Below the pieces are notes generated by a model that did not search any database, was not told where the DNA came from, and saw only the letters and a program-made list of their open reading frames with translations. This document shows, piece after piece, positions 1 to 64,000 of a DNA stretch of 64,000 bases. Origin of the DNA: an uncultured Alistipes sp. (GTDB lineage: Bacteria > Bacteroidota > Bacteroidia > Bacteroidales > Rikenellaceae); assembly GCA_949283205.1 (NCBI GenBank), contig CASDSD010000001.1:1-64000 (forward strand), read 5' to 3'. The position numbers and the translations under genes are program-made. Numbering within the stretch: the first letter of the stretch is position 1; each line of letters opens with the position of its first letter.

Positions 1-155
1 GTTGTGCGCCTGTAGCTGAGGGTATCAGAATCCCAATACCTGTCCTGTACCTCAAGGGGAGAGACCACTTTTATGTCCACACTCTTCTCCCTGACCCGGA
101 AACAGATGTTCGAGGTCTCGGGGGAGCACTTTTTCAGATAGACGGAAACTTTCAT
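1..155 (-). CDS. Tyrosine recombinase/integrase, N-terminal fragment (cut by window edge)
   Basis: Reading the minus strand from an ATG at 155 gives an open frame of 51 codons that runs off the window. It begins MKVSVYLKKCSPETSN and continues with VDIKVVSPLEVQDRYWDS. This is the usual start of Bacteroidetes phage-type integrases: an arm-type DNA-binding domain with a short first beta strand, then a basic stretch, and a conserved W-D-S near residue 45. The catalytic domain with the R..H-R-Y residues would lie outside the window, so activity cannot be judged. A second in-frame ATG lies two codons upstream (161). A TACCTTTG -7-like element is on the minus strand at 188-181. The gene probably marks the end of an integrated element. 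Family assignment rests on the N-terminal pattern alone. Confidence 0.6.
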   Translation of the reverse strand, partial: MKVSVYLKKCSPETSNICFRVREKSVDIKVVSPLEVQDRYWDSDTLSYRRT

Positions 156-441
156 CGGCATCGCTTTTTGATTCACATCGCAAAGGTAAACAAATTCCCG
201 TATATGTTCCCATATATCCCGAAGAAACCTGCAACGGATTAAGACAAATTAAAAAGTCTTTCCCGAATCTGATACCACATAAAATACAATATATCAATGG
301 TTATATTTGCACTTGTTTAGCTCTTTTTTTCATTTTAGATTTTATTCGACTTCTCGAATATCATATATTGCAGTTCCACACTTTCTTTTACATTTAGCCC
401 AAACAGTCGAACAAGGAGCCGAGCGGCAAAAAACAAAACTT
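156..441. other. AT-rich intergenic region
   Basis: No convincing gene is seen. The stretch holds a possible minus-strand -7 element for the integrase (TACCTTTG, 188-181) and a plus-strand TATATTTG at 302-309 that could serve the following secreted protein, leaving a leader of about 125 nt. Neither has a clear -33 TTTG at the right distance. Base composition is clearly more AT-rich than the chromosomal genes from 1 kb onward. Confidence 0.4.
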
Positions 442-954
442 ATGAAAAAGATTTTATTATCGGCAATCATGATTGCCTTCGGCATGTGTACCTATGCCCA
501 GAACTCAATCAAAATTCCCGTAGGAAAAAACATTCCTGTAACGCTTACATCGGAGATCTACAGCAACAGCCGAGCCTCGCAACAAGTATCCGCAACCGTA
601 AGCAATGATATAAAGGCCGACGACGGGACGGTCGTGATTCGCCGCGGAACCCCGGTTAACATAAATGCAGAAATCAAGAAAGCCAAGGGAGTCGGCAAAG
701 GAGCCTCGGTAAGACTCGATATAATATCGACAACGGCCGTAGATGGACAAACCATTTATCTGCAAGGACTATTCCAGCGTCACGGCGACGACAGAAAAGG
801 CGCTGCCCTTGGAGTCGGACTTGGAACCGGCCTAACAGTATTATGTCCAGTCGGATTGTTCTTTTTATGTATAAAAGGGGAAAAGGTTACCATTCCGGAA
901 GGGACTATCATCACCAATGTTGTAACTGCCGATGCATATAGTATTGCCATATAG
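442..954 (+). CDS. Small secreted protein with glycine-rich hydrophobic segment
   Basis: Encodes 170 aa. The longer upstream reading frame is rejected because the ATG at 442 begins a clear signal peptide (MKKILLSAIMIAFGMCTYAQ) that ends in a probable SPI site after AYAQ-like residues. The mature part starts with IKIPVGKNIPVTL, followed by beta-strand-rich sequence with repeated 'G-T-x-V-x-I-x-x-G-T-P' type turns. A hydrophobic glycine-rich stretch follows at about residues 120-140 (GVGLGTGLTVLCPVGLFFL), then IPEGTIITNVV. The alternation resembles the beta-barrel of VirB10/TrbI-like proteins only loosely. I do not recognise a specific family. The gene is AT-richer than its right-hand neighbours and lies beside an integrase, so it could belong to a mobile element. 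It probably acts in the periplasm or envelope. Confidence 0.6.
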   Translation: MKKILLSAIMIAFGMCTYAQNSIKIPVGKNIPVTLTSEIYSNSRASQQVSATVSNDIKADDGTVVIRRGTPVNINAEIKKAKGVGKGASVRLDIISTTAVDGQTIYLQGLFQRHGDDRKGAALGVGLGTGLTVLCPVGLFFLCIKGEKVTIPEGTIITNVVTADAYSIAI

Positions 955-982
955 CAATATTTTCAACCTCCGATTAACACAA

Positions 983-1016
983 AAAGGGTGAATGGCCTTG
1001 CGCTCATTCACCCTTT
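983..1016. terminator. Bidirectional hairpin terminator
   Basis: Perfect 12-bp stem (AAAGGGTGAATG 983-994 paired with CATTCACCCTTT 1005-1016) around a 10-nt loop, lying between the convergent ends of the small secreted gene (954) and purB (1037). A-rich and T-rich flanks on either side make it usable from both directions. Confidence 0.8.
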
Positions 1017-1036
1017 GCTTGTGTTGCAGGTCCAAA

Positions 1037-2383
1037 CTACCGCACCATACCCGTATAGTTGTGGGGCGTGATGGCACGCATCTCGGCCTTCACCCCCTCG
1101 TCCACGTCGAGCCCGTCGATGAAGTCGCGTATGGTCTCGGCAGTAATGTGCCCGCCCGTACGGGTGAGGGCCTTCAGAGCCTCATACGGATTGGGATAAC
1201 CCTCACGGCGCAGTATCGTCTGCATCGCCTCGGCCACGACCGCCCAATTGTCCTCGAGGTCGGCCGCCAGTTTCGCCTCGTTCAGAATCACCTTGCCCAG
1301 ACCCTTCTGCAGCGACGCGAAGCCTATGAGCGAGTGCGCCACGGGAACACCCACATTACGCAGGACGGTCGAGTCGGTCAGGTCACGCTGCATGCGCGAT
1401 ACGGGCAGCTTGCCCGCCAGGAATCCGTATATGGCATTTGCCATGCCGAAGTTGCCCTCGGCATTCTCGAAGTCGATCGGGTTCACCTTGTGCGGCATGG
1501 CGCTCGAACCCACCTCGCCCTTCTTCACCTGCTGGCGGAAGTACTCCATCGAGATGTAGGTCCACATGTCGCGCGCAAGGTCTATGAGGATGGTGTTTAT
1601 GCGCTTCATGGCGTCGAACGTGGCCGCAAGGTTGTCGTAATGCTCGATCTGCGTGGTGTACTGCGAGCGCGAGAGCCCCAGCGTCTCGTTGACGAAGCGG
1701 TTGCCGAAGGCTACCCAGTCGATATCGGGATAGGCCACATGGTGAGCGTTGAAGCCGCCCGTGGCGCCGCCGAACTTGGCCGACGGGGCCACGGCGTCGA
1801 GTTGTGCGAGCTGCTTCTCCAGGCGCTCCACGAAGACCTTGATCTCCTTGCCCAGGCATGTGGGCGAGGCGGGCTGCCCGTGCGTATGTGCCAGCATGGG
1901 CACATCGCGCCACTCGGCCGCCATCGCGCGCAGCTTATCCATCACCGACACCAGCGCCGGACGGTAGACGTCGCGCAGCGCCTCCTTCAGCAGCAGCGGC
2001 GTGGCCGTATTGTTTATATCCTGCGAGGTAAGGCCGAAATGGACAAACTCCCGGTACTGTCCCAGCCCCAGCGCATCGAGCTTCTCCTTCAGGAGGTACT
2101 CCACGGCCTTGACGTCGTGGTTGGTGACGCTCTCTATCTCCTTAACATGCTCGGCATCCTTCATGTCGAACGACGTGTAGAGGTCGCGCAGGGCGTCATA
2201 CGCCGACTCGGGCACGTCGCACAGCTGCGGCAGCGGCAAACGGCACAAAGCGATGAAATACTCCACCTCGACATATACGCGGTAACGGATAAGTGCAAAC
2301 TCCGAAAAATAATTCGACAATACCGACGTTACCTTATTATATCTGCCGTCCACCGGCGAAACGGCCAAAAGTTGATGTGACAT
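1037..2383 (-). CDS. purB: Adenylosuccinate lyase
   Basis: Encodes 448 aa, the normal size of PurB. It cleaves SAICAR to AICAR and adenylosuccinate to AMP in purine synthesis, as a cytosolic homotetramer. The fumarase/aspartase superfamily signature GSSAMPHKVNP is visible near residues 286-296, on the mobile loop carrying the catalytic serine. An upstream motif QDINNTA and the TTQIEHYD stretch match the PurB active-site regions. The ATG at 2383 is chosen because it gives the standard start MSHQLLAVSPVDGRY. The longer frame to 2545 reads through the divergent promoter region. A minus-strand TATTTTTG -7 element at 2417-2410 precedes it by 27 nt. It appears monocistronic, divergent from the small membrane protein gene. 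Confidence 0.97.
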   Translation of the reverse strand: MSHQLLAVSPVDGRYNKVTSVLSNYFSEFALIRYRVYVEVEYFIALCRLPLPQLCDVPESAYDALRDLYTSFDMKDAEHVKEIESVTNHDVKAVEYLLKEKLDALGLGQYREFVHFGLTSQDINNTATPLLLKEALRDVYRPALVSVMDKLRAMAAEWRDVPMLAHTHGQPASPTCLGKEIKVFVERLEKQLAQLDAVAPSAKFGGATGGFNAHHVAYPDIDWVAFGNRFVNETLGLSRSQYTTQIEHYDNLAATFDAMKRINTILIDLARDMWTYISMEYFRQQVKKGEVGSSAMPHKVNPIDFENAEGNFGMANAIYGFLAGKLPVSRMQRDLTDSTVLRNVGVPVAHSLIGFASLQKGLGKVILNEAKLAADLEDNWAVVAEAMQTILRREGYPNPYEALKALTRTGGHITAETIRDFIDGLDVDEGVKAEMRAITPHNYTGMVR

Positions 2384-2409
2384 AAAACGGGATTTGTTTG
2401 TTTCAGCGT

Positions 2410-2477
2410 CAAAAATAGCAATTTTATCCGTACCCGCCGCCTGAATTTCGGCAAATGGCGATTTTTTTGTATTTTCG
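2410..2477. promoter_or_regulatory. Divergent promoters for purB and the 2509 gene
   Basis: On the minus strand TATTTTTG (2417-2410) fits the TANNTTTG -7 consensus ahead of purB. On the plus strand TTCG (2447-2450), 19 bp, then TATTTTCG (2470-2477) fits the -33/-7 pattern with one mismatch in each box, placing a start near 2484. Confidence 0.5.
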
Positions 2478-2508
2478 TCCTGTAATCTTACAATCGGACA
2501 GAGCAAAG

Positions 2509-2910
2509 ATGAATATATTTTCAACCATAATCGATGCCATAGCATCCTTCGTCAGGAACAATCCCCTGACCGTGGTCATCCTTGTCATGCTGGCGGTATT
2601 CGTGCCGTCGCTCTTCGGGGCCATGCTCATCGGGCTGGTGGTGTTCCTGCTGTTGATCGTGGCATGGCCCGTCATCATGCTGCTGCGCCTGCGCCGCGAG
2701 GCACGCCGCATGCAGCAGGATGCCTCCTCGCGCGACTTCGGCCGCGGATACTACACCCGCCGCGAATACACAAGCCGCAGCCGGCGAGATACCGGCGAAG
2801 GCGAAGTCAAGGTATATACGACAACGGTACGCGAGAAGCGCGTCAAGTCGGACGTGGGCGACTATGTCGACTTCGAGGAGGTGAAGGACGAAACCAGGAA
2901 AGAGCGCTAA
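2509..2910 (+). CDS. Small membrane protein, DUF4834-like
   Basis: Encodes 133 aa starting at the ATG at 2509 (MNIFSTIIDAIASF). The upstream in-frame ATG at 2455 lies before the predicted promoter. Residues about 15-58 are strongly hydrophobic and probably form two membrane segments or one hairpin. They are followed by a basic, arginine-rich cytoplasmic stretch and an acidic C-terminus containing SDVGDYVDFEEV. A short membrane anchor followed by a charged tail ending in a VGEYVDFEE-like motif is typical of the Bacteroidetes DUF4834 family, whose function is unknown. The family call is from memory of that tail motif. It is transcribed alone: a strong terminator follows at 2951-2986. Confidence 0.6.
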   Translation: MNIFSTIIDAIASFVRNNPLTVVILVMLAVFVPSLFGAMLIGLVVFLLLIVAWPVIMLLRLRREARRMQQDASSRDFGRGYYTRREYTSRSRRDTGEGEVKVYTTTVREKRVKSDVGDYVDFEEVKDETRKER

Positions 2911-2950
2911 ATCCCCGGCGGACACGCCCCCGGAGATCGAATTGTGCATG

Positions 2951-2986
2951 CCACCCGCGAATTTTATCCGCGGGTGGTCTCTTTTT
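2951..2986 (+). terminator. Rho-independent terminator
   Basis: Perfect 9-bp GC-rich stem CCACCCGCG (2951-2959) with CGCGGGTGG (2969-2977), then TCTCTTTTT. It ends the 2509-2910 gene. Confidence 0.85.
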
Positions 2987-3000
2987 CCCGGACAAATGGT

Positions 3001-3008
3001 TAACTTTG
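3001..3008 (+). promoter_or_regulatory. -7 element upstream of the 3111 lipoprotein gene
   Basis: TAACTTTG matches TANNTTTG exactly. No good -33 TTTG is present 19-20 bp upstream, where terminator sequence lies. The implied leader is about 95 nt. Confidence 0.4.
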
Positions 3009-3110
3009 CCAATAACGCCTGCCATACCCCATACGGCAGGCATGTGTTGCGCTCCACCGGCGCAGCCGCCCGCCCTAACCGAAACGCCAAACCATATTAA
3101 CCGAAATAAC

Positions 3111-4118
3111 ATGAACAGAACCCTGCTCCACCTTCTTGCCGCCGCAATGACTGCGGCAGCCGTAGCATGCGGAGGCAACGACACAACGGAGGCCACGGCC
3201 GACAACCCGCAGCAACTGCCCGCGATGCACTATGCCGATTCGACGCGCAACGGCCGCAAGATATCGAAGGACCCGCACGTCATACGTTTCAAGGATCGCT
3301 ACCTGATGTACTACTCGATGGCACCTGCCAGGAACGAGGGCTGGACCGTAGGTATTGCCGAGAGCCGCAACCTCACCGACTGGACCCCCGTTGCGATCAT
3401 GGAGCCGGCGGGCGACTATGAGGCAAAAGGGTTCTGCGCCCCCTGCGCCCTTGTGCGCGGCGACACGGTACACCTGTTTTACCAGACATACGGCAACAAC
3501 GAGAAGGACGCCATCTGCCACGCATGGTCTACGGACGGCATACACTTCGAGCGCGACGCCTCGAACCCGATCTTCGCGCCCGAGCCGGCAGCATGGACCT
3601 GCGGCCGCGCCATCGACGCCGAGGTGGCGAAGGTCGGCGACCGCTACCTGATGTACTACGCCACGCGCACGACCGACTACAAGCGCCAGATCATAGGCGT
3701 GGCGGAGGCCCCCGCCGACACCGACTTCTCGCGCGGCGAGTGGCGGCAGGTGGGCGACGGGCCCGTACTCGAACCGAAATATCCGTGGGAGGAGACCTGT
3801 ACCGAGGGGGCGTCGGTCGTCGAGAAGGATGGTAAATACTACATGTTCTATGCCGGCGCCTACAACAACCGCCCGCAGCAGGTGGGCGTGGCCGTGAGCG
3901 ACGACGGCATCCGCTGGACCAAGATGAGCAACAAGCCCTTCCTCGCAAACGGCGACCCGGGCACATGGAACAGCAGCGAATCGGGGCATCCCCACATATT
4001 CAAGAACACGGACGGCCGCACATACCTCTTCTATCAGGGCAACAACGACAACGGCAAGACATGGTACCTGTCGAATGTCGAGGTGGTGTGGCGCGACGGT
4101 AGGCCCACACTCGAATAA
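3111..4118 (+). CDS. Secreted GH43/GH32-superfamily propeller lipoprotein
   Basis: Encodes 335 aa. The start at 3111 gives a lipoprotein signal peptide with the lipobox AVAC at Cys20, so the protein is probably anchored in the outer membrane or periplasm. The mature part consists of repeated 'D-x-Y-x-M-Y-Y' and 'W-S-x-D-G' beta-propeller blades: DRYLMYYSMA, HLFYQTYGNNEKD, DRYLMYYATR, GKYYMFYAGA, RTYLFYQGN. This is the signature of the five-bladed GH43/32/62/68/117 fold. Likely acidic catalytic candidates are the Asp in SKDPHVI near the start, the Asp in RAIDAEV and the Glu in CTEGASVV. It probably trims glycans. The exact family and substrate cannot be assigned from sequence alone. It is not visibly part of a Sus-type locus. 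Confidence 0.75.
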   Translation: MNRTLLHLLAAAMTAAAVACGGNDTTEATADNPQQLPAMHYADSTRNGRKISKDPHVIRFKDRYLMYYSMAPARNEGWTVGIAESRNLTDWTPVAIMEPAGDYEAKGFCAPCALVRGDTVHLFYQTYGNNEKDAICHAWSTDGIHFERDASNPIFAPEPAAWTCGRAIDAEVAKVGDRYLMYYATRTTDYKRQIIGVAEAPADTDFSRGEWRQVGDGPVLEPKYPWEETCTEGASVVEKDGKYYMFYAGAYNNRPQQVGVAVSDDGIRWTKMSNKPFLANGDPGTWNSSESGHPHIFKNTDGRTYLFYQGNNDNGKTWYLSNVEVVWRDGRPTLE

Positions 4119-4156
4119 ACTGCTCTGCAAGGGTCTCGCCACTGCAATGGAATCAC

Positions 4157-4190
4157 GGTCCCGCCCCACCGCAGGCGGGGCCCGCTTTTT
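4157..4190 (+). terminator. Rho-independent terminator
   Basis: Stem GGTCCCGCC (4157-4165) with GGCGGGGCC (4174-4182, one G-U pair), loop of 8, followed by TTTTT (4186-4190). The T tract overlaps the -33 box of the next promoter. Confidence 0.8.
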
Positions 4191-4218
4191 GCAGATTGAA
4201 AATAAATCAGTACTTTTG
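4188..4218 (+). promoter_or_regulatory. Promoter of mlaEF
   Basis: TTTG (4188-4191), 19 bp, TACTTTTG (4211-4218): an exact match to the Bacteroidetes vegetative promoter. The start would be near 4225, giving a leader of about 210 nt that contains the degenerate repeat array. Confidence 0.8.
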
Positions 4219-4237
4219 CAGCCGACGTCGGTCCGAT

Positions 4238-4428
4238 GAAGGCCCCGAGGCTGAAAAAAGCTCCCGAGGCCGGCAAAAGAGCCAAAGTCTGGCATAAGGC
4301 CCGGCACCTAAATAAGGCTCCCGAGGCCGGCAGACGGACCGGCGCCAAAAGAAAGCCCGAGGCCGGCATAGGGCCCCAAGGCTGACATAAGGCCCCGACA
4401 CCGGCATAAGGCCCCGAGGCCGACAACA
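4238..4428 (+). repeat. About ten degenerate 19-bp tandem repeats in the mlaE leader
   Basis: Successive 17-21-nt units resemble AAGGCCCCGAGGCCGGCAT. The best copies are at about 4239-4252, 4261-4274, 4314-4331, 4352-4369, 4388-4406 and 4407-4425. The copies between them are more diverged. Each unit contains a short CCGAGGCCGG palindrome-like core. The array fills the transcribed leader between the promoter and the mlaE start codon and codes for nothing obvious on either strand. Its role is unknown. Confidence 0.75.
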
Positions 4429-4436
4429 TTCAAGGA

Positions 4437-5171
4437 ATGTTCGAATCGATTGGAAGATATTTCCTGCTCATGCAGAAGGTGTTTTCGCGTCCCGAGAAGA
4501 TGCGGATATACCGCCGCCGCATATTCTACGAGATGGAGGCGCTGGGCCTCAACTCGATAGGGCTCACGGCCATAATATCGGTATTCATCGGCGCGGCCAT
4601 CACGCTGCAGATGGCCATAAGCCTCGAGTCGCCCTTCATCCCCCGCTACCTGATCGGGTACGCCACGCGCGAGACCATGACGCTCGAGTTCTCGTCGACG
4701 GTGGTGGCGCTGATCCTCGCCGGAAAGGTGGGGTCGAACATCGCATCCGAAATAGGCACCATGCGCATCACCGAGCAGATCGACGCCCTCGAGATCATGG
4801 GCGTAAACTCGGCCTCGTACCTCATCCTGCCCAAGATCGTGGCCACGGTCTTCTTCTTCCCGTTCCTGACGATCCTCAGCATGATAATAGGCATCATCGG
4901 CGGCTACATGATCGCCGCACTCACTGGCATCATGATCCCCGCCGACTACATCGAGGGCCTGCAATACTGCTTCGTGCAGTGGGAGGTGACATATTCGCTC
5001 ATCAAGATCGCAGTCTTCGCCTTCATCATCACCAGCATCTCGGCCTACTGCGGCTACTACGCCAAGGGCAACTCGCTCGAGGTGGGCAAGGCCTCGACGC
5101 GCGCCGTGGTGTCGAGTTCGATCGTCATCATGATCTTCAACCTCATACTCACGCAGCTGCTGCTCACCTGA
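4437..5171 (+). CDS. mlaE: MlaE-family lipid ABC transporter permease
   Basis: Encodes 244 aa, the usual MlaE length (DUF140 family). This permease belongs to the MCE/Mla system that moves phospholipids between the inner and outer membranes. Visible features are an amphipathic N-terminal helix, the family motif GLNSIGLTAIISVFIGAAI near residue 40, then GKVGSNIASEIGTMRITEQI near residue 105 (the segment contacting the ATPase), and four to five hydrophobic segments. It is followed after 4 bp by the ATPase gene, so the two are co-translated. The usual third partner, a membrane-anchored MCE-domain (MlaD) gene, does not follow. The operon stops at a terminator after mlaF. Confidence 0.93.
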   Translation: MFESIGRYFLLMQKVFSRPEKMRIYRRRIFYEMEALGLNSIGLTAIISVFIGAAITLQMAISLESPFIPRYLIGYATRETMTLEFSSTVVALILAGKVGSNIASEIGTMRITEQIDALEIMGVNSASYLILPKIVATVFFFPFLTILSMIIGIIGGYMIAALTGIMIPADYIEGLQYCFVQWEVTYSLIKIAVFAFIITSISAYCGYYAKGNSLEVGKASTRAVVSSSIVIMIFNLILTQLLLT

Positions 5172-5175
5172 TCCA

Positions 5176-5964
5176 ATGATAAAGGCGGAACACATAGTAA
5201 AATCGTTCGACGGCCGCACCGTCCTCGACGACATCTCGGTCGAGTTCGACGCGGGGCGGACGAACCTCATCATCGGCCGCAGCGGCTCCGGCAAGACGGT
5301 GCTGCTCAAGAGCCTCGTGGGGCTGCACGAGGTCGATTCGGGCACCATATACTACGACGACGTCTGCTTCACCGACCTCGACTTCAAGGCCCGCAAGCGC
5401 ATACGCAAGGATGTGGGCATGATCTTTCAGGGCGGGGCGCTGCTCGACTCGTCGACGGTGGTCGAAAACGTGAAGCTGCCGCTGGACCTCTTCACCGAGC
5501 AGTCGGAGGAGGAGAAGCTGGAGCGCGTGAACTTCTGCCTGCGGCGCGTGAACCTCGACAACGCCCACCGTCTCTACCCGTCGGAGTTGAGCGGCGGCAT
5601 GATAAAGCGCGTTGCCATCGCCCGCGCCATCGTGCTGAACCCGCGCTACCTCTTCTGCGACGAGCCCAACTCGGGCCTCGACCCGCAGACGTCGATCGTA
5701 ATCGACAACCTCATACGCGACATCACCGAGGAGTACAACATAACCACCATAATCAACACCCACGACATGAACTCGGTGCTGGAGATCGGCGAGAAGATAG
5801 TCTTCATCTACGAGGGCCACAAATGGTGGGAAGGCTCGAAGTACGACATCCTGCACGCCGACAACCGCGAGCTCAACGACTTCGTCTTCGCCTCGGCCAT
5901 GGCCAAGCGCGCCAAGATGGTGGAGGTGGCGGAGGGTGACCGAGCTGCAAACAAAAGAAAATAG
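5176..5964 (+). CDS. mlaF: MlaF-like ABC transporter ATPase
   Basis: Encodes 262 aa and supplies ATP hydrolysis for the adjacent MlaE permease. Walker A GRSGSGKT lies at about residues 35-42, the Q-loop is FQGGALLDS, the ABC signature is LSGGM at about 138, and Walker B plus catalytic Glu is LFCDEPNSGLDP at about 157-168, followed by the switch His in NTHDMNS. LSGGM in place of LSGGQ is usual for MlaF proteins. The C-terminal 20 residues are basic and poorly conserved. It is the last gene of the operon, with a strong terminator 16 bp downstream. Confidence 0.93.
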   Translation: MIKAEHIVKSFDGRTVLDDISVEFDAGRTNLIIGRSGSGKTVLLKSLVGLHEVDSGTIYYDDVCFTDLDFKARKRIRKDVGMIFQGGALLDSSTVVENVKLPLDLFTEQSEEEKLERVNFCLRRVNLDNAHRLYPSELSGGMIKRVAIARAIVLNPRYLFCDEPNSGLDPQTSIVIDNLIRDITEEYNITTIINTHDMNSVLEIGEKIVFIYEGHKWWEGSKYDILHADNRELNDFVFASAMAKRAKMVEVAEGDRAANKRK

Positions 5965-5979
5965 ATCCCGAACAAAAAT

Positions 5980-6020
5980 AATAGCAGAGCTGCCGACACG
6001 ACATCGGCAGCTCTGCTATT
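5980..6020. terminator. Strong hairpin terminator after mlaF
   Basis: Perfect 17-bp stem (5980-5996 with 6004-6020) and a 7-nt loop. It lies between mlaF and the convergent adhesin-like locus and could work in both directions. Confidence 0.9.
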
Positions 6021-6042
6021 TACATTCTATTGCAACAGTATC

Positions 6043-6235
6043 CTACTCTTGCACCAAAACAATATTTTCACCGAGCACTTCTGGCAACACGGATCCGGCC
6101 TCGGCGTAAACATAAACGGTAGTTGCCGTATCAGCCTCCAACCATTTTACCGTCGCGCCGCTCTTTACGCGGACATTACTTCGCCGTATGACAAGTTCCG
6201 GCACAGTAACACACTGTCGACCAAAGGAAGTCTCC
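6043..6235 (-). pseudogene. Orphan duplicate of an adhesin C-terminus
   Basis: Reading minus from 6210 to the stop at 6045-6043 gives 55 codons beginning VTVPELVIRRSNVRVK and ending ENIVLVQE. The first 16 residues match the C-terminal region of the intact copy just upstream (VTVSELVIRRSNVRVK). After that the two diverge while keeping exactly the same length to the stop (39 residues) and similar pattern. At DNA level 6161-6223 repeats 6456-6519 with one substitution and one deleted base. The deletion (GGT to GT in the GACAGTGGTG stretch) breaks the frame upstream, so this is a remnant without a start. It may be a leftover of a tandem gene copy or a donor for C-terminal exchange. Confidence 0.7.
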
Positions 6236-6519
6236 TATACCGGTTTTTGCAACTGCGTGTACTCGCAACTACGTCCGCGGCTGGCCCTACATACAGGCAT
6301 TTTTGACATCGATCAGACTAGCCCACTCCTAATTCATTTATTCATAGACAACTGTTACCCCCTGCGGAATATCTATCGGAAGCCACGCACCCTCCTCATA
6401 ATATATTTTCACCTCTAGCGCGCTTTGATTAACGATTCTCTTTATATGAGAATCTCTCTTTACGCGGACATTACTTCGCCGTATGACAAGTTCCGACACA
6501 GTAACACCACTGTCGACCA
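6161..6519. repeat. Direct repeat pair, about 63 bp each
   Basis: Copy 1 is 6161-6223 and copy 2 is 6456-6519. Both start with CTCTTTACGCGGACATTA and run through GTCGACCA, differing by one substitution and a single-base indel. Flanking sequence is much less similar, so identity is confined to this block. Confidence 0.85.
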
Positions 6520-7766
6520 CAAGAAGTTCGCCGCTAGCCTCTAATGTAACCGTGCCGTAAACCGCCTTACCTGTAGTAGCCGCAAGCGTTACTGAAGTAT
6601 TGAACATATCAATCGTAACATTAGGCGCAGCACTGTTTACCTCATCATAAGGCATGGACACAACAAGTTGCGAGGCTATAGGCAGATTAGGATCATATCC
6701 AATGCTCAAATCGCCATTGGGTATCTGCGCATACGATATGCTGATAGGATCATTATTATCATTGCCACAGATCGTAAGATCCGTAACATCAGGCGCCACA
6801 GTGATAGCCTTTTCACCATAACCTATTGCGGTAACCACATCCATAGCCGAGCCAGCCGTCGTCGAACCACCGGCCGCGACCTTGGGATAAATAGCCTTGA
6901 GCATTGCCCTATCGATATGGTAATTTCCGCAGGGGATGCTGATCTTGTTGCCGCCATCCTGATCCGAAATGCTCACCGTCACATTGGTGTAGTCGCCCGT
7001 GGGGACGGGGATATAGAACACGCCCGGCTTGCCGGCCTCAGCTCCCGAGAATTCAATGGTAACGGAAGCAGCCCCACCATTTGATTGTATCTCCGGGTAG
7101 TCAATATATTCAGCCTCACCATTCGATCCGGTATATCCCAATGTTGCAGTGCCGCTTGTAAAGGTTTCACTTGCCGAAAATTCAAAAACTCCGGCCCCAG
7201 ATGGCATCTTGTCAATCTTGACACAAAAGACACCGGCAAGATGTTTCAGTTCTACGGCATTGTCCTTTACCACACCCCACATGTAAGCATTGAAACTATT
7301 GCCTTTTCCCTTCTCTGCGCTGAAAAAATCTGTGTCAACTTTGGTATAAGTGTATTTCGAGGGGAAAAGAGAAATAAGCATACGGTCTTGACCCCTGAAT
7401 AACTTCCAACTTGATATTCTCATTGTACGGGTAAATTACAACGTCACCATCCATCGAGCCGTCAACTTGCCCCGAAAATGACGCACTACCAGTACCTGCG
7501 CCAGACTGAATATCAAATTTTGCGCCACGTATATCATAGGCTTCGTTCCAAGCGGCCGGCATATTAAAAACACCGATCTGATCGCCCTCCGACCAGTAAA
7601 ACTTACCATCCTGTTCAAATCCCACGCGGGTCGTGTTGTCCGAGCCCTCGACCGTGGCATACAATGTACCGACGGCGCCGACCTCGGTCGTCTCGGTCAT
7701 GTTCTTGGCGCAGCCTGCCATCATCATGACGGCCGCCGCCGATAACATTATCCCTATTTTCTTCAT
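6338..7766 (-). pseudogene. Fimbrillin/adhesin-like lipoprotein, frameshifted
   Basis: The ATG at 7766 starts a lipoprotein signal peptide (lipobox MAGC, Cys19), then a fimbrillin-like domain with GKFYWSEGDQIGVFN and VVIYPYNENIKL. This frame reaches a stop at 7335, while the natural continuation (GQDRMLISLFPSKYTYT) is in the next frame. Removing one G from a run of four (top-strand CCCC at 7392-7395) restores one reading frame of 475 aa ending at 6338. The second half contains PNVTIDMFNTSVTLAATTG and LVIRRSNVRVK, a repeat-like C-terminal domain common in Bacteroidales surface lipoproteins. A real disruption, a slippage-switched gene and a sequencing error are all possible. It is AT-richer than its neighbours and probably surface exposed. 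Confidence 0.75.
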
Positions 7767-7812
7767 GATTATCGAGATTTCTTCATTTGAACAATCATTC
7801 GGACCGATCCCG

Positions 7813-7947
7813 CTACTGAAGGCCGTCCCAAGCGCCATTCTCTCCACCAAACGAGAGTGCGAATCCCGATTCAACCGAGACATCAAGGACACGGATGTCC
7901 GGGGCGCAGTATGTACTGCCGCCCATGAGATGCAATTTGTTCCCCAT
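7813..7947 (-). CDS. Small peptide gene ahead of the adhesin (44 aa)
   Basis: Read from the ATG at 7947, this gives a peptide with YCAPDIRVLDVSVESGFALSF followed by a glycine-rich end (residues split here: YCAPDIRVLD, then VSVESGFALS). Short proteins of 45-65 aa with an 'APxIxVLDVxVExGFAxS' core are common in Bacteroidales immediately upstream of fimbrillin-type lipoproteins, and their role is unknown. It ends 46 bp before the adhesin start codon on the same strand, so the two are probably co-transcribed. Alternative in-frame ATGs exist at 7968 and 8001. No RNA-binding or enzymatic motif is visible. Confidence 0.5.
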   Translation of the reverse strand: MGNKLHLMGGSTYCAPDIRVLDVSVESGFALSFGGENGAWDGLQ

Positions 7948-8198
7948 TTTATCAATCTTAAAAAACATCCCCGGCAGGCCCCTCACCGGAGTAAATATCA
8001 ATCAGTGAGCGCAGGACCATGACTTGTTTTATTCCGTACGTTTTATTCCGCACACGGGCGCAAACCGTATCCGTATTATCGGGTGCTGCACAAACGGAAC
8101 TCTTAAAACATCGACACCGTGACACCACCCCTGACAGGTATCACTGCCGCGAAACAAAAAAGCCAACGCTCATAACCACTTTTTTGATTTTTCCGGCG

Positions 8199-8232
8199 CA
8201 AATATAACATTTTCCCGTACAAATGTTATATT
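8199..8232 (-). promoter_or_regulatory. Promoter -7 box within a perfect palindrome (operator-like)
   Basis: AATATAACATTT (8201-8212) and AAATGTTATATT (8221-8232) form a perfect 12-bp inverted repeat with an 8-bp spacer. On the minus strand TATATTTG (8206-8199) is a perfect -7 element that overlaps one arm. No T tract follows on either strand, so this is more likely a protein-binding site than a terminator. It would control the adhesin operon with a leader of about 250 nt. Confidence 0.55.
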
Positions 8233-8574
8233 AAAAAATCAAGTCAATTCCGAGCCTGTTGATTACATGCACATTAACCCGCACACGAACGTTTGCAGTT
8301 TCAAAAAGCGCAACCCGTCGTAAGGAATCTCGCACAGCCGAACTGATTGCCGAACCGCATAATCGCAACCACGGCATCATCCGCAACTCCTGCGACACGA
8401 CACCACCGCGCGAACATGTAAAACCGGCATGGAATCTGGATCGAATGACGGCACAAAAGGATAGCAACCACCGGAAGACAAGCACCCGGACGACATCTTT
8501 GGCTACGCCGACGCACGGGCGATGGAAATTTTCGACAGCATCAGTTCGGAGGGCACTTAATTTAATAAAATTAT

Positions 8575-8605
8575 TTTGTAAAAAAAATGAAAGTGTGTAT
8601 CTTTG
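8575..8605 (+). promoter_or_regulatory. Promoter of gapA
   Basis: TTTG (8575-8578), 19 bp, TATCTTTG (8598-8605): an exact consensus match. A start near 8612 gives a leader of about 45 nt that is A/T-rich, as expected for efficient translation in Bacteroidetes. Confidence 0.85.
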
Positions 8606-8642
8606 CGGTGTGAAAAAAATAACAGAGTTTTATCTATAATAA

Positions 8643-9674
<1,032 letters not shown>

Positions 9675-9697
9675 TCCACTACATAACGGATACAGCG

Positions 9698-9728
9698 AAG
9701 GCCGCACCTTGAGAGGTGCGGCCTTTTT
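9698..9728 (+). terminator. Rho-independent terminator of gapA
   Basis: Perfect 11-bp stem AAGGCCGCACC (9698-9708) with GGTGCGGCCTT (9715-9725), loop TTGAGA, then a T tract to 9728. Confidence 0.92.
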
Positions 9729-9762
9729 GTATTCCCGCCCCGGATACCTCTTCACACGCCGT

Positions 9763-10782
9763 TCACAGGCTCCCGCGAAGGTAGAGCCGCCACGGGTTCG
9801 CGATACGGCGCTGCTCGCCGCTGCGGATCAGTTCGGCCGCCGTGCGCCCCATAAGTTCAAAATCGGTCGTGAGGGTCGTGATGCCGCCGATAAGCACCTC
9901 CTTCAGAGGCGTATCGTCGAGGCTCAGCAGTCCGATATCGCGCCCGACGGCGAACCCCTTGGCCGTGATGCTCTTTATCATGGCCGCGAGATCGCGCTCC
10001 GAGACGGCCATGTAACAATGCCCCGGCAATATGTTATCCATGTCGAAGTCGCGCTCCACATATACCGGATAGCGGAACTCCCCGGCAAAACGGTATGCGC
10101 CGGCAAGATAGGCATCGGGCATGTACTGGAAGCGGCCGCTGTAGACGATATGCAGGGCTTCATAGCGCCGGAGCTTCTCCAGCAGTGCCTTGAGGCCCTC
10201 ATAGGAGTCGGTGCCGAAACGCTGGTAGACAGCGGCGCAGTTGCGCGAATAACCCTCGGGCCAGGCGTCCAGAAGCAGCAGCCGGTCGGCCGGTATCCGG
10301 TCCAGTACGGAAGTCACGTCGCAGTTGAAATGGGGCATCAGAACATAGTAGTCGTATTTGCCGCGTGCCTCCGAGACGAGCGACTCGAAGAGCCGCGCAT
10401 TGTAGTAATGGAATGCGATGCTTATCTCGTAACGCTCCCCGAGGTTGTCGACAAGCGATCGGTAGAGCGTCTCCTTATACTGGTTCATCGCATCGAAAAG
10501 AGCGAAGAGACGCACCGTATCGCACGCCTCGCGGCGCGCCACGAAATATCCCTTGCCCGCGACCGATACTATGAGACGGCGTCGCCGCAGCACGCGGTAT
10601 GCCGCCAGCACGGTGTCGCGCGCCACGCCATAGCTGCGGCAGGCGGCATTTACCGAGAGCAGGCGCTCGCCCGCCGCGAGGGTGCCGTCCGCTATGCGGC
10701 CCGCAATATATGCGGCCAGCTGGTTGTATATCGTCTCCGACGCGCGTACATCGACCCTGAAGAGACGTGTCTCGTTTTCCAT
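9763..10782 (-). CDS. GntR-type regulator with sugar-binding-protein-like sensor
   Basis: Encodes 339 aa. Residues about 8-75 form a GntR winged helix: TIYNQLAAYIAGRIADGTL, then the recognition region SYGVARDTVLAAYRVLRRR. The rest (about 85-339) looks like a LacI/periplasmic-binding-protein effector domain, with YDYYVLMPHF, LLLLDAWPEG and a C-terminal GGITTLTTDFELMGRTAAELI. The ATG at 10782 is chosen because a TACCTTTG promoter element lies at 10819-10812, just upstream of it. The longer frame to 10842 would start before the promoter. It is divergent from a three-gene hydrolase operon and flanked by mirror-image operator pairs, so it probably controls that operon in response to a sugar or nucleoside. 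Confidence 0.85.
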   Translation of the reverse strand: MENETRLFRVDVRASETIYNQLAAYIAGRIADGTLAAGERLLSVNAACRSYGVARDTVLAAYRVLRRRRLIVSVAGKGYFVARREACDTVRLFALFDAMNQYKETLYRSLVDNLGERYEISIAFHYYNARLFESLVSEARGKYDYYVLMPHFNCDVTSVLDRIPADRLLLLDAWPEGYSRNCAAVYQRFGTDSYEGLKALLEKLRRYEALHIVYSGRFQYMPDAYLAGAYRFAGEFRYPVYVERDFDMDNILPGHCYMAVSERDLAAMIKSITAKGFAVGRDIGLLSLDDTPLKEVLIGGITTLTTDFELMGRTAAELIRSGEQRRIANPWRLYLRGSL

Positions 10783-10789
10783 GTACAAA

Positions 10790-10807
10790 CCGTTATGATC
10801 CGTTATG
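10790..10807. promoter_or_regulatory. Operator pair near the regulator's start
   Basis: Two direct repeats CCGTTATG at 10790-10797 and 10800-10807, exactly 10 bp apart. They lie just downstream of the minus-strand -7 element (10819-10812), over the expected transcription start. Confidence 0.65.
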
Positions 10808-10811
10808 ACAT

Positions 10812-10819
10812 CAAAGGTA
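10812..10819 (-). promoter_or_regulatory. -7 element of the GntR-type regulator
   Basis: Minus-strand TACCTTTG (10819-10812) fits TANNTTTG. The expected -33 position holds only a weak TTGC-like match. It places transcription start around 10805, supporting the start codon at 10782. Confidence 0.6.
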
Positions 10820-10857
10820 TAAAGCATTATGAAAATCAGCAATTATTTTCATAAAAA

Positions 10858-10888
10858 CTTGCACTAATGAAAATTATACATAATTTTG
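10858..10888 (+). promoter_or_regulatory. Promoter of the hydrolase operon
   Basis: CTTG (10858-10861), 19 bp, TAATTTTG (10881-10888). The -7 region lies inside a perfect palindrome AAAATTAT-AC-ATAATTTT (10870-10887), and the start is expected near 10895. Confidence 0.7.
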
Positions 10889-10892
10889 TATA

Positions 10893-10910
10893 CATAACGG
10901 TACATAACGC
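10893..10910. promoter_or_regulatory. Operator pair near the hydrolase operon start
   Basis: CATAACGG (10893-10900) and CATAACGC (10903-10910), 10 bp apart. These are the reverse complement of the CCGTTATG pair on the other side of the intergenic region and again cover the expected transcription start. Confidence 0.65.
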
Positions 10911-10948
10911 CGTAGCCACGCTACCCTGACCTAACCAACCATAGAGGC

Positions 10949-12040
10949 ATGAAACATCTGTTCACCCTGCTGTTGTTCCTCGCCGCGGCCATACCTGCGG
11001 CCACGGCCGCACGCTGGAATCCCGAGACCACCGACTGGAGCAGGAATCCGCATCCCGCAATCGGAGACTGGGGATTCGACCGCCCGGGATATCCCAAAGG
11101 GCTCTACATCCACGGCATCACGGTCAAGGAGGGACAGAAGGTGAAGAATCCCGTCATCTACGACAACGACGTCTATGACGACGTCTTCGAGGACGAGTGG
11201 ATGTATGCCATGGCGTCGCTCGGCCGAATGGAGATAGCGGGCCTTATCGTCACGCCCGTGCTGACCGACTTCTGGACCTTCTCGCATCCCGACTGGGTCA
11301 AGACGGCGTACGACTCGCGCGAAACGGCCCTCGCCGCAGGCATCGACCCCGACTGCCTGCCGCCGATAACGGTTGGCACCGAAGCCGAGAGCGAGGCTGC
11401 GGGCGAACGCAGGATGTCGGCCGGAGCGGAACTCTACGTAAAGCTGATAAACGAACACCACGCCAAGCACCCCGACCGCCCGATGATAGTCAATATCGGC
11501 GGACAGGGGGCGACGCTGGCCTCGGCCTTCTGCATAGACCCCTCGATCGCCGACAAGTGCATCGTCTACTACACGGACCTGCGCGTATACAACGGACACT
11601 ACCAATGGGCCTCGAAGATCATCGCCGCCAATTTCCGTGTTGTAAGCTGGGGCGACGACAACTGGTGGAAGGTAAAGAAGTGCCAGAACGAATGGAACGT
11701 CCTGCCGCGCCCCGACAACTGCCGCGCCGAGGATAACGACGCGACGAGCGGCGAATGGCGGCTTCTGACCGAGATGGGCAACCCCATGCTCGACCACATG
11801 GTGCATCAGTTCCGCACGCGGGGCGAATATTGCGGCGAGGGGCGCTGCGGCGACTCCTACGGCGACGGCACCTTTATCCACGCATGGCTTCCCACGATCT
11901 TCTCCGACGCCGCATTGCAGGAGGTACGCGGCGGCGAGGTGCTCCACATAACGAGTTTCACGACGCAGGACGAAGCCGAAGTAAAGGCTCTTACCATGAG
12001 CGTGCTGCTCGACCGTCGCGCATACCGTTTCAAAAAATAA
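10949..12040 (+). CDS. Secreted nucleoside-hydrolase-like protein
   Basis: Encodes 363 aa with a signal peptide of about 20 residues (MKHLFTLLLFLAAAIPAATA). Near residues 71-77 it has DNDVYDD, resembling the D-x-D-x-x-x-DD calcium site that defines nucleoside hydrolases. It is followed by helix EDEWMYAMASLGRMEIAGLI and strand VTPVLTD, and later PMIVNIGGQGATLASAF, in the position of the family's conserved segment. Classical family members hydrolyse the N-glycosidic bond of nucleosides. The insertions here and the absence of the exact DTDPGxDD motif mean the substrate is uncertain. It is the first gene of the operon controlled by the divergent GntR-type regulator, and the GH140-like gene follows 25 bp later. 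Export suggests a periplasmic role. Confidence 0.7.
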   Translation: MKHLFTLLLFLAAAIPAATAARWNPETTDWSRNPHPAIGDWGFDRPGYPKGLYIHGITVKEGQKVKNPVIYDNDVYDDVFEDEWMYAMASLGRMEIAGLIVTPVLTDFWTFSHPDWVKTAYDSRETALAAGIDPDCLPPITVGTEAESEAAGERRMSAGAELYVKLINEHHAKHPDRPMIVNIGGQGATLASAFCIDPSIADKCIVYYTDLRVYNGHYQWASKIIAANFRVVSWGDDNWWKVKKCQNEWNVLPRPDNCRAEDNDATSGEWRLLTEMGNPMLDHMVHQFRTRGEYCGEGRCGDSYGDGTFIHAWLPTIFSDAALQEVRGGEVLHITSFTTQDEAEVKALTMSVLLDRRAYRFKK

Positions 12041-12065
12041 CACGGAACAAAACGAACCTGGAACC

Positions 12066-13481
12066 ATGAAACACGCCATCACAATCTTCGCATGCGCCGC
12101 ATGCATCGCCCTCGGCGCCACCGCCGCGGCCCAGGAGCGGCCCATCACCGTATCCGAAAACGGCCACTATCTCCAATATGCCGACGGCAGCCCCTTCTTC
12201 TATCAGGGCGACACGGCATGGGAGCTCTTCCACCGTCTCGACCGCGAGCAGGCAGACCTCTACCTGCGCGACCGCGCTGCCAAAGGGTTCAATGTCATAC
12301 AGGCCGTGGCGCTGGCCGAGTTGGACGGCGTGGATGTACCCAATGCCTACGGCGACCTGCCGCTCACGGACAGGGATCCGGCACGCCCCGCCGTAAAGGA
12401 TGGCCCGCAGAACGACTATTGGGACCATGTGGATTATATTGTACACCGGGCCAACGAGCTGGGCATGTACATCGGGCTGCTGCCTACATGGGGCCGTTAC
12501 TGGAACGATGGCAAGGTGATATTCAACGAGCGCAATGCCGAATCGTACGGACGCTTCATCGCCGAGCGCTACAAGGATGCCGACGTGATATGGATCCTCG
12601 GCGGCGACCGCAACCCCGACAACGACCGCAAGCAGGCCATAATACGGGCCATGGCGCGCGGCATACGCAGCGTCGACACGCGCCATCTGATAACCTTCCA
12701 CCCCACGGGATGGCAGACCTCGTCGAAGTGGTTCCACAACGACGCATGGCTCGACTTCAACGGCCGCCAAAGCGGGCACAACCAACGCTACAACTCGAAC
12801 GAGCAGATCCTCGACGACTTCCGCCGCACACCCGCAAAACCCATAATCGACATAGAGCCCCTCTATGAAGATCATCCGCTCGAGTTCCGCCCCGACGAGG
12901 ACGGACACTCGATATCTTGGGACGCGCGCCGTACGCTCTACTGGAGCGTCTTCTACGGCTCGGCCGGCATAACATACGGACACCACTCCGTATGGCAGAT
13001 GTACGACCCCGACAAGGGCCGCAGCCCGATAAACCGTCCCCTCATGCCGTGGCAGGAGGCCATCTCGCAACCCGGCGCCTCGCAGGTGATTCACCTGCGC
13101 CGTCTTATGGAGTCGCGCCCCTACTTCTCGCGCATACCCGCGCCCGACTTCATCGTCACGGCCGAGGTGGCATCGTCGGTATCCGGCGCAGGCCGATACC
13201 GCTTTGTCGCGACGATGGATTCCGACGGGTCGTGGGCAATGGTCTATGCACCCATCGGCCGCACCTTCTCCGTGCGCGGCGACATGCTGCGCTGCGACCG
13301 CATCACGGCATGGTGGTACGACCCCCGCACGGGCAAGGCATCAAAGATAGGCGCTATCGACAACGACGGCGCGCCGCTCACCTTCACCCCGCCCGCCGCA
13401 GGCGAGGCGCAGGACTGGGTGCTGGTGCTGGACGACGCCGCGCGCCGCTACCCCGCGCCTGGCAAGCCGCTCAAACGGTAA
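12066..13481 (+). CDS. GH140-like (apiosidase-type) secreted glycosidase
   Basis: Encodes 471 aa with a signal peptide (MKHAITIFACAACIALGATAAA). The body is an 'apiosidase-like TIM barrel' (DUF4038): FFYQGDTAWELFHRL near residue 45, FNVIQAVALAELDG, IGLLPTWGRYW, IWILGGDRNPDND near residue 175, and IIDIEPLYED near residue 260. A small C-terminal beta domain follows (about 385-465; WYDPRTGKASKIG), of the collagen-binding-like type usually joined to DUF4038. The acidic residues in GGDRN and DIEP are the likely catalytic pair. The founding GH140 enzyme removes apiose from rhamnogalacturonan II. Whether this one does so is not known. It is the middle gene of the operon, with short gaps on both sides. 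Confidence 0.85.
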   Translation: MKHAITIFACAACIALGATAAAQERPITVSENGHYLQYADGSPFFYQGDTAWELFHRLDREQADLYLRDRAAKGFNVIQAVALAELDGVDVPNAYGDLPLTDRDPARPAVKDGPQNDYWDHVDYIVHRANELGMYIGLLPTWGRYWNDGKVIFNERNAESYGRFIAERYKDADVIWILGGDRNPDNDRKQAIIRAMARGIRSVDTRHLITFHPTGWQTSSKWFHNDAWLDFNGRQSGHNQRYNSNEQILDDFRRTPAKPIIDIEPLYEDHPLEFRPDEDGHSISWDARRTLYWSVFYGSAGITYGHHSVWQMYDPDKGRSPINRPLMPWQEAISQPGASQVIHLRRLMESRPYFSRIPAPDFIVTAEVASSVSGAGRYRFVATMDSDGSWAMVYAPIGRTFSVRGDMLRCDRITAWWYDPRTGKASKIGAIDNDGAPLTFTPPAAGEAQDWVLVLDDAARRYPAPGKPLKR

Positions 13482-13512
13482 AACGGACAAACGTACAATC
13501 GAGACCTACATC

Positions 13513-14544
13513 ATGAAAACAGCCAATATGCTCATAATACTGCTGACGCTGCTGCTTGCCGCACCCGCCGGCGGCGACCTCGCAGCCAAACAGCGATACC
13601 GCAAGGGATTCCTGTACCGCGAAGGGCGCCAGTTGATGCTCGACGGCAGGCCCTACCGCTGCGTCTCGTTCAACTCGTTCCAGCTATGCGGCTGCGGCCA
13701 TGACTACGAGCTCTTCAGCGAGGAGCAGACCGAGGCTCTCTTCGCGTCGCTGCCCGCCAACACCATCGTGCGCACATGGGCCACGCCCGCCTTCCGCCAC
13801 CGCACCGACTATCTGGTACGTCTGGCCGAGAAACACGACATAAAGCTGATCCTCTCGCTCGGCGACGGCCGCAGCGGCTGCGGCGACTTCGACGGCGCCC
13901 CCGACGGTGACGGCAGCGGCAAGACACAACAGTGGTATGAAGAGGGGTTCCGTAAGAAATACCTTCCGCACGTAATCGAGATGACGTCACGCTACAAGGA
14001 TTCGCCCGCCATAGCCATGTGGGAGATCATCAACGAGCCGGGCGAGGCCGACTGGGCCACCATACGCGACTTCCTGCACGAGGTTGCGGAGGTGATCAAA
14101 CGCCACGACCCGAACCACCTGGTCGAGAGCGGCACCTTCGCCGGATGGGCATACGAGGGTTACGAAAACTACCGCGCCATGCACGACAGCCCATACATCG
14201 ACGTGGGCAACCTGCACGAATACGACTACGACTACCAGGAGTCGAACACCATCGAGTCGCCCCACTTCGAGCCGTGCCTCAAGGCCATGTACGATCTGGA
14301 CAAGCCGCTCATAGTCGGCGAGACGGGCATCGAAAGCGGCGACGGATGCCGCACCTCGCGCGCACGCCGCGTCGAGGCCATGCGCGAGAAGTTCGACGTA
14401 TACACGGGGATGGGCGCAAGCGTGGTTCTGGTATGGAATCTGGCGCGCGAGGCACGCACATGCGGCTTCACCTTCGGGCTGGACGACCCGCTGCTCGACA
14501 TGATCGTCGAATACCAGAGCGGCCTGGCCGCCGAAGCGGGATAA
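13513..14544 (+). CDS. GH5-like secreted glycosidase
   Basis: Encodes 343 aa with an N-terminal signal peptide (MKTANMLIILLTLLLAAPA). TIM-barrel clan A features are visible. LMLDGRPYRCVSFNSFQ opens the barrel, AMWEIINEPGEAD at about residues 176-188 carries the acid/base Glu in the NEP motif, DVGNLHEYDYD supplies the conserved His, and LIVGETGIESG at about 267-277 carries the nucleophile Glu. These are the hallmarks of GH5 and related families (mannanases, glucanases). The subfamily is not assignable by eye. It is the last gene of the operon and lacks an obvious T-rich terminator. It is convergent with the 14557 gene, ending only 12 bp from it. Confidence 0.85.
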   Translation: MKTANMLIILLTLLLAAPAGGDLAAKQRYRKGFLYREGRQLMLDGRPYRCVSFNSFQLCGCGHDYELFSEEQTEALFASLPANTIVRTWATPAFRHRTDYLVRLAEKHDIKLILSLGDGRSGCGDFDGAPDGDGSGKTQQWYEEGFRKKYLPHVIEMTSRYKDSPAIAMWEIINEPGEADWATIRDFLHEVAEVIKRHDPNHLVESGTFAGWAYEGYENYRAMHDSPYIDVGNLHEYDYDYQESNTIESPHFEPCLKAMYDLDKPLIVGETGIESGDGCRTSRARRVEAMREKFDVYTGMGASVVLVWNLAREARTCGFTFGLDDPLLDMIVEYQSGLAAEAG

Positions 14545-14556
14545 CACGCCGCACCG

Positions 14557-14976
14557 TCACAACGGCACCGTACGGCCTGCAGTCTGCGGCAGCTTGAGTT
14601 CGATGGACGCCCCGCCCCACTGGTTTACCTTGTGCGCCGCATCGTATATGGTCTGGCCGTCGGCCGCAACCTTCACCTTGAGATCAAACGCACGGCAATC
14701 CTGCACATCACGCGACAGAGGCAGCGTGTTGGGAATGACATATATGTATGCCGCAATCGACTCGCAGGCCTCCGTCGTCACCGACAGCTCGCGCGGATGC
14801 GTCGGCGTCGCAGGCGCCTGCGTCAACGCCGACCCGACGGGAGCGATGACGCTCTGCGCCGAAGCGAAGCAGGAGCGCTCGCCCGCAGCGTCGAAACCGC
14901 CGCACTCGACAACGATGTTATAACGCCACAGCTCGCCGTAGCTGCTGCGCAGACGTATCGTAAAGATGTGTCCCAT
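14557..14976 (-). CDS. Hypothetical cytoplasmic beta-rich protein
   Basis: Encodes 139 aa from the ATG at 14976 (MGHIFTIRLRSSYGELWRYN). A perfect -7 box TACATTTG lies on the minus strand at 15011-15004, which excludes the longer frame to 15027. No signal peptide or membrane segment is visible. The sequence alternates hydrophobic and polar residues with several S/T-rich turns and ends in SIELKLPQTAGRTVPL. I do not recognise a family. It stands alone, divergent from the DUF177 gene and convergent with the GH5-like gene. Confidence 0.6.
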   Translation of the reverse strand: MGHIFTIRLRSSYGELWRYNIVVECGGFDAAGERSCFASAQSVIAPVGSALTQAPATPTHPRELSVTTEACESIAAYIYVIPNTLPLSRDVQDCRAFDLKVKVAADGQTIYDAAHKVNQWGGASIELKLPQTAGRTVPL

Positions 14977-15003
14977 AATCTCCGCCCGACAAAATAGGCA
15001 CGA

Positions 15004-15050
15004 CAAATGTAGCAATAATTTGCACATATTACGAAATATTTGTACATTTG
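15004..15050. promoter_or_regulatory. Divergent promoters for 14976 (minus) and 15069 (plus) genes
   Basis: Plus strand: TTTG (15019-15022), 20 bp, TACATTTG (15043-15050), consensus spacing, start near 15057. Minus strand: TACATTTG (15011-15004) with a weak -33. The two promoters overlap. Confidence 0.7.
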
Positions 15051-15068
15051 CCAGCTATTTGTACGGAA

Positions 15069-15650
15069 ATGGAGCTCGAACAAAAATATTCCATCGCGTA
15101 TAAAGGTCTGAAAAACGGTCTTCACGAAGAGGATTTCGACGTCGACGGCACGCTTTTCAAAGCCTACGAAAGCAAGGATATCAAGGATGGCCGCTGCAAG
15201 GTGCATGTGGCCATGCAGAAGAGCGACTCGCAGTTGATTCTCAATGTCGGGATCGACGGCGAGGTGACGTGCGAATGCGACCGCTGCCTGGAAGACTGCA
15301 CCATACCAGTGCATTTCGACGGGACGCTGACGGTATACGTCTCGGACCCGAAGGGCGAATATGACGGCGACAGCATGTGGATATCCCCCGAAGAGGAGGA
15401 TGTCAACCTCATGCAGTATATTTACGAGAGCATCGTTCTCTCGCTGCCCTACCGCCGCGTACACCCCGACGGCGAGTGCGATCCCGACATGCTGGCCCGC
15501 TTTACCGTCGCCACCGACGACGACATCGCACAGGAGGCTGCCGCAGACGATGCCGAAGCCGCCGAAACACACGGCATAGGCGCCGAAAACATGGAGATGC
15601 TGGAGGCCTTGAAAAACCTGATGCAAAACGGCAAAAACCGCAAGGAATAG
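15069..15650 (+). CDS. DUF177 (YceD-like) protein
   Basis: Encodes 193 aa from the ATG at 15069, only 18 bp after the -7 box. The upstream frame to 15048 would overlap the promoter. The family core is seen: a beta-rich N-terminal domain, then EVTCECDRCLEDCTIPVHF near residue 70 with the conserved cysteines of DUF177, and an acidic tail. DUF177 genes sit directly before rpmF in most bacteria, and the plant homologue has been linked to 23S rRNA maturation. The bacterial role is still debated. The gene is followed 38 bp later by rpmF and then plsX, the classical order. Confidence 0.9.
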   Translation: MELEQKYSIAYKGLKNGLHEEDFDVDGTLFKAYESKDIKDGRCKVHVAMQKSDSQLILNVGIDGEVTCECDRCLEDCTIPVHFDGTLTVYVSDPKGEYDGDSMWISPEEEDVNLMQYIYESIVLSLPYRRVHPDGECDPDMLARFTVATDDDIAQEAAADDAEAAETHGIGAENMEMLEALKNLMQNGKNRKE

Positions 15651-15688
15651 AACCGATAATACGAATAACTTAAAAAAGATATTGTAAA

Positions 15689-15871
15689 ATGGCACATCCT
15701 AAACACAAAATCTCGTCAACCCGACGCGATAAGAGAAGAACCCATTACAAGGCAGTGGTTCCCACGATCGTTACCTGCTCGAACTGCGGAGCTTCGGTGC
15801 TTTACCATCGTGTATGCCCCGAGTGCGGTTACTATCGCGGCAAGCTGGCTATCGAGAAGAAGGCCGAATAA
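15689..15871 (+). CDS. rpmF: 50S ribosomal protein L32
   Basis: Encodes 60 aa, the normal length. It begins MAHPKHKISSTRRDKRRTHY, the standard basic rRNA-binding end, and has two CxxC knuckles (CSNCG and CPECG) that bind zinc in the zinc-containing form of L32. It is located between the DUF177 gene and plsX as in many bacteria. Confidence 0.98.
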   Translation: MAHPKHKISSTRRDKRRTHYKAVVPTIVTCSNCGASVLYHRVCPECGYYRGKLAIEKKAE

Positions 15872-15891
15872 TCGGACCGTAACAGTTTAAG

Positions 15892-15917
15892 GAGAGAGTT
15901 CCCGTGCGGACTCTCTC
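15892..15917 (+). terminator. Hairpin between rpmF and plsX (possible attenuator)
   Basis: Stem GAGAGAGT (15892-15899) with ACTCTCTC (15910-15917) around TCCCGTGCGG. There is no long T tract, so it may only reduce read-through from the highly expressed rpmF into plsX. Confidence 0.5.
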
Positions 15918-15958
15918 TGCAGTTTTATCAAACCCACACCGACAAAGAGAGAGAGACT

Positions 15959-16936
15959 ATGTTAAAGATAGGAATTGATGCGATGGGCGGTGATTTCGCA
16001 CCCGAGGCCGTAGTCAAGGGCGCCGTCATGGCACTCGACGCCATAGACGCCGAGAGTCGCATAGTGCTTTTCGGCGACAAGGGCAGGATCGAAGAGTGCC
16101 TCGCGGCAGAAAATTGTCCCGCCGACCGCTTCTCGATCGTACACACGACAGAAGTGATAGAGATGGGCGACCACCCCGCCATGGCATTCAAGTCGAAACC
16201 CGACTCGAGTATCGCCGTAGGCTTCGGTTATCTGGCCAAGGGCGCCATTGACGGTTTCGCCAGCGCCGGATCGACGGGAGCCATGATGGTTGGCTCGATG
16301 TATGTGGCCAAACCGATCAAGGGCGTAATACGCCCCACGATCTCTACCACCATACCCACGGTCACGGGATCTCAGGCCGTGATAATGGATGTGGGGCTGA
16401 ATGTCGATTGCAAGCCCGAGGTGCTGAGCCAGTACGGCCTGATCGGATCGATCTATGCCGAATCGGTTCTCGGCATAAAGAACCCCCGCATCGCGCTGCT
16501 CAACATCGGCGAGGAGGAGGCAAAGGGCAACGCCCTGACCCAGGCCGCATATCAGGCAATGAAGGCCGATGCCGAAAAGGGCCTCTACAACTTCGCAGGC
16601 AACGTCGAGTCGTCGCACATATTCACCGGCAAGATCGCCGATGTCATCATCTGCGACGGGTTCGTCGGCAACATAGCGTTGAAGATGGCCGAGGGCCTCT
16701 ATGTCATCAACCACAAGATGGGTACGACAAACCCCTTCTGGGATGCCATGAACTACGAGAACGTGGGCGGCACCCCCGTACTGGGTGTCAATGCGGCCGT
16801 AATGATCGGCCACGGCAAATCGACCCCCAAGGCGATCAAGAGCATGATCCTCTCCATGGAGCGCAGCATCCGCACCCGCGTTACGGAGAAGATACGCGAC
16901 GCCTTCAAGGATATCGACACGGCAGAGGAGGCTTAA
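15959..16936 (+). CDS. plsX: Phosphate acyltransferase PlsX
   Basis: Encodes 325 aa. It converts acyl-ACP to acyl-phosphate for phospholipid synthesis, acting peripherally at the membrane. N-terminal MLKIGIDAMGGDFAPE is diagnostic. GSTGAMMVGSMYV near residue 103 and ICDGFVGNIALKMAEG near residue 230 are further family motifs. The start is the ATG at 15959, preceded by GAGAGAGA. In many Bacteroidetes fabH follows directly. Here the operon ends with a strong hairpin 40 bp downstream and a convergent glycosyltransferase gene, so fabH must lie elsewhere. Confidence 0.96.
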   Translation: MLKIGIDAMGGDFAPEAVVKGAVMALDAIDAESRIVLFGDKGRIEECLAAENCPADRFSIVHTTEVIEMGDHPAMAFKSKPDSSIAVGFGYLAKGAIDGFASAGSTGAMMVGSMYVAKPIKGVIRPTISTTIPTVTGSQAVIMDVGLNVDCKPEVLSQYGLIGSIYAESVLGIKNPRIALLNIGEEEAKGNALTQAAYQAMKADAEKGLYNFAGNVESSHIFTGKIADVIICDGFVGNIALKMAEGLYVINHKMGTTNPFWDAMNYENVGGTPVLGVNAAVMIGHGKSTPKAIKSMILSMERSIRTRVTEKIRDAFKDIDTAEEA

Positions 16937-16976
16937 CGACCGCCGGCGTGCGAAACAGGCGGCCCGGCTGCATACA

Positions 16977-17017
16977 AACAGCAACGGCTCACCCTTTCGG
17001 GATGAGCCGTTGCTGTT
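16977..17017. terminator. Hairpin terminator after plsX
   Basis: 15-bp stem (16977-16991 with 17003-17017), extended by CCC/GGG near the loop, followed by ATTTTATATTTAT. It separates plsX from the convergent GT9 gene. Confidence 0.88.
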
Positions 17018-17106
17018 ATTTTATATTTATCGGAATCCTGCCCTGCATCCACATGATGCCACGCACCACAAGCCTGCTGCATGCCCCTCAAGCGCGCCTC
17101 ACAGGA

Positions 17107-18198
17107 TTATGGACGCACAGAGTCGGAACCGCCCGCCTCAGGAGCATTCGCCGCCGCTATCATATGGTCCACCCTGTCGACTATCATCTCGGGCGTAATC
17201 GCCCGCAGACAACGGTAGTCGCCGTACTGGCACTTCATCTCGCCATACACCGAACACGGGCGGCAGGGCATGTCCACCTGCAGCACACCTTCGGGCGAAC
17301 AGCCGTAACCGAGGAATCCCAGCGCCGGATGCGTGGCACCCCACACCGACACCACGGGTGTGGCCACGAGAGATGCCATGTGCATGGCAAGAGAGTCCAT
17401 TGAAACGATACAGTCGAGATTCGATATGAGGTTCAACTCGCCGGCCATGTCGACCTTGCCGTTCACGGCCGTGACATTCGGGTATGCCTTCTCCATCTGC
17501 AGCGCGAACGCGGCCTCGTCGCCGCCGCCGCTGTGAATGAAGACACGGTCGTAACGTTCGCTCAACAGCCGCACCGCCTCCACACGCAGATCGGCGGGAT
17601 ACGTCTTGCCGTCGTGCGCAGAGAAGGGGGCGAATCCGACCCAAAGGCCGTGCTTCTCGCCCATGGGATTGGGGCGCGGTATCTTCACCGCGGGAGCCGG
17701 ATCGTCGAACTCGAAGCCCAGGTCGCGCAGCACGTCGCAGTAACGCACCACGGTATGTTTCAGCGGCACGCTGTTCTGGCTGTTGTAGCCCACGCGGAAC
17801 CACTTCTCCACCTTGCCCTTGTTGATCTTGGCACAGCGGTACATGCTCATGCGGAAGAGCGAGCGCACCACGATCGAGCGCAGCACGCCGTGCATGTCGG
17901 CTATGGCATCGACATTGCGGCGGCCGATGTCGCGGTAGAGCTGCCACAGGCCGCGCAGGCCGCGATGACGCCCCTTCGTGTCGACGAAGATGAAGTCCAC
18001 GTCCAGGCCGTCGAAGAAGGACTCGAACTGCCTGCGCGTGGCGACGGTAACCTTCACGTCGGGATAGGCCGCCTTGAAGGCACGCAACGTGTGCGCGAGC
18101 ATCACCACATCCCCCATCGCCGAGAGACGTATGGCCACCACATGACGCGGCAGACGGCGGTTCTTCTTCGCTGCGGGTTCTTTACTGTTTGTTGCCAT
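17107..18198 (-). CDS. Glycosyltransferase family 9 (heptosyltransferase-like)
   Basis: Encodes 363 aa. Residues 20-60 (VVAIRLSAMGDVVMLAHTLRAF) are the GT9 start, where 'R-x-S-A-M-G-D-V' resembles the heptosyltransferase LSSIGD motif. The C-terminal half contains IVSMDSLAMHMASLVATPVVSVWGATHP at about residues 270-297, the conserved nucleotide-sugar-binding region of GT9 (equivalent to DTGLMHLAAALG-PTVALFGPT). It probably adds a sugar to lipopolysaccharide core or a related envelope glycan from the cytosolic face. It overlaps the upstream DUF4254 gene by 17 bp, so the two are translationally coupled, a pairing repeatedly seen in Bacteroidetes. Confidence 0.9.
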   Translation of the reverse strand: MATNSKEPAAKKNRRLPRHVVAIRLSAMGDVVMLAHTLRAFKAAYPDVKVTVATRRQFESFFDGLDVDFIFVDTKGRHRGLRGLWQLYRDIGRRNVDAIADMHGVLRSIVVRSLFRMSMYRCAKINKGKVEKWFRVGYNSQNSVPLKHTVVRYCDVLRDLGFEFDDPAPAVKIPRPNPMGEKHGLWVGFAPFSAHDGKTYPADLRVEAVRLLSERYDRVFIHSGGGDEAAFALQMEKAYPNVTAVNGKVDMAGELNLISNLDCIVSMDSLAMHMASLVATPVVSVWGATHPALGFLGYGCSPEGVLQVDMPCRPCSVYGEMKCQYGDYRCLRAITPEMIVDRVDHMIAAANAPEAGGSDSVRP

Positions 18199-18787
18199 AT
18201 AATACCGGATTAAGCGCCGGATCGTTATACATCTTCATCTGTTTGTATGTCTTCATATACTTGCGGCCGGCGGCGATGTCCTCGAGCAGCTCCTCTATCG
18301 CCGTCGAGAGGTCGCGCTGCTGCGTCAGCAGCGTCGCGAGCTTCCTGCCGCAGGCGTCGCGGTGCTCCTGCCCCACATCCGTACGCTCGGTCTCCAGGCG
18401 CATGTGATAGATCTTCAGCGCCAGGATCGACAGGCGGTCTATGGCCCATGCCGGGGTCTCGGTATTGATCCTCGCATCGGGCGCCACAGGCACATCCCTG
18501 AACTTCTCGAGCCAGTACGAGTCGATATACTCCACCATGTCGGTACGCACCTGGTTCGAGCGGTCTATACGCCGTTTTATGGCCAGCGCCTCCACGGGGT
18601 CTATCGCCGGATCGCGGATTATGTCCTCGAGGTGCCACTGCACCGTGTCGACCATGTTCTTGTCATACAGCAACGCATCCAGCGAGCCGGCCTCATAGGG
18701 GTTGTCGAAATGGTGGTCGACATCGTCGAAGAGGTGATAATCGGCTATCGCCCTGTTGAAAATGGCGTTTGCGTTTTCGGTAAACAT
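18182..18787 (-). CDS. DUF4254 protein
   Basis: Encodes 201 aa, predominantly helical and charged, without signal peptide. Features typical of DUF4254 are the N-terminal 'N-x-x-F-N-R-A-I-x-D-Y-H', the WHLEDIIRDP segment near residue 50, IDRSNQVRTDMVEYID, and RLSILALKIYHM near residue 118. The family is found almost only next to GT9 genes in Bacteroidetes, which suggests a shared role in envelope glycan assembly, but no activity is established. It is first in a two-gene operon with the GT9 gene. Confidence 0.85.
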   Translation of the reverse strand: MFTENANAIFNRAIADYHLFDDVDHHFDNPYEAGSLDALLYDKNMVDTVQWHLEDIIRDPAIDPVEALAIKRRIDRSNQVRTDMVEYIDSYWLEKFRDVPVAPDARINTETPAWAIDRLSILALKIYHMRLETERTDVGQEHRDACGRKLATLLTQQRDLSTAIEELLEDIAAGRKYMKTYKQMKMYNDPALNPVLYGNKQ

Positions 18788-18803
18788 ATATCGCTGTCAG
18801 TTA

Positions 18804-18834
18804 TTGGTAATTTATCCAAAATAATCTATCTTTG
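18804..18834 (+). promoter_or_regulatory. Promoter of the LysM glucosaminidase gene
   Basis: TTGG (18804-18807), 19 bp, TATCTTTG (18827-18834). The predicted start lies about 16 bp before the ATG at 18857. A second TATCTTTG reads on the minus strand (18856-18849) and may serve the DUF4254-GT9 operon. Confidence 0.65.
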
Positions 18835-18856
18835 CCTTGACGGTAACACAAAGATA

Positions 18857-19867
18857 ATGATTTTTTCCAAAAAAGCAATATACCTCGCGCTTTTCGCGCT
18901 CGCGGCCTCTGCCGCACCTCTCGCGGCCCAAACCCGCATCACAAAGGAGGAATATATCGACCGCTACAAGGGCATCGCAATAGAGCATATGGAACGCTAC
19001 GGCATTCCCGCCAGCATAACTCTCGCACAGGGAATCCTCGAATCCGACAGCGGCAACAGCACCCTCGCACGAAAGTCGAACAACCATTTCGGCATCAAGT
19101 GCAAGACCAACTGGCGGGGCGACCGCGTCTACCATGACGACGACGCCAAGGGCGAATGCTTCCGCAAGTACGACACCGTGGAGGAGTCGTACCAGGACCA
19201 TGCCGACTTTCTCGACCAGCAGCCGCGTTACGACTCCCTCTTCGCCTATTCGTCGGACGACTACCGCAGCTGGGCCCGGGGTCTCAAGGCGGCGGGATAC
19301 GCCACGGCTCCCGACTATGCGCAGCGCCTCATACGCATCATCGAGGACAACCGTCTCTACCTCTTCGACGAGGACAACGGCGCCGCCCTCTATGCGGCCC
19401 ACATGCGCGCAGAACAGGGCATAACGGATGACTTCGCCGCCCAGAGCAGCGTCGAGACGCCCTCGACGCACGAAGCGAAGATCGACCCCAACGACTACCG
19501 CGTTCCCGAACGCACATACAACGGATACAGTGTCTACGTGAACAACCGCACGCACTACATCATCGCGGGCGAGGGCGACACGTTCTCACGCATAGCGCGC
19601 ACGTTCGCCGTCACGGAGCGCACGCTGCGCAAGTACAACGAGATCGACCCGCGCTCCACGGCCGACCCCGTCAAGGGCGAGATGATCTACATCGAGCGCA
19701 AGCAGCCCAGGTGGTGCGGCAACGTGCGCCAGCATATCGTGCGTGAGGGCGAGACGCTGCGGTCGCTCTCGCAGGACTACGCTATCCGCCAGAACAAGCT
19801 GGCACGCCTGAACCGCCTGCGCCCGAACGACACCATAGAGCCGGGGCGGACGCTCAAGCTCAAGTAG
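18857..19867 (+). CDS. Secreted glucosaminidase with two LysM domains
   Basis: Encodes 336 aa from the ATG at 18857. The longer frame upstream is antisense to DUF4254 and is rejected. A signal peptide ends in PLAAQ at about residue 25. Residues about 30-175 are a glucosaminidase domain of the FlgJ/AcmA type: GIPASITLAQGILESDSGNS contains the catalytic Glu, followed by NNHFGIKCK, and YDSLF plus WARGLKAAGYATAPDYAQ. Two LysM peptidoglycan-binding repeats follow at about 233-285 (HYIIAGEGDTFSRIARTFAV) and 290-336 (HIVREGETLRSLSQDYAI). It cleaves N-acetylglucosaminyl bonds in peptidoglycan, probably in the periplasm. Confidence 0.93.
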   Translation: MIFSKKAIYLALFALAASAAPLAAQTRITKEEYIDRYKGIAIEHMERYGIPASITLAQGILESDSGNSTLARKSNNHFGIKCKTNWRGDRVYHDDDAKGECFRKYDTVEESYQDHADFLDQQPRYDSLFAYSSDDYRSWARGLKAAGYATAPDYAQRLIRIIEDNRLYLFDEDNGAALYAAHMRAEQGITDDFAAQSSVETPSTHEAKIDPNDYRVPERTYNGYSVYVNNRTHYIIAGEGDTFSRIARTFAVTERTLRKYNEIDPRSTADPVKGEMIYIERKQPRWCGNVRQHIVREGETLRSLSQDYAIRQNKLARLNRLRPNDTIEPGRTLKLK

Positions 19868-19918
19868 GCCGGCCGCCCACGCCATCAGCATCAAAGCAAC
19901 CAACGACAAACACGACAT

Positions 19919-20605
19919 ATGGACAATACCCCTTTGCGCGAGAAGATCCTCGCCACGATAGTCACCAAGTCGACCTTGAAGCAACACGTTTTCGACAACA
20001 CCTTCTCGACGTTCAACCTGCTGAAGGAGGTGCTTATCGAGATAGCCTCGGAGATGGACGACGAGCTGGACGACAAACTCGACAAGCGCGTGCGCATCGA
20101 GTACCGCGACCGCGGCAAGTTCGAGGCGCAGCTCCAGATAGCAAGCGACCTGCTCATATTCCAGATGCACACCGACGTCTTCGAGTTCGACTCGAACCAC
20201 ATCATCTGGCAGAACGACTACGTACAGCAGGACCGCTGCAACACCTATTGCGGCGTGATCAACATATACAACTTCCTCTCCGACTCGTTCAAGTTCAACC
20301 GCAACGCCGACGAGGGCTATCTCATCGGGCGTATCTTCATCAACCGCGAGAAGTGTTTCTTCGTGGAGGGCAAGCGTCAGACGTCGATGCGCGCCATGTC
20401 CTTCGGGCGGGAGAAGATCACGCGCGAGGCCCTGGTGACGATAATCGAAACGGCGGTCAACTACGCCATCAACTTCGACCTGCTCACGCCGCCATACGAG
20501 GAGAACAAGCGCGTCACGGTGGACCAGTTCAACACCAAGATGGACAACTCGAAGTTCACGACGGGCAAACGCCTCGGATATGACTTCAACGTGGACGACA
20601 TCTGA
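19919..20605 (+). CDS. Conserved Bacteroidetes hypothetical protein
   Basis: Encodes 228 aa, soluble, with no signal peptide. A helical N-terminus (STLKQHVFDNTFSTFNLLKEVL) precedes an acidic helix with DDELDDKLDKRVRIE. Next comes a beta-rich central part (FEAQLQIASDLLIFQMHTDVF), and the C-terminus repeats short F/Y turns ending KRLGYDFNVDDI. The sequence is composition-normal for the genome and looks conserved, but I know no function. It lies 51 bp after the glucosaminidase gene and 35 bp before the S9 peptidase gene on the same strand, so it may be co-transcribed with either. Confidence 0.75.
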   Translation: MDNTPLREKILATIVTKSTLKQHVFDNTFSTFNLLKEVLIEIASEMDDELDDKLDKRVRIEYRDRGKFEAQLQIASDLLIFQMHTDVFEFDSNHIIWQNDYVQQDRCNTYCGVINIYNFLSDSFKFNRNADEGYLIGRIFINREKCFFVEGKRQTSMRAMSFGREKITREALVTIIETAVNYAINFDLLTPPYEENKRVTVDQFNTKMDNSKFTTGKRLGYDFNVDDI

Positions 20606-20640
20606 CACAGGAGAACCGACAAACGAAAAATCCGCATACG

Positions 20641-22749
20641 ATGTTAAAGCGAATATTCCTTGCCGCGACGCTTGCCATGGCCGCAAGCGCACTCTTCGCA
20701 CAGCAGACATACCGCGAACTCACCGAGATCGCGTCGCTCAACCGCGGCGTCTACGGACTCCGCTCGATGGCCGACGGCGAACACTACACCGCACGCGAGG
20801 GCAACTCGGTCGTGCGCCACAGCTATGCCGACGCCACGCTCAAGGAGACACTCTACACGGGGCTGTTCTCGTCCTACGCCCTCTCGCCCGACGAGACGGC
20901 GATACTGCTCAGCAGCAACCACCGTCCCGTCTACCGCCACTCGTTCTATGCCGACTGGCAGATAGTGCCTCTGGGCGGCGACGGCGAGGCGTCGATGACG
21001 ATAGAGGGGGTGCGTGACGTGACCCTCTCGCCCGACGGCACGATGGTGGCCTATGCCCGGGACAACGACCTCTATGTCGCCCCCGTGGGCGGCGAGGCCC
21101 GCGCCGTCACCGACGACGGCGAGTGGAACTCGATCATCAACGGCACCGCCGACTGGGTCTACGAGGAGGAGTACGGCTTCACGCGCGCCTATGCCTTCTC
21201 GCCCGACTCGAAACGCATCGCCTACCTGCGCTTCGACGAGAGCGCCGTCCCGACCTTCGAGATGATGCGCTTCGACGGCGAGCTCTACAACCGCCCCTAC
21301 TCGTTCAAGTATCCCAAGGCGGGCGACCGCAACTCGACGGTCGAGCTGTGGGTGTACGACATCGCCACGGGGGCGAAGAACCGCATCGACACGGGTGCCG
21401 AGACCGACCAGTATCTCCCGCGCATAGACTGGACACCCGACGGCGAGCTCTTCTACTACCGCGTCAACCGCAAGCAGAACCATTTCGAGGTGGTGCTTGT
21501 ACGCGGTGACGGCACGCAGAAGGTGATCTACGACGAGACCTCGCCAACGTTCGTCGAGCGGCCCGACGCGGGCACCATACGCTTCATCGACGGAGAGCGT
21601 TTCATCGCCCTCAACGAGACGGCCACGGGATGGAACCACATCTACCTCTACTCTACCGAAAAGGGTCTTCTGAACCCCGTAACGTCGGGGCCGTGGCAGG
21701 TTACCGGCATCGTGGAGACCACCGACAAGGCCATCTACTATATGTCTACGGAGACCTCGCCCCTGCGCCGCAACCTCTACTCCATCGACTACAAGGGTCG
21801 CCGCAAACAACGCCTTACGGAGGGTGAGGGCACCTATTCTATCGCGCCGAGCAAGGGTATGAAATACTATATCTCGACCTTCTCGACGGCCACCGAGCCC
21901 AACACCGTAACCCTGCACAAGGGCGACGGCACGCTGCTGCGCACCCTGGCCGAGAGCGGCGAGCTGGCCGCACGCATGGAGCAGATGCCCCGCAAGGAGT
22001 TCTTCACCTTCGTCACGGAGCGCGGGGACAGCCTCAACGCCTACATGATCAAACCCGCCGATTTCGACCCCTCGAAGCGCTATCCCGTCCTCGTGACGCA
22101 GTACTCGGGCCCGGGCTCGCAGTCGGTGGCCGACCGCTTCTCGCTCGACTGGGAGAACGTCATCGCCGCCCACGGCTACATCATCGCCTGCTGCGACGGC
22201 CGCGGCACGGGATTCATGGGCGAGGCGTTCAAGAAACAGACATACGGCAACCTCGGCGCCCTCGAGGTCGAGGACCAGATCTCCTTCGCGCGCTATCTGG
22301 GAGATCTCCCCTACGTCGATGCCGGCCGCATAGGAATATACGGATGGTCGTACGGCGGCTTCATGGCCCTGGGCTGCGCCTGCAAGGGCGGCGGCATATA
22401 CAAGCTGGCCATAGCCGTGGCCCCCGTCACCTCGTGGCGCTACTACGACACCATCTACACCGAGATATACAACGACCTGCCGCAGGACAACCCCGCGGGC
22501 TACGACGACAACTCGCCCATCAACTTCGCGCAGCTGCTCGACGACGAGCATACGCAGCTGCTCATCATGCACGGCACGGCCGACGACAACGTCCACTTCC
22601 AGAACACGATGGAGATGTGCAGCGCGCTGAACCGCGCGGGCAAGCAGTACGACATGATGGTCTACCCCGACCAGAACCACTCGATGTACCCGTCGGACGG
22701 CTACAACATACGCCGCAAGATGGTGGAGTACACGCTGCGCAACCTTTAG
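20641..22749 (+). CDS. Prolyl oligopeptidase family (DPP-IV-type) peptidase
   Basis: Encodes 702 aa with a signal peptide (MLKRIFLAATLAMAASALFA). It has an N-terminal eight-bladed propeller of the DPP-IV type: repeated 'S-P-D-G/S' turns such as LSPDGTMVAYARDNDLY, and the substrate N-terminus-binding pair in WVYEEEYG near residue 178. The C-terminal alpha/beta hydrolase carries GWSYGGFM (Ser near 570), HGTADDNVHF (Asp near 645) and DQNHSMYP (His near 680). S9B enzymes release X-Pro di- or tripeptides and serve protein feeding in Bacteroidales periplasm. Whether this is a dipeptidyl or prolyl tripeptidyl peptidase is not decidable here. It is followed by a clear terminator. Confidence 0.93.
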   Translation: MLKRIFLAATLAMAASALFAQQTYRELTEIASLNRGVYGLRSMADGEHYTAREGNSVVRHSYADATLKETLYTGLFSSYALSPDETAILLSSNHRPVYRHSFYADWQIVPLGGDGEASMTIEGVRDVTLSPDGTMVAYARDNDLYVAPVGGEARAVTDDGEWNSIINGTADWVYEEEYGFTRAYAFSPDSKRIAYLRFDESAVPTFEMMRFDGELYNRPYSFKYPKAGDRNSTVELWVYDIATGAKNRIDTGAETDQYLPRIDWTPDGELFYYRVNRKQNHFEVVLVRGDGTQKVIYDETSPTFVERPDAGTIRFIDGERFIALNETATGWNHIYLYSTEKGLLNPVTSGPWQVTGIVETTDKAIYYMSTETSPLRRNLYSIDYKGRRKQRLTEGEGTYSIAPSKGMKYYISTFSTATEPNTVTLHKGDGTLLRTLAESGELAARMEQMPRKEFFTFVTERGDSLNAYMIKPADFDPSKRYPVLVTQYSGPGSQSVADRFSLDWENVIAAHGYIIACCDGRGTGFMGEAFKKQTYGNLGALEVEDQISFARYLGDLPYVDAGRIGIYGWSYGGFMALGCACKGGGIYKLAIAVAPVTSWRYYDTIYTEIYNDLPQDNPAGYDDNSPINFAQLLDDEHTQLLIMHGTADDNVHFQNTMEMCSALNRAGKQYDMMVYPDQNHSMYPSDGYNIRRKMVEYTLRNL

Positions 22750-22781
22750 GGAGAGACTGTCGCCCCACTTGACACCAACGC

Positions 22782-22814
22782 CCCGAACCGGCATACAGCC
22801 GGTTCGGGTTTTTT
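22782..22814 (+). terminator. Rho-independent terminator
   Basis: Perfect 11-bp stem CCCGAACCGGC (22782-22792) with GCCGGTTCGGG (22798-22808), loop ATACA, then TTTTTT. Confidence 0.95.
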
Positions 22815-23061
22815 CGTTGCTGCGACTTTCGATACTGTCGCAAAATATTACGGCCACAACGGTTTCCGGCATCCGCGCCGGCACGTCAGGACAGTGCCGA
22901 CGTTCCATACGGATATAAAACTGTCGCACCGCGCCACAGTTGCGCCGACGCGCATACGCAAACGGCCGCCTGTGCATATATTTGCCGCCGAAGGACACCA
23001 GGCGGCAATGCCCGGCCGCCGAAGGGCGATCCGACCGAAAAACAACCAATTTTAACAGATT
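22815..23061. other. Intergenic region with a single -7 element
   Basis: No gene seen. TATATTTG at 22977-22984 fits the -7 consensus and could start the small lipoprotein transcript with a leader of about 70 nt. No -33 match is present. Confidence 0.4.
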
Positions 23062-23403
23062 ATGAAACAGATGATGATTATCATGATCATTGCCATTACG
23101 GCCATGATGCTCGGAAGCTGCTCCGACAAGAAAAATGATGCGAAAGACGTACGCTTTACCATCGAGGCCAACACCGACCAGCCCGTACGCATATACAGTC
23201 CCACGGACCGGAGCGAAACGGGAACGGTCATACGCAGCCACTACGAGTCGTCGTTCAAGACCGACACGGAGGTCTTCTCGATCGAGGCGCGCTGCGACGA
23301 CGAGACGACGCTCATCACCATCCGCGTATGGGTCAACGGCAAGTTGAAACAGGAGGTCTCGGGCAACAGGCACCTCACTACGGGTGATATTTGGCTCAAA
23401 TGA
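23062..23403 (+). CDS. Small lipoprotein, unknown function
   Basis: Encodes 113 aa. The signal peptide is followed by a lipobox LGSC with Cys20, then a short charged linker and a single beta-sandwich-like domain (VRFTIEANTDQPVRIYSPTD ... LITIRVWVNGKLKQEVSGN). The pattern resembles small DUF-type immunoglobulin-like lipoproteins of Bacteroidetes. I do not recognise a named family. It stands alone between a weak promoter and a strong terminator. Confidence 0.65.
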   Translation: MKQMMIIMIIAITAMMLGSCSDKKNDAKDVRFTIEANTDQPVRIYSPTDRSETGTVIRSHYESSFKTDTEVFSIEARCDDETTLITIRVWVNGKLKQEVSGNRHLTTGDIWLK

Positions 23404-23424
23404 CAGCGCCGCGACACGTTTGCA

Positions 23425-23460
23425 CAGGGACCGTCCCGTTCGGGGACGGTCCCTGCTGTT
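23425..23460 (+). terminator. Rho-independent terminator
   Basis: Perfect 13-bp stem CAGGGACCGTCCC (23425-23437) with GGGACGGTCCCTG (23443-23455), followed by a short T-containing tail. Confidence 0.85.
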
Positions 23461-23561
23461 TCATACGGCCTCAAAAGCCGACACGCAGACCCGTAGGGCC
23501 ACTCCCGCAGACCCCGATATTGCCGGCAGAGAAAATCATAGCGAAAAAAACAGAAAATAAA

Positions 23562-23593
23562 TTTGCAGGTGAATATTTTTCGCCGTAAATTTG
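23562..23593 (+). promoter_or_regulatory. Promoter of tRNA-Arg
   Basis: TTTG (23562-23565), 20 bp, TAAATTTG (23586-23593): full consensus, with transcription expected about 12 bp before the tRNA. Confidence 0.85.
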
Positions 23594-23611
23594 CACTCGC
23601 AACAGGGAAAT

Positions 23612-23685
23612 GGCTCCGTAGCTCAACTGAATAGAGTACTTGACTACGGATCAAGCGGTTACAGGTTTGAATCCTGTCGGAGTCA
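23612..23685 (+). tRNA. tRNA-Arg (anticodon ACG)
   Basis: A cloverleaf folds by eye. The acceptor stem is GGCTCCG with CGGAGTC. The D arm starts at TAGCTC, the anticodon stem is CTTGA/TCAAG around loop CTACGGA (anticodon ACG, read as ICG after deamination), and the T arm is ACAGG-TTTGAAT-CCTGT. The discriminator base is A. CCA is not encoded. ACG decodes CGU/CGC/CGA arginine codons. It is followed by a palindromic terminator. Confidence 0.95.
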
Positions 23686-23689
23686 CTGA

Positions 23690-23715
23690 AAAGGGTTACG
23701 CATGCGTAACCCTTT
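23690..23715 (+). terminator. Palindromic terminator after tRNA-Arg
   Basis: Perfect 26-nt palindrome with arms AAAGGGTTACGCA and TGCGTAACCCTTT. It could also stop the converging GH95 transcript. Confidence 0.75.
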
Positions 23716-23946
23716 GTCCATATCCGATATCCACCCGGCCAGCAGCCCCGATCGCCTGATGGCCCGCCCCACCGATTCTAACGCCCGCCGATTGCCCCGA
23801 TCAACGATCCTCGCGGCCGCCGATTCTCACGCAGTCTAAGCAGGCCGGCCACTGATTCCCACGCCATAGATAGAGGGCGACAGGCCTCAACGTCGTGTCG
23901 CCGCGCCTGCCGCCCCTTCACATTACAGCCATATCCATATTCCGCG
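23716..23946. other. Intergenic region with three degenerate short repeats
   Basis: No gene seen. Variants of CCGATTCTMACGCC occur at 23772-23785, 23820-23832 and 23852-23865 (CTGATTCCCACGCC), embedded in otherwise GC-rich non-coding DNA between tRNA-Arg and the end of the GH95 gene. Confidence 0.4.
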
Positions 23947-26400
23947 CTACAGGGCTTCGATCACATACCGCTTTCCCGCCTTGGTCCTAACATCGTACTC
24001 GTAGACCTTGCGCACATCGGGACGCTGCGGCGACGCCAGCTCCTCCGACACCAGCGGCTCGGCAATCGTGGCCGGTGCGAACAACTCGTTAGGGCACTCC
24101 CCCTCGGCCGGCTTCAGACCGCGCCCCTTCAAGGGTACGTACGACCGCACGCGCAACACGCCGCCCACACGCGACTCGATCTCGGCCCGCACCAGATGTC
24201 CGTCGCGCCACTCCATATCCACAACGAAGCCGCCGCGGGCCACAAGGCCTCTGACACTGCCCTCGCTCCAGGCATCGGGCAGCGCCGGCAGCAGATGCAC
24301 CGCCCCGTCATGGCTCTGAACGAGCATCTCGGCCACACCTGCCGTGAATCCGAAGTTGCCGTCTATCTGGAAGGGGGGATGGGCGCAGAAGAGGTTGGGA
24401 TAGGTACGCCCGTTCCCGTACTGCCGCGTCTGTCCGTCATTGGGCAGCAGGTTCAGCATGTTGCGTATGATCTTGTAGGCGTGGTTGCCGTCCTGCATGC
24501 GGGCCCAGAAATTGAGCTTCCAGCCGATACTCCACCCCGTAGCCATGTCGCCGCGCTGCAAAAGGGTATTCTTCGCCGCCTCGAACAACAGCGGATGCGT
24601 ATAGGGTGAGATCTGGTTGCTCGGATAGAGACCGTACAGGTGCGATATGTGGCGATGCTGATCGCGCGGGTCGTCCAGATCCTCCAGCCACTCCTGCAAC
24701 TGGTTATGACGTCCTATGCGCATCGGTGCGAGCCGCTCTATCATGCTGCGCAGCGAATCGGCATACTCCGCGCTCCCGCCCAGCGTCTCGCACGCCCGCA
24801 GCGTGTTGCTCAGGGCGTCGAACGCTATCTGGTTGTCCATCGTACACCCCGCCGTGATCGAGACCCCGTCGGGGCCGTGTTCGGGCGACACAGAGGGGGC
24901 CGTCACCATCCATCCGTATTTCGGATGCGGCGTGAGCGCCGTGAGAAAGAAATCGGCCGTACCCTTCAGCACGGGATAATAACGGCGCAGAAACTCCTTG
25001 TCACCGGTAAACAGATAGTGCTGCCACAGATGCTGTGCCAGCCACGCCCCGCCGTTGGGCCACATGCCCGTCTCGGCATGGTCCACAGGACCCGTCATGC
25101 GCCACAGGTCGGTGTTGTGGTGCGTCACCCAGCCCCGTGCGCCATACAGCTCACGGGCCGTAGACTGTCCCGTATGCGACAGCTCCTCAACCATGCGGAA
25201 GAGCGGTTCGTGCGTCTCGGGCAGGTTGGTCACCTCGGCCGGCCAGTAGTTCATCTCGGTGTTTATGTTGATCGTGTACTTGCTGTCCCAGGGAGCGTTC
25301 TTCTCGCGGTTCCATATCCCCTGCAGCGTGGCAGGCTGCCCCCCGGGCTGCGAGGAGCTGATAAGGAGGTAACGCCCGAACTGGAACAGCAATCCCGGCA
25401 GCGACGGATCATCGCCCTCGTTGAACGCCGCCACACGGCGGTCGGTATCGAGTGCGGTACTCCCGGCATTCTCCGGCAGCGACAGCTCCACGCGGCCGAA
25501 CTGACGTCCGTATATGTCGCGGTGTTCTTTGGCAAGGCGCTCGTAGCTCTTGTCGCAGGCGCCGTCAAGCGCAGCCATAACCTTGGCGCGGGCATCGCCC
25601 GAGACGTCGTCATAACGGACGAAGTTGGTCGCCGCAGAGATGTATATCGTAGCCGTGCGGGCATCCTTCACGCTCAACCGCTCCCCTGCGGCCGACACCT
25701 TGCCGTCGGTGGCGACACGGGCCACGGCTACGGCCTTCAATGCGGCAGGGATTCCCTCCTGCTCCACGCCGGCGCACTCCACCGTAAGCTCATCACCGGC
25801 GGCTGCGACGCTGTACTCCTGCGGACACGAGTACGAGAGATCGAACGACAGCGCCCCGTCCGCGTCGGCCTCCAGGCGCACCGCCAGCACGTTGTCCGAG
25901 AACGAAGTGAATGCCGTGCGGCGATAACGCACCCCGTCGACCGTATATTCCGTTGCGGCCGTGGCGTCGCGCAGGTTCAGTTCGCGACTGTATTCCCCGG
26001 CGGCATCGCCGTGCGAGAACTCCATATGGAAACTGCCCAGGGGCAGGTAACGCATGCCGTGGTGCTGCGTAAAGAACCGCTCGTCGATCATCGTGCGCGC
26101 ATCGGCCGTGCGGCCCTCGAATATGAGCCGCCGCACCTCGTCGAGATAGCGGAGAGCATCCTCACGGTTGTTGTTATAGGGAGAGCCCGCCCAGAATGTC
26201 TCCTCGTTAAGGTCTATCTGCTCGCTGCCGACACCTCCGTAGACCATGGCCCCGATGTGGGAGTTGCCCAGCGGCAGCGCCTCCCACCACGTGGCGGCAG
26301 GCGCAGAATAACGCAGTTTCAGTTCGTTCGTGCCGTCGGCAAGGGGACGGCACGCAACCATCGACAGGACAATCGCCCCGACTATACATAAATGTTTCAT
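23947..26400 (-). CDS. GH95-family alpha-L-fucosidase/galactosidase-type lipoprotein
   Basis: Encodes 817 aa, typical for GH95. The signal peptide has lipobox MVAC (Cys17). An adjacent ATG at 26403 is equally possible. The start of the mature domain, [26 protein letters not shown], is the GH95 N-terminal signature. Further motifs are [38 protein letters not shown] (about residues 385-402, conserved Asn residues of the active site), [15 protein letters not shown] and [17 protein letters not shown] near residue 690. The family hydrolyses alpha-1,2-L-fucosyl or alpha-L-galactosyl residues by inversion on host glycans or plant xyloglucan/pectin. It is monocistronic, divergent from a GH43 lipoprotein. 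Confidence 0.93.
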
Positions 26401-26403
26401 CAT

Positions 26404-26728
26404 ATTAATTAAAATATTGCAAGATCCGCCGACGGCGGGATTTCCCATCGTTCGCCCCCCCGCGGTTTTTTACGGTCGTTTCCGGCACGCCGCCGCATTA
26501 CAAAGTTATTCCATTTATGCGAAATAGCAACACCTTAGCGTCGAAATAATCTCATGCGCCGCGCCCGTACGTACCATTGCTTGCTTATGTCGCATTTTTT
26601 TACGAACATTGTGAACAGATTGGATATGGGGAGATTCGCGCCGCTGCACTTCCCGCTGCACGGTACGGCGGCGGGCTCCGAAAATACTACCAGGTCAACC
26701 GAAACCGATATACCAAAATAATCCTGTC
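26404..26728. other. Divergent intergenic region between GH95 and GH43
   Basis: A minus-strand -7 box TAACTTTG (26508-26501) fits the GH95 gene. No consensus promoter is seen for the plus-strand GH43 gene, so its promoter may need an activator. No coding potential. Confidence 0.45.
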
Positions 26729-28435
26729 ATGAAGAGAATACTTTTACTCGCGACATCTGCGGCCTTTGCGCTGGTCACGCTCTCGTGCGGCGGAGGTTTC
26801 GCCCCCGAGGCCGGCACCCCCGTCTTCGGCGACTTCACCTACACGGGCGCCGACGCCGTATACGAGCAGAACCCGCTCGGGGCAGACGAATTCTACACCC
26901 CCATACTTCAGGGCTGCTACCCCGACCCCAGCATCTGCCGCAAGGGCAACGACTACTACATGGTATGCTCGTCGTTCGCCATAAATCCGGGCGTGCCCAT
27001 CTTCCACTCGAACGACCTTGTGAACTGGCGCCAGACAGGCCACGTCCTGGACCGCGCCTCGCAGCTCAAGGTCGAGGATACGGGCATCAGCGCCGGCATC
27101 TACGCCCCCACCATACGCTACAACCCCCACAACGACACCTTCTACATGATAACGACGCAGTTCGCCGGCGGTATCGGCAACATGGTCGTCAAGACGAAGG
27201 ACCCGGCCGAGGGGTGGAGCGACCCCATCAAACTGAACTTCGAGGGCATCGACCCCGACCTCTTCTTCGACGATGACGGCAAGGCCTACATCGTCCACAA
27301 CGACGCCCCCGAGAAGGCGCTCTACGAGGGTCACCGCGTGATCAAGGTCTGGGAGTACGACACGGCGACGGACCAGGTCGTCGCGGGTAGCGACAAGGTT
27401 GTCGTAAACGGCGGCGTGGACCTCTCGAAGAAGCCCATCTGGATCGAGGCGCCGCACCTCTACAAGAAGGATGGCAAATACTACCTCATGTGCGCCGAGG
27501 GCGGCACGGGAGGCTGGCACAGCGAGGTGATCTTCATCTCGGACAGCCCCGGAGGCCCCTTCACCCCCGCACCCGAGAACCCCATACTGTCGCAGCGCCA
27601 CCTGCCGGCCGACCGGCAGAACAAGGTCGACTGGGCGGGCCATGCCGATCTTGTCGAGGCCCCCGACGGCAAATACTGGGGTGTCTTCCTCGCCGTACGC
27701 CCCAACGAGGCCAACCGCGTCAACACGGGCCGCGAGACCTTCATCCTGCCCGTCGACTGGAGCGGCACCTTCCCCGTCTTCGAGGGCGGCATGGAGCCCC
27801 TGCAGCCCAAGCTCAAGATGCCCGCAGGCGTCGAGAACCACTGCGGCGAGGAGGGGTTCATCCCCAACGGCAACTTCACCTTCACCGACAACTTTACCTC
27901 CACAGACCTCGACCCGCGCTGGGTGGGTGTTCGCGGCGCGCGCGAGCATTTCGTCTCGGTGGGCGGGCACGGCCTCGAGATAAAGCCCTTCGACGTCAAC
28001 ATCAAGGCCCCGCGCCCCACGTCGACGCTCTTCTACCGCCAGCAGCACAACACCTTCACCGCCTCAACGACGCTCTGCTACACGCCCCGTGCGGAGAATG
28101 ACCTCGCCGGCATGGTATGCTACCAGAGCGAGGCGTTCAACTACGTCTTCGGCGTGACGAAGTGCGGCGACAAGACCTGCATCGTGCTGCAGCGCAACGC
28201 GCGCCGCACGTCGGAGACCGTCGCCTCGGCCGAGATCGGCGACCGTCTGCCCGTGCGCCTGCGTGTGAGCGCCGAGGGTGACAAGTACACCTTCAGCTAC
28301 GCCGGGCGCGGCGGCGAGTACACCGACCTTGCAACGGTCTCGGGCGACATTCTCTCGACCAACGTCGCGGGAGGCTTCACCGGCGCCATGATCGGCCTCT
28401 ACGCCACCACGGCAAACGATGCCGCGTGCAAATAG
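26729..28435 (+). CDS. GH43-family lipoprotein (xylosidase/arabinofuranosidase type)
   Basis: Encodes 568 aa with lipobox TLSC at Cys20. The five-bladed catalytic propeller covers about residues 55-350. The general base Asp is in GCYPDPSIC (about 62-70), the pKa-modulating Asp is in GIDPDLFFDDDG (about 173-184) and the acid Glu is in IWIEAPHLYKKDG (about 237-249). The beta-sandwich C-terminal domain (about 390-560) begins FTFTDNFTSTDLDPRW and has the concanavalin-A-like pattern common after GH43. Such enzymes remove xylose or arabinose from plant polysaccharide side chains. It is followed by a strong terminator and lacks neighbouring susCD genes. Confidence 0.93.
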   Translation: MKRILLLATSAAFALVTLSCGGGFAPEAGTPVFGDFTYTGADAVYEQNPLGADEFYTPILQGCYPDPSICRKGNDYYMVCSSFAINPGVPIFHSNDLVNWRQTGHVLDRASQLKVEDTGISAGIYAPTIRYNPHNDTFYMITTQFAGGIGNMVVKTKDPAEGWSDPIKLNFEGIDPDLFFDDDGKAYIVHNDAPEKALYEGHRVIKVWEYDTATDQVVAGSDKVVVNGGVDLSKKPIWIEAPHLYKKDGKYYLMCAEGGTGGWHSEVIFISDSPGGPFTPAPENPILSQRHLPADRQNKVDWAGHADLVEAPDGKYWGVFLAVRPNEANRVNTGRETFILPVDWSGTFPVFEGGMEPLQPKLKMPAGVENHCGEEGFIPNGNFTFTDNFTSTDLDPRWVGVRGAREHFVSVGGHGLEIKPFDVNIKAPRPTSTLFYRQQHNTFTASTTLCYTPRAENDLAGMVCYQSEAFNYVFGVTKCGDKTCIVLQRNARRTSETVASAEIGDRLPVRLRVSAEGDKYTFSYAGRGGEYTDLATVSGDILSTNVAGGFTGAMIGLYATTANDAACK

Positions 28436-28453
28436 ACCGCCATACACAAATGG

Positions 28454-28487
28454 ACAAGGGCGCGACCGGTTCGCGCCCTTGTTTTTT
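28454..28487. terminator. Strong terminator between GH43 and the ABC operon
   Basis: Perfect 12-bp stem ACAAGGGCGCGA (28454-28465) with TCGCGCCCTTGT (28471-28482), then TTTTT. It separates convergent transcripts. Confidence 0.93.
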
Positions 28488-28506
28488 ACCCCTATCATCA
28501 GCCGCA

Positions 28507-30990
28507 TCACTCGCCGCCCAGCACACGGGCGGGATTCTCGCCCGCCGTACGGCGGCAGCGCACCACGACTATTCCCATCGTCAGCGCCGTCACCAGCAGG
28601 AACGCCGCCAGGAATATCCACCACGGTGTCGCAATGCGGTAGGCAAAGGTGTTGAGCCACTCGCTCACGACGTACCACGCCACGGGCACCGCCACGACGA
28701 AACATACGGCCACGATCGTCACGTAATGGCGGCCGAACATCCAGACGATACCCTCCACGGTCGAGCCCATCACGCGACGCAGGGCTATCTCGCGGCGGCG
28801 GTGCTGCGTCTCGAAGAGGACGATACCGAAGACGCCCATCAGCGATATGACGACGGCCAGCAGGGCGAAGAGGCCGATTATCGTGGCGCTGCGCTGAGTC
28901 TTTTCGTAGAGCCGCTGCAGCTGCTCGTCCACGAACTCGATATTCAGATCTTCGCTGTCGGGATTTATCTCCTTGGCCACGGCACGGATCCTGTCGCACA
29001 GGCGCGGGATGTCGACATTTGCCGCCGTGCGGAAATAGACGTCGCCCATCCATTGATCCTCCGACGTGGTGCAGTAGACCGTATTGCTCTGCTTCGAGTC
29101 GAGCGGCTGTCCCAGCACGTCATCCACGATGCCTATCACGCGGCATATCGGCTCGGTGCCCGCCATCACCACGAAGCCCGGATAGAATCCGTACTCGTCG
29201 CACGTACTGCGGCAGAAGATGGCGTACCTGGTGGCGGCGTTGTCCATGTCGGGGGTGAAGTTCTCGCCCTCGGCGAGCCTTATGCCCATCACGTCGAGGA
29301 AGTTGCTGCGCACATAGCGGAAGTGGAGCTCCAGATCGCGCCCTTCGTACTTCATACGTATCACCTCGGCCGAGCCGTTCCCCACCACTGCATCCACCGA
29401 TGCCGTCACGCCGACGATCTCCGGCATCCCGTTCATACGCTCCGTCAATACGGGATACATGGCGGCATCCTTGTACGGGAGGTTGAAACTCATCAGGTTT
29501 TCGCGGTCGATCCCTATGTCGTAATTGATCATATACCTGTATTGCAGCCAGAAGCAGGCGGCCACCACTATAAGGGCTATCGAGACGGTGAACTGCACCC
29601 CGACCAGAACCAGACGCAGGCGGCGTCCCGCACCCGAGCCGGCGAAGCCGCTCTTGACGGCAAGCGAGGCGTTGAACGAGGTGATGTAGTACGACGGGTA
29701 CAGCGCCGCCGCGAGGGCCGCCACCACTCCTATGCCGAAGAGCAGCAGCACGGCCGTCAGGTTATCCTTCAAAGAGAGCGACCGCGAGACATACTCCGCC
29801 ACGAAGGTGTCGGGCAGCACGATCGTGAGGTACATCGTCAGCAGCAGCGCGCACACCACCAGCCCCACGGCCTCGAAGAGGAAGTTCCAGCGCAGCGTGC
29901 GGGTCGGGGCACCGAAGACCTTGCAGATATTGACGGCGCGCAGGCGCACGGGTATCAGCGCGAAGAAGAAGTTGACGAAGTTTATCAGCGCTATGGCCAC
30001 CACGAGGATGGCTATGCCCAGACACGTCAGCATCGTCGATTTCGAGCCATGATCGTGGTCCGAGCCAGAACCGAGCGAGGTGTCGAAATAGACATCCAAC
30101 AGCGGTGTCAAGCGCACATCGCTGCGCAGGTATTCGTATTGGGCATCCGGCACTGCAGCCACCCCGCCGCTTTCGCCGCCACCGTCGGCCCCATCGCTGT
30201 CTCCGCTCGCCTTTTCAACATTCTGCGCGGCATCATACTCACGCGCACGGGCCACGCGCTGACGGTACATGTTGTCGTCCCACGCCTTCTTGAAGCTGTC
30301 GGGCACGGACCCGTCACGCATCTTTACCATACAGATATAGCCATATTGCGACGTGTCGTTCATGTCCATGTCGCCCAAGTAGCTGTATATACGAGGCTCG
30401 CCCATGAGCGTGTTGTCGGCGAAATCCTTGTATATACCCACCACGGTCCACTCGTGCGAGGGGCGCGGCTTCTCCCCGGGCTTGGTGTCGCTCGTGAAGA
30501 TACGGTCGCCGGCATGCACACCGTATAGCCGCGCCAGCGATTCGGGCAGGATTACCGTATTGGGGTTCTCGATCTGCCGGAGGTCGCCCTCCACAGTGCG
30601 GAAACCCAGCAGGTCAAGCGACGGCAGCGACAACATATCCATCACAGCCGCATATTCGGTGTAGCTGAACTCCGCCTCCTGCACCCACACAGGAATATCC
30701 CAGCGGCGTGTAATGACGGCGCTGCCCTCGACCTCGGGACACTGCGCCAGCGCCGCCTCGAAGGGGCCGCGCGGCGAGGTCATCGAGAATCCGCCGTCGA
30801 TCCAGTTGGCATTCACCGTCCAGATGCGGTCGGCATCCCTGATCGAGCGGTTGTAACCCAGATCGTAGGTCACCTGCACCATCATCACGTAGAATGCCGT
30901 GAAGGCCAGCGTCAGGCCCGCGATGTTCAACACCGAGGCCACTTTGTAACGCCGCAGCGTGGTCAGAAAATTCTTTATTGCAATCTTCAT
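28507..30990 (-). CDS. ABC transporter permease (MacB/FtsX type), 827 aa
   Basis: The start at 30990 (MKIAIKNFLTTLRRYKVASV) gives a first membrane helix at about residues 20-45 (VLNIAGLTLAFTAFYVMMV), a large periplasmic MacB-type domain, and three FtsX helices around 285-440. A second periplasmic domain and three more helices lie near 690-815. The cytoplasmic coupling motif HRRREIALRRVMGSTVE is at about 710. It is the last gene of the operon. Its N-terminus is clearly paralogous to the permease starting at 36730 (RRYKVxSVLNIAGxxLAF). Such long two-FtsX permeases are Bacteroidetes exporters whose substrates (peptides, antibiotics or lipids) are mostly unknown. Confidence 0.9.
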   Translation of the reverse strand: MKIAIKNFLTTLRRYKVASVLNIAGLTLAFTAFYVMMVQVTYDLGYNRSIRDADRIWTVNANWIDGGFSMTSPRGPFEAALAQCPEVEGSAVITRRWDIPVWVQEAEFSYTEYAAVMDMLSLPSLDLLGFRTVEGDLRQIENPNTVILPESLARLYGVHAGDRIFTSDTKPGEKPRPSHEWTVVGIYKDFADNTLMGEPRIYSYLGDMDMNDTSQYGYICMVKMRDGSVPDSFKKAWDDNMYRQRVARAREYDAAQNVEKASGDSDGADGGGESGGVAAVPDAQYEYLRSDVRLTPLLDVYFDTSLGSGSDHDHGSKSTMLTCLGIAILVVAIALINFVNFFFALIPVRLRAVNICKVFGAPTRTLRWNFLFEAVGLVVCALLLTMYLTIVLPDTFVAEYVSRSLSLKDNLTAVLLLFGIGVVAALAAALYPSYYITSFNASLAVKSGFAGSGAGRRLRLVLVGVQFTVSIALIVVAACFWLQYRYMINYDIGIDRENLMSFNLPYKDAAMYPVLTERMNGMPEIVGVTASVDAVVGNGSAEVIRMKYEGRDLELHFRYVRSNFLDVMGIRLAEGENFTPDMDNAATRYAIFCRSTCDEYGFYPGFVVMAGTEPICRVIGIVDDVLGQPLDSKQSNTVYCTTSEDQWMGDVYFRTAANVDIPRLCDRIRAVAKEINPDSEDLNIEFVDEQLQRLYEKTQRSATIIGLFALLAVVISLMGVFGIVLFETQHRRREIALRRVMGSTVEGIVWMFGRHYVTIVAVCFVVAVPVAWYVVSEWLNTFAYRIATPWWIFLAAFLLVTALTMGIVVVRCRRTAGENPARVLGGE

Positions 30991-31115
30991 GGGTCTAATA
31001 TTTATCGTGTTGTTTTTTACCATCTTCTGCCCACGGACCGAACCCCGGCCACACAAGCGGCGTCATCAAGGCGGGAGGTACGGCGGCGGCATGCAATCCG
31101 CAAAGCAGGCCGCCG

Positions 31116-33437
31116 TCACTCGCCCTTTATCATATCTATGGGGTTGGCACATGCCGTCCGCCATGTGCGGAACACCTGTATTCCATAGACAACCGCCATC
31201 ACCAGCACCGTACCAGCGGCATAAAACCACCAAGGCAGCGTACACCGCATCACCGACGATATCTTCAAATAGGCATCGCCCGCATATATGGCCGCCACCG
31301 TACCCACAGCCACTGCCGGCAATACGATCCACGCCATATTGCGGCCCAACATCGCCATCACCTCGCGCGCCGACGCTCCCGCCACCTTGCGAATGGCGAT
31401 CTCCTTGCGGCGACGCTGCATCTCGTTGTCGACATATCCGACAAGTCCCGACAGGGCTATTACGAGCGTCACCACACACACGAGCAGCATGCCGTTGCGC
31501 ATCTGCCTCTGGTCGGTGAATAGCAGCTCCATCTCTTCGCTATAGGGTGTGAGCGTATAACGGTAGCTCTCGTCATAAATGCCGTCGATAGTAGCCGCGA
31601 CCTTCTTCAACGCCTCGGGCGTAATTCTGTTCAGGCGAACGGAGAGCATGAACCTACGCTTGTCAGAATCGCTCGGGCAAACGTATTTCGCGTTGTGGCA
31701 GACTATGGGCATCACATCGCCGCCAGCCATCCTGAAATCCTTCACCACGCCCACGATCTCAAAGGGACCGTCGCCGTCGTATATCTCGCGGCCCACGGCC
31801 GAGCCCGTCCAACCGCGGTTGGCGGCGTAGGTCTCGTTCACCAGCACGGCATAGCTGCCGTCCGTCTCGTTCAGGTTGCGGCCCTCAACGATCTCCATTT
31901 CCATCGTCGGGACGTAGTGGGAATCCCACACCTCCCAGCGGCAGCTGAAGAGCAGCTTGCCCGACTCGTCCTTGGCCGGCTGGCCCGAATAGTTCCACAC
32001 GGGGAGCGAGAACGAGAGTCCCGCCTCCTCGACCTCGGGCAGGGCGCGCAGTTCGCCGCACAACGTACGCAGCACGGAGATACGTGCCGGAACGGCCGCC
32101 GTCACAACGTTGCCGTACTCGTATCCGTAGTCGGCACGCCGCACATAGTCGAGCTGCCGGACGCTGATACCGAGGAACAGGACCACGCCGGTGGTGCAGG
32201 CGATCTGCACGAACAGCAATGACCGTTTCCACAATGTGCGGTTGTCGCTGCCGCCGCGGAATGCGTATTGCAGGTCAACGGCCGAGAACAGCGCCGCAGG
32301 GATTATGCCCGACAGCAAAAATGCCGCAATGCACACCACAAATGGAATCCAAATACGCCGCAGGGCGAACAGTTCCGCCACGTCATATCCCAGAAGCGTA
32401 CGTATCTCGCTGGCGAGGCAGAATATCACAAACGCCGCCATCGCCACCGACGCCGCCACCAGCAGCAGCGTCTCCCACAACAGCATCGAGAATACATCGC
32501 CGCGACCGGCGCCGTTGCAGCGCAGGACGGCTATAGTACGGCTGCGACGCGACAGCGACGAGATGGAGAGCATGACATAGTTCAGGCACGCCACCATCAG
32601 CGCCACGAAACCCACGGCCGAGAGCAGGTACTGCATCTGCCGCACCGTATTCGAAACGAAATGGCTCTGCGTCACCGGCAGGAAGAGCAGTTTCACGTTC
32701 CACTCCTTGAAGAAGTCCGTCATGCCGTGCCTCTCGACGAAGCCCTCCACGCCATCCTCGACTTGGGCGATGTCGGCCCCCTCGACGAGTTTTATGTACG
32801 AGGGGAACGAGTCTCCGCCGTTCCATCCCGAACCGTCGGCAGGATCATAAGACAACCACATGAGCATATCGAAACTGCCGAGCGAGTTGTTCGCTGGCGG
32901 CGTACGGAATATCCCTCCCACGGTAATCGCCTCACGTCCCTCGCCCATCAACGGCTGCCCCAGCGGGTCACCATGGCCGAAGAGCTTGCGGGCCAGACGC
33001 TCCGAGATCATCGCCGTACCCCGTCCTTCGGCCGAGAGGACACGGTGCGCATCGCCGCTCACCACGCCGAAATCCAGCACGTCGAAGAACTCGGTGCCCA
33101 CCAGCAACCCCTCAACGTCGTATGTCTCGCCACCGCTCTCGATCTGGTAGGTGCGGCTGATCAGATGCACCGCGCTCTCGATCTGCGGCATATCGGCCTT
33201 GAGCGATGGCGCCATCGGCAGGAACATCTTGTCGCTCATGCCGAACTGCGGCGACTGCATCCAGACTTGGTATATACGGTCCCTGTCAGGCAGGAACCGG
33301 TCGTATGTAAGCACGAAGCCCACGTACGAGAATATCAGAATCGCTACAGCTATACCCAGCGACAGCGACAGCAGACGCGACACCACGTTGCCACGGTTCT
33401 TGCCGAGGTAGGCAAGCGAATATTTCAATGATTTCAT
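31116..33437 (-). CDS. ABC transporter permease (MacB/FtsX type), 773 aa
   Basis: Starts MKSLKYSLAYLGKNRGNVVS. The first helix is at about 22-42, a MacB-like periplasmic domain lies at about 50-275, and an FtsX helix cluster lies at about 280-420. A second periplasmic region follows, then terminal helices with the coupling motif QRRRKEIAIRKVAGASAREV near residue 675. It differs from the other two permeases of the operon more than they differ from each other. It lies between the ATPase gene and the last permease, with gaps of 128 and 125 bp that hold no obvious promoter, so it is probably part of the same transcript and uses the same ATPase. Confidence 0.9.
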   Translation of the reverse strand: MKSLKYSLAYLGKNRGNVVSRLLSLSLGIAVAILIFSYVGFVLTYDRFLPDRDRIYQVWMQSPQFGMSDKMFLPMAPSLKADMPQIESAVHLISRTYQIESGGETYDVEGLLVGTEFFDVLDFGVVSGDAHRVLSAEGRGTAMISERLARKLFGHGDPLGQPLMGEGREAITVGGIFRTPPANNSLGSFDMLMWLSYDPADGSGWNGGDSFPSYIKLVEGADIAQVEDGVEGFVERHGMTDFFKEWNVKLLFLPVTQSHFVSNTVRQMQYLLSAVGFVALMVACLNYVMLSISSLSRRSRTIAVLRCNGAGRGDVFSMLLWETLLLVAASVAMAAFVIFCLASEIRTLLGYDVAELFALRRIWIPFVVCIAAFLLSGIIPAALFSAVDLQYAFRGGSDNRTLWKRSLLFVQIACTTGVVLFLGISVRQLDYVRRADYGYEYGNVVTAAVPARISVLRTLCGELRALPEVEEAGLSFSLPVWNYSGQPAKDESGKLLFSCRWEVWDSHYVPTMEMEIVEGRNLNETDGSYAVLVNETYAANRGWTGSAVGREIYDGDGPFEIVGVVKDFRMAGGDVMPIVCHNAKYVCPSDSDKRRFMLSVRLNRITPEALKKVAATIDGIYDESYRYTLTPYSEEMELLFTDQRQMRNGMLLVCVVTLVIALSGLVGYVDNEMQRRRKEIAIRKVAGASAREVMAMLGRNMAWIVLPAVAVGTVAAIYAGDAYLKISSVMRCTLPWWFYAAGTVLVMAVVYGIQVFRTWRTACANPIDMIKGE

Positions 33438-33520
33438 AGTTTCCTACTCCAATTATCTGTTATCGTTCTACACTTCAATATCAGGCTCCACACCTAAACT
33501 TTCGCGTTCGGGCACACCCG

Positions 33521-33544
33521 TCCCGCCTGTCGGCGGTGGCGGGA
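33521..33544 (-). other. Intra-operon hairpin
   Basis: Perfect 7-bp stem TCCCGCC (33521-33527) with GGCGGGA (33538-33544) between the ATPase and the second permease genes. There is no T tract. It could tune relative expression or protect the mRNA. Confidence 0.4.
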
Positions 33545-33565
33545 GACCCGAGGCGGGGCGCACCC

Positions 33566-34252
33566 CTACAGGCGGTTGCGAACGTCGGTCACCAGTTCGC
33601 CGTCGAAGAGACAGAGCGTGCGCGAGGCGTACGAGGCGTCGTGCTGCGAGTGCGTCACCATGATGACGGTGGTGCCCTCGCGGTTGAGCTCCTGCAACAG
33701 CATCATCACCTCCTGACCGTTCTTCGAGTCGAGGTTGCCCGTGGGCTCGTCGGCGAGGATCAGTTTGGGGTTGGCCACCAAGGCGCGGGCTATGGCCACA
33801 CGCTGCTGCTGACCGCCCGACAACTGCTGCGGGAAGTGGTCGGCACGGTGCGAGATGTTCATGCGGTCGAGTATCTTCTTAACGCGCTCCTTGCGCTCCG
33901 ACGACTTGACGCCCAAATATATGAGCGGCAGTTCGACATTCTCCGAGACGTTCAGTTCGTCGATCAGGTTGAACGACTGGAAGACGAACCCTATATTGCC
34001 CTTGCGGAACTTCGTGCGGTCGCGCTCGCGAAGCTTGCCCACCTCGCGGTCAAGCAGGTAGTACTCGCCGCCCGTGGGGTTGTCCAGCAGGCCGAGGATG
34101 TTGAGCAGCGTCGACTTGCCGCAGCCCGAGGGGCCCATCACGGCGACGAACTCGCCCTCGTTCACTTCGAATGACACACCGTTCAGGGCGATGGTCTCGA
34201 TCTCTTCGGTAAAGAAACTCTTCTTGAGGTTTTCAACTTTCAACATTGACAT
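33566..34252 (-). CDS. ABC transporter ATPase (LolD/MacB type)
   Basis: Encodes 228 aa. Walker A is GPSGCGKST (about residues 40-48), the Q-loop [14 protein letters not shown], the signature [15 protein letters not shown] (about 145-159), Walker [13 protein letters not shown] (about 165-176), and the switch His in MVTHSQHD. These are typical of the MacB/LolD clade that drives FtsX-type permeases. A start two codons later (MLKVENLKK) is possible. It is the only ATPase in an operon with three permeases, so it presumably serves all of them. Confidence 0.95.
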
Positions 34253-34339
34253 AACTGTAAATTTTTTAATGTTTTCTAATATTTTTTCTTGTTGTGAATC
34301 CTGTTTTTCGGGATGCGGGCCTTCATGACGGCCGCCGCA

Positions 34340-36730
34340 TCAGTGCTGTATGGCGTTTATGGGGTTCTCGTTGGCGGCGCGCCAGCTGCGTGACGTAACC
34401 GTCACCACCGTTATCAGGCCCACGATTATCACGGCCGCCACGAACACCCACCAGTGCATCGGCATGCGCGTGGCGAAGCCCTGCAGCCAGCGGTCCACGA
34501 TGTAGTAGCTTATCGGCACTGCGATGACGGTGCATATGCCCACGATGCGCAGGAACTGCAGGTTGAACATCTCGAGTATCGAGCGCACCGAGGCGCCGTT
34601 CACGCGGCGTATGCCGATCTCCTTGCGGCGGTACTGCGTCTCGAAGAGCACCAGTCCGAATACGCCCAGCATCGAGATCACGATCGACAGCAGCGAGAAG
34701 GCCGCGATAAGGCGCGCCAGACGCTCTTCGGCGTTGTAATATTTGCCCAGCTCCTCGTCGAAGATCCTGACGTACACCTTGTCGGCCTCGAGCGAGGGGT
34801 CGAACGCCATAACCGCCTCGCGCACATAACGTATGGCCTCGCGGATGCCCGTGCCGGCCGCTATGCGCACATACACATGGCTCGGGTAATACCACGCCGT
34901 CGAACCGAAGACATAGAAGCAGAAGGGTTCCACACCGTACTGCAGCGGCTTGAAGTGGAAATCCTCGCAGAAACCCGCAATGTCGGTATCTCCGGAGTGT
35001 CCGCACACTTTGTCATCGAGGGTTAACTCGAACGCCTTCTTGGCGCTCTCGTTGAAGATGAAGATGCCTTCCGCGCGCTGGTAGTCGTCCTTGGTGAAAT
35101 TACGCCCTTCGACAACCTTGATACCCATGAAGTCGAGGAAGTTCCACGCCACGGGATAGCTCTGGAACGAAATCTGATGTCCCCTGAATCCACGTCCCCA
35201 GCCCATGCGCTGTGGCGCCACAATGTCGCCCGCGCAATAGGTGACATCGGTAACCATGGGATTCTGCTTGAGTTTGTCCGCGAGGGCATCCATCTGCTGG
35301 TAGCTGCCCATCGCAGGGCCGTCGACGGCAAGTATGCCGTCCTTGTCGAATCCCATGTCGTAGTTCATCATGTAGTTGTGTTGCATCTGTATGAATAGCG
35401 TCACGATGATGAGCGCGATCGAGATCACATACTGCACACCCACCAGCGTGTAACGCAGCACGCGGCCCGAGCGTGTGGCATGGAACGAACCCTTGATGAC
35501 GAACGCGGGCGAGAACGAGGTGATGTAGAATATCGGATAGAGGCTTATCAGGATACCCGCCACCACAGCTACGGCCACTAATCCCAGCGCCAGCGGCAGG
35601 TTTTCACCGACAGCCGCCGAGGTAGACAGGTAAGTTGCCATCTGCGTGTCGTTGAACACCACAACAAGGCCGTAAGCCACGACCAGCGCCACGATGAACA
35701 GTCCCACGGTCTCGGCCACGAATCCCACGCGCAGACGCGCGTTCGAGGCGCCGAATATCTTGCGCGTATTGACGGCGCGGATGCGCACGGGGATCAGCGC
35801 GAAGAAGAAGTTGATGAAGTTGATGAAGGCGATAACGATCACCAGCACGGCCATGACCAACAGCGTGTAGGAGGTGGCGATATTGCCCGTCGGCCCGTCG
35901 TTGTATTCCACATTCTTCGAGAAGTAGAGGTCGCGCACGTTGTTCAGGCGCGGCGCCTGTTCGCGTATCGCGCGCTCCACCTCCTCCTGTGTGAGGCCCC
36001 TACTGGATGCCTGTTTGCGAATATGATCCTTCATCTTCTCCTCCACGGCCCTGGGCGATGCACCTGGCGTAAGGCGCAGGTAGAAGGGGTCGTTCCAACT
36101 GGAACGGCTATGCTCCGACAACGGGACCATACCCATATACATATCGTTGCTGGCCACGCTGCTCGGCTTGGAAAAGTCGCGGTATATGGCCACGACGGTG
36201 AGCGTATGGCTGCCCTCGGCGGCGCCGCGACCCGAATGGATCACATCCCCGACATTTATACCGAAGCGCTTGGCCGCCGACTCGGATACGACGGCCCTAT
36301 ACGGCCCGATGAAGTCGTCGAACGAGCCGGTCACGCACTCGAAACCGAAGACATCGAGACCCGCGCGCTCGCAGTTGGTGCTGTTCATTGTAATGTTGTC
36401 GATCGTGTCGTTGCGCCGGATCGAGTAGTCACGGTTCGTATAGCCCTCGCAGCGGAATGTCGCCGCAGCCTTCACTTCGGGAATACCCTCACAGAACTCC
36501 AGCGGGTTGTGGCGGTTCCAGTTGGTCGCCCAGCGGCCGTCGGAATACCAGCTCGGATATTCCAGACGGTAGATGTCGGCGGCATCGGGCAGCGAGCGGT
36601 TATAGGATAAGTCGAAGACCACCTGCACCAATATAAGATAGGCCGCGGCAAAGGCCAGGCCCATGCCCGCTATGTTCAGCACCGACGAGACCTTGTATCG
36701 GCGCAGCAGCATAAGAAAATCGTAGAACAT
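34340..36730 (-). CDS. ABC transporter permease (MacB/FtsX type), 796 aa
   Basis: Starts MFYDFLMLLRRYKVSSVLNI. It has the same plan as the last permease: helix at about 15-40, periplasmic MacB-like domain, FtsX helices near 285-430 (VLVIVIAFINFINFFFALIPV), a second periplasmic domain, and a final helix cluster with the coupling motif YRRKEIGIRRVNGASVRSI near residue 690. It directly follows the adaptor gene (36-bp gap) and precedes the ATPase gene (87-bp gap). It likely forms, with the ATPase, adaptor and TolC-like protein, a tripartite exporter spanning the envelope. Confidence 0.9.
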   Translation of the reverse strand: MFYDFLMLLRRYKVSSVLNIAGMGLAFAAAYLILVQVVFDLSYNRSLPDAADIYRLEYPSWYSDGRWATNWNRHNPLEFCEGIPEVKAAATFRCEGYTNRDYSIRRNDTIDNITMNSTNCERAGLDVFGFECVTGSFDDFIGPYRAVVSESAAKRFGINVGDVIHSGRGAAEGSHTLTVVAIYRDFSKPSSVASNDMYMGMVPLSEHSRSSWNDPFYLRLTPGASPRAVEEKMKDHIRKQASSRGLTQEEVERAIREQAPRLNNVRDLYFSKNVEYNDGPTGNIATSYTLLVMAVLVIVIAFINFINFFFALIPVRIRAVNTRKIFGASNARLRVGFVAETVGLFIVALVVAYGLVVVFNDTQMATYLSTSAAVGENLPLALGLVAVAVVAGILISLYPIFYITSFSPAFVIKGSFHATRSGRVLRYTLVGVQYVISIALIIVTLFIQMQHNYMMNYDMGFDKDGILAVDGPAMGSYQQMDALADKLKQNPMVTDVTYCAGDIVAPQRMGWGRGFRGHQISFQSYPVAWNFLDFMGIKVVEGRNFTKDDYQRAEGIFIFNESAKKAFELTLDDKVCGHSGDTDIAGFCEDFHFKPLQYGVEPFCFYVFGSTAWYYPSHVYVRIAAGTGIREAIRYVREAVMAFDPSLEADKVYVRIFDEELGKYYNAEERLARLIAAFSLLSIVISMLGVFGLVLFETQYRRKEIGIRRVNGASVRSILEMFNLQFLRIVGICTVIAVPISYYIVDRWLQGFATRMPMHWWVFVAAVIIVGLITVVTVTSRSWRAANENPINAIQH

Positions 36731-36766
36731 AAATGTAAAAATTATTTATTGATTATTGCTTTCCGG

Positions 36767-38026
36767 TTATTTTAGTATCAGCACGTCGTGGTCGCCGAAG
36801 TTGTCGTACGACGAGGTTATCACGCGTTCGCCCGCGTCGAGACCCTCCACGACCTCGTAATACTGCGGGTTCTGGCGGCCGATGCGTATCGGGCGGCGGT
36901 GCGCCTTCTCGCCCGAGGCGTCCACGACGTATATCCACGAGCCTCCCGTCGACTGGTAGAACGAGCCGCGCGGGATCATGATCGACTCGGTGGGCTGCCC
37001 CAGCTGCAGGTTGAGATAATAGGTCTGGCCGCTGCGGATATTCTCCGGAATGTCGCCCGTGAAGACGAAGTCGGCCTTGAACTGCCCCTCGCGCACCTCG
37101 GGATAGACCTTGCGCAGGAGCATCTCGAAACGCGTCTCCTGACGCTCGAACGAGGCCGTGAGGCCCATCGTCACGCGGTCGATATAGTGTTCGTCGATCT
37201 GCGCCGTCACCTTGTAGGCCGACAGGTCGTTCACCTGACCGATAGCCGTACCCTGCCCTACCGACTGTCCGAGTACGATGTCCAGCATACCCACCTCGCC
37301 GTCGATCGGGGCCTTCACCTTGAGGTTGTCGACACGCTCGCGGATGAGCTGCATGTTGAGCGTCATCGAGTGGAGGCTCTCCTCCATCTGCCCCACCTGG
37401 TTCGAGCGGAAGAGCGAATCCTGACGCTGTTTCTCGATGTTGAGCGTGCGCTTGTTCAGCGCCAGTTCGTAGTCCTCCTTGGCCTGCATCCACTCCTCCT
37501 GCGAGAGGAGCTCGTTCCTGTAGAGCCGTTCCTTGCGCTCGTAGTCGCGGCGCTTGCGCTCGACGTCGATATCGAGCTGCAACTGCTCCTGCCGCAGCGA
37601 CAGGCGCTCCTGCTCCATCGAGATGAGGGTGTTGCGCAGGATGTTCTGCTTCTCGGCCAGGTCGGCCTCCGACTGCAGGATCTGCATGCTCAGCGAGTTG
37701 TTCGACATCTCGATAATGACGTCGCCCTTTTTGACCTTCGTGCCCTCCTCGGACACGATACGCTCCACGACGCCCGACTCAAGGGGCGAGAGCTGCACCG
37801 TCGTGATGGGCTGCACCGTGCCCGTAAGGCGCACGTAGTCGTTGAACTCGCCCGCCTCGACCTCCGAGACGGTCACCACGTCGGCATCCACGCGCAGCGT
37901 CGAGGCGTTGTCGCGCAGCAGAAGCCACAGGACGAATACAAGGAACACGCCGCCGAAGGCGTATGGCAGGTTCTTCATCTGCAGGAGGGCTCTCCAGCCC
38001 GTCTTCTTTTCGAGTTTGATATCCAT
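36767..38026 (-). CDS. Membrane-fusion (HlyD/MacA-type) adaptor protein
   Basis: Encodes 419 aa. One N-terminal anchor helix lies at about residues 21-41 (YAFGGVFLVFVLWLLL). The first half of a lipoyl/barrel-sandwich domain follows (VRLTGTVQPITTVQLSPLES, GTKVKKGDVII), then a long coiled coil at about 110-235 rich in E/Q/R. The second lipoyl half is VKAPIDGEVGMLDIVLGQSV, followed by beta-barrel and membrane-proximal domains. Adaptors of this type link the inner-membrane permease to the TolC-like channel. It is second in the operon, 68 bp after the TolC-like gene. Confidence 0.93.
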   Translation of the reverse strand: MDIKLEKKTGWRALLQMKNLPYAFGGVFLVFVLWLLLRDNASTLRVDADVVTVSEVEAGEFNDYVRLTGTVQPITTVQLSPLESGVVERIVSEEGTKVKKGDVIIEMSNNSLSMQILQSEADLAEKQNILRNTLISMEQERLSLRQEQLQLDIDVERKRRDYERKERLYRNELLSQEEWMQAKEDYELALNKRTLNIEKQRQDSLFRSNQVGQMEESLHSMTLNMQLIRERVDNLKVKAPIDGEVGMLDIVLGQSVGQGTAIGQVNDLSAYKVTAQIDEHYIDRVTMGLTASFERQETRFEMLLRKVYPEVREGQFKADFVFTGDIPENIRSGQTYYLNLQLGQPTESIMIPRGSFYQSTGGSWIYVVDASGEKAHRRPIRIGRQNPQYYEVVEGLDAGERVITSSYDNFGDHDVLILK

Positions 38027-38094
38027 AGCTATATGTTTTTATTTATTATCTATCCGTTTGCTCACTCCGATGTCCGGCATCGCATCTTTCGGCC

Positions 38095-39420
38095 CTACCG
38101 GCGGATCAGAGGCTCGCCGTTGTAGTAATCGACCATGCGGCACTTTATTATATACTGCAGCCGCACCTGCAGCAGGTCGGAACGCGCCTGCAGCAGGTTG
38201 TTGGCCGCCGTCTGCAGCTCGAGGACCGAGACCATGCCCTCGGAGAACTTCTGCGACATGCTGCGGTATGCCAGCTCGTTGGCCCGCACCTTCTTCTGGC
38301 CCTGCACGTACTGCTTGCCGTAGTTCTGCATCTCCTGATAGGTCTGCGTCACCTCGCTCTCGAGCGTGCGCAGCAGCTCCTCGTGCTGCAGCACGGCGTT
38401 GTCGAAGCTGAGCTTCGCCTTGTGCTTCGAGACGCGGCGGCCCAAACCCGAGAAGATCGGTATCGACATCGACACGCCCACATAGGAACCGCGGTTGTTG
38501 CGCAGCTGGCGGAAGAAGTGGTCATAGTTCGAGCCGTCGTCCAGATTGGTGAAGTAGTTGGTGCTGTACCCGCCCGAAAGGCTTATCGAGGGGAGATAGC
38601 GGCCCTTTGCCGTGGCGTAGTTGATACGGTAGTAGCGGTTGTTCATCTCGGCCGCACGCACCTGGGGATTGAACTCCAGGGCATACTCCAGCACCTGCGA
38701 CAGCGGCTCGCCCACCATCACGCCGTCGATGTTCACGTTCGTATCCACCTCGAACGGCTCCCCCTGCGGGTAGTTCATCACCCTGCGCAGGGCGATGAGA
38801 GCCAGCGCGAGGCTGTTCTGCTGCTGCGTGAGCAGGTAGTCGTAGTTGGCCACCTGCGCCTCGATCTCCGCCACGTCGGCCGGGGCCTTGTCCCCCAGCT
38901 CGTAGTGCATACGCACCTGCTCAAGCTCCGTGCGGCTCGCCTCGAGCTGCTCGCGCGCTATATCGACGGCGCCCGTATAATATACCACGTCGAAGTATGC
39001 CGACATGGTGTTCATCGCCACCTCGTCGCGCGCAAGCTGCAGCTCCTCGACACCCTTGGCGCGAAGAACCTTCGTCGCGCGGATAGAGTTTATGGTCGAG
39101 AGGCCGTTGAAGACCGTGATCGAACCCGATATACCGTACGAGTTGCTGAAGGTGGAGGTTGTGGTGTAGGTATTTGTCTCGGGGTCGATCGAACGGCCGA
39201 AGCTCAAATTACCCCCGGTCGAGGTACTCACCGAAGGCAGTGCCGACGCCACGGCGTTGATGTAGTCCTGCCGCGTACTCTCCAGCGAATTGACCTGCTG
39301 CCCCACCGACGTCGAGTGCTCGACGGCATAGGCCATGCAATCCTCCAGAGACATGCGCTCCTGCGCCTGCAAAGGTGTCAATAAAATAGACACCGCAAGG
39401 GTTAAAAATGCTCGTTTCAT
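38095..39420 (-). CDS. TolC-family outer-membrane efflux protein
   Basis: Encodes 441 aa. The ATG at 39420 (MKRAFLTLAVSILLTPLQAQ) is preferred. The longer reading starts at a TTG four codons upstream. After the signal peptide come the paired TolC helices: LSLEDC-like start (MSLEDCMAYAVEHS), the repeated 'N-P-Q-V-R-A-A-E' turn (LEFNPQVRAAEMNN) near residue 225, and long heptad-rich helices ending in ARSDLLQVRLQYIIKCRMVDYYNGEPL. It forms the outer-membrane exit duct of the exporter encoded downstream. It is first in the operon, divergent from the sigma-54-type regulator. Confidence 0.93.
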   Translation of the reverse strand: MKRAFLTLAVSILLTPLQAQERMSLEDCMAYAVEHSTSVGQQVNSLESTRQDYINAVASALPSVSTSTGGNLSFGRSIDPETNTYTTTSTFSNSYGISGSITVFNGLSTINSIRATKVLRAKGVEELQLARDEVAMNTMSAYFDVVYYTGAVDIAREQLEASRTELEQVRMHYELGDKAPADVAEIEAQVANYDYLLTQQQNSLALALIALRRVMNYPQGEPFEVDTNVNIDGVMVGEPLSQVLEYALEFNPQVRAAEMNNRYYRINYATAKGRYLPSISLSGGYSTNYFTNLDDGSNYDHFFRQLRNNRGSYVGVSMSIPIFSGLGRRVSKHKAKLSFDNAVLQHEELLRTLESEVTQTYQEMQNYGKQYVQGQKKVRANELAYRSMSQKFSEGMVSVLELQTAANNLLQARSDLLQVRLQYIIKCRMVDYYNGEPLIRR

Positions 39421-39560
39421 ATCTGTTTTCAATTGTTTTTCCGTTTGCCCCTCATATGTACCAAAGACATGCCAACCGGATCAACATGCTTACTGACAAC
39501 ATCTTAACAAAACAGTCCCTCCGGAAAACCGTCTAAAAATTTGACACTGCGATAAATTTT

Positions 39561-39592
39561 TTTGACATTCGGCCCTTTTCCGAGTATCTTTG
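39561..39592 (+). promoter_or_regulatory. Promoter of the NtrC-type regulator/kinase pair
   Basis: TTTG (39561-39564), 20 bp, TATCTTTG (39585-39592): an exact vegetative consensus, 17 bp before the ATG at 39609. Confidence 0.85.
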
Positions 39593-39608
39593 TGAAAAAA
39601 GATTCGCG

Positions 39609-40973
39609 ATGGCCAAACAGGGATCAATACTCATAGTGGACGACAACAAGGCGATACTCTCGGCCGTGAAGCTGCTCGCGGACAAATATTTCGAGAAGGT
39701 GCTGACCCTCTCGTCGCCCAACTCGCTCGTCTCGCTCATGCGTACGGAACGCCCCGACGTGGTGCTGCTCGACATGAACTTCAACGCCGGCATCAACACC
39801 GGAAACGAGGGCATCTACTGGCTGCAGCAGATCCTCGACCGCTACCCCGCGACCAAGGTGGTGCTCTTCACCGCCTATGCCGACATAGACCTGGCGGTGA
39901 AGGCGATGAAGATGGGCGCCGTGGACTTCGTGGTCAAGCCGTGGGACAACGACAAGCTCATCGCCTCGCTGCGCAACGCCTACCGTCTGGCCACACACCG
40001 CACCGACGGCAGGAAGAACACCGCCAGGAGCACAACCGCCGCCCCCATGCTCTGGGGCGGGAGCGAGGCCATGGCACGCATACGCCGGATCGTGGACAAG
40101 GTTGCCGTCACCGACGCCAACATACTCATCACGGGCGAGAACGGCACGGGCAAGGACATGCTCGCACGCGAGATACACCGTCTGTCGCTGCGGCGCAACG
40201 AGCCCTTCGTCGATGTCAACGTAGGGGCCATCCCCGACACGCTCTTCGAGAGCGAGCTCTTCGGCCACGTCAAGGGGGCCTTCACCGACGCCCGCAGCGA
40301 CCATGCCGGCAAGTTCGAGACCGCCTCGGGCGGTACGCTCTTCCTCGACGAGATAGGCAACCTGCCGCAGCACCTGCAGGCCAAGCTGCTCACGGCGCTG
40401 CAGAACCGCAGCATCATGCCCCTGGGCGGCAACACCCCGCGCACGGTAGACATACGCCTCATCGCAGCCACGAACCGCGACCTGCAGGCGATGGTCGCCG
40501 AGGGGGCTTTCCGCCAGGACCTGCTCTACCGTATAAATACGATCCATATCGAGCTGCCGCCGCTGCGCCGCCGCAGGGAGGACATAGTACCCCTGGCGGA
40601 GATGTTCCTCGCGCGCTACGCCGAAAAGTACGGCAAGCAGGACGTAATAATGACGCAGGCGGCAACCGACCGTCTCACCGCATGCCGCTGGGAGGGAAAC
40701 GTACGCGAGCTGCAACACGCCGTGGAGAAGGCCGTCATCATGAGCGATGACGGCGTCATACGCCCCGACGCCTTCCCCGCGCCGACCGTAGAGGCCGCCG
40801 CCGACAGTCACGATGCCGGGGACGGGGGCGATGCCGCCACCCTCGAGGAGATGGAGCGCCGCATGATCCGCCAGGCCATCGCCGCACACAACGGCAACCT
40901 CACCCTCGTGGCCCAGCAGCTCGGCATAACGCGACAGACGCTCTACAACAAGATCAAGCGTTACGGACTATGA
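39609..40973 (+). CDS. Sigma-54-dependent response regulator (NtrC family)
   Basis: Encodes 454 aa in three domains. The receiver domain (1-120) has DD at 11-12, phospho-acceptor Asp near 55 in VVLLDMNFN, and Lys in VVKPWD. The AAA+ domain (about 145-375) has Walker A GENGTGKD near 176, Walker B GGTLFLDEIGN and the arginine region NTPRTVDIRLIAATNRDL. The Fis-type HTH (about 410-454) contains LVAQQLGITRQTLYNKIKRYGL. The sigma-54 contact loop reads GAFTDA instead of GAFTGA, a variant I have seen in other Bacteroidetes. It probably activates the divergent exporter operon from a sigma-54 promoter. It overlaps the kinase gene by 4 bp. Confidence 0.95.
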   Translation: MAKQGSILIVDDNKAILSAVKLLADKYFEKVLTLSSPNSLVSLMRTERPDVVLLDMNFNAGINTGNEGIYWLQQILDRYPATKVVLFTAYADIDLAVKAMKMGAVDFVVKPWDNDKLIASLRNAYRLATHRTDGRKNTARSTTAAPMLWGGSEAMARIRRIVDKVAVTDANILITGENGTGKDMLAREIHRLSLRRNEPFVDVNVGAIPDTLFESELFGHVKGAFTDARSDHAGKFETASGGTLFLDEIGNLPQHLQAKLLTALQNRSIMPLGGNTPRTVDIRLIAATNRDLQAMVAEGAFRQDLLYRINTIHIELPPLRRRREDIVPLAEMFLARYAEKYGKQDVIMTQAATDRLTACRWEGNVRELQHAVEKAVIMSDDGVIRPDAFPAPTVEAAADSHDAGDGGDAATLEEMERRMIRQAIAAHNGNLTLVAQQLGITRQTLYNKIKRYGL

Positions 40974-42274
40974 AGAAACGCAAGATCCCATACAGCCGGA
41001 TCATCTTCGACATCCTGCTCATCGTCGCAGCCACGGCCATAACCACGGCCGCGCTGCTGCTGCGCAAGCACTCGATACTCATCGCAACGGTGCCGATGCT
41101 TATCTATGCGGTGCTGTCGCTTTTCAACATATATCAGGAGATAGTAAGGCGCATATCGTTCATCTTCAACGCCGTGAAGAACGACGACTACTCCTTCCGC
41201 TTCGCCGACACTCCCGCCGTCACCGACTACGCGCTGGTGAACTACTCGCTCAACCGCATAAAGGAGGTGCTCGACTCGGCCAAGCTGCAGATACGCGAGA
41301 AGGAGAAGTACTTCGAACTGATAATGGAGTGCGCCAACATAGGCATCATCACCGTAATGAAGAACGGCTCGGTGGTGCAGGCAAACAGCAAGGCGACAAA
41401 CCTTTTCGGGCTGATGCGCCTGACGCACATAAACCAGCTGCGCCCGATATCGGAGACGCTGGCCGACGCCCTGCACAAGATACGCAACGGCGAGCAGACG
41501 CTCGTACGCTATGTCAACGAGACGGGCGAGATGAGCCTGTCGCTCAACTGCTCGGACTTGAAGCTGGGCGAGCGCGACTTGCGGGTAATAACCATAGGCG
41601 ACGTAAACAACGAACTGAGTGACAAGGAGATCGAGTCGTGGGACAAGCTCACGCGCATCCTTACGCACGAGATAATGAACTCGCTGGCTCCCGTCACCTC
41701 GATAAGCCATACGCTGCTGACCTCGGCACCCGACGGCAAGGAGATGCAAAGCGGCCTGCAGACGATCCACGCCACGAGCAAACGGCTGATGTCGTTCGTC
41801 GACTCGTTCCGACAGGTGACGCGTCTGCCCGCGCCGCAGAAGACGCCCTTTTACCTTGTGGAGCTGGTGAACGAGGCGGCCTCTCTGAACAACCTGCACG
41901 GCGAACAGCTCGAGACGGAGATCGACCCCGCCGACACGATGCTCTATGCCGACCGCATGCTCATGTCGCAGGTTATGGTCAACCTGATCAAGAACGCATG
42001 CGAGGCGACAGCCGCCCTCGGCGACGACAGACGCATCGGCGTACGTTCGTTTATCGACGGTAACGAGCGGGTGAACATAGAGGTGAGCGACAACGGCGAC
42101 GCCATCCCGCCCGAGATCGCCGAGAACATATTCACACCCTTTTTATCGACCAAGACAGACGGCTCGGGCATCGGCCTCGCCGTCTCGCGACAGATCGTAC
42201 ACATGCACGGCGGCACGCTGCGCCTGACGCACAACCGTGCCGGACATGTCGCATTCACAATAATCCTCGACTGA
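40970..42274 (+). CDS. Sensor histidine kinase (NtrB-like)
   Basis: Encodes 434 aa. Two N-terminal helices lie at about 12-30 and 37-55, with almost no periplasmic loop, so it probably senses a membrane or cytoplasmic signal. A PAS-like region follows (about 105-215; LIMECANIGIITVMKNGSVVQANSKA). The H-box is LTHEIMNSLAPVTSISH with His near 234, and ATPase motifs are VNLIKNACEAT (N box), SDNGDAIP (G1) and GSGIGLAVSRQIV (G2). Coupling through the overlapping ATGA to the NtrC-type regulator shows they form one system. It is convergent with the second two-component pair. Confidence 0.95.
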   Translation: MKKRKIPYSRIIFDILLIVAATAITTAALLLRKHSILIATVPMLIYAVLSLFNIYQEIVRRISFIFNAVKNDDYSFRFADTPAVTDYALVNYSLNRIKEVLDSAKLQIREKEKYFELIMECANIGIITVMKNGSVVQANSKATNLFGLMRLTHINQLRPISETLADALHKIRNGEQTLVRYVNETGEMSLSLNCSDLKLGERDLRVITIGDVNNELSDKEIESWDKLTRILTHEIMNSLAPVTSISHTLLTSAPDGKEMQSGLQTIHATSKRLMSFVDSFRQVTRLPAPQKTPFYLVELVNEAASLNNLHGEQLETEIDPADTMLYADRMLMSQVMVNLIKNACEATAALGDDRRIGVRSFIDGNERVNIEVSDNGDAIPPEIAENIFTPFLSTKTDGSGIGLAVSRQIVHMHGGTLRLTHNRAGHVAFTIILD

Positions 42275-42356
42275 ACCGCAGAACCGACCCAACCATGATG
42301 ACGGGACGCCCGGATGCCGGCCGGCGCAAAACGGGGGAGGGCGGCGAAGCCGAAAA

Positions 42357-43049
42357 TCAATCCACCTGGAGCTTGTATCCCACGCCGCGGGCATTCACTA
42401 TCGACACCGAGCCGTCCTCCTCGAGACGGTGGCGCAGCTTGGTGATGAAGACATTGAGGCTGCGGGCATTGAAGTAGCTGTCGTCGCCCCACACCTCCAT
42501 GAGGATGGTGCGCGTATCGACCACCTCGTTCATGCTGCGGCAGAGCATCGCCAGCACCCGTGCCTCGCGGTTGGGCAGCACGCAGTCGCCCTGCGCCGAT
42601 CCCGAAAGTGTCCAGTTCAACGTATTGAAGCGGAACCGCCCGAAGGAGAACTCCACGGGGGCGGGCACCGCCGCCGCACTCCGCGCCGCCAACGCCCGCA
42701 CGCGCGCCAGCAGCTCGGTCATGGCGAAGGGCTTGCGCAGGTAGTCGTTGCCGCCGGTGTCGAAACCGCGCACCACGTCGTCGGCCGACGATCGGGCCGA
42801 GAGGAAGAGTATCTGCACCCCGGCATCCGCCTTGCGCATATGCTCCGCAAGCGTGAAACCGTCCATCGCCGGCATCATTATGTCGGTCACCACCACCCGC
42901 GGCGAGAGTGCGAAGAACGACCGCAGACCCTCGTGTCCGTCCGCGGCCCCCGCGCACGTGAAGCCCGCGGCACGCAGCGCATCACAGACGATGCGCAGCA
43001 GCGTCGGCTCGTCCTCAACCACCAGCACATCTACCCTATCCTCTTCCAT
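42357..43049 (-). CDS. OmpR-family response regulator
   Basis: Encodes 230 aa. The receiver domain has ED at about 12-13, phospho-acceptor Asp near 55 in RVVVTDIMMPAMDG and Lys in YLRKPFA. The winged-helix DNA-binding domain (about 130-230) has PNREARVLAMLCRSMNEVVD, the recognition helix NARSLNVFITKLRHRL, and the wing NARGVGYKLQVD. It overlaps the kinase gene by 14 bp. It is the likely binder of the tandem TTAAC boxes upstream of the divergent GLPGLI genes, since OmpR-family proteins typically bind direct repeats with 10-11-bp period. Confidence 0.95.
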   Translation of the reverse strand: MEEDRVDVLVVEDEPTLLRIVCDALRAAGFTCAGAADGHEGLRSFFALSPRVVVTDIMMPAMDGFTLAEHMRKADAGVQILFLSARSSADDVVRGFDTGGNDYLRKPFAMTELLARVRALAARSAAAVPAPVEFSFGRFRFNTLNWTLSGSAQGDCVLPNREARVLAMLCRSMNEVVDTRTILMEVWGDDSYFNARSLNVFITKLRHRLEEDGSVSIVNARGVGYKLQVD

Positions 43050-44424
43050 AACGCGGTATTACAATGAAAAATCTCGATCCGCGGCCGCGCCCCGCACTCT
43101 CGGCGCGTACCCGGCCGCCGTGGCGCTCGGCCACCGTCCTGACATAATAAAGTCCGAGCCCGAAGCCCTTGACCGTATGGATATCCCCGGTCGGTATGCG
43201 GTAGAACTTGTCGAAGACGCGCTCCGTCTCGCCGCGTGCCATGCCGATACCGTCATCCGCGACCTCGAAGACAACATTCTCGCCCTCGGCGGCGGCCCGA
43301 ACCGTTATATGCACCTCGTCGCCCGAATATTTCACGGCATTGTCGAGAAGGTTCCCCAGAGCCTTCACCAGATGGAAGCGGTCGGCGCGCAGCGTCAGGT
43401 CCGGAGCGACATCCGTCGCAATCTCCACCCTCTTGCCGCCGGCCGCGGCATGCTCCCGCACGGCCTCCGCGACAACCGTCGCGGCATCGCACTCCTCCAC
43501 CGACAGGGTGAAGGCATCACTCTCCTCGAGCGACATGCGCAGGATGCGGTCCACCATCTCCGAGAGCTGCCGCAGCTCGCGCTGCATGATCCCGATATAT
43601 TCGCGCCGCACGGCGGGGTCCGATGCCATCCGCTCGAAATTCAGGAGCGAGTCGCCCGCGGCATAGGCCACCGAGATCGGGGTCTTGAGTTCGTGGGTTA
43701 TGTTGTGCGTCAGGTCGAGACGCATGCGCTCGACGCTCTTGAACCGGAAGAGCGTCCGAACCAGATAGGCGAAGAGCGCCGCTATCAATACCACGATCAG
43801 CACCGACGAGATTATGATACCCGCCATATTGCCCAGCATCGACCGATAAGGGTGTTCGGTGCGCACCTGCACGGCAAGGCCCCCCTCGCCCGCATCCGTG
43901 CCGCCCGCCACGGCGAACGCCTCGTTTACGGTGAGGCACGGGCGGCCGTCGAGGCGCGAGCGGCCCGTCGCAGCATCGGCCGCATGGTCGAAACGCCTCG
44001 TACTGTCACCGAGGCTTATCTCAACGTCGTAATCCCCCACGCCGCGCACGGCCAGCTCCTCGCGCAGAAGAGAGTCTATGGCCTCGAAACGCACATCCTC
44101 GAAATTCAGCACCACCATGTTTATGGCCCCGCCGCCACGCCCGAGATTTATGTTTATCGACTGCACGGTATCGGCCTCCGTGCCCCGCATGCGCGTTATC
44201 ACCAGCGAGTCGGCGGCAGGGGCGTTCGCCTGCAGGCTGTATACCGAACGGGAGTCGAGACGGCTGCGGTAGAGCGCCGTCGTGACCGCCGCGCGTATCT
44301 GGTCGGCGTAACGCTCCACCGACTGCCGGTAGAGGCGCGTCAGCCACACGCCCTGCATCTGCGCCAGAGCCATTATCGCCACGGTCATCAAAACCGCCAC
44401 TATCTTGAACTGCCGTTTATTCAT
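43036..44424 (-). CDS. Sensor histidine kinase (OmpR-system partner)
   Basis: Encodes 462 aa. TM1 is at about 9-27 (KIVAVLMTVAIMALAQMQG), a periplasmic sensor at about 30-190, and TM2 at about 195-217 (MAGIIISSVLIVVLIAALFAY). Next come the H-box ITHELKTPISVAYAAG (His near 243), N box LGNLLDNAVKYSGD, G1 VADDGIGMARGE, F box DKFYRI, and G2 GFGLGLYYVRTV. No HAMP domain is evident between TM2 and the H-box. It is transcribed from a TATCTTTG element on the minus strand (44464-44457) and is divergent from the GLPGLI genes it probably helps control. Confidence 0.94.
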   Translation of the reverse strand: MNKRQFKIVAVLMTVAIMALAQMQGVWLTRLYRQSVERYADQIRAAVTTALYRSRLDSRSVYSLQANAPAADSLVITRMRGTEADTVQSININLGRGGGAINMVVLNFEDVRFEAIDSLLREELAVRGVGDYDVEISLGDSTRRFDHAADAATGRSRLDGRPCLTVNEAFAVAGGTDAGEGGLAVQVRTEHPYRSMLGNMAGIIISSVLIVVLIAALFAYLVRTLFRFKSVERMRLDLTHNITHELKTPISVAYAAGDSLLNFERMASDPAVRREYIGIMQRELRQLSEMVDRILRMSLEESDAFTLSVEECDAATVVAEAVREHAAAGGKRVEIATDVAPDLTLRADRFHLVKALGNLLDNAVKYSGDEVHITVRAAAEGENVVFEVADDGIGMARGETERVFDKFYRIPTGDIHTVKGFGLGLYYVRTVAERHGGRVRAESAGRGRGSRFFIVIPRYGRG

Positions 44425-44456
44425 AGCATGTCATCCGCCGGGGTCCTATCCCGAAA

Positions 44457-44464
44457 CAAAGATA
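44457..44464 (-). promoter_or_regulatory. -7 element of the kinase/regulator operon
   Basis: Minus-strand TATCTTTG (44464-44457), 33 bp before the ATG at 44424. The TTAAC array begins about 39 bp upstream of it, so the regulator may also act on its own operon. Confidence 0.6.
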
Positions 44465-44502
44465 TGAATAAAACCGCCGCCGCACCATAGCCTCCGGCCC
44501 GG

Positions 44503-44579
44503 TTTAACACTATTTAACACTTCGGCCGGGGCTTTAACTCCCGGTTAACATTTCGGGACCGCACCGCATGCGAACTTTG
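44503..44579 (+). promoter_or_regulatory. Phased TTAAC boxes and -7 element, GLPGLI gene 1
   Basis: TTAAC cores lie at 44504-44508, 44514-44518, 44534-44538 and 44545-44549 (steps 10, 20, 11). The first two are parts of identical TTTAACAC repeats. The -7 element GAACTTTG is at 44572-44579. The last core starts exactly 27 bp before the -7 element and sits where the -33 box should be. No normal -33 is present, as expected for a promoter that depends on an activator. Confidence 0.75.
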
Positions 44580-44608
44580 CAGTGTCAAACTCAAACACTC
44601 GACAACAC

Positions 44609-45508
44609 ATGAAAAAGTTCATCATTGCAATCGCCGCTATTGCCGCCTGCGCGGCAAGCCCCGCGGCACAGGCACAGCAGACACCGCAACGCTTTATCCT
44701 CTTCGACACCGAGAAGGGTGCCACATCCTACCAGACGGGGCAGCTGGAGCGGACCGAGGTGGGGCGCGCAACCCTCAAATGCGCCTACCGCCTGCGCTGG
44801 GCCAAGGACCGCGCACATGACAAATGGATCGAACAGACATTCATCCTGCAGTGCGGCCCCGCCATGTCGAAGTTCTACGACCAGCGTGTGCGCGCCATCG
44901 ACGACATGCTGCAGACGGCCGCCCCGTCCGACCTGCAAAGCAACCCCTCGGCCTACTCGGGCGGCGACCGCCTCACGATATTCCAGAACATGCCGACGGG
45001 AGAACTGACCCTCACCGACTCCTTCTCGGCCGAATTCTACCGCTGCGTGGAACCCATGCCCGCATTCGAGTGGCGCATAAGCGGAGATACGTGTACGATT
45101 CTGGGGTATGCGTGCCGCCGCGCCGAGTGCGACTTCCGCGGCCGCAGCTACACGGCATGGTTCGCGGAGGAGATACCCGTAAGCTGCGGCCCGTGGAAGT
45201 TCCACGGCCTGCCGGGGCTCATCATGGCCGTCGAGGACAGCGAGGGCGACTACTCCTACCGCATCGAGGGCATAGAGCAGTGCAACGAGGCAATCGACAT
45301 CGACACGCGGCAATATATCGACTCTACACGCGAGAAGTATCTCCGCCTCAAGTATCAGTATCTGCTCGACCCGATAGGTTTCTTCAGCCGCAACAGCGGC
45401 GTCGACATCAACATCACCAACGAGGACGGCACGCGCAACACAGCCCTCGAGGAGCAGCTGCGCAGCGACTCGCTCCCGTACGATTTTCCCGAGCGCGACT
45501 ACCGCTGA
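44609..45508 (+). CDS. GLPGLI family protein 1
   Basis: Encodes 299 aa from the ATG at 44609 (MKKFIIAIAAIAACAASPAAQA, signal peptide). The family name motif appears as WKFHGLPGLIMAVED near residue 200, preceded by the conserved ILGYACRRAECDFRGRSYTAWFAEEIPVSCGP region. GLPGLI proteins are exported Bacteroidetes proteins of unknown function, often in tandem and beside TonB-dependent receptor-like genes, as here. It is the first gene after the phased TTAAC array. It is 35-45% similar by eye to the next gene in the central region, indicating tandem duplication. Confidence 0.92.
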   Translation: MKKFIIAIAAIAACAASPAAQAQQTPQRFILFDTEKGATSYQTGQLERTEVGRATLKCAYRLRWAKDRAHDKWIEQTFILQCGPAMSKFYDQRVRAIDDMLQTAAPSDLQSNPSAYSGGDRLTIFQNMPTGELTLTDSFSAEFYRCVEPMPAFEWRISGDTCTILGYACRRAECDFRGRSYTAWFAEEIPVSCGPWKFHGLPGLIMAVEDSEGDYSYRIEGIEQCNEAIDIDTRQYIDSTREKYLRLKYQYLLDPIGFFSRNSGVDINITNEDGTRNTALEEQLRSDSLPYDFPERDYR

Positions 45509-45514
45509 GCGGCA

Positions 45515-45580
45515 TTAACATTCGTTAACATTTATTAACCGACCGTTAACACGCCGCAGGGCCGTATCGGGGTAACTTCG
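45515..45580 (+). promoter_or_regulatory. Phased TTAAC boxes and -7 element, GLPGLI gene 2
   Basis: TTAAC cores lie at 45515-45519, 45525-45529, 45535-45539 and 45546-45550 (steps 10, 10, 11). The -7-like TAACTTCG is at 45573-45580, again starting exactly 27 bp after the start of the last core, with no recognisable -33. Confidence 0.75.
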
Positions 45581-45606
45581 TGCAACGGAACAAAAAACCA
45601 CACATC

Positions 45607-46482
45607 ATGAAAACTACCCTTATCACCCTTGCCGCCCTGCTGGCGGCCACGATCGCGGCGCACGCGCAGATCGACGTGAACAACATCAAATCCATCTCCG
45701 TAATCAAAACAAACTCCAATGCCGCGGTGACCGCCACGCGCGAGATCGGCCGCTCGACGCTCGAATGCGTCTACAAGGCCCTCTCGCCCGAGCGGGGTAC
45801 CGGGGAGGAGCCGATCCGCATCAAGGAGGACCAGATGATCCTGCAGACGGGAGGCGGCGTCTCGAAGTTCTACAGCTACTACAACTTCGTCAAGGATTCG
45901 CTCATGAAGGCCGACCCGGCCGACATCAAGAACACCGTCCAGCGCAAGGACGGCACCAGCGCCTGCCTCTACACGGGCTATCCCGAAGCGGGGCGGCTGA
46001 CCCTGACCGAGAGTATCGGCTCGACCTATTACATGTATGAGGACGCGGTGCCCGAGATCGAGTGGACCATAGGCGACCAGACGCGCGAGATTCTGGGCTA
46101 CACCTGCCGCCGCGCCGACTGCACCCTCTACGGGCGCCGTTTCACGGCGTGGTTCACGGAGGAGATCCCCGTCGCCGGCGGTCCGTGGAAACTGCAGGGG
46201 CTGCCGGGCTTCGTCATGGCCGCCGCGGACGACGAGGGGCTATACTCGTTCGAGATCATCGGCCTGCGCAACGTCGAGCGGCCGATCGAATACTCCGACC
46301 GCAAATATATCGTGACCTCACGCGAAAAGTACCTGCGGCAACTGCACCGCTTCAGGAACAACCCCATGGGGTATCTAGTCTCGTCCGGCGAGATGATCAT
46401 CGAGATGCGCGACGGCAGCGAGCCCTCCACCGAAAGCGACATGCAGGAGTTTTCGATGATCGAAACCGACTACAAACACTGA
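45607..46482 (+). CDS. GLPGLI family protein 2
   Basis: Encodes 291 aa from the ATG at 45607, with a signal peptide (MKTTLITLAALLAATIAAHA). The motif reads LQGLPGFVMAAADDEG near residue 198, and the preceding ILGYTCRRADCTLYGRRFTAWFTEEIP segment matches GLPGLI protein 1. It has its own phased TTAAC promoter rather than depending only on read-through. The receptor gene follows 48 bp downstream and is probably co-transcribed. Confidence 0.92.
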   Translation: MKTTLITLAALLAATIAAHAQIDVNNIKSISVIKTNSNAAVTATREIGRSTLECVYKALSPERGTGEEPIRIKEDQMILQTGGGVSKFYSYYNFVKDSLMKADPADIKNTVQRKDGTSACLYTGYPEAGRLTLTESIGSTYYMYEDAVPEIEWTIGDQTREILGYTCRRADCTLYGRRFTAWFTEEIPVAGGPWKLQGLPGFVMAAADDEGLYSFEIIGLRNVERPIEYSDRKYIVTSREKYLRQLHRFRNNPMGYLVSSGEMIIEMRDGSEPSTESDMQEFSMIETDYKH

Positions 46483-46530
46483 CCGCAACGGCCGTGACGA
46501 CTGCACCGGCGGCGAAACACACATAAAACC

Positions 46531-49167
46531 ATGAGCATGATACACAAAATAGCATTCGCCGCCGCGGCCGTCATCCTCTCGGCCGCCGCCGTCAGCGCAC
46601 AAACGCCCTGCCGCATCACGGGAACGGTCACCGACGCCGCGACGCGGCAGCCCGTGGCGGGCGTGGTGGTAAAATTCACCGACGCCGAGGGCAACCTCAC
46701 GGCCTACTCCACCACCGACGGAAAGGGCGCATACACCATCCTGCGCAGGAGCGTACCAGGGGCCGGCTGCCGCCTCGTATTCTCGATGCTGGGCTACGCC
46801 ACGCGCGAGGTCGTACCCGACAGCTGGGCGGAGCCCGTAAACATCCCCCTCGAAGCCGCCGCCACGGCCATACGCGAGGTGGTCGTCAAGGCCCCGCGCA
46901 TATCGATGCAGGGCGACACCATATCATACACCGCCAGCGCGTTCACCGATGCCGACGACAAGACCCTCTCGGACATACTGAAGAAGATGCCGGGGCTCGA
47001 GGTCGAGGAGTCGGGCCGCGTGAAGTATCAGGGCGAGTCGGTCGACAAGCTCTACATCGACGGCGTAGACATGCTGGGCGACCGCTACTCGCTGGCCACG
47101 AAAAACATCTCGCCCCAGGACATAAAGGGCGTAGACGTCATGGAGAACCACCAGCCCAAGAAGATCCTGCGCGACGTGGAGTTCTCGGAGAAGGCCGCGC
47201 TCAACATACGCATGGACAGCCGCGTCCGGAACCGGTGGTCGGGCTCTGCCGCCGCCGCAGGCGGTTTCTCCCCAGCGCTGTGGAACGGCTCGCTTTTCGC
47301 AATGTGCATCGCCAAAGGCTTCTCGACGATGAACTCCGCCAAGAGCTGCAACACGGGCGACGACATCGGCGCCGAGGCGGGATATAGGGGGTCGGGCTAT
47401 TCTCTCCCGCAATACATATCCGTAGGCACCTCGGCGGCACCCATAGGCCGCATGCGCACACGCTTCAACACCTCGCACCTGTACAACACCTCCAACATGA
47501 TACGTCTCGGCGAGGATTACAGCCTGCATGTCGACGCCTCGTACCTGTACGAACGTCTCACCTCGGACGACGCCTCCGCAACGACATACTACGTGGGCGG
47601 CGACTCGATCTCCACGCGCAGCGCGTCCCGCGCCGCCGATGCCGCCCATACGCTCGACGCCTCGGTGCGCCTGCAGGCCAACACCGACCGCACATACCTC
47701 AACAACACCCTCTCGGCGCGCATCGTATGGCAGGACGTATGGCGCAGCGACGACGGCACCTATCCCAACATGCAGCGCGCCCACACCCCGTCGCAGAGCG
47801 TCTCCGACAACCTCGAACTCACGAAACGCTTCGGCCGCCGTACCCTTACCATCCGCTCGGCGAACAGCTACATGCGCACGCCGCAGACGCTCTCGGTCGA
47901 ACGCGACACCTCGCAACAACGGCAGACCCTCGACGCCCGGGCCCTCCGTTCGGCCACAAGCACCTCCCTCGTATGGCGTTTCGGCCGCTGGGGCATCGGC
48001 CTCAACGCGGCATTCACGCAACTCGTGCGCTCGCTCCGCTCCTCGCTCACGGGACTCGACCCCGCAGCCGGGACAGAATCGGCCGGCAATGCCGCCGACA
48101 CCCCCGAAACGGCCCTCCCGATGCAAAACGACATGCGCCTCTCGATGACGCAGGCCGACCTGTATCCGTCGCTGACGTACGACTCTCCCACGGTAAAACT
48201 CGCCTTCAACGTCCCGTTATCGGGCTACATATACTCCATACGCGACCGCATCGGCAACCATACGCGCCGCATCGACGACATGACGTTCGCCCCCACGCTC
48301 ACGGCAAGACTTCTGGCCACGCCCATGCTCACCCTCTCGGCCTCGGCATCATACAAACACGCGCCTCTGGCACAGGAGAACTTCTACTGCGGAGCCATCC
48401 TCTACGACTACCGCTACCTGCGGCGCGGGTACGAGATCATCGACAATGACTCCTCGCTTGCCGCCACCCTCCGCGCCGAATACAAGAACCCACTCTCGTC
48501 GATATTCGCCAACGTGTCGGCAGGTCATACGCGCTCACGCCTGAACGCAACCCCGTCGCAGGACTTCGTGGGCGAGTATATCGTCACGACAGCCATCGCA
48601 GTCCCATACCATAGCTCCGTGACATTCGTCGGCGGCAACATAAGCAAGGGTATCGACGAGGTGAAGGGCAAGATCGGCGTCACCGCGTCGTGGAACCTCT
48701 CCAGCACGGGCATGATACAGCAGGGCGAATACAACCCATACCGCATGCACACCCTCTCCGTCGCCCCCTCGTTCGACCTGACACCCCTGCGCTGGCTGGG
48801 CGTCGCCTACCAACTCGGATACTCCCGTTCGCTGCTCAAGGTGGCAATGACGGGACACGACTCCGCCACGACATCCCTCTCGCAGTCACTCACCGCCGAC
48901 ATCTCCCCCGTGGAGGGGCTGCGCCTCCGCCTCGGGGCCGAACACTACCGCACGCAGATATCGACCGCCTCGCACAAGAACTCAATCCTCTTCGACGCCT
49001 CGGCCGCATACACCTTCCGCAACGGATGGGAGCTCTCCCTGACAGCCCGCAACCTGCTCGACGAGCGCGAATATGCCTACACGCTCTTCGACGGCCTGAG
49101 CCGCTCGTCGGCCTCGTTCGCCATACGTCCGCGCAACATCCTGCTCAACCTGTATGTAAGGTTCTGA
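46531..49167 (+). CDS. Outer-membrane receptor with carboxypeptidase-like N-domain
   Basis: Encodes 878 aa. After the signal peptide (ending AAVSAQ) a carboxypeptidase-regulatory-like beta-sandwich (ITGTVTDAATRQPVAGVVVKF) covers about residues 25-110. A plug-like segment follows (LSDILKKMPGLEVEESGRVKY, VDKLYIDGVDMLGDRYSLA), then a long beta-barrel with alternating aromatic strands and the terminal residue Phe (LLNLYVRF). This is the TonB-dependent-receptor-like group commonly paired with GLPGLI genes, and it lacks the longer SusC features. Its ligand is unknown. The GLPGLI proteins may assist it or its cargo. Confidence 0.9.
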   Translation: MSMIHKIAFAAAAVILSAAAVSAQTPCRITGTVTDAATRQPVAGVVVKFTDAEGNLTAYSTTDGKGAYTILRRSVPGAGCRLVFSMLGYATREVVPDSWAEPVNIPLEAAATAIREVVVKAPRISMQGDTISYTASAFTDADDKTLSDILKKMPGLEVEESGRVKYQGESVDKLYIDGVDMLGDRYSLATKNISPQDIKGVDVMENHQPKKILRDVEFSEKAALNIRMDSRVRNRWSGSAAAAGGFSPALWNGSLFAMCIAKGFSTMNSAKSCNTGDDIGAEAGYRGSGYSLPQYISVGTSAAPIGRMRTRFNTSHLYNTSNMIRLGEDYSLHVDASYLYERLTSDDASATTYYVGGDSISTRSASRAADAAHTLDASVRLQANTDRTYLNNTLSARIVWQDVWRSDDGTYPNMQRAHTPSQSVSDNLELTKRFGRRTLTIRSANSYMRTPQTLSVERDTSQQRQTLDARALRSATSTSLVWRFGRWGIGLNAAFTQLVRSLRSSLTGLDPAAGTESAGNAADTPETALPMQNDMRLSMTQADLYPSLTYDSPTVKLAFNVPLSGYIYSIRDRIGNHTRRIDDMTFAPTLTARLLATPMLTLSASASYKHAPLAQENFYCGAILYDYRYLRRGYEIIDNDSSLAATLRAEYKNPLSSIFANVSAGHTRSRLNATPSQDFVGEYIVTTAIAVPYHSSVTFVGGNISKGIDEVKGKIGVTASWNLSSTGMIQQGEYNPYRMHTLSVAPSFDLTPLRWLGVAYQLGYSRSLLKVAMTGHDSATTSLSQSLTADISPVEGLRLRLGAEHYRTQISTASHKNSILFDASAAYTFRNGWELSLTARNLLDEREYAYTLFDGLSRSSASFAIRPRNILLNLYVRF

Positions 49168-49191
49168 CCGCCCCGGCACGGACGAAAGATA

Positions 49192-49232
49192 CGGCGCAAG
49201 GCATCCCGACCGAACGGGACAGCCCTGCGCCG
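49192..49232. terminator. Possible bidirectional cruciform terminator
   Basis: Outer stem CGGCGCA (49192-49198) with TGCGCCG (49226-49232) and inner stem TCCCG (49204-49208) with CGGGA (49215-49219). It lies between the convergent receptor and lysO genes. There is no long T tract. Confidence 0.5.
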
Positions 49233-49250
49233 CACCCTTATTGTATCAAA

Positions 49251-49880
49251 TTACGACAACGAGCAGAAGAACGGCACCAGAAACGGCACCGAGAAGTCGA
49301 CCAGAGCGCCGTGCGCTATCGACACGAAGACCCACTCGCGCCCCGAGAAACGGGTGATGACGGGCAGCGTGGTATCCATCGTCGTGGCCCCGCCCGCGCA
49401 TATCGGCGCCAGCGGCGAGAACCACCGCACCATGAGCGGCGCCAGCAGCAGGGTGAACATCTCGCGGAATATGTTCGCCATAAGGGCTATCGTCGCCAGT
49501 TCGGCCGCCACCTGCGTCCCCATCGAGGCCCCGCCTACGGACGAGATCAGTATCGACGAGAGCGAATAGTATCCGAAACCGCTCCCTACGGCCAGCACCT
49601 GCCACACGTTCCAGCGCGACAACAGCAATGCCACCGCCGCCGATGCCACGAGCGTCCCCGTTATGGTGGCAAGCGGCACCAGGAGCATACGCGGCGAGAC
49701 GGTGCGTACGATGTCGCGCAGCCGTTCGTCGCTTCCTATTCCCATGCCCACCTGGAACATCAGCGCAAAAAGCACCGCCAGCGACAGACCGCGGCCCGTA
49801 ACCCAGGCGGGCAGCAGCCCGAGCCATCCCGCCACACACCCGACGGCAAAGGCCCCCACTATGACCAGACTACTCTTCAT
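49251..49880 (-). CDS. LysO-type transporter, C-terminal part
   Basis: Encodes 209 aa with about six hydrophobic helices and GSGFGYYSLSSILIS near residue 100. This segment is characteristic of the LysO/YbjE (DUF340) lysine-exporter family, including an intramembrane acidic-polar pocket further on. The family in proteobacteria is one polypeptide of about 300 aa. Here the C-terminal domain is a separate gene whose start overlaps the upstream gene by 11 bp, so the two halves are made together. Lysine or a lysine analogue is the likely substrate by family. Confidence 0.8.
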   Translation of the reverse strand: MKSSLVIVGAFAVGCVAGWLGLLPAWVTGRGLSLAVLFALMFQVGMGIGSDERLRDIVRTVSPRMLLVPLATITGTLVASAAVALLLSRWNVWQVLAVGSGFGYYSLSSILISSVGGASMGTQVAAELATIALMANIFREMFTLLLAPLMVRWFSPLAPICAGGATTMDTTLPVITRFSGREWVFVSIAHGALVDFSVPFLVPFFCSLS

Positions 49881-50163
49881 CGCCCGCGACGGATTTACGT
49901 TTCACGAAAAACAGGCGATAGACCGCACGTGCCGCAACGATGCTCCCCGCCGTCGCCGCAACGGCTATGGCCAGCGCCTCGGCGCCCGATGCGGTCAAGC
50001 CCCTTATCACGGCCTCGTTGCCGCCGATCTCACCCCCCATGACGAAGAGCAGCGCCACGATCGTCGCCATCGTCGTCACCGGAAGCAGGCGCAGCGCCTT
50101 CATGTGCCGCAGCAACCGCCCCGAAACGATGCCGGCAGCCATCACCAATATTATCCCGATCAT
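49870..50163 (-). CDS. LysO-type transporter, N-terminal part
   Basis: Encodes 97 aa with three hydrophobic helices (IGIILVMAAGIVSGRLL; MATIVALLFVMGGEIGGN; LAIAVAATAGSIVAARAVY). It corresponds to the N-terminal domain of LysO. The conserved FVMGxEIG segment around residue 40 fits the family. It is translated just before the C-terminal half through an 11-bp overlap. A two-gene LysO arrangement is known in Bacteroidetes, so it is not regarded as a broken gene. Confidence 0.75.
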   Translation of the reverse strand: MIGIILVMAAGIVSGRLLRHMKALRLLPVTTMATIVALLFVMGGEIGGNEAVIRGLTASGAEALAIAVAATAGSIVAARAVYRLFFVKRKSVAGDEE

Positions 50164-50348
50164 ATGCCAAACGATTTGTCGCCGTCAAAGATAACTTTTT
50201 TTCATGCAACGTGCAACCCTCGGCGAACGCGTGCGCGCCGTTAGACAACACACTACATATCAATACAATACAATCGAAAATACATTTACATGCGAGACTC
50301 GCCACGCATGGCGGCGGATAAAAAAAAGAAGAAAAATAAAAAAAATAC

Positions 50349-50388
50349 TACTTTGTGATACAAAGTATCAAAAATATATCTATATTTG
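50349..50388 (+). promoter_or_regulatory. PadR-type operator over the PspC operon promoter
   Basis: TACTTTGT (50349-50356), spacer GAT, ACAAAGTA (50360-50367) form a perfect 8-bp inverted repeat. TATATTTG (50381-50388) is the -7 element. The -33 region falls inside the inverted repeat, so a bound protein would block RNA polymerase. A PadR gene is second in the operon, which suggests self-repression. Confidence 0.75.
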
Positions 50389-50427
50389 CAGTACGATAAT
50401 ATTCAACCATACTAAAATTCATCTGCC

Positions 50428-50943
50428 ATGAAAGAGACGATCAACGTAAACATCGCACAACAGGCCTTTACAATGGACATGGATGCTTACTCGGCTCTCA
50501 ACGCCTACCTTGACGACATAAGCCGCCGCCTCCCGCAGTCGGATACAGAAACCATGTCCGATATCGAGAGCCGCATAGCGGAGATCTTCCGCGAGAAGGT
50601 TCCCTCGCCCATGATGGTCATAACATATGGTGTTGTCCGCAGCACGATGGCGCAGATAGGCAGTCCCGAGGACTTCGGCGCGGCGAACCGCCCCCTCAAC
50701 TCAGAGACACGCGCCACAGAGGCGCCGCGGCGCTTCTACCGCTCGCGCACGGACCGATCCATAGCCGGTGTGTGCGGAGGTATGGCCGCATACTTCAACC
50801 TCGACTCGACGCTGCTGCGAATACTGGCCATACTGTTCATCTTCCTGGCCGGCTCGACGCTGTGGCTCTACCTTATCCTGTGGCTCGTAATTCCATACGA
50901 GCCCGAAACGGGAACCGCCCGAAACAACGAATACACAAAATAA
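50428..50943 (+). CDS. PspC-domain membrane protein (short)
   Basis: Encodes 171 aa. An acidic soluble N-terminal region (about 1-95; ALNAYLDDISRRLPQSDTET, DIESRIAEIFREK) is followed by the PspC domain: RSRTDRSIAGVCGGMAAYFNLDSTLLRI at about 105-133, then two membrane helices (ILAILFIFLAGSTLWLYLILWLVIPY). PspC proteins take part in envelope stress responses. It is first of four co-directional genes: the PadR start is 15 bp downstream, then DUF2807 and a long PspC protein follow. Its N-terminal region recurs at the start of that longer PspC protein. Confidence 0.9.
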   Translation: MKETINVNIAQQAFTMDMDAYSALNAYLDDISRRLPQSDTETMSDIESRIAEIFREKVPSPMMVITYGVVRSTMAQIGSPEDFGAANRPLNSETRATEAPRRFYRSRTDRSIAGVCGGMAAYFNLDSTLLRILAILFIFLAGSTLWLYLILWLVIPYEPETGTARNNEYTK

Positions 50944-50958
50944 AACGGAGGAAAAGTC

Positions 50959-51288
50959 ATGAACGAAGAAAATGTAAAAGTCCAGATGCGAAAGGGCATC
51001 CTCGAGTATTGCATCCTCGCCATACTCTCACGCGGGGACTCCTACGCGCCGAAGATCATCGCCGAGCTGAAGGCCGCGCAGATGATCGTCGTAGAAGGTA
51101 CGCTCTACCCTATCCTCACGCGACAGAAGAACGCCGGCCTGCTGACATACCGCTGGGAAGAGTCCCCGCAGGGGCCGCCGCGAAAGTACTACATGCTCAC
51201 CGAGGCGGGACGCGCACAGCTCGCCGCCCTCGACGAGGCCTGGGACGAGATGGTCGAACAGATACGCATCATCCGCCACGGGCAGTAG
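50959..51288 (+). CDS. PadR-family transcriptional regulator
   Basis: Encodes 109 aa, the small PadR type. The winged helix covers the whole protein: QMRKGILEYCILAILSRGDSY at the start, the recognition region VVEGTLYPILTRQKNAGLL near residues 45-63, the wing WEESPQGPPRKYYMLTEAGR, and a C-terminal dimerisation helix. It probably represses this operon by binding the inverted repeat at 50349-50367. The inducing signal is unknown but membrane stress is plausible from its neighbours. Confidence 0.93.
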   Translation: MNEENVKVQMRKGILEYCILAILSRGDSYAPKIIAELKAAQMIVVEGTLYPILTRQKNAGLLTYRWEESPQGPPRKYYMLTEAGRAQLAALDEAWDEMVEQIRIIRHGQ

Positions 51289-51333
51289 GACCGCCACCAC
51301 ACCACACAACGCATAACAACAATACACACACCC

Positions 51334-52230
51334 ATGAAAACAGCATTATTATCCATAACCGCACTCTGCGCCGCCACGTTGCTCGCCACATCGGCCTGCA
51401 CGGCAACGGCACGCACCAATGACGCATACGACGACATGGCCGCCGCCTCAATGTCGAAGATCACCGGCAGCGGCAACATCGTCACCCGCAGCGTCACCAT
51501 ATCGGACTACACGAAGATAGACGCCTCGCGCTCCGTAAAGGTCATCGTCGAGGAGCGTACCGGAAACCAGGCCCAAATCAAGGCCGACGACAACATCATG
51601 CCCTACGTCACGGTCAAGGTCGAGGGAGGCATCCTCAAGGCAGGCATCGACGATAAGATTCGGTCGCTGAGCAATGTCTCGATTACGGTGACCGTACCGG
51701 GCAACGGCAGAATCTCGGCCATCGACGCCTCGAGCGCTTCACAGGTCATTGTCGAGCCCGAGATCAAGAGCGACGAACTGCTTATCGACGTCTCGTCGGC
51801 CGCAAAGATAGAACTGGCAAAGAGCGACGTCGGAAAATGCGCCATCAACGCCTCGTCGGCCGCCAGGATCGAGGGCGCCATCAAGGCCGACCGCTGCTCG
51901 ATCGAACTGACGAGCGCCGCCAACGCCATGCTGGCGCTGCTGGCCGTGGAGTGCGAACTGTCGGCATCATCGGCAGCGAAGGCCGAACTGAGCGGCGAAG
52001 CGGGAGACATGGAGGTAGAGACCTCGTCGGCCGCCAATATCGACGCCCTGTCGCTCATCGCCCGCAATGTCGAGGCCGACGCCTCGTCTGGCAGCTCGAT
52101 AAAGATATCTTGCACGAAGTCGATCGACGCAAAGGCTTCGGCCGGAGGCTCGGTCAAGTATGCCGCCAAGGGAACCCTGTCGTCGGAGGAGAGACGCGCC
52201 TCGAGCGGCGGCAGCGTAAAGAAGTTATAA
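51334..52230 (+). CDS. DUF2807 (GIN-domain) exported protein
   Basis: Encodes 298 aa with an N-terminal export signal (MKTALLSITALCAATLLATS). Cys22 in TSAC could be lipidated but the lipobox is weak. The mature protein is built of short repeats of 'I-D-A-S-S-A-S/A' type: IDASSASQVIVEPEI, IDVSSAAKIELAKS, INASSAARIEGAIK, and LSASSAAKAELSGEA. These form the right-handed beta-solenoid turns of DUF2807 (putative autotransporter adhesin head, GIN domain). Location is probably periplasmic or surface. DUF2807 next to PspC and PadR is a recurring Bacteroidetes set and suggests an envelope-protective role. Confidence 0.88.
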   Translation: MKTALLSITALCAATLLATSACTATARTNDAYDDMAAASMSKITGSGNIVTRSVTISDYTKIDASRSVKVIVEERTGNQAQIKADDNIMPYVTVKVEGGILKAGIDDKIRSLSNVSITVTVPGNGRISAIDASSASQVIVEPEIKSDELLIDVSSAAKIELAKSDVGKCAINASSAARIEGAIKADRCSIELTSAANAMLALLAVECELSASSAAKAELSGEAGDMEVETSSAANIDALSLIARNVEADASSGSSIKISCTKSIDAKASAGGSVKYAAKGTLSSEERRASSGGSVKKL

Positions 52231-52279
52231 GAGAATCACGACACGATCAACAGATCAATGCAATAAAAACCCGATCGCC

Positions 52280-54061
52280 ATGAACGAAATCAAGAAATGC
52301 AGCATAGCCGGCGTATCGTTCACGCTCGAATACGACGCCTATGACGCCCTCAACGCATATATCGAATCGCTCACCGACACCTACAAGGACGACCCTGCGG
52401 GCGAGGAGATCATCGCCGACATCGAGGCGCGCATCGCCGAACTGATCCTCTCGGCGCAGCCGGCCGACGCCATCATCGCCCGCCCGCTGATCGACAACAT
52501 AATCAAGCAGCTGGGCTCGGCCTCGGAGATAGACGAGGAGCACAACGAATACACAGAACAGACGGCACGCCAGGCCGAGACCACCGACCGCAACGGCAAT
52601 CCGCGCATCCCGCGCCGCCTGTACCGTGACCTGCAGAACGGCAAGCTGGGCGGCGTCTGCGCCGGTCTGGCCAACTACTTCGACACCGACCCCACGTGGA
52701 TACGTCTGGCCATGTTCGCGCCGCTGCTGCTCACCATCTTCGGCTCGCTGCGCATATTCCACTGGTTCATACCCTTCACCTCGAACCTCTTCGGGGTGTT
52801 CGTCCTCGGCTACATAATCATGTGGTTCGCCGTGCCGCCCGCCTCGTCGGCACGCCAGAAACTCGAGATGAAGGGCGAGCGCATCACCGCCCGCAGCATC
52901 CGCGAGAACACCCCCGCCGCGGCCGCTCCCGTCGAGCCGGAACGCACGCTCATAGCCAACGTCGTCTCGGTGCTGGGAAAGATACTGCTCATCATACTCA
53001 AGATCTTCGTGGTGCTGCTGCTCATAGGACTCGTACTCGGCACCACCGTACTCGGGTTCGTCATGCTCTTCAGCATCCCGCTCTTCGCGTTCGACTTCAT
53101 AACGGGACTGGCATTCCTCTGCTTCATACTGGTCATCATCATCCCGCTCATCGTACTGATCTACCTGTCGATCATGCTGCTGGTGACGAAAAAGCCGAGC
53201 GGAGGGTTCCTGCTCGCGTCGCTCATCCTGTGGATCATCCTGCTGGCCGGCATGACCGTCTCGGCCATCAAGTCGCCCGTGCGTTTCCCCGACCAGATAG
53301 AGAACGCCTTCGAAGCTGCCTTCTCGAACGACTCGGACAAGCTCTACGAGGCCTTCAGCGAGGAGGAGATAGCCGACTTCCGCAGCAAGATAGGCGAAAC
53401 GTACGATCCCGACGCGGAGGCCGAGAAAGAGGCTGCGGCCTTATCGGAAGGCATCACCTCGAAGATAACCTTCACGATGGGCGACCGCACCGTGAACGCC
53501 ATCACCAAGGGCAACAGCCAGGTGGTCTTCTGCGGCAACAAGCGCGACGTAGATTTCTGCGGCGAGAGTCTGCGTTTCGATGACGGGAATACGCAGTTCG
53601 ACATCGCCAAAGGGCGCACAGTCAACATGGTCATGCATGACGACGGGTCGGTTGTCGTAATATGCGACGGCGATACCGTCAAGTGCGACACCAGGGTTGA
53701 GCAGAGAGAGGCCGGCGCCACCGTTACGTGCGGCTTCACCATCGACGACGTACAGGTACGCTACTCGTGCGGTCCGGCCGTCGACAGCGCCGCCATAACA
53801 AAAGAGACCATCAGCGATATCATGGGCGCTGCGGGCAGTGTTGTCGGTGCCGCAGGCAGTGTGGCCGGCGCCGCAATGGAGGTTGTCGGCGCCGCGGGCA
53901 GCGTGGTAAAGGAGAGCCTCGGCGTGGGCAAGGCTGCCGGCGAGGCGATGCAGCAGGCTGCCGAGACAATGGAGGAAGCGGGCGAGGCGATGCAGCAGGC
54001 CGCCGAAACGATGCAGCAGGCAGGCGACCTGGCCGAAGAGGAGTCCGCGAAGAGAGAATGA
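52280..54061 (+). CDS. Long PspC-domain protein with repeat-rich tail
   Basis: Encodes 593 aa. The N-terminal soluble region (1-110) resembles the short PspC protein (DALNAYIESLTDTYKDDPAG). The PspC domain is at about 114-190 (LYRDLQNGKLGGVCAGLANY). Four further membrane helices lie at about 225-345, and a beta-rich region at about 390-495 has repeated VNMVMHDDGSVVVICDGD-type strands. The C-terminal 80 residues are very unusual: repeats of GAAGSVVGAAGSV, then an 11-12-residue repeat EAMQQAAETMEEAG / EAMQQAAETMQQAG that would make a long amphipathic helix or coiled coil. It is last in the PadR operon. Confidence 0.88.
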   Translation: MNEIKKCSIAGVSFTLEYDAYDALNAYIESLTDTYKDDPAGEEIIADIEARIAELILSAQPADAIIARPLIDNIIKQLGSASEIDEEHNEYTEQTARQAETTDRNGNPRIPRRLYRDLQNGKLGGVCAGLANYFDTDPTWIRLAMFAPLLLTIFGSLRIFHWFIPFTSNLFGVFVLGYIIMWFAVPPASSARQKLEMKGERITARSIRENTPAAAAPVEPERTLIANVVSVLGKILLIILKIFVVLLLIGLVLGTTVLGFVMLFSIPLFAFDFITGLAFLCFILVIIIPLIVLIYLSIMLLVTKKPSGGFLLASLILWIILLAGMTVSAIKSPVRFPDQIENAFEAAFSNDSDKLYEAFSEEEIADFRSKIGETYDPDAEAEKEAAALSEGITSKITFTMGDRTVNAITKGNSQVVFCGNKRDVDFCGESLRFDDGNTQFDIAKGRTVNMVMHDDGSVVVICDGDTVKCDTRVEQREAGATVTCGFTIDDVQVRYSCGPAVDSAAITKETISDIMGAAGSVVGAAGSVAGAAMEVVGAAGSVVKESLGVGKAAGEAMQQAAETMEEAGEAMQQAAETMQQAGDLAEEESAKRE

Positions 54062-54130
54062 CACTCCGCCACAATATCGAACAACGTGTTGCAAACACCA
54101 TAAAAAAACCAACCATAAGCAATCTTGACG

Positions 54131-54166
54131 GGACCGTCAGGCGTCATGCCGGGCGGTTCTTTTTCA
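54131..54166 (+). terminator. Imperfect terminator after the PspC operon
   Basis: GGACCGTC and GGCGGTTC form a wobble-containing stem followed by TTTTT. It is weaker than the other terminators in the window. Confidence 0.4.
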
Positions 54167-54267
54167 CGGCGGCGGCGCACGGCACAATCATTGCCCGCAA
54201 CGCCTGCGAAGATGGCGGCCGCAGGATGCCTCCGCGACGCCTACTTGTGTATTTGGCGAAAAATATC

Positions 54268-54275
54268 TACCTTTG
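54268..54275 (+). promoter_or_regulatory. -7 element of pfkA
   Basis: TACCTTTG with a weak TTGT (54245-54248) 19 bp upstream. Start expected near 54282, 27 bp before the ATG. Confidence 0.6.
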
Positions 54276-54308
54276 TAAGGTTTGTTTCAACATTAAAAGA
54301 CAACAACT

Positions 54309-55289
54309 ATGGCAATCAAATGTATCGGTATACTTACCTCGGGCGGCGACGCCCCCGGTATGAATGCGGCCATCCGTGCCGTCACTCGAACCGCCATCTA
54401 CAACGGATACAAGGTAAAAGGCATCATGCGCGGCTACCACGGTCTGGTCACGAACGAGATCGTTGAGTTCAAGTCGCAGAGCGTGAGCAACATCATACAG
54501 CAGGGCGGCACCATCCTCAAGACCGCCCGCAGCAAGGAGTTCCGCACCGAGGAAGGCCGCCGCCAGGCTTACGAGAACATGAAGGCGGCGGGTATCGACG
54601 CGCTGGTAGTCATCGGCGGCGACGGGTCTCTCTCGGGGGCCCAGATCTTCGCCGACGAGTACGACGTACCCATCGTAGGGCTGCCCGGAACCATCGACAA
54701 CGACCTGGACGGTACCGACGAGACCATAGGCTACGACACGGCCCTGAACACCATCATCGACGCCGTGGACAAGCTGCGCGACACAGCCACCAGCCACGAG
54801 CGCCTCTTCTTCGTGGAGGTGATGGGCAACACGGCGGGATACCTTGCCCTCAACGGCGCCATCGCCTCGGGTGCCGAGGCCGCCATCATACCCGAGATGG
54901 AGACCGAGGTCGACCAGCTTGCCGACCTGATCCACAACGGCTTCCGCAAGAGCAAGAACTCGGCCATCGTGCTGGTCGCCGAGAACCCCGCCACGGGCGG
55001 CGCCATGGGCCTCGCGCAACGTATCAAGAAGGAGTTCCCCGAGTTCGACGCCCGCGTCACCATTCTCGGACACATACAGCGCGGCGGCTCGCCAACGGCA
55101 AAGGACCGCATCCTCGCCTCGAAGATGGGCGCCATGGCCATCGAGGCGCTGAGCGAGGGCCAGCGCAACGTGATGATCGGCATCAAGAACGGCGAGCTCG
55201 TATACGTCCCCTTCAAGAAGGCCGTGGCCCACACCTCGCACCTCAACCTCAAGGACGACATGGAGGTGGTTAAGATCCTCTCGATGTAA
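54309..55289 (+). CDS. pfkA: ATP-dependent 6-phosphofructokinase
   Basis: Encodes 326 aa, the bacterial PfkA length. [17 protein letters not shown] at residues 7-23 binds [13 protein letters not shown] near 102-111 and [12 protein letters not shown] near 124-135 carry the catalytic Asp, and IPEME near 194 and [14 protein letters not shown] near 245-258 bind fructose 6-phosphate and effectors. The Gly after GGDG favours ATP over pyrophosphate as donor. It catalyses the committing step of glycolysis. A PfkB-family kinase gene follows 38 bp later on the same strand. Confidence 0.96.
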
Positions 55290-55327
55290 CACCCGACACG
55301 ATTCGCAACACGCCCAAACATATACCG

Positions 55328-56329
55328 ATGAAGAAGATAGCTGGTATCGGCAACGCCCTTACCGACATGCTCGTGAATATGCCCGACGACGCCATACTCG
55401 AGAAGTACGGCCTCGCGAAGGGCTCGATGAATCTGGTCGACGCCGACCTGCAGACGGCCGTCTCGAAGGCCGTGGCCGGCTCGCCCTACACCCTCTCGCT
55501 CGGCGGCTCGGCCGGCAACACCATCCGCGCGCTCGCTTCGCTCGGATACGCCACGGGCTTCATCGGCGAGGTGGGACACGACACCACGGGCGACTTCTTC
55601 GAGCAGGCGCTGCGCAACCTCGCAATAGAGCCGCGCATCTTCCGCGGCACGCAGCGTTCGGGCAAGTGCGTCTCGCTGATCTCTCCCGACGGCGAGCGCA
55701 CCATGCTGACGCACCTCGGCGCGGCGCTCGAGATGCGGCCCGACATGATCGACCGCACCCTCTTCGAGGGTTACGACTGCCTCTATATCGAAGGCTACCT
55801 GGTCCAGGACCACGCCCTGATCCGGCGCATAGCATCGGAGGCCGATGCCGCAGGCATAGAGGTGGCCATCGACCTGGCCAGCTTCAACGTCGTGGAGGAG
55901 AACCGCGACCTGCTGCGCGACGTCGTCGAGAAGCATGTCGACATAGTCTTCGCCAACGAAAGCGAAGCCACGGCATTCACGGGCGAGCCGCAGGCGATAA
56001 ACGCCGTGCAGGCCATATCGGGGATGTGCGATACGGCTGTGGTGAAGATAGGCACGCGCGGCGCCATTATCAAACGCGGCGGCGAGGTGGTGCACGTAGG
56101 CATCATGGCCGCGGCCCAAAGGGTCGACACCACGGGCGCGGGCGATTTCTACGCCGCGGGATTCCTCGCGGGACTGTGCGACGGACTCTCGCTGCGCCAG
56201 TGCGGCACGCTCGGCGCCATCGCCGCAGGCAAGGTCATAGAGATCGTGGGCACCACCCTCGGCAAGGAGGCGTGGAGCGACATGCGCACCCTGTTCAAAC
56301 GCGTGCGCAACGACAAATACCTCTTCTGA
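55328..56329 (+). CDS. PfkB-family sugar/nucleoside kinase (adenosine-kinase-like)
   Basis: Encodes 333 aa. PfkB signature 1 is seen as LSLGGSAGNTIRALASLG near residues 56-73, and signature 2 as DTTGAGDFYAAGFLAGL near 263-279, carrying the catalytic Asp and anion hole. The N-terminus GIGNALTDMLVNMPDD and the NESEATAFTG segment are typical of the adenosine-kinase-like branch found throughout Bacteroidetes. The substrate is not certain: adenosine, ribose or another sugar. It lies in the same operon as pfkA and ends at a strong terminator. Confidence 0.9.
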   Translation: MKKIAGIGNALTDMLVNMPDDAILEKYGLAKGSMNLVDADLQTAVSKAVAGSPYTLSLGGSAGNTIRALASLGYATGFIGEVGHDTTGDFFEQALRNLAIEPRIFRGTQRSGKCVSLISPDGERTMLTHLGAALEMRPDMIDRTLFEGYDCLYIEGYLVQDHALIRRIASEADAAGIEVAIDLASFNVVEENRDLLRDVVEKHVDIVFANESEATAFTGEPQAINAVQAISGMCDTAVVKIGTRGAIIKRGGEVVHVGIMAAAQRVDTTGAGDFYAAGFLAGLCDGLSLRQCGTLGAIAAGKVIEIVGTTLGKEAWSDMRTLFKRVRNDKYLF

Positions 56330-56354
56330 CACAGAGTGTTGCGCACAAACACAT

Positions 56355-56388
56355 AAGGGGCGGAACCATGCTTAAGGTTCCGCCCCTT
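56355..56388. terminator. Hairpin terminator between PfkB-family gene and GT2
   Basis: Perfect 13-bp stem AAGGGGCGGAACC (56355-56367) with GGTTCCGCCCCTT (56376-56388). It serves both converging transcripts. Confidence 0.85.
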
Positions 56389-56433
56389 CCGTTTTGCTGC
56401 CGCCGGTACTTGCACCGTATGGCACACCGCAGA

Positions 56434-57351
56434 TCATTCGCCGCGCTGCGGCCGGCTCCACAGGCCTCGCGTGATGCCGCGACGCATCAGCACCAGATAC
56501 TCGGCCTTGCTCCAGCGCAGCGTCACGAAAAACCATGCGGCAATCGCTGCCGTGGCTATCCACTTGCCGCACTCGGCCACACGCGCCCGACGCACACGTC
56601 GATAGAATACGGCGCGGCGCAACTGGCTGACGCCGATATTGTAACTCAGCCGCGAGAAGTAGTCGCGCGTAAGTTTCTCGGCCGGGATTATGTGGTACAT
56701 GACAGCCTTCGGCGTATAGTAATATTTCGCCTCGGCCAGTCGTAGCCGCTCGAACAGGTCGCTCTCCTCGCCCCCCGTGAGCGATGTTCCCACACGTCCC
56801 AACGATATGTCGAAGACACCGTACCGTTTCACGGCGCTGCGGCGTATGGCCATATTTCCGCCGCCCGGGATCTGACCCTCGGGGAACTCGCGCACACGGT
56901 CGCCCAGATACATCGTATTGGCTATGGGTCTCTCCGTGAACCGCGACATCCACGCCGGCCGCCCCTCGGGATAGACCGGCACTATGGGGCCACCGCCCGC
57001 CACGGCCTCGGGCTCATTGTCGAAAAGCGAGATATAGGCCGAAATGAATCCCGGCACGATACGTTCGTCATCATCTATTATGGCTATATACTCGCCCGAA
57101 CTCTCCCGTATGCCCCTGTTACGGGCATACGAAAGACCCTGGTTGTGTTCCTCTACCATGCGCAGGTTGAGATGCGGGTATGCGGCCGCAAAGGCGGCGA
57201 AACGCCCGGACGTATCGTCCGTCGAGTTGTTGTTCACCACGACGCACTCCCACTGACCGGCAGGCGCATCCTGCTCCACAACCGACTCAAGAGTCTCGAC
57301 AAGCCTGTCGGCACGGTTGTATGTAGCTATCAACAGCGAAAGCCTTATCAT
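56434..57351 (-). CDS. Glycosyltransferase family 2
   Basis: Encodes 305 aa from the ATG at 57351, preceded by AAAGAGGAATAT. The upstream frame to 57399 crosses the promoter and is rejected. GT-A fold features are LLIATYNRADRLVETLESV at residues 6-24, VVVNNNSTDDT near 40, the sugar-nucleotide/metal-binding DDDE in YIAIIDDDERIV near 92, and GGEESDLFERLR near 200 (acceptor-side catalytic acidic cluster). A C-terminal amphipathic or membrane helix (IATAAIAAWFFVTLRW) is present. Probably acts on an envelope polysaccharide or lipid-linked sugar. It is a solitary gene. Confidence 0.92.
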   Translation of the reverse strand: MIRLSLLIATYNRADRLVETLESVVEQDAPAGQWECVVVNNNSTDDTSGRFAAFAAAYPHLNLRMVEEHNQGLSYARNRGIRESSGEYIAIIDDDERIVPGFISAYISLFDNEPEAVAGGGPIVPVYPEGRPAWMSRFTERPIANTMYLGDRVREFPEGQIPGGGNMAIRRSAVKRYGVFDISLGRVGTSLTGGEESDLFERLRLAEAKYYYTPKAVMYHIIPAEKLTRDYFSRLSYNIGVSQLRRAVFYRRVRRARVAECGKWIATAAIAAWFFVTLRWSKAEYLVLMRRGITRGLWSRPQRGE

Positions 57352-57368
57352 ATATTCCTCTTTTGGAG

Positions 57369-57400
57369 CAAATATAGTGAAAGTCGAGCGCAGAGACAAA
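57369..57400 (-). promoter_or_regulatory. Promoter of the GT2 gene, -33 inside a repeat
   Basis: On the minus strand TTTG (57400-57397), 20 bp, TATATTTG (57376-57369). The -33 box lies within the first copy of the 35-bp repeat at 57383-57417. Confidence 0.75.
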
Positions 57401-57503
57401 TCGAAAACGCAGTTTTCGAGATTTATCCATGCCGTGACTCATCCTGTCTTTATCCGAACACACGAAAGGTCGGGCGCAGAGACAAATCGAAAACGCAGAT
57501 TTC
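57383..57503. repeat. Direct repeat of 35 bp, two copies 86 bp apart
   Basis: Copies at 57383-57417 and 57469-57503 share GTCGRGCGCAGAGACAAATC followed by GAAAACGCAGWTTTC, with two differences. The proximal copy supplies the -33 element of the GT2 promoter. The distal copy has no -7 element at the right distance. Looks like an interspersed promoter-associated repeat. Confidence 0.8.
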
Positions 57504-57561
57504 CCAATACATATACATGCGGGCATATCCGGCACGGGCGCAACAATCGACAGCCACAGCC

Positions 57562-57612
57562 ACAAAAAGCAACCGTCTGCCCCACCCCTCGAATCGGGGA
57601 GGCAGACAGTTG
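57562..57612 (-). terminator. Terminator of the lsrF operon
   Basis: CAACCGTCTGCC (57570-57581) with GGCAGACAGTTG (57601-57612), one mismatch, reinforced by an inner CCCC/GGGG pair. Read on the minus strand it is followed by a T tract (top-strand AAAAA at 57564-57568). Confidence 0.75.
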
Positions 57613-57638
57613 AATCAAAGGTTGCGGCAGAGACAATA

Positions 57639-58511
57639 TCAGCCTTTCAGCTCCTGATACATCTCATACCCCTGCTCCGCCGTGATGCCGTCATGCACCA
57701 CGGCATGCACGGCCTGTATCATGGCGGCGGGAGCATCGCTCTGGAAGACGTTGCGTCCCATGTCCACACCTGCCGCGCCGTCGTTCACGGCCCTGTAGCA
57801 AAGCTCCAGCGCCTCCTTCTCGGGAAGTTTCTTTCCGCCGGCGATAACAACGGGCACGGGACACGACGCCGCGATCTTCTCGAAGCCGTCGCAATAGTAT
57901 GTCTTGACAATCGAGGCCCCGTTCTCGGCACATACGCGCGATGCCAGGGCAAAATAACGTGCGTCGCGCGCCATCTGCTTGCCGACGGCCGTCACGCCCA
58001 TCACGGGGATGCCGAAACGGTTGCCCAGATCTGCCGCACGGGCAAGGTTCGCCGCCGTGACGGCCTCCCTCTCGCCGTCGCCCGCCGAGAACATCACGGC
58101 CATGGCCGACGCATTGAAGCGTATGACATCCTCTATGTCGATCAGCACGTTGCGGTTCAGCTCGGTGAGGACGGTCGAGCCGGCGTCGCTGCGCAGACAC
58201 ACCGGTTTGTTCACATTGGCGGGAATCGACGTCTGCAATATGCCGCGCGTGCACATAAGGCAATCGGCATACCGGACGAGCGGAACGATATTCAGATCTA
58301 TCCGTTCGAGTCCCGACGTGGGGCCCATGATGAAACCGTGGTCGAAGGCCAGCATCACCGTGCGGCCCGTCGCGGGGTTGAAGATACGCGAGAGGCGGTC
58401 CTTCATGCCCCATCCCAGCGACGAGGCCCCCTTGACATGGAAGGCAGCGGCACCCGCCGCCTGTCCTATTCCGAAATCAGAGGCTTCGCGGAAGCCATCC
58501 ATATCTGCCAT
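57639..58511 (-). CDS. lsrF: LsrF-family aldolase/thiolase
   Basis: Encodes 290 aa and closely resembles Escherichia coli LsrF along its whole length as I remember that sequence. It starts MADMDGFREASDF, has LKDRLSRIFNP-type and GRTVMLAFDHG motifs, and TSGLERIDLNI, and ends with SGVDMGRN-like GVDMGRNVFQSD. The Schiff-base Lys is in ASIVKTYYCDGF near residue 203. E. coli LsrF transfers an acetyl group from 3-hydroxy-2,4-pentadione-5-phosphate to CoA during AI-2 breakdown. It is the last gene of a four-gene minus-strand cassette with DhaK, DhaL and a VOC protein. lsrK, lsrG and the lsr transporter are absent here, so the true substrate is open. Confidence 0.85.
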   Translation of the reverse strand: MADMDGFREASDFGIGQAAGAAAFHVKGASSLGWGMKDRLSRIFNPATGRTVMLAFDHGFIMGPTSGLERIDLNIVPLVRYADCLMCTRGILQTSIPANVNKPVCLRSDAGSTVLTELNRNVLIDIEDVIRFNASAMAVMFSAGDGEREAVTAANLARAADLGNRFGIPVMGVTAVGKQMARDARYFALASRVCAENGASIVKTYYCDGFEKIAASCPVPVVIAGGKKLPEKEALELCYRAVNDGAAGVDMGRNVFQSDAPAAMIQAVHAVVHDGITAEQGYEMYQELKG

Positions 58512-58520
58512 ATATTCGTA

Positions 58521-58549
58521 TTTTTAAGATTTGCAACTTTTTAAGATTT
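58521..58549. repeat. Tandem TTTTTAAGATTT between dhaL and lsrF
   Basis: Identical 12-bp copies at 58521-58532 and 58538-58549, 17 bp apart, in the short A/T-rich gap directly upstream of the lsrF start codon. They could form part of an internal promoter or a translation enhancer. Confidence 0.5.
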
Positions 58550-58561
58550 ACGACAATGCTA

Positions 58562-59182
58562 TCAACCTATCGCCTCGCTGAACGACGCGAACATGCAGCT
58601 CCACGACATGGCGCCGCTGTCGGCATGCCCTATGGAGCGTTCGCCGTAATTGCGCGCGCGGCCGAAGTTGGCCTTCATCATCACTGTGGCACGCGCCCCC
58701 TCTGCCGCAGCCTCGGCGCCGCACTTCAGCACCTCGGCTATATCCTCCGACGCGCACCCCTGCATAGCCTCCACGGCGGGAACGAGGGCATCCATCATGG
58801 TCTTGTCGCCGGGTTTGGCCTGCGTCTGCTTCATAACGTTCTCGAGGCCGCCGCGGAACATGCGCTTCACCCCCTCGGCGTCCAGCTCCGTGCCCGAGGC
58901 GTTGTCGCTCATGCCGAGGAAGAATGCCCCCAGAAGCGTACTCGTCGAACCGCTCACCTGCATCATGACATCGAATCCCATGTCGTTGAGCATCGACTTG
59001 AACTCGCTGCCCCGGAGCGCACTCTCGTGTACGGCCGTCATTGCGGCGACGATGGCCTGCCCGTGATCGCCGTCACCCGTGACGGCATCGAGCTGCGAGA
59101 ACTCCGCCTCGCGCGACTTTATATTCTTCAAGGCACACTCGAGCATGGCCTTGAAGTCATCTACGGTCAGTCTACTCTTCAT
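58562..59182 (-). CDS. dhaL: Dihydroxyacetone kinase-type subunit L (DhaL)
   Basis: Encodes 206 aa, helical. The ADP-magnesium-binding acidic motif reads LDAVTGDGDHG, with the GDGDHG core at 36-41. SGSTSTLLGAFFLGMS near residue 78 and KPGDKTMMDALVPAVEAM near 123 are the phosphate- and nucleotide-binding segments of DhaL. DhaL carries the nucleotide and phosphorylates the substrate held by DhaK. In PTS-dependent systems ADP stays bound and DhaM regenerates it. No DhaM gene is present, so an ATP-dependent mode is likely. Its start lies 10 bp after the end of dhaK. Confidence 0.9.
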   Translation of the reverse strand: MKSRLTVDDFKAMLECALKNIKSREAEFSQLDAVTGDGDHGQAIVAAMTAVHESALRGSEFKSMLNDMGFDVMMQVSGSTSTLLGAFFLGMSDNASGTELDAEGVKRMFRGGLENVMKQTQAKPGDKTMMDALVPAVEAMQGCASEDIAEVLKCGAEAAAEGARATVMMKANFGRARNYGERSIGHADSGAMSWSCMFASFSEAIG

Positions 59183-59192
59183 GCGGAAAGTT

Positions 59193-60200
59193 TTACTTGC
59201 CTATGGTCGTCCAATAGGGCGCTTTCGACGTCCTGTTCTTGAGGTACTCAATATGGTCGTCATCGAGAACGGCCACGATCATCTGGAACCCGGCCTGCTC
59301 CTGTACCGTAAGCAGCTCCTGGATACGGCCGTACACGACATTCAGGCCCCTTGCCGTCAGCTCCTTGTAAGCCTTGCGGAAGACGATGTTCAGCTCCATG
59401 TGTGTCGTCGCACCCACGCCGTTTATGATGAGCATCACATTGCTGCCGGCTGCGGGTTTCAACTGCCGGCACAGCAGGTCCACCATCTCGGCAGCCGTAT
59501 CGTCGGCCGAAACCAGAGGCTTCTGGCCGCCGCCGCCCTCGCCGTGCTGTCCCATGCCGATCTCCATGATACCCTCCGGGAGGTCCGTTATGACGGCTCC
59601 GTTCTGGGGGTGCGAGCACGAGCGCATAGCCACGGCAAGCGTCGCCACATTCCTGTTGTAGCGTTCGGCGATCTCGACAAGCTCCTCGAGAGACTTGCCC
59701 TCCTCCGACGCCGCGCCGAGGATCTTGTAGAGCGGCACGCAGCCCGCAAGACCGCGACGGTCGTTGTCGTCGGCGCCTATTCCGGCGCTTATGTCGTCAT
59801 GCGTCAGCACCTTGGCCACCTTTATGCCGGCGCGTTCGGCCAGCTGGCACGCCATGTTGGCGCTCATGACGTCGCCCGAATGGTTGAGTACCACCAGCAG
59901 GATGCCGGCCTCGCGCTTCATCAGCTGCAGGGCCTTGAACAGGCGCTGCGCACCCGGTGCGGCGAATATGTCGCCCACAACCGAGCAGTCGAGCATGCCC
60001 TCGCCCACGAAACCGCTCAAGGCGGGCTCGTGGCCCGAACCGCCCAGAGTGACGATGGCAACCTTGTCCGCAGGTTTCGGATCGGCCCTGACCACAATAT
60101 TCTCATCGGCCAGCTTTACCTGATCGGGATATGCCAGCACGTAACCTTCCAGCAACTCGGCCGTAACATTATCGGGATTGTTTATGAATTTGGTCTGCAT
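59193..60200 (-). CDS. dhaK: Dihydroxyacetone kinase-type subunit K (DhaK)
   Basis: Encodes 335 aa. The substrate-binding motif LGGSGHEPALSGFVGEGML is at about 52-70, VVGDIFAAP follows, and LLVVLNHSGDVM near 102. The family binds its ketone covalently as a hemiaminal to a His, which here would be the His of EIGMGQHGEGGG near residue 218. Canonical DhaK has GMGIHGEPG, so the loop after the His is altered (GEGGGG). Such changes occur in kinases specific for larger ketoses such as erythrulose. It is second in the VOC-dhaK-dhaL-lsrF cassette, so the substrate is probably a dihydroxy-ketone later cleaved by LsrF. Confidence 0.9.
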   Translation of the reverse strand: MQTKFINNPDNVTAELLEGYVLAYPDQVKLADENIVVRADPKPADKVAIVTLGGSGHEPALSGFVGEGMLDCSVVGDIFAAPGAQRLFKALQLMKREAGILLVVLNHSGDVMSANMACQLAERAGIKVAKVLTHDDISAGIGADDNDRRGLAGCVPLYKILGAASEEGKSLEELVEIAERYNRNVATLAVAMRSCSHPQNGAVITDLPEGIMEIGMGQHGEGGGGQKPLVSADDTAAEMVDLLCRQLKPAAGSNVMLIINGVGATTHMELNIVFRKAYKELTARGLNVVYGRIQELLTVQEQAGFQMIVAVLDDDHIEYLKNRTSKAPYWTTIGK

Positions 60201-60251
60201 AATTTTTCAGTTTACGGATTCCACAATTATATTCTACATCCGGGAAGCAGG

Positions 60252-60566
60252 TCACTTCACCTCCATCAGTTCGATCGACACACCCTCCTCCTCGACAAAG
60301 GCGATGGTGAGGTGCTCGTCGCACACGGCAGGGCCGAATATCACCTTGCAGCCCTTGAGCGCCTCCTCGAGCGAAGGCACCGTATAGGCCACATGACCCT
60401 GTTTCTGCACCAGCTCGGGCAGGCAGCTGCCCGGCTCGAACTTCAGGAACTCGATCCTGTTCGGACTCTTCGTGTAATCCGTAAGCCACACATTGAGGCC
60501 CTCGTTAAAGACAGCCCCCTCGGGAATGATATCGGTAACCATACCGACATGATTGAAAGTTCTCAT
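60252..60566 (-). CDS. VOC-superfamily (glyoxalase-like) protein
   Basis: Encodes 104 aa, a single small domain with one beta-alpha-beta-beta-beta pair per half. It begins MRTFNHVGMVTD, where the His is a typical VOC metal ligand. HVAYTVPSLEEALKG near residue 57 repeats the pattern, and the final strand ends VSIELMEVK with the Glu that completes the metal site. VOC proteins include glyoxalase I, epimerases and isomerases. First gene of the cassette with DhaK, DhaL and LsrF, so an isomerase or epimerase acting on the kinase substrate or product is plausible. Confidence 0.8.
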   Translation of the reverse strand: MRTFNHVGMVTDIIPEGAVFNEGLNVWLTDYTKSPNRIEFLKFEPGSCLPELVQKQGHVAYTVPSLEEALKGCKVIFGPAVCDEHLTIAFVEEEGVSIELMEVK

Positions 60567-60967
60567 AGTTACATTATGGTTTTAAGTTACGGTTTAGGTT
60601 CCTTTTCAACGAATGCGAACGGGACGATACGCACAATTCCACCCCTTTCCCACACACCCTGCGGAAGAGGCTCCGCCACGTGCCATACGTCCGCGCCGCC
60701 AGTCCGGGCCGATCGCATCATCTACAAAATTATGAATAATTTTCCAAATCCCTTAATATTCCATGATGTTTTTGTCCGGTCCGGCGAAACGGGATACCGG
60801 ATTCACCCGATCCGTCCCGAGACCTCCGTTTCCGTTTGTCTCTCCACACGGCTTTCGCTCTCTTTGGCTTTGCCCCAAACAGGAGGCGTCTCGGCATAAA
60901 AAATCAATCAAGCCTGTTTTTTATGCCCTCACCTTTTGGTATCTTTGCACCCGTACAACATCACGCC
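60567..60967. other. Divergent intergenic region, VOC cassette and nhaC
   Basis: No gene seen in about 400 bp. A minus-strand TAATTTTG (60732-60725) fits the -7 consensus for the VOC-dhaKL-lsrF cassette, with a leader of about 160 nt and no clear -33. A plus-strand TATCTTTG at 60941-60948, with TTTT 19 bp upstream, fits nhaC. Confidence 0.5.
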
Positions 60968-62440
60968 ATGAGTCAAAATACGGAAACCCCGACACCATCC
61001 CTTGCGATGTCGCTCATACCGCTCACCGTGCTGGTGATATTCCTCGCCCTGGCCATACACCTCTTCGGCGGCGACGCCATCATGGGCGGCAGCCAGTTCT
61101 CGCTGCTCACGGCCTCGGCCGTATGCGCCGCCATCGCCATATGGCGCTACGGGCGCTCGTGGCAGCACCTCGAGGATGCCATCGTCGAGAACATGCACAG
61201 CGCAACGCCCGCCATCATCATCCTGCTGCTTATCGGCGCCATCGCCGGCACATGGATGGCCAGCGGCGTCATCCCCACAATGATATACTACGGCCTGAAG
61301 ATCCTCCACCCGTCGATATTCCTCATCGCCTCGTGCGTCATCTGCGCCGTCATATCGCTGCTCACGGGATCGTCGTGGACCACCGTCGCAACCATAGGCG
61401 TCGCCCTCATGGGCATAGGCCGCGCCCTCGGCTTCGACGACGGCTGGATCGCAGGCGCCATAATCTCCGGCGCATACTTCGGCGACAAGATATCGCTCAT
61501 GAGCGACACCACCGTCCTCGCCTCCTCGACGGCGCGCGTGCCCATATTCACACACATAAAGTACATGTTGCTGACCACCGTGCCCTCAATGGCCATAGCC
61601 CTCGCCGTCTTCGGTGCCGCAGGCTTCGTCGCCGTGCCCGAAGCCGCCGTCGGCGTCGAGACCATCGAGCAGGCCCTCTCCTCGACATTCCGCATATCGC
61701 CGTGGCTGCTGGTGGTGCCCGTGGTTACGGGACTGCTCATAGCCCGCAAGCTGCCCGCCATCATCACCCTCTTCGCATCGGTCGCATTGGCGGCAGTCGC
61801 AATGGTGATATTCCAGCCCGAGATCGTGGAACGCATAGCCGGCACCGAAGGGTCCCTGCTCGCCCCCTTCAAGGCGATGATCCTCGCCGCCACGACCGAC
61901 ACCGCCGTCGAGACGGGCGACGCGCTGCTGAACGACCTGGTCGCCACGAGCGGCATGAGCGGCATGCTCGACACCGTGTGGCTCATCATCTGCGCCATGT
62001 GCTTCGGCGGCGTGATGTACGGCAGCGGCATGCTCACGGCGATCTCGCAGCTCTTCCTGCGCATGGCCCACCGCACGGTGAGTGTCGTGGGGGCCACGGT
62101 ATCGTCGGGCGTATTCTTCAACCTCGTCACGGGCGACCAGTACATATCTATAATACTCACGGGCAACCTCTTCCGCAACCTCTACGACAGGCGCGGCCTC
62201 GAGCGGCGCCTGCTGAGCCGCAGCATGGAGGACTCGGCCACCGTGACGTCGGTGCTCATACCCTGGAACTCGTGCGGCATGACGCAGTCCACGGTGCTGG
62301 GCGTGGCCACGCTCACATACCTGCCCTACTGCATATTCAACATTGTAAGCCCCTTCATGTCGGTCCTCGCGGCCGCCATCGGCTACCGCATATACAAGAA
62401 ACGAAACGACAACGATGAAGACACGACTCGTAATATTTGA
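60968..62440 (+). CDS. nhaC: NhaC-type sodium/proton antiporter
   Basis: Encodes 490 aa from the ATG at 60968, which follows the TATCTTTG -7 box by 19 bp. The longer frame to 60836 crosses that promoter. About twelve hydrophobic helices are seen. Family motifs include LLTGSSWTTVATIGVALMGI near residue 140, GAIISGAYFGDKISLMSDTT near residue 163 with the ion-binding Asp residues, and LIPWNSCGMTQSTVLGV near residue 432. NhaC exchanges sodium for protons across the inner membrane. Its last 26 bp overlap the following phosphatase gene. Confidence 0.9.
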   Translation: MSQNTETPTPSLAMSLIPLTVLVIFLALAIHLFGGDAIMGGSQFSLLTASAVCAAIAIWRYGRSWQHLEDAIVENMHSATPAIIILLLIGAIAGTWMASGVIPTMIYYGLKILHPSIFLIASCVICAVISLLTGSSWTTVATIGVALMGIGRALGFDDGWIAGAIISGAYFGDKISLMSDTTVLASSTARVPIFTHIKYMLLTTVPSMAIALAVFGAAGFVAVPEAAVGVETIEQALSSTFRISPWLLVVPVVTGLLIARKLPAIITLFASVALAAVAMVIFQPEIVERIAGTEGSLLAPFKAMILAATTDTAVETGDALLNDLVATSGMSGMLDTVWLIICAMCFGGVMYGSGMLTAISQLFLRMAHRTVSVVGATVSSGVFFNLVTGDQYISIILTGNLFRNLYDRRGLERRLLSRSMEDSATVTSVLIPWNSCGMTQSTVLGVATLTYLPYCIFNIVSPFMSVLAAAIGYRIYKKRNDNDEDTTRNI

Positions 62441-63074
62441 CCTCGACGGCACCCTGCTCAACACCATAGGCGACCTGGCCGTCAGCTGCAACCACATGCT
62501 CTCGCTGCGCGGCCTGCCGCAGCATACCTACGACGAATACTGCATGTTCGTCGGCAACGGCATCCTGCGCCTTGTGGAGCGGGCCCTGCCCGAAGAGTTG
62601 CGCACCACGGAATACGTAAAGGCGGCGCGTCAGGATTTCCTCGACCACTACATCGACCACATAGACATCCACACGCGACCCTATGACGGCATGGTGCAGG
62701 TAGTAGAGACGCTCCACCGCCGCGGCGTAAAGATGGCCGTCGCCTCGAACAAGTTCCAGGCCGGCACCGAGAAACTCATACGCGAGTTTTTCCCCGGCAT
62801 AGACTTCGTGGCCGTCTGCGGCCAGCGCGAAGGCGTGCCCCTGAAGCCCGACACGGCCCTCATAGACATGATAATCGACAAGGCCGGTGTCGAACGCACG
62901 CAATGCGTCATGGTGGGAGACTCCGCCGTAGACATGCAGACGGCGCACAACGCCGGCATCACCTCCATAGGCGTCAGTTGGGGCTTCCGGCCCCGCACGG
63001 AACTCGAGCAGAACCGCGCCGACTACATAGCCGACACCGCCGCAGGGCTCCTCGCCATACTCGAGTCGCACTGA
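62415..63074 (+). CDS. HAD-family phosphatase, phosphoglycolate-phosphatase-like
   Basis: Encodes 219 aa. The HAD motif I nucleophile is in LVIFDLDGTLLNT at 6-17, motif II Ser/Asn in VASNKFQ near 110, motif III Lys in PLKPDTA near 140, and motif IV in MVGDSAVDMQTA near 168. The helical cap between motif I and II is of the small C1 type (about 20-85). This is the Gph/PGP group that clears phosphoglycolate and related phosphomonoesters. The overlap with nhaC implies translational coupling, though no functional link is obvious. Confidence 0.9.
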   Translation: MKTRLVIFDLDGTLLNTIGDLAVSCNHMLSLRGLPQHTYDEYCMFVGNGILRLVERALPEELRTTEYVKAARQDFLDHYIDHIDIHTRPYDGMVQVVETLHRRGVKMAVASNKFQAGTEKLIREFFPGIDFVAVCGQREGVPLKPDTALIDMIIDKAGVERTQCVMVGDSAVDMQTAHNAGITSIGVSWGFRPRTELEQNRADYIADTAAGLLAILESH

Positions 63075-63092
63075 ATGCGGACCGCAGACATG

Positions 63093-63131
63093 AAAAAACC
63101 TTCGGAGGCACGATGTCTCCGAAGGTTTTTT
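63093..63131. terminator. Bidirectional terminator
   Basis: Perfect 15-bp stem AAAAAACCTTCGGAG (63093-63107) with CTCCGAAGGTTTTTT (63117-63131). It separates the phosphatase gene from the convergent GH43-like gene and has T runs on both strands. Confidence 0.95.
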
Positions 63132-63149
63132 CGGCACATGCCCGCACCG

Positions 63150-64000
63150 TCACTCCCCGACATAGAGCATGTCGCCGCGCTCCTCCAGCGGCAGTATGAC
63201 CGCCCGCTCGGCCCCGCCCGGAGAGTTGGGCGAGTGCATCACGATGTTAAGGCCGCCGTCAAAGTCGCGGAACAGCATGCCATGGCCGCCGTCGCGGCTG
63301 AAAAGGGGCTCCGGATGCTGCCGCCACGGCCCCGTGACCTTGCCCGTGACCGACTCCGCGATACCGACGGCATATCCCTCCTTGCCGAAACTCGACCATA
63401 TCATCAGCAGCTTGCCCCCCGCCGTACGGTAGAGGAAACATCCGTCCGTAACATAGGTCCGGCCGCCGTCCGCAGCGGCAGATCCCGTCGACCACTCCGC
63501 CGCCGAGGCGTTGAAGAGGCGCAGCGGCTCTCCCACCCGCCCCGACAGGTCGCGTTTGAGCTCCACCACCTTCATGCCGCCGTCCATCACCTGCACCCAC
63601 TCGTGGCAATAGACCATATACGGCTTGCCGTCCTCGACCCACAACGTGCCGTCGAGGGCCATCTCGTCCATCGGCGTGGCCGGCATACGGTCGTCAAAGG
63701 CCTCGAACGGCCCCTCGGGCGACTTTGACCAGAATATCTGCGTGCCCCGCATCGTATAGGCCGGGTGCGACTTGCGCCGCCCCTTCCACTCGATATCGCT
63801 GTTCAACGTGGCGAAGAGATAATAACGTCCCTTGTAACGGTGTACCTCGGGAGCCCACACGCGCCCCGTAATCCAGTTGTCTTCAGGGACGGTGAAGACA
63901 CGCTTCGGGCCCTCCCAGTGTTCGAGGTCACGGCTGCGGAACACCTCCACGCCGCCGCGCTCCGCGCCGTCGGCAGCCTTGACCGACGAGGAACGGTACA
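63150..64000 (-). CDS. GH43-like glycoside hydrolase, C-terminal part (cut by window edge)
   Basis: The open frame runs from the right window edge to a stop at 63150, about 283 codons. The true start is outside. Apparent internal starts at 63950 are GTG codons within the gene (the preceding residues read YRSSSVKAADGAERGG). Propeller features include EVFRSRDLEHWEGPKRVF, VWAPEVHRYKGRYYLFAT (with the likely acid Glu), LDGTLWVEDGKPYMVYCHEW, and YVTDGCFLYRTAGGKLLMIW, ending with a HGMLFRDFDGGLNIVMHSP strand common to GH43. The catalytic base Asp would lie in the missing N-terminus. It probably trims plant or host glycan side chains. Confidence 0.85.
   Translation of the reverse strand, partial: YRSSSVKAADGAERGGVEVFRSRDLEHWEGPKRVFTVPEDNWITGRVWAPEVHRYKGRYYLFATLNSDIEWKGRRKSHPAYTMRGTQIFWSKSPEGPFEAFDDRMPATPMDEMALDGTLWVEDGKPYMVYCHEWVQVMDGGMKVVELKRDLSGRVGEPLRLFNASAAEWSTGSAAADGGRTYVTDGCFLYRTAGGKLLMIWSSFGKEGYAVGIAESVTGKVTGPWRQHPEPLFSRDGGHGMLFRDFDGGLNIVMHSPNSPGGAERAVILPLEERGDMLYVGE

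Follow-up and report, generated by a model that had tools for sequence, protein, structure and literature searches.

Each of the two GLPGLI genes in the window, i.e., the whole stretch of 64,000 nucleotides that was analysed, is preceded by a phased array of TTAAC repeats. These two arrays are very probably the operators of the OmpR-type regulator encoded divergently from them (Table 1), which is predicted to bind them and to activate both promoters in place of a -33 contact. At the level of DNA comparison, arrays of this kind go with this kinase/regulator family at the loci that were examined in the Bacteroidota.

Table 1. Features of the two-component and GLPGLI locus in the window
Feature	Position	Strand	Remarks
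OmpR/PhoB-type response regulator, 230 aa, proposed array binder	42357..43049	-	Response_reg and Trans_reg_C above Pfam cut-offs
Sensor histidine kinase, 462 aa	43036..44424	-	HisKA and HATPase_c above cut-off; overlaps regulator gene
-7-like box TATCTTTG of the kinase-regulator operon	44457..44464	-	Invariant in the window and two orthologues
Putative operator 1	44504..44549	+	TTAAC cores at 44504, 44514, 44534, 44545
-7-like box GAACTTTG	44572..44579	+	27 bp after last core start of operator 1; without -33 box
GLPGLI family protein 1, 299 aa	44609..45508	+	TIGR01200, 172.4 bits (cut-off 50)
Putative operator 2	45515..45550	+	TTAAC cores at 45515, 45525, 45535, 45546
-7-like box TAACTTCG	45573..45580	+	27 bp after last core start of operator 2; without -33 box
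GLPGLI family protein 2, 291 aa	45607..46482	+	TIGR01200, 162.8 bits (cut-off 50)
Receptor-like protein, 878 aa, third gene in the row	46531..49167	+	Pfam CarboxypepD_reg, CarbopepD_reg_2

An OmpR-type kinase/regulator pair divergent from the GLPGLI genes, as proposed in the first-pass annotation, is indeed present, with both genes on the minus strand and their Pfam domains above cut-off. The regulator combines a receiver domain (PF00072, 89.9 bits) with a winged-helix Trans_reg_C domain (PF00486, 59.6 bits), both above cut-off, which is the domain combination of the OmpR/PhoB family. The protein encoded behind the two GLPGLI genes carries its CarboxypepD_reg domain at the start, as in outer-membrane receptors; a domain search with the TonB-receptor barrel models gave no match to it.

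The same annotation had described four TTAAC cores ahead of each GLPGLI gene, at spacings of 10, 11 or 20 bp and with the last core starting exactly 27 bp before a near-consensus -7 element that lacks a -33 box, and all of this can be read directly from the sequence. The core spacings are 10, 20 and 11 bp in operator 1 and 10, 10 and 11 bp in operator 2. The -33 element of Bacteroidota sigma-A promoters is TTTG, and in neither window promoter was a TTG or TTTG found 22-26 bp upstream of the -7 box. The boxes themselves, GAACTTTG and TAACTTCG, each differ at one position from TANNTTTG, the sigma-A -7 consensus of the Bacteroidota given in the accessible text of PMC9723704.

The repeats stand out from their surroundings. 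None of 20,000 dinucleotide shuffles of the respective intergenic stretch equalled the number of 10/11-bp TTAAC pairs in either array. In the whole window, TTAACN5TTAAC with at most one mismatch was matched five times, two of these matches being reverse-strand readings of array 2, as compared with 0.84 expected, and five matches were reached in none of 100 shuffles. Exact matches in the 2.39-Mb genome also number five, i.e., three in the window promoters, one on contig C25 and one on contig C16; the reversed control gave none in the same 2.39 Mb. When the window was aligned with the orthologous loci L010 and L011, 19 of 20 core columns of array 1 and 20 of 20 of array 2 were invariant, as were 94 of 191 and 95 of 140 non-core columns, respectively. 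The cores of operator 1 are all kept in L011 and three of the four in L010, where one was lost; those of operator 2 are kept (4/4) in both loci. It is extremely improbable that the arrays merely reflect an intergenic composition rich in TTAAC or a non-functional promoter copy. The window promoters could in part be the product of a duplication, as the two GLPGLI proteins are paralogues with 36% identity. However, chance repeats are ruled out by the shuffles and by the reversed and shifted patterns (see below for the latter), and the conservation in orthologues and the recurrence across orders equally speak against such an origin.

The suspicion that the repeats go with the kinase/regulator family first arose from a second locus of the same genome, where an array is found beside a kinase of that family. 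This paralogous pair on contig C25 (L005/L072, G000:C25:56818-58796) comprises a kinase 46% and a regulator 52% identical to those of the window. Its own two-core TTAAC array is located 48 bp from a -7 box and sits between the kinase and a divergent secreted-looking protein, which is not a GLPGLI protein. To extend the comparison, 200 genomes of the same taxonomic family were searched with the window kinase. Among the matches listed, 63, including the window, scored at least 192 bits, and the next match below them scored 105 bits; only about eight to nine kinase candidates were scored per genome, and paralogues may be missing from the 63. An array, defined as two or more exact cores with a spacing of 10 or 11 bp, upstream of the kinase and on the strand facing away from it, was present in the divergent promoter of all 63 listed loci. 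It was present in the divergent promoter of none of 21 weaker kinase loci (90-126 bits), one of which (L126) has a single core pair within the locus but on the opposite strand; with a regulator match in only 10 of these 21, they are a better control for kinase loci in general than for near relatives of the regulator. Conservation in orthologous upstream regions, on which the first-pass annotation had staked its proposal, is found at these 63 of 63 family kinase loci and at 32 of 40 regulator loci sampled from the phylum. Short tandem units of the TTAACYCATT type also match the array pattern on contigs C2, C5, C9, C19, C24, C28 and C47 of genome G142 and on G184:C78; their appearance is that of a minisatellite and not of an operator.

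For the phylum sample, a regulator match at 1e-30 was obtained in 185 of 296 genomes, and 40 regulator loci, drawn from the top of the list as well as from lower ranks, were examined together with 5-kb flanks. Besides the 32 loci with an exact array on the divergent side, two (L205 and L206) have degenerate arrays there, and in six (L179, L182, L187, L198, L213 and L214) no divergent-side array was detected even with mismatches. Two of these six, L179 and L182, belong to the same order as the window and show high similarity. Over the 40 loci, TTAAC-TTAAC distances peak at 10, 11, 20, 21 and 31 bp (48, 14, 21, 14 and 11 pairs, respectively), as compared with a total of 13 pairs over the range of 12-17 bp. 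A GLPGLI gene or operon lies behind the array at 18 of the 32 array loci. It is the first gene at 15 of them, as recognised with a custom HMM and confirmed with TIGR01200 in four cases, and a later gene at L188, L192 and L201. Divergent GLPGLI members at L180, L186, L191 and L199 are recognised by TIGR01200. L202 reproduces the layout of the window, with two arrays that each head a GLPGLI gene.

The association was also approached from the DNA side, by scanning a named genome collection with the pattern TTAACN5TTAACN5-6TTAACN26TTTG and without any protein information. This blind scan yielded at least 119 stretches with at least 121 places, 0.89 Mb together, in a sample of undefined order. Of the stretches listed, 110 were taken as Bacteroidota, two are titled Algicola, and seven have titles that name other phyla (L247, L254, L274, L279, L307, L319 and L330). 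Among the matches listed, a regulator of the family is encoded divergently within 3.5 kb in 61 of the 79 places with at least 2.5 kb of upstream DNA, and 40 of the 101 places with at least 0.9 kb of downstream DNA have the start of a GLPGLI gene within that distance, a count that did not change with a rebuilt GLPGLI HMM. Sixty-four listed places have both flanks; both partners were found in 24 of them, the regulator only in 24, the GLPGLI gene only in two and neither in 14.

The arrays had been put forward as an operator and target set for GLPGLI proteins, with arrays 27 bp before the -7 box expected to go with GLPGLI genes in related genomes. This was examined in 12 genomes, ten of which had been chosen for arrays beside GLPGLI genes and two (G310 and G488) had not. 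They contain 51 GLPGLI genes above cut-off and 36 sites with two cores plus TTTG in the 27-bp register, as compared with five in the reversed control. With the register shifted by +5 or -5 bp, 12 or 6 sites were found instead of 36, the reversed control of the +5 shift giving 11; five of the 18 shifted-register sites overlap true arrays, i.e., G417:C11 in both shifts, and sites in G310, G302 and G287 on the opposite, kinase-facing strand. Fourteen of the 36 register sites, representing 13 arrays (one array in G393 matches the pattern twice), precede a GLPGLI gene within 1 kb, where roughly 0.02 would be expected by chance for all 36, and every one of the 12 genomes has at least one such site. 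All of these sites have 10-bp spacing (14/19 sites with 10 bp vs. 0/17 with 11 bp). Yet, even with operon neighbours included, the 27-bp pattern covers only 19 of the 51 GLPGLI genes; the other 32 have no site of this pattern within 1 kb upstream of themselves or of a GLPGLI operon neighbour, a count that applies to the 27-bp register only. Since, in addition, a third, weak GLPGLI match of the window's own genome, on contig C32, has no array, and since arrays also precede targets other than GLPGLI genes, an operator devoted to GLPGLI genes only is rejected. Thus, what stands of the proposal is that the arrays are conserved and that many of them, in the 12 genomes 14 of 36 register sites, lie before GLPGLI genes; what falls is their specificity, as the operator follows the two-component family.

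The geometry of the promoters was compared for 100 arrays from the 63 family loci and the 32 array-bearing phylum loci; these loci are related, and the counts are not independent. The distance from the last core to an exact TANNTTTG is 26 bp (1 array), 27 bp (13), 37 bp (20), 38 bp (19), 48 bp (3) or 66 bp (2). When one mismatch is allowed, 37 arrays fall at 27 bp, 21 at 37 bp, 21 at 38 bp and 3 at 48 bp, and minor distances of 25, 26, 49, 51, 54, 59, 65 and 66 bp are represented by one to three arrays each. Hence the main distances between array and -7 box step by helix turns. For 16 of the 100 arrays, no -7 box within one mismatch was found at 20-69 bp; five of these precede GLPGLI genes (L180, L181, L186 and L190) or are of the RprY-like kind. 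The constant distance of 27 bp seen in the window holds for 26 of the 33 arrays that head GLPGLI genes or operons, in a register that spans from Alistipes to other orders; the GLPGLI exceptions, besides the four just named without a -7 box, are L013 (38 bp), L183 (37 bp) and L191 (26 bp). It is not universal, as only 11 of 67 arrays with other targets have the -7 box at 27 bp and most of them, i.e., 39 of the 67 at 37 or 38 bp, lie one turn further upstream. There are two promoter architectures, which go with target type or lineage.

These classes differ in the -33 region. A TTG 22-26 bp upstream of the -7 box is found in 0 of the 37 promoters of the 27-bp class (one mismatch allowed), both window promoters included. 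It is present in 13 of the 20 promoters with a distance of 37 bp, in 5 of the 19 with 38 bp and in none of the 3 with 48 bp. Instead, 14 of the 19 promoters of the 38-bp class carry, 27 bp before the -7 box, a half-site that deviates from TTAAC at one position (TTCAC, TTTAC or TTAAA). Absence of TTG from the 27-bp class and its frequency in the 37-bp class are what would be predicted if a bound subunit replaces the -33 contact, and they favor the earlier suggestion that the regulator does so. In the proposed mechanism, regulator subunits would occupy successive TTAAC half-sites in head-to-tail order, one for each helix turn, with the proximal subunit on the -33 position, 27 bp before the -7 box. 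Phosphorylated through the kinase, this subunit would hold sigma factor and RNA polymerase on a target promoter that, with no -33 box and a weak -7 box, would be dependent on the regulator. This would switch on the two GLPGLI genes together and probably also the gene for the receptor-like protein that follows them. At other loci, the array is placed one helix turn further from the -7 box, and some of these loci have a -33-like element. The first array also precedes the promoter of the kinase and regulator genes, where it may take part in autoregulation.

Alternatively, the regulator could be a repressor, whose subunits on the proximal cores block RNA polymerase. According to the accessible text of PMC9603813, five GLPGLI genes are among 50 direct targets of PhoP in Riemerella anatipestifer, two of them repressed and three activated, which provides a precedent for repression but a larger one for activation. 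The lack of TTG precisely where the proximal core overlaps the -33 place, together with the weak -7 box, suits a promoter in need of help, and TTG is often present in the 37-bp class, though seldom in the 38-bp class. Repression is, therefore, considered quite improbable, and activation is the preferred reading.

Arrays are found before a range of other genes. The targets examined were 16 chosen first genes from the family and phylum sets and ten from blind-scan places with a regulator but without GLPGLI gene; several of these 26 had no model match, and the rest are mostly of secreted or envelope types. They include proteins with plug/TonB_C, CarboxypepD_reg, OMP_b-brl_3 or DUF1573 domains, thioredoxin-like proteins with DUF3738, peptidases S51 and M28, a protein with a T9SS sorting tail, and GLPGLI proteins. 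By eye, the first ORF behind the arrays at L220, L222, L249 and L319 encodes a small, Cys-rich, secreted-looking protein; a Pfam search with those of L220 and L222 gave no match, and all four are possible metal binders.

In the genus and the family, a further 20 array regions were examined that have no listed strong kinase match beside them. Genes judged lipoprotein-like by eye are located behind such arrays at L130, L131, L132, L137 and L140, and genes for receptor-like proteins at L138, L139, L142 and, again judged by eye, L144. The proteins encoded directly behind the arrays at L138, L139 and L142 are 27-28% related to the receptor-like protein of the window, which also has relatives at L102-L105. 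Several of the 20 regions have no gene behind the array. In ten matches, the -7 box was found at 37, 38 or 47 bp, and it was not found in the remaining ones, L138 and L144 among them. Possibly, these arrays belong to unlinked members of the regulon.

The recognition helix of the regulators was described by the pattern RS(L/M)xV(F/Y)(I/V/M)x(K/R/H)(L/I)R, which was framed after the alignment had been seen and which is present in 63 of 63 family regulators, 27 of 32 regulators of phylum loci with arrays and 0 of 10 control regulators. It is also present in all eight phylum regulators without exact arrays, those of the two degenerate loci included; hence, the pattern does not predict an array, and the regulators that use the TTAAC code may form a larger family than is apparent from the loci where arrays can be seen. 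The C25 regulator has the recognition-helix pattern of the window regulator and the same repeats in its divergent promoter, and it is possible, though on the whole unlikely, that the window arrays are mainly bound by this or another paralogous member of the family, the TTAAC code being common to several of them. The relatives' further arrays before lipoprotein-like and receptor-like genes, without a strong kinase beside them, would fit in with this. However, all 63 listed loci combine an array with a linked kinase, and within the window's own genome the two loci differ in architecture, with 27 bp to the -7 box in the window and 48 bp on C25. Binding by the linked, divergent regulator remains the preferred reading.

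Among the closest described systems is PhoP/PhoR of R. anatipestifer, in which an OmpR-type regulator, an adjacent kinase gene, a TTTAAC-type motif and GLPGLI targets come together. In the accessible text of PMC9603813, 583 DAP-seq peaks are reported for PhoP, with TTTAACA as the most conserved letters, and the direct targets include TonB-receptor genes as well as the region upstream of its own operon; the kinase gene lies next to the regulator gene, and a single promoter serves both (PMC5399024, likewise as far as accessible). In our own reading of these texts, both reports treat the same pair. In contrast to the window, no phased multi-core array or -7 register is described in the accessible parts of the two reports. 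The likeness is one of published description.

A second relevant system is HaeSR (PG0719-PG0720) of Porphyromonas gingivalis. According to the accessible parts of the reports, the regulon table of PG0720 includes the GLPGLI genes PG1492 and PG1908 (PMC8757827), and HaeR sites precede genes for TonB-dependent receptors (PMC3764172, PMC8757827). Thus, HaeSR is like the window system a two-component system with GLPGLI genes in its regulon and TonB-dependent receptor genes near its sites; it differs in that no TTAAC is mentioned in the accessible part of PMC8757827 and in that a gene for a DUF2874 lipoprotein is nearby. In view of these Riemerella and P. gingivalis reports, the association of OmpR-type regulators with TTTAAC and GLPGLI is not entirely new. 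In one open-access library, no description was found of the phased array, of its register in steps of a helix turn, of its association with the kinase locus or of its spread.

Head-to-tail binding of OmpR/PhoB-family subunits has an example in the PHO boxes of PhoB type, where, in the accessible text of PMC4415409, tandem subunits occupy 11-bp direct repeats and contact sigma. The window differs from these in its TTAAC core, its 10/11-bp steps, its Bacteroidota promoter and its envelope-type targets. The direct repeats at the window and at the recurring loci are about one helix turn (10/11 bp) apart, and the regulator is predicted to bind them. The PhoP box of Bacillus subtilis, TTAACA, is similar to the TTAAC core. 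Of the named models, that of RprY, from the RprY/RprX system of the Bacteroidota, is closest to the window regulator, but the score lies below the cut-off (NCBIfam NF051850, 191.6 bits vs. an equivalog cut-off of 370), and an identification as RprY is rejected. The regulators at L210-L212, L217 and L218 were taken as RprY-like from length and rank only; these loci have a TTAAC pair at 11 bp, and no GLPGLI ORF was seen in them with 5-kb flanks.

The fold of the GLPGLI proteins was approached with an AlphaFold model of the first one, built from 43 sequences. The model used is the best of five (pLDDT 70.8, pTM 0.62; the others at 57-61), and its residues 151-220 reach a pLDDT near 90 or more. The top Foldseek matches are PNGase F-II chains (4r4x, E 2.8e-10, query TM 0.51), followed by VioE, ependymin-related proteins and LolA/LolB with E values of 1e-4 to 1e-2 and query TM of 0.2-0.35. 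The matched part would be the N-terminal domain of PNGase F-II, because the Pfam model PNGase_F-II_N matches both window proteins, one over and one under cut-off, and because 7zgn, a PNGase deposited as Glpgli family protein, is matched at residues 125-195 (E 0.0045). A ligand-binding half-barrel is thus a lead offered by the model rather than a result.

From these observations, a broader scheme can be sketched, which is speculative and more doubtful than not. The Bacteroidota would share a TTAAC code, placed 27 + n x 10.5 bp from the -7 box and read by paralogous envelope-sensing kinase/regulator pairs. GLPGLI genes would be a main output of it, with a 27-bp register of their own in which the -33 contact is replaced. 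The GLPGLI proteins would be secreted carriers of the half-barrel type seen in the PNGase F-II N-domain, LolA and VioE, and would transfer a ligand of lipid-like or hydrophobic nature in concert with the receptor-like protein encoded in their operon. If true, this would make GLPGLI carriers part of an envelope-maintenance response and give a role to a protein family of unknown function, for which the Pfam model still bears that name. An envelope-related role of GLPGLI proteins is also what the other array targets point to. A conserved operator, its probable regulator and a promoter geometry that is fixed make it possible to test directly how GLPGLI genes are controlled, and the array can serve as a pattern for locating this two-component family in genomes without annotation.

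Some further genes of the window deserve mention. At 39609-42274, a second two-component pair, i.e., a sigma-54 activator and a kinase, adjoins the present one, and the ORFs ahead of it (36767-39432) resemble, by eye, an efflux adaptor and an outer-membrane channel. The region 50428-54061 encodes a PspC-domain protein and a DUF2807 head-GIN protein, as well as, judged by eye, a second PspC-like and a PadR-like ORF, and looks like an envelope-stress cluster.
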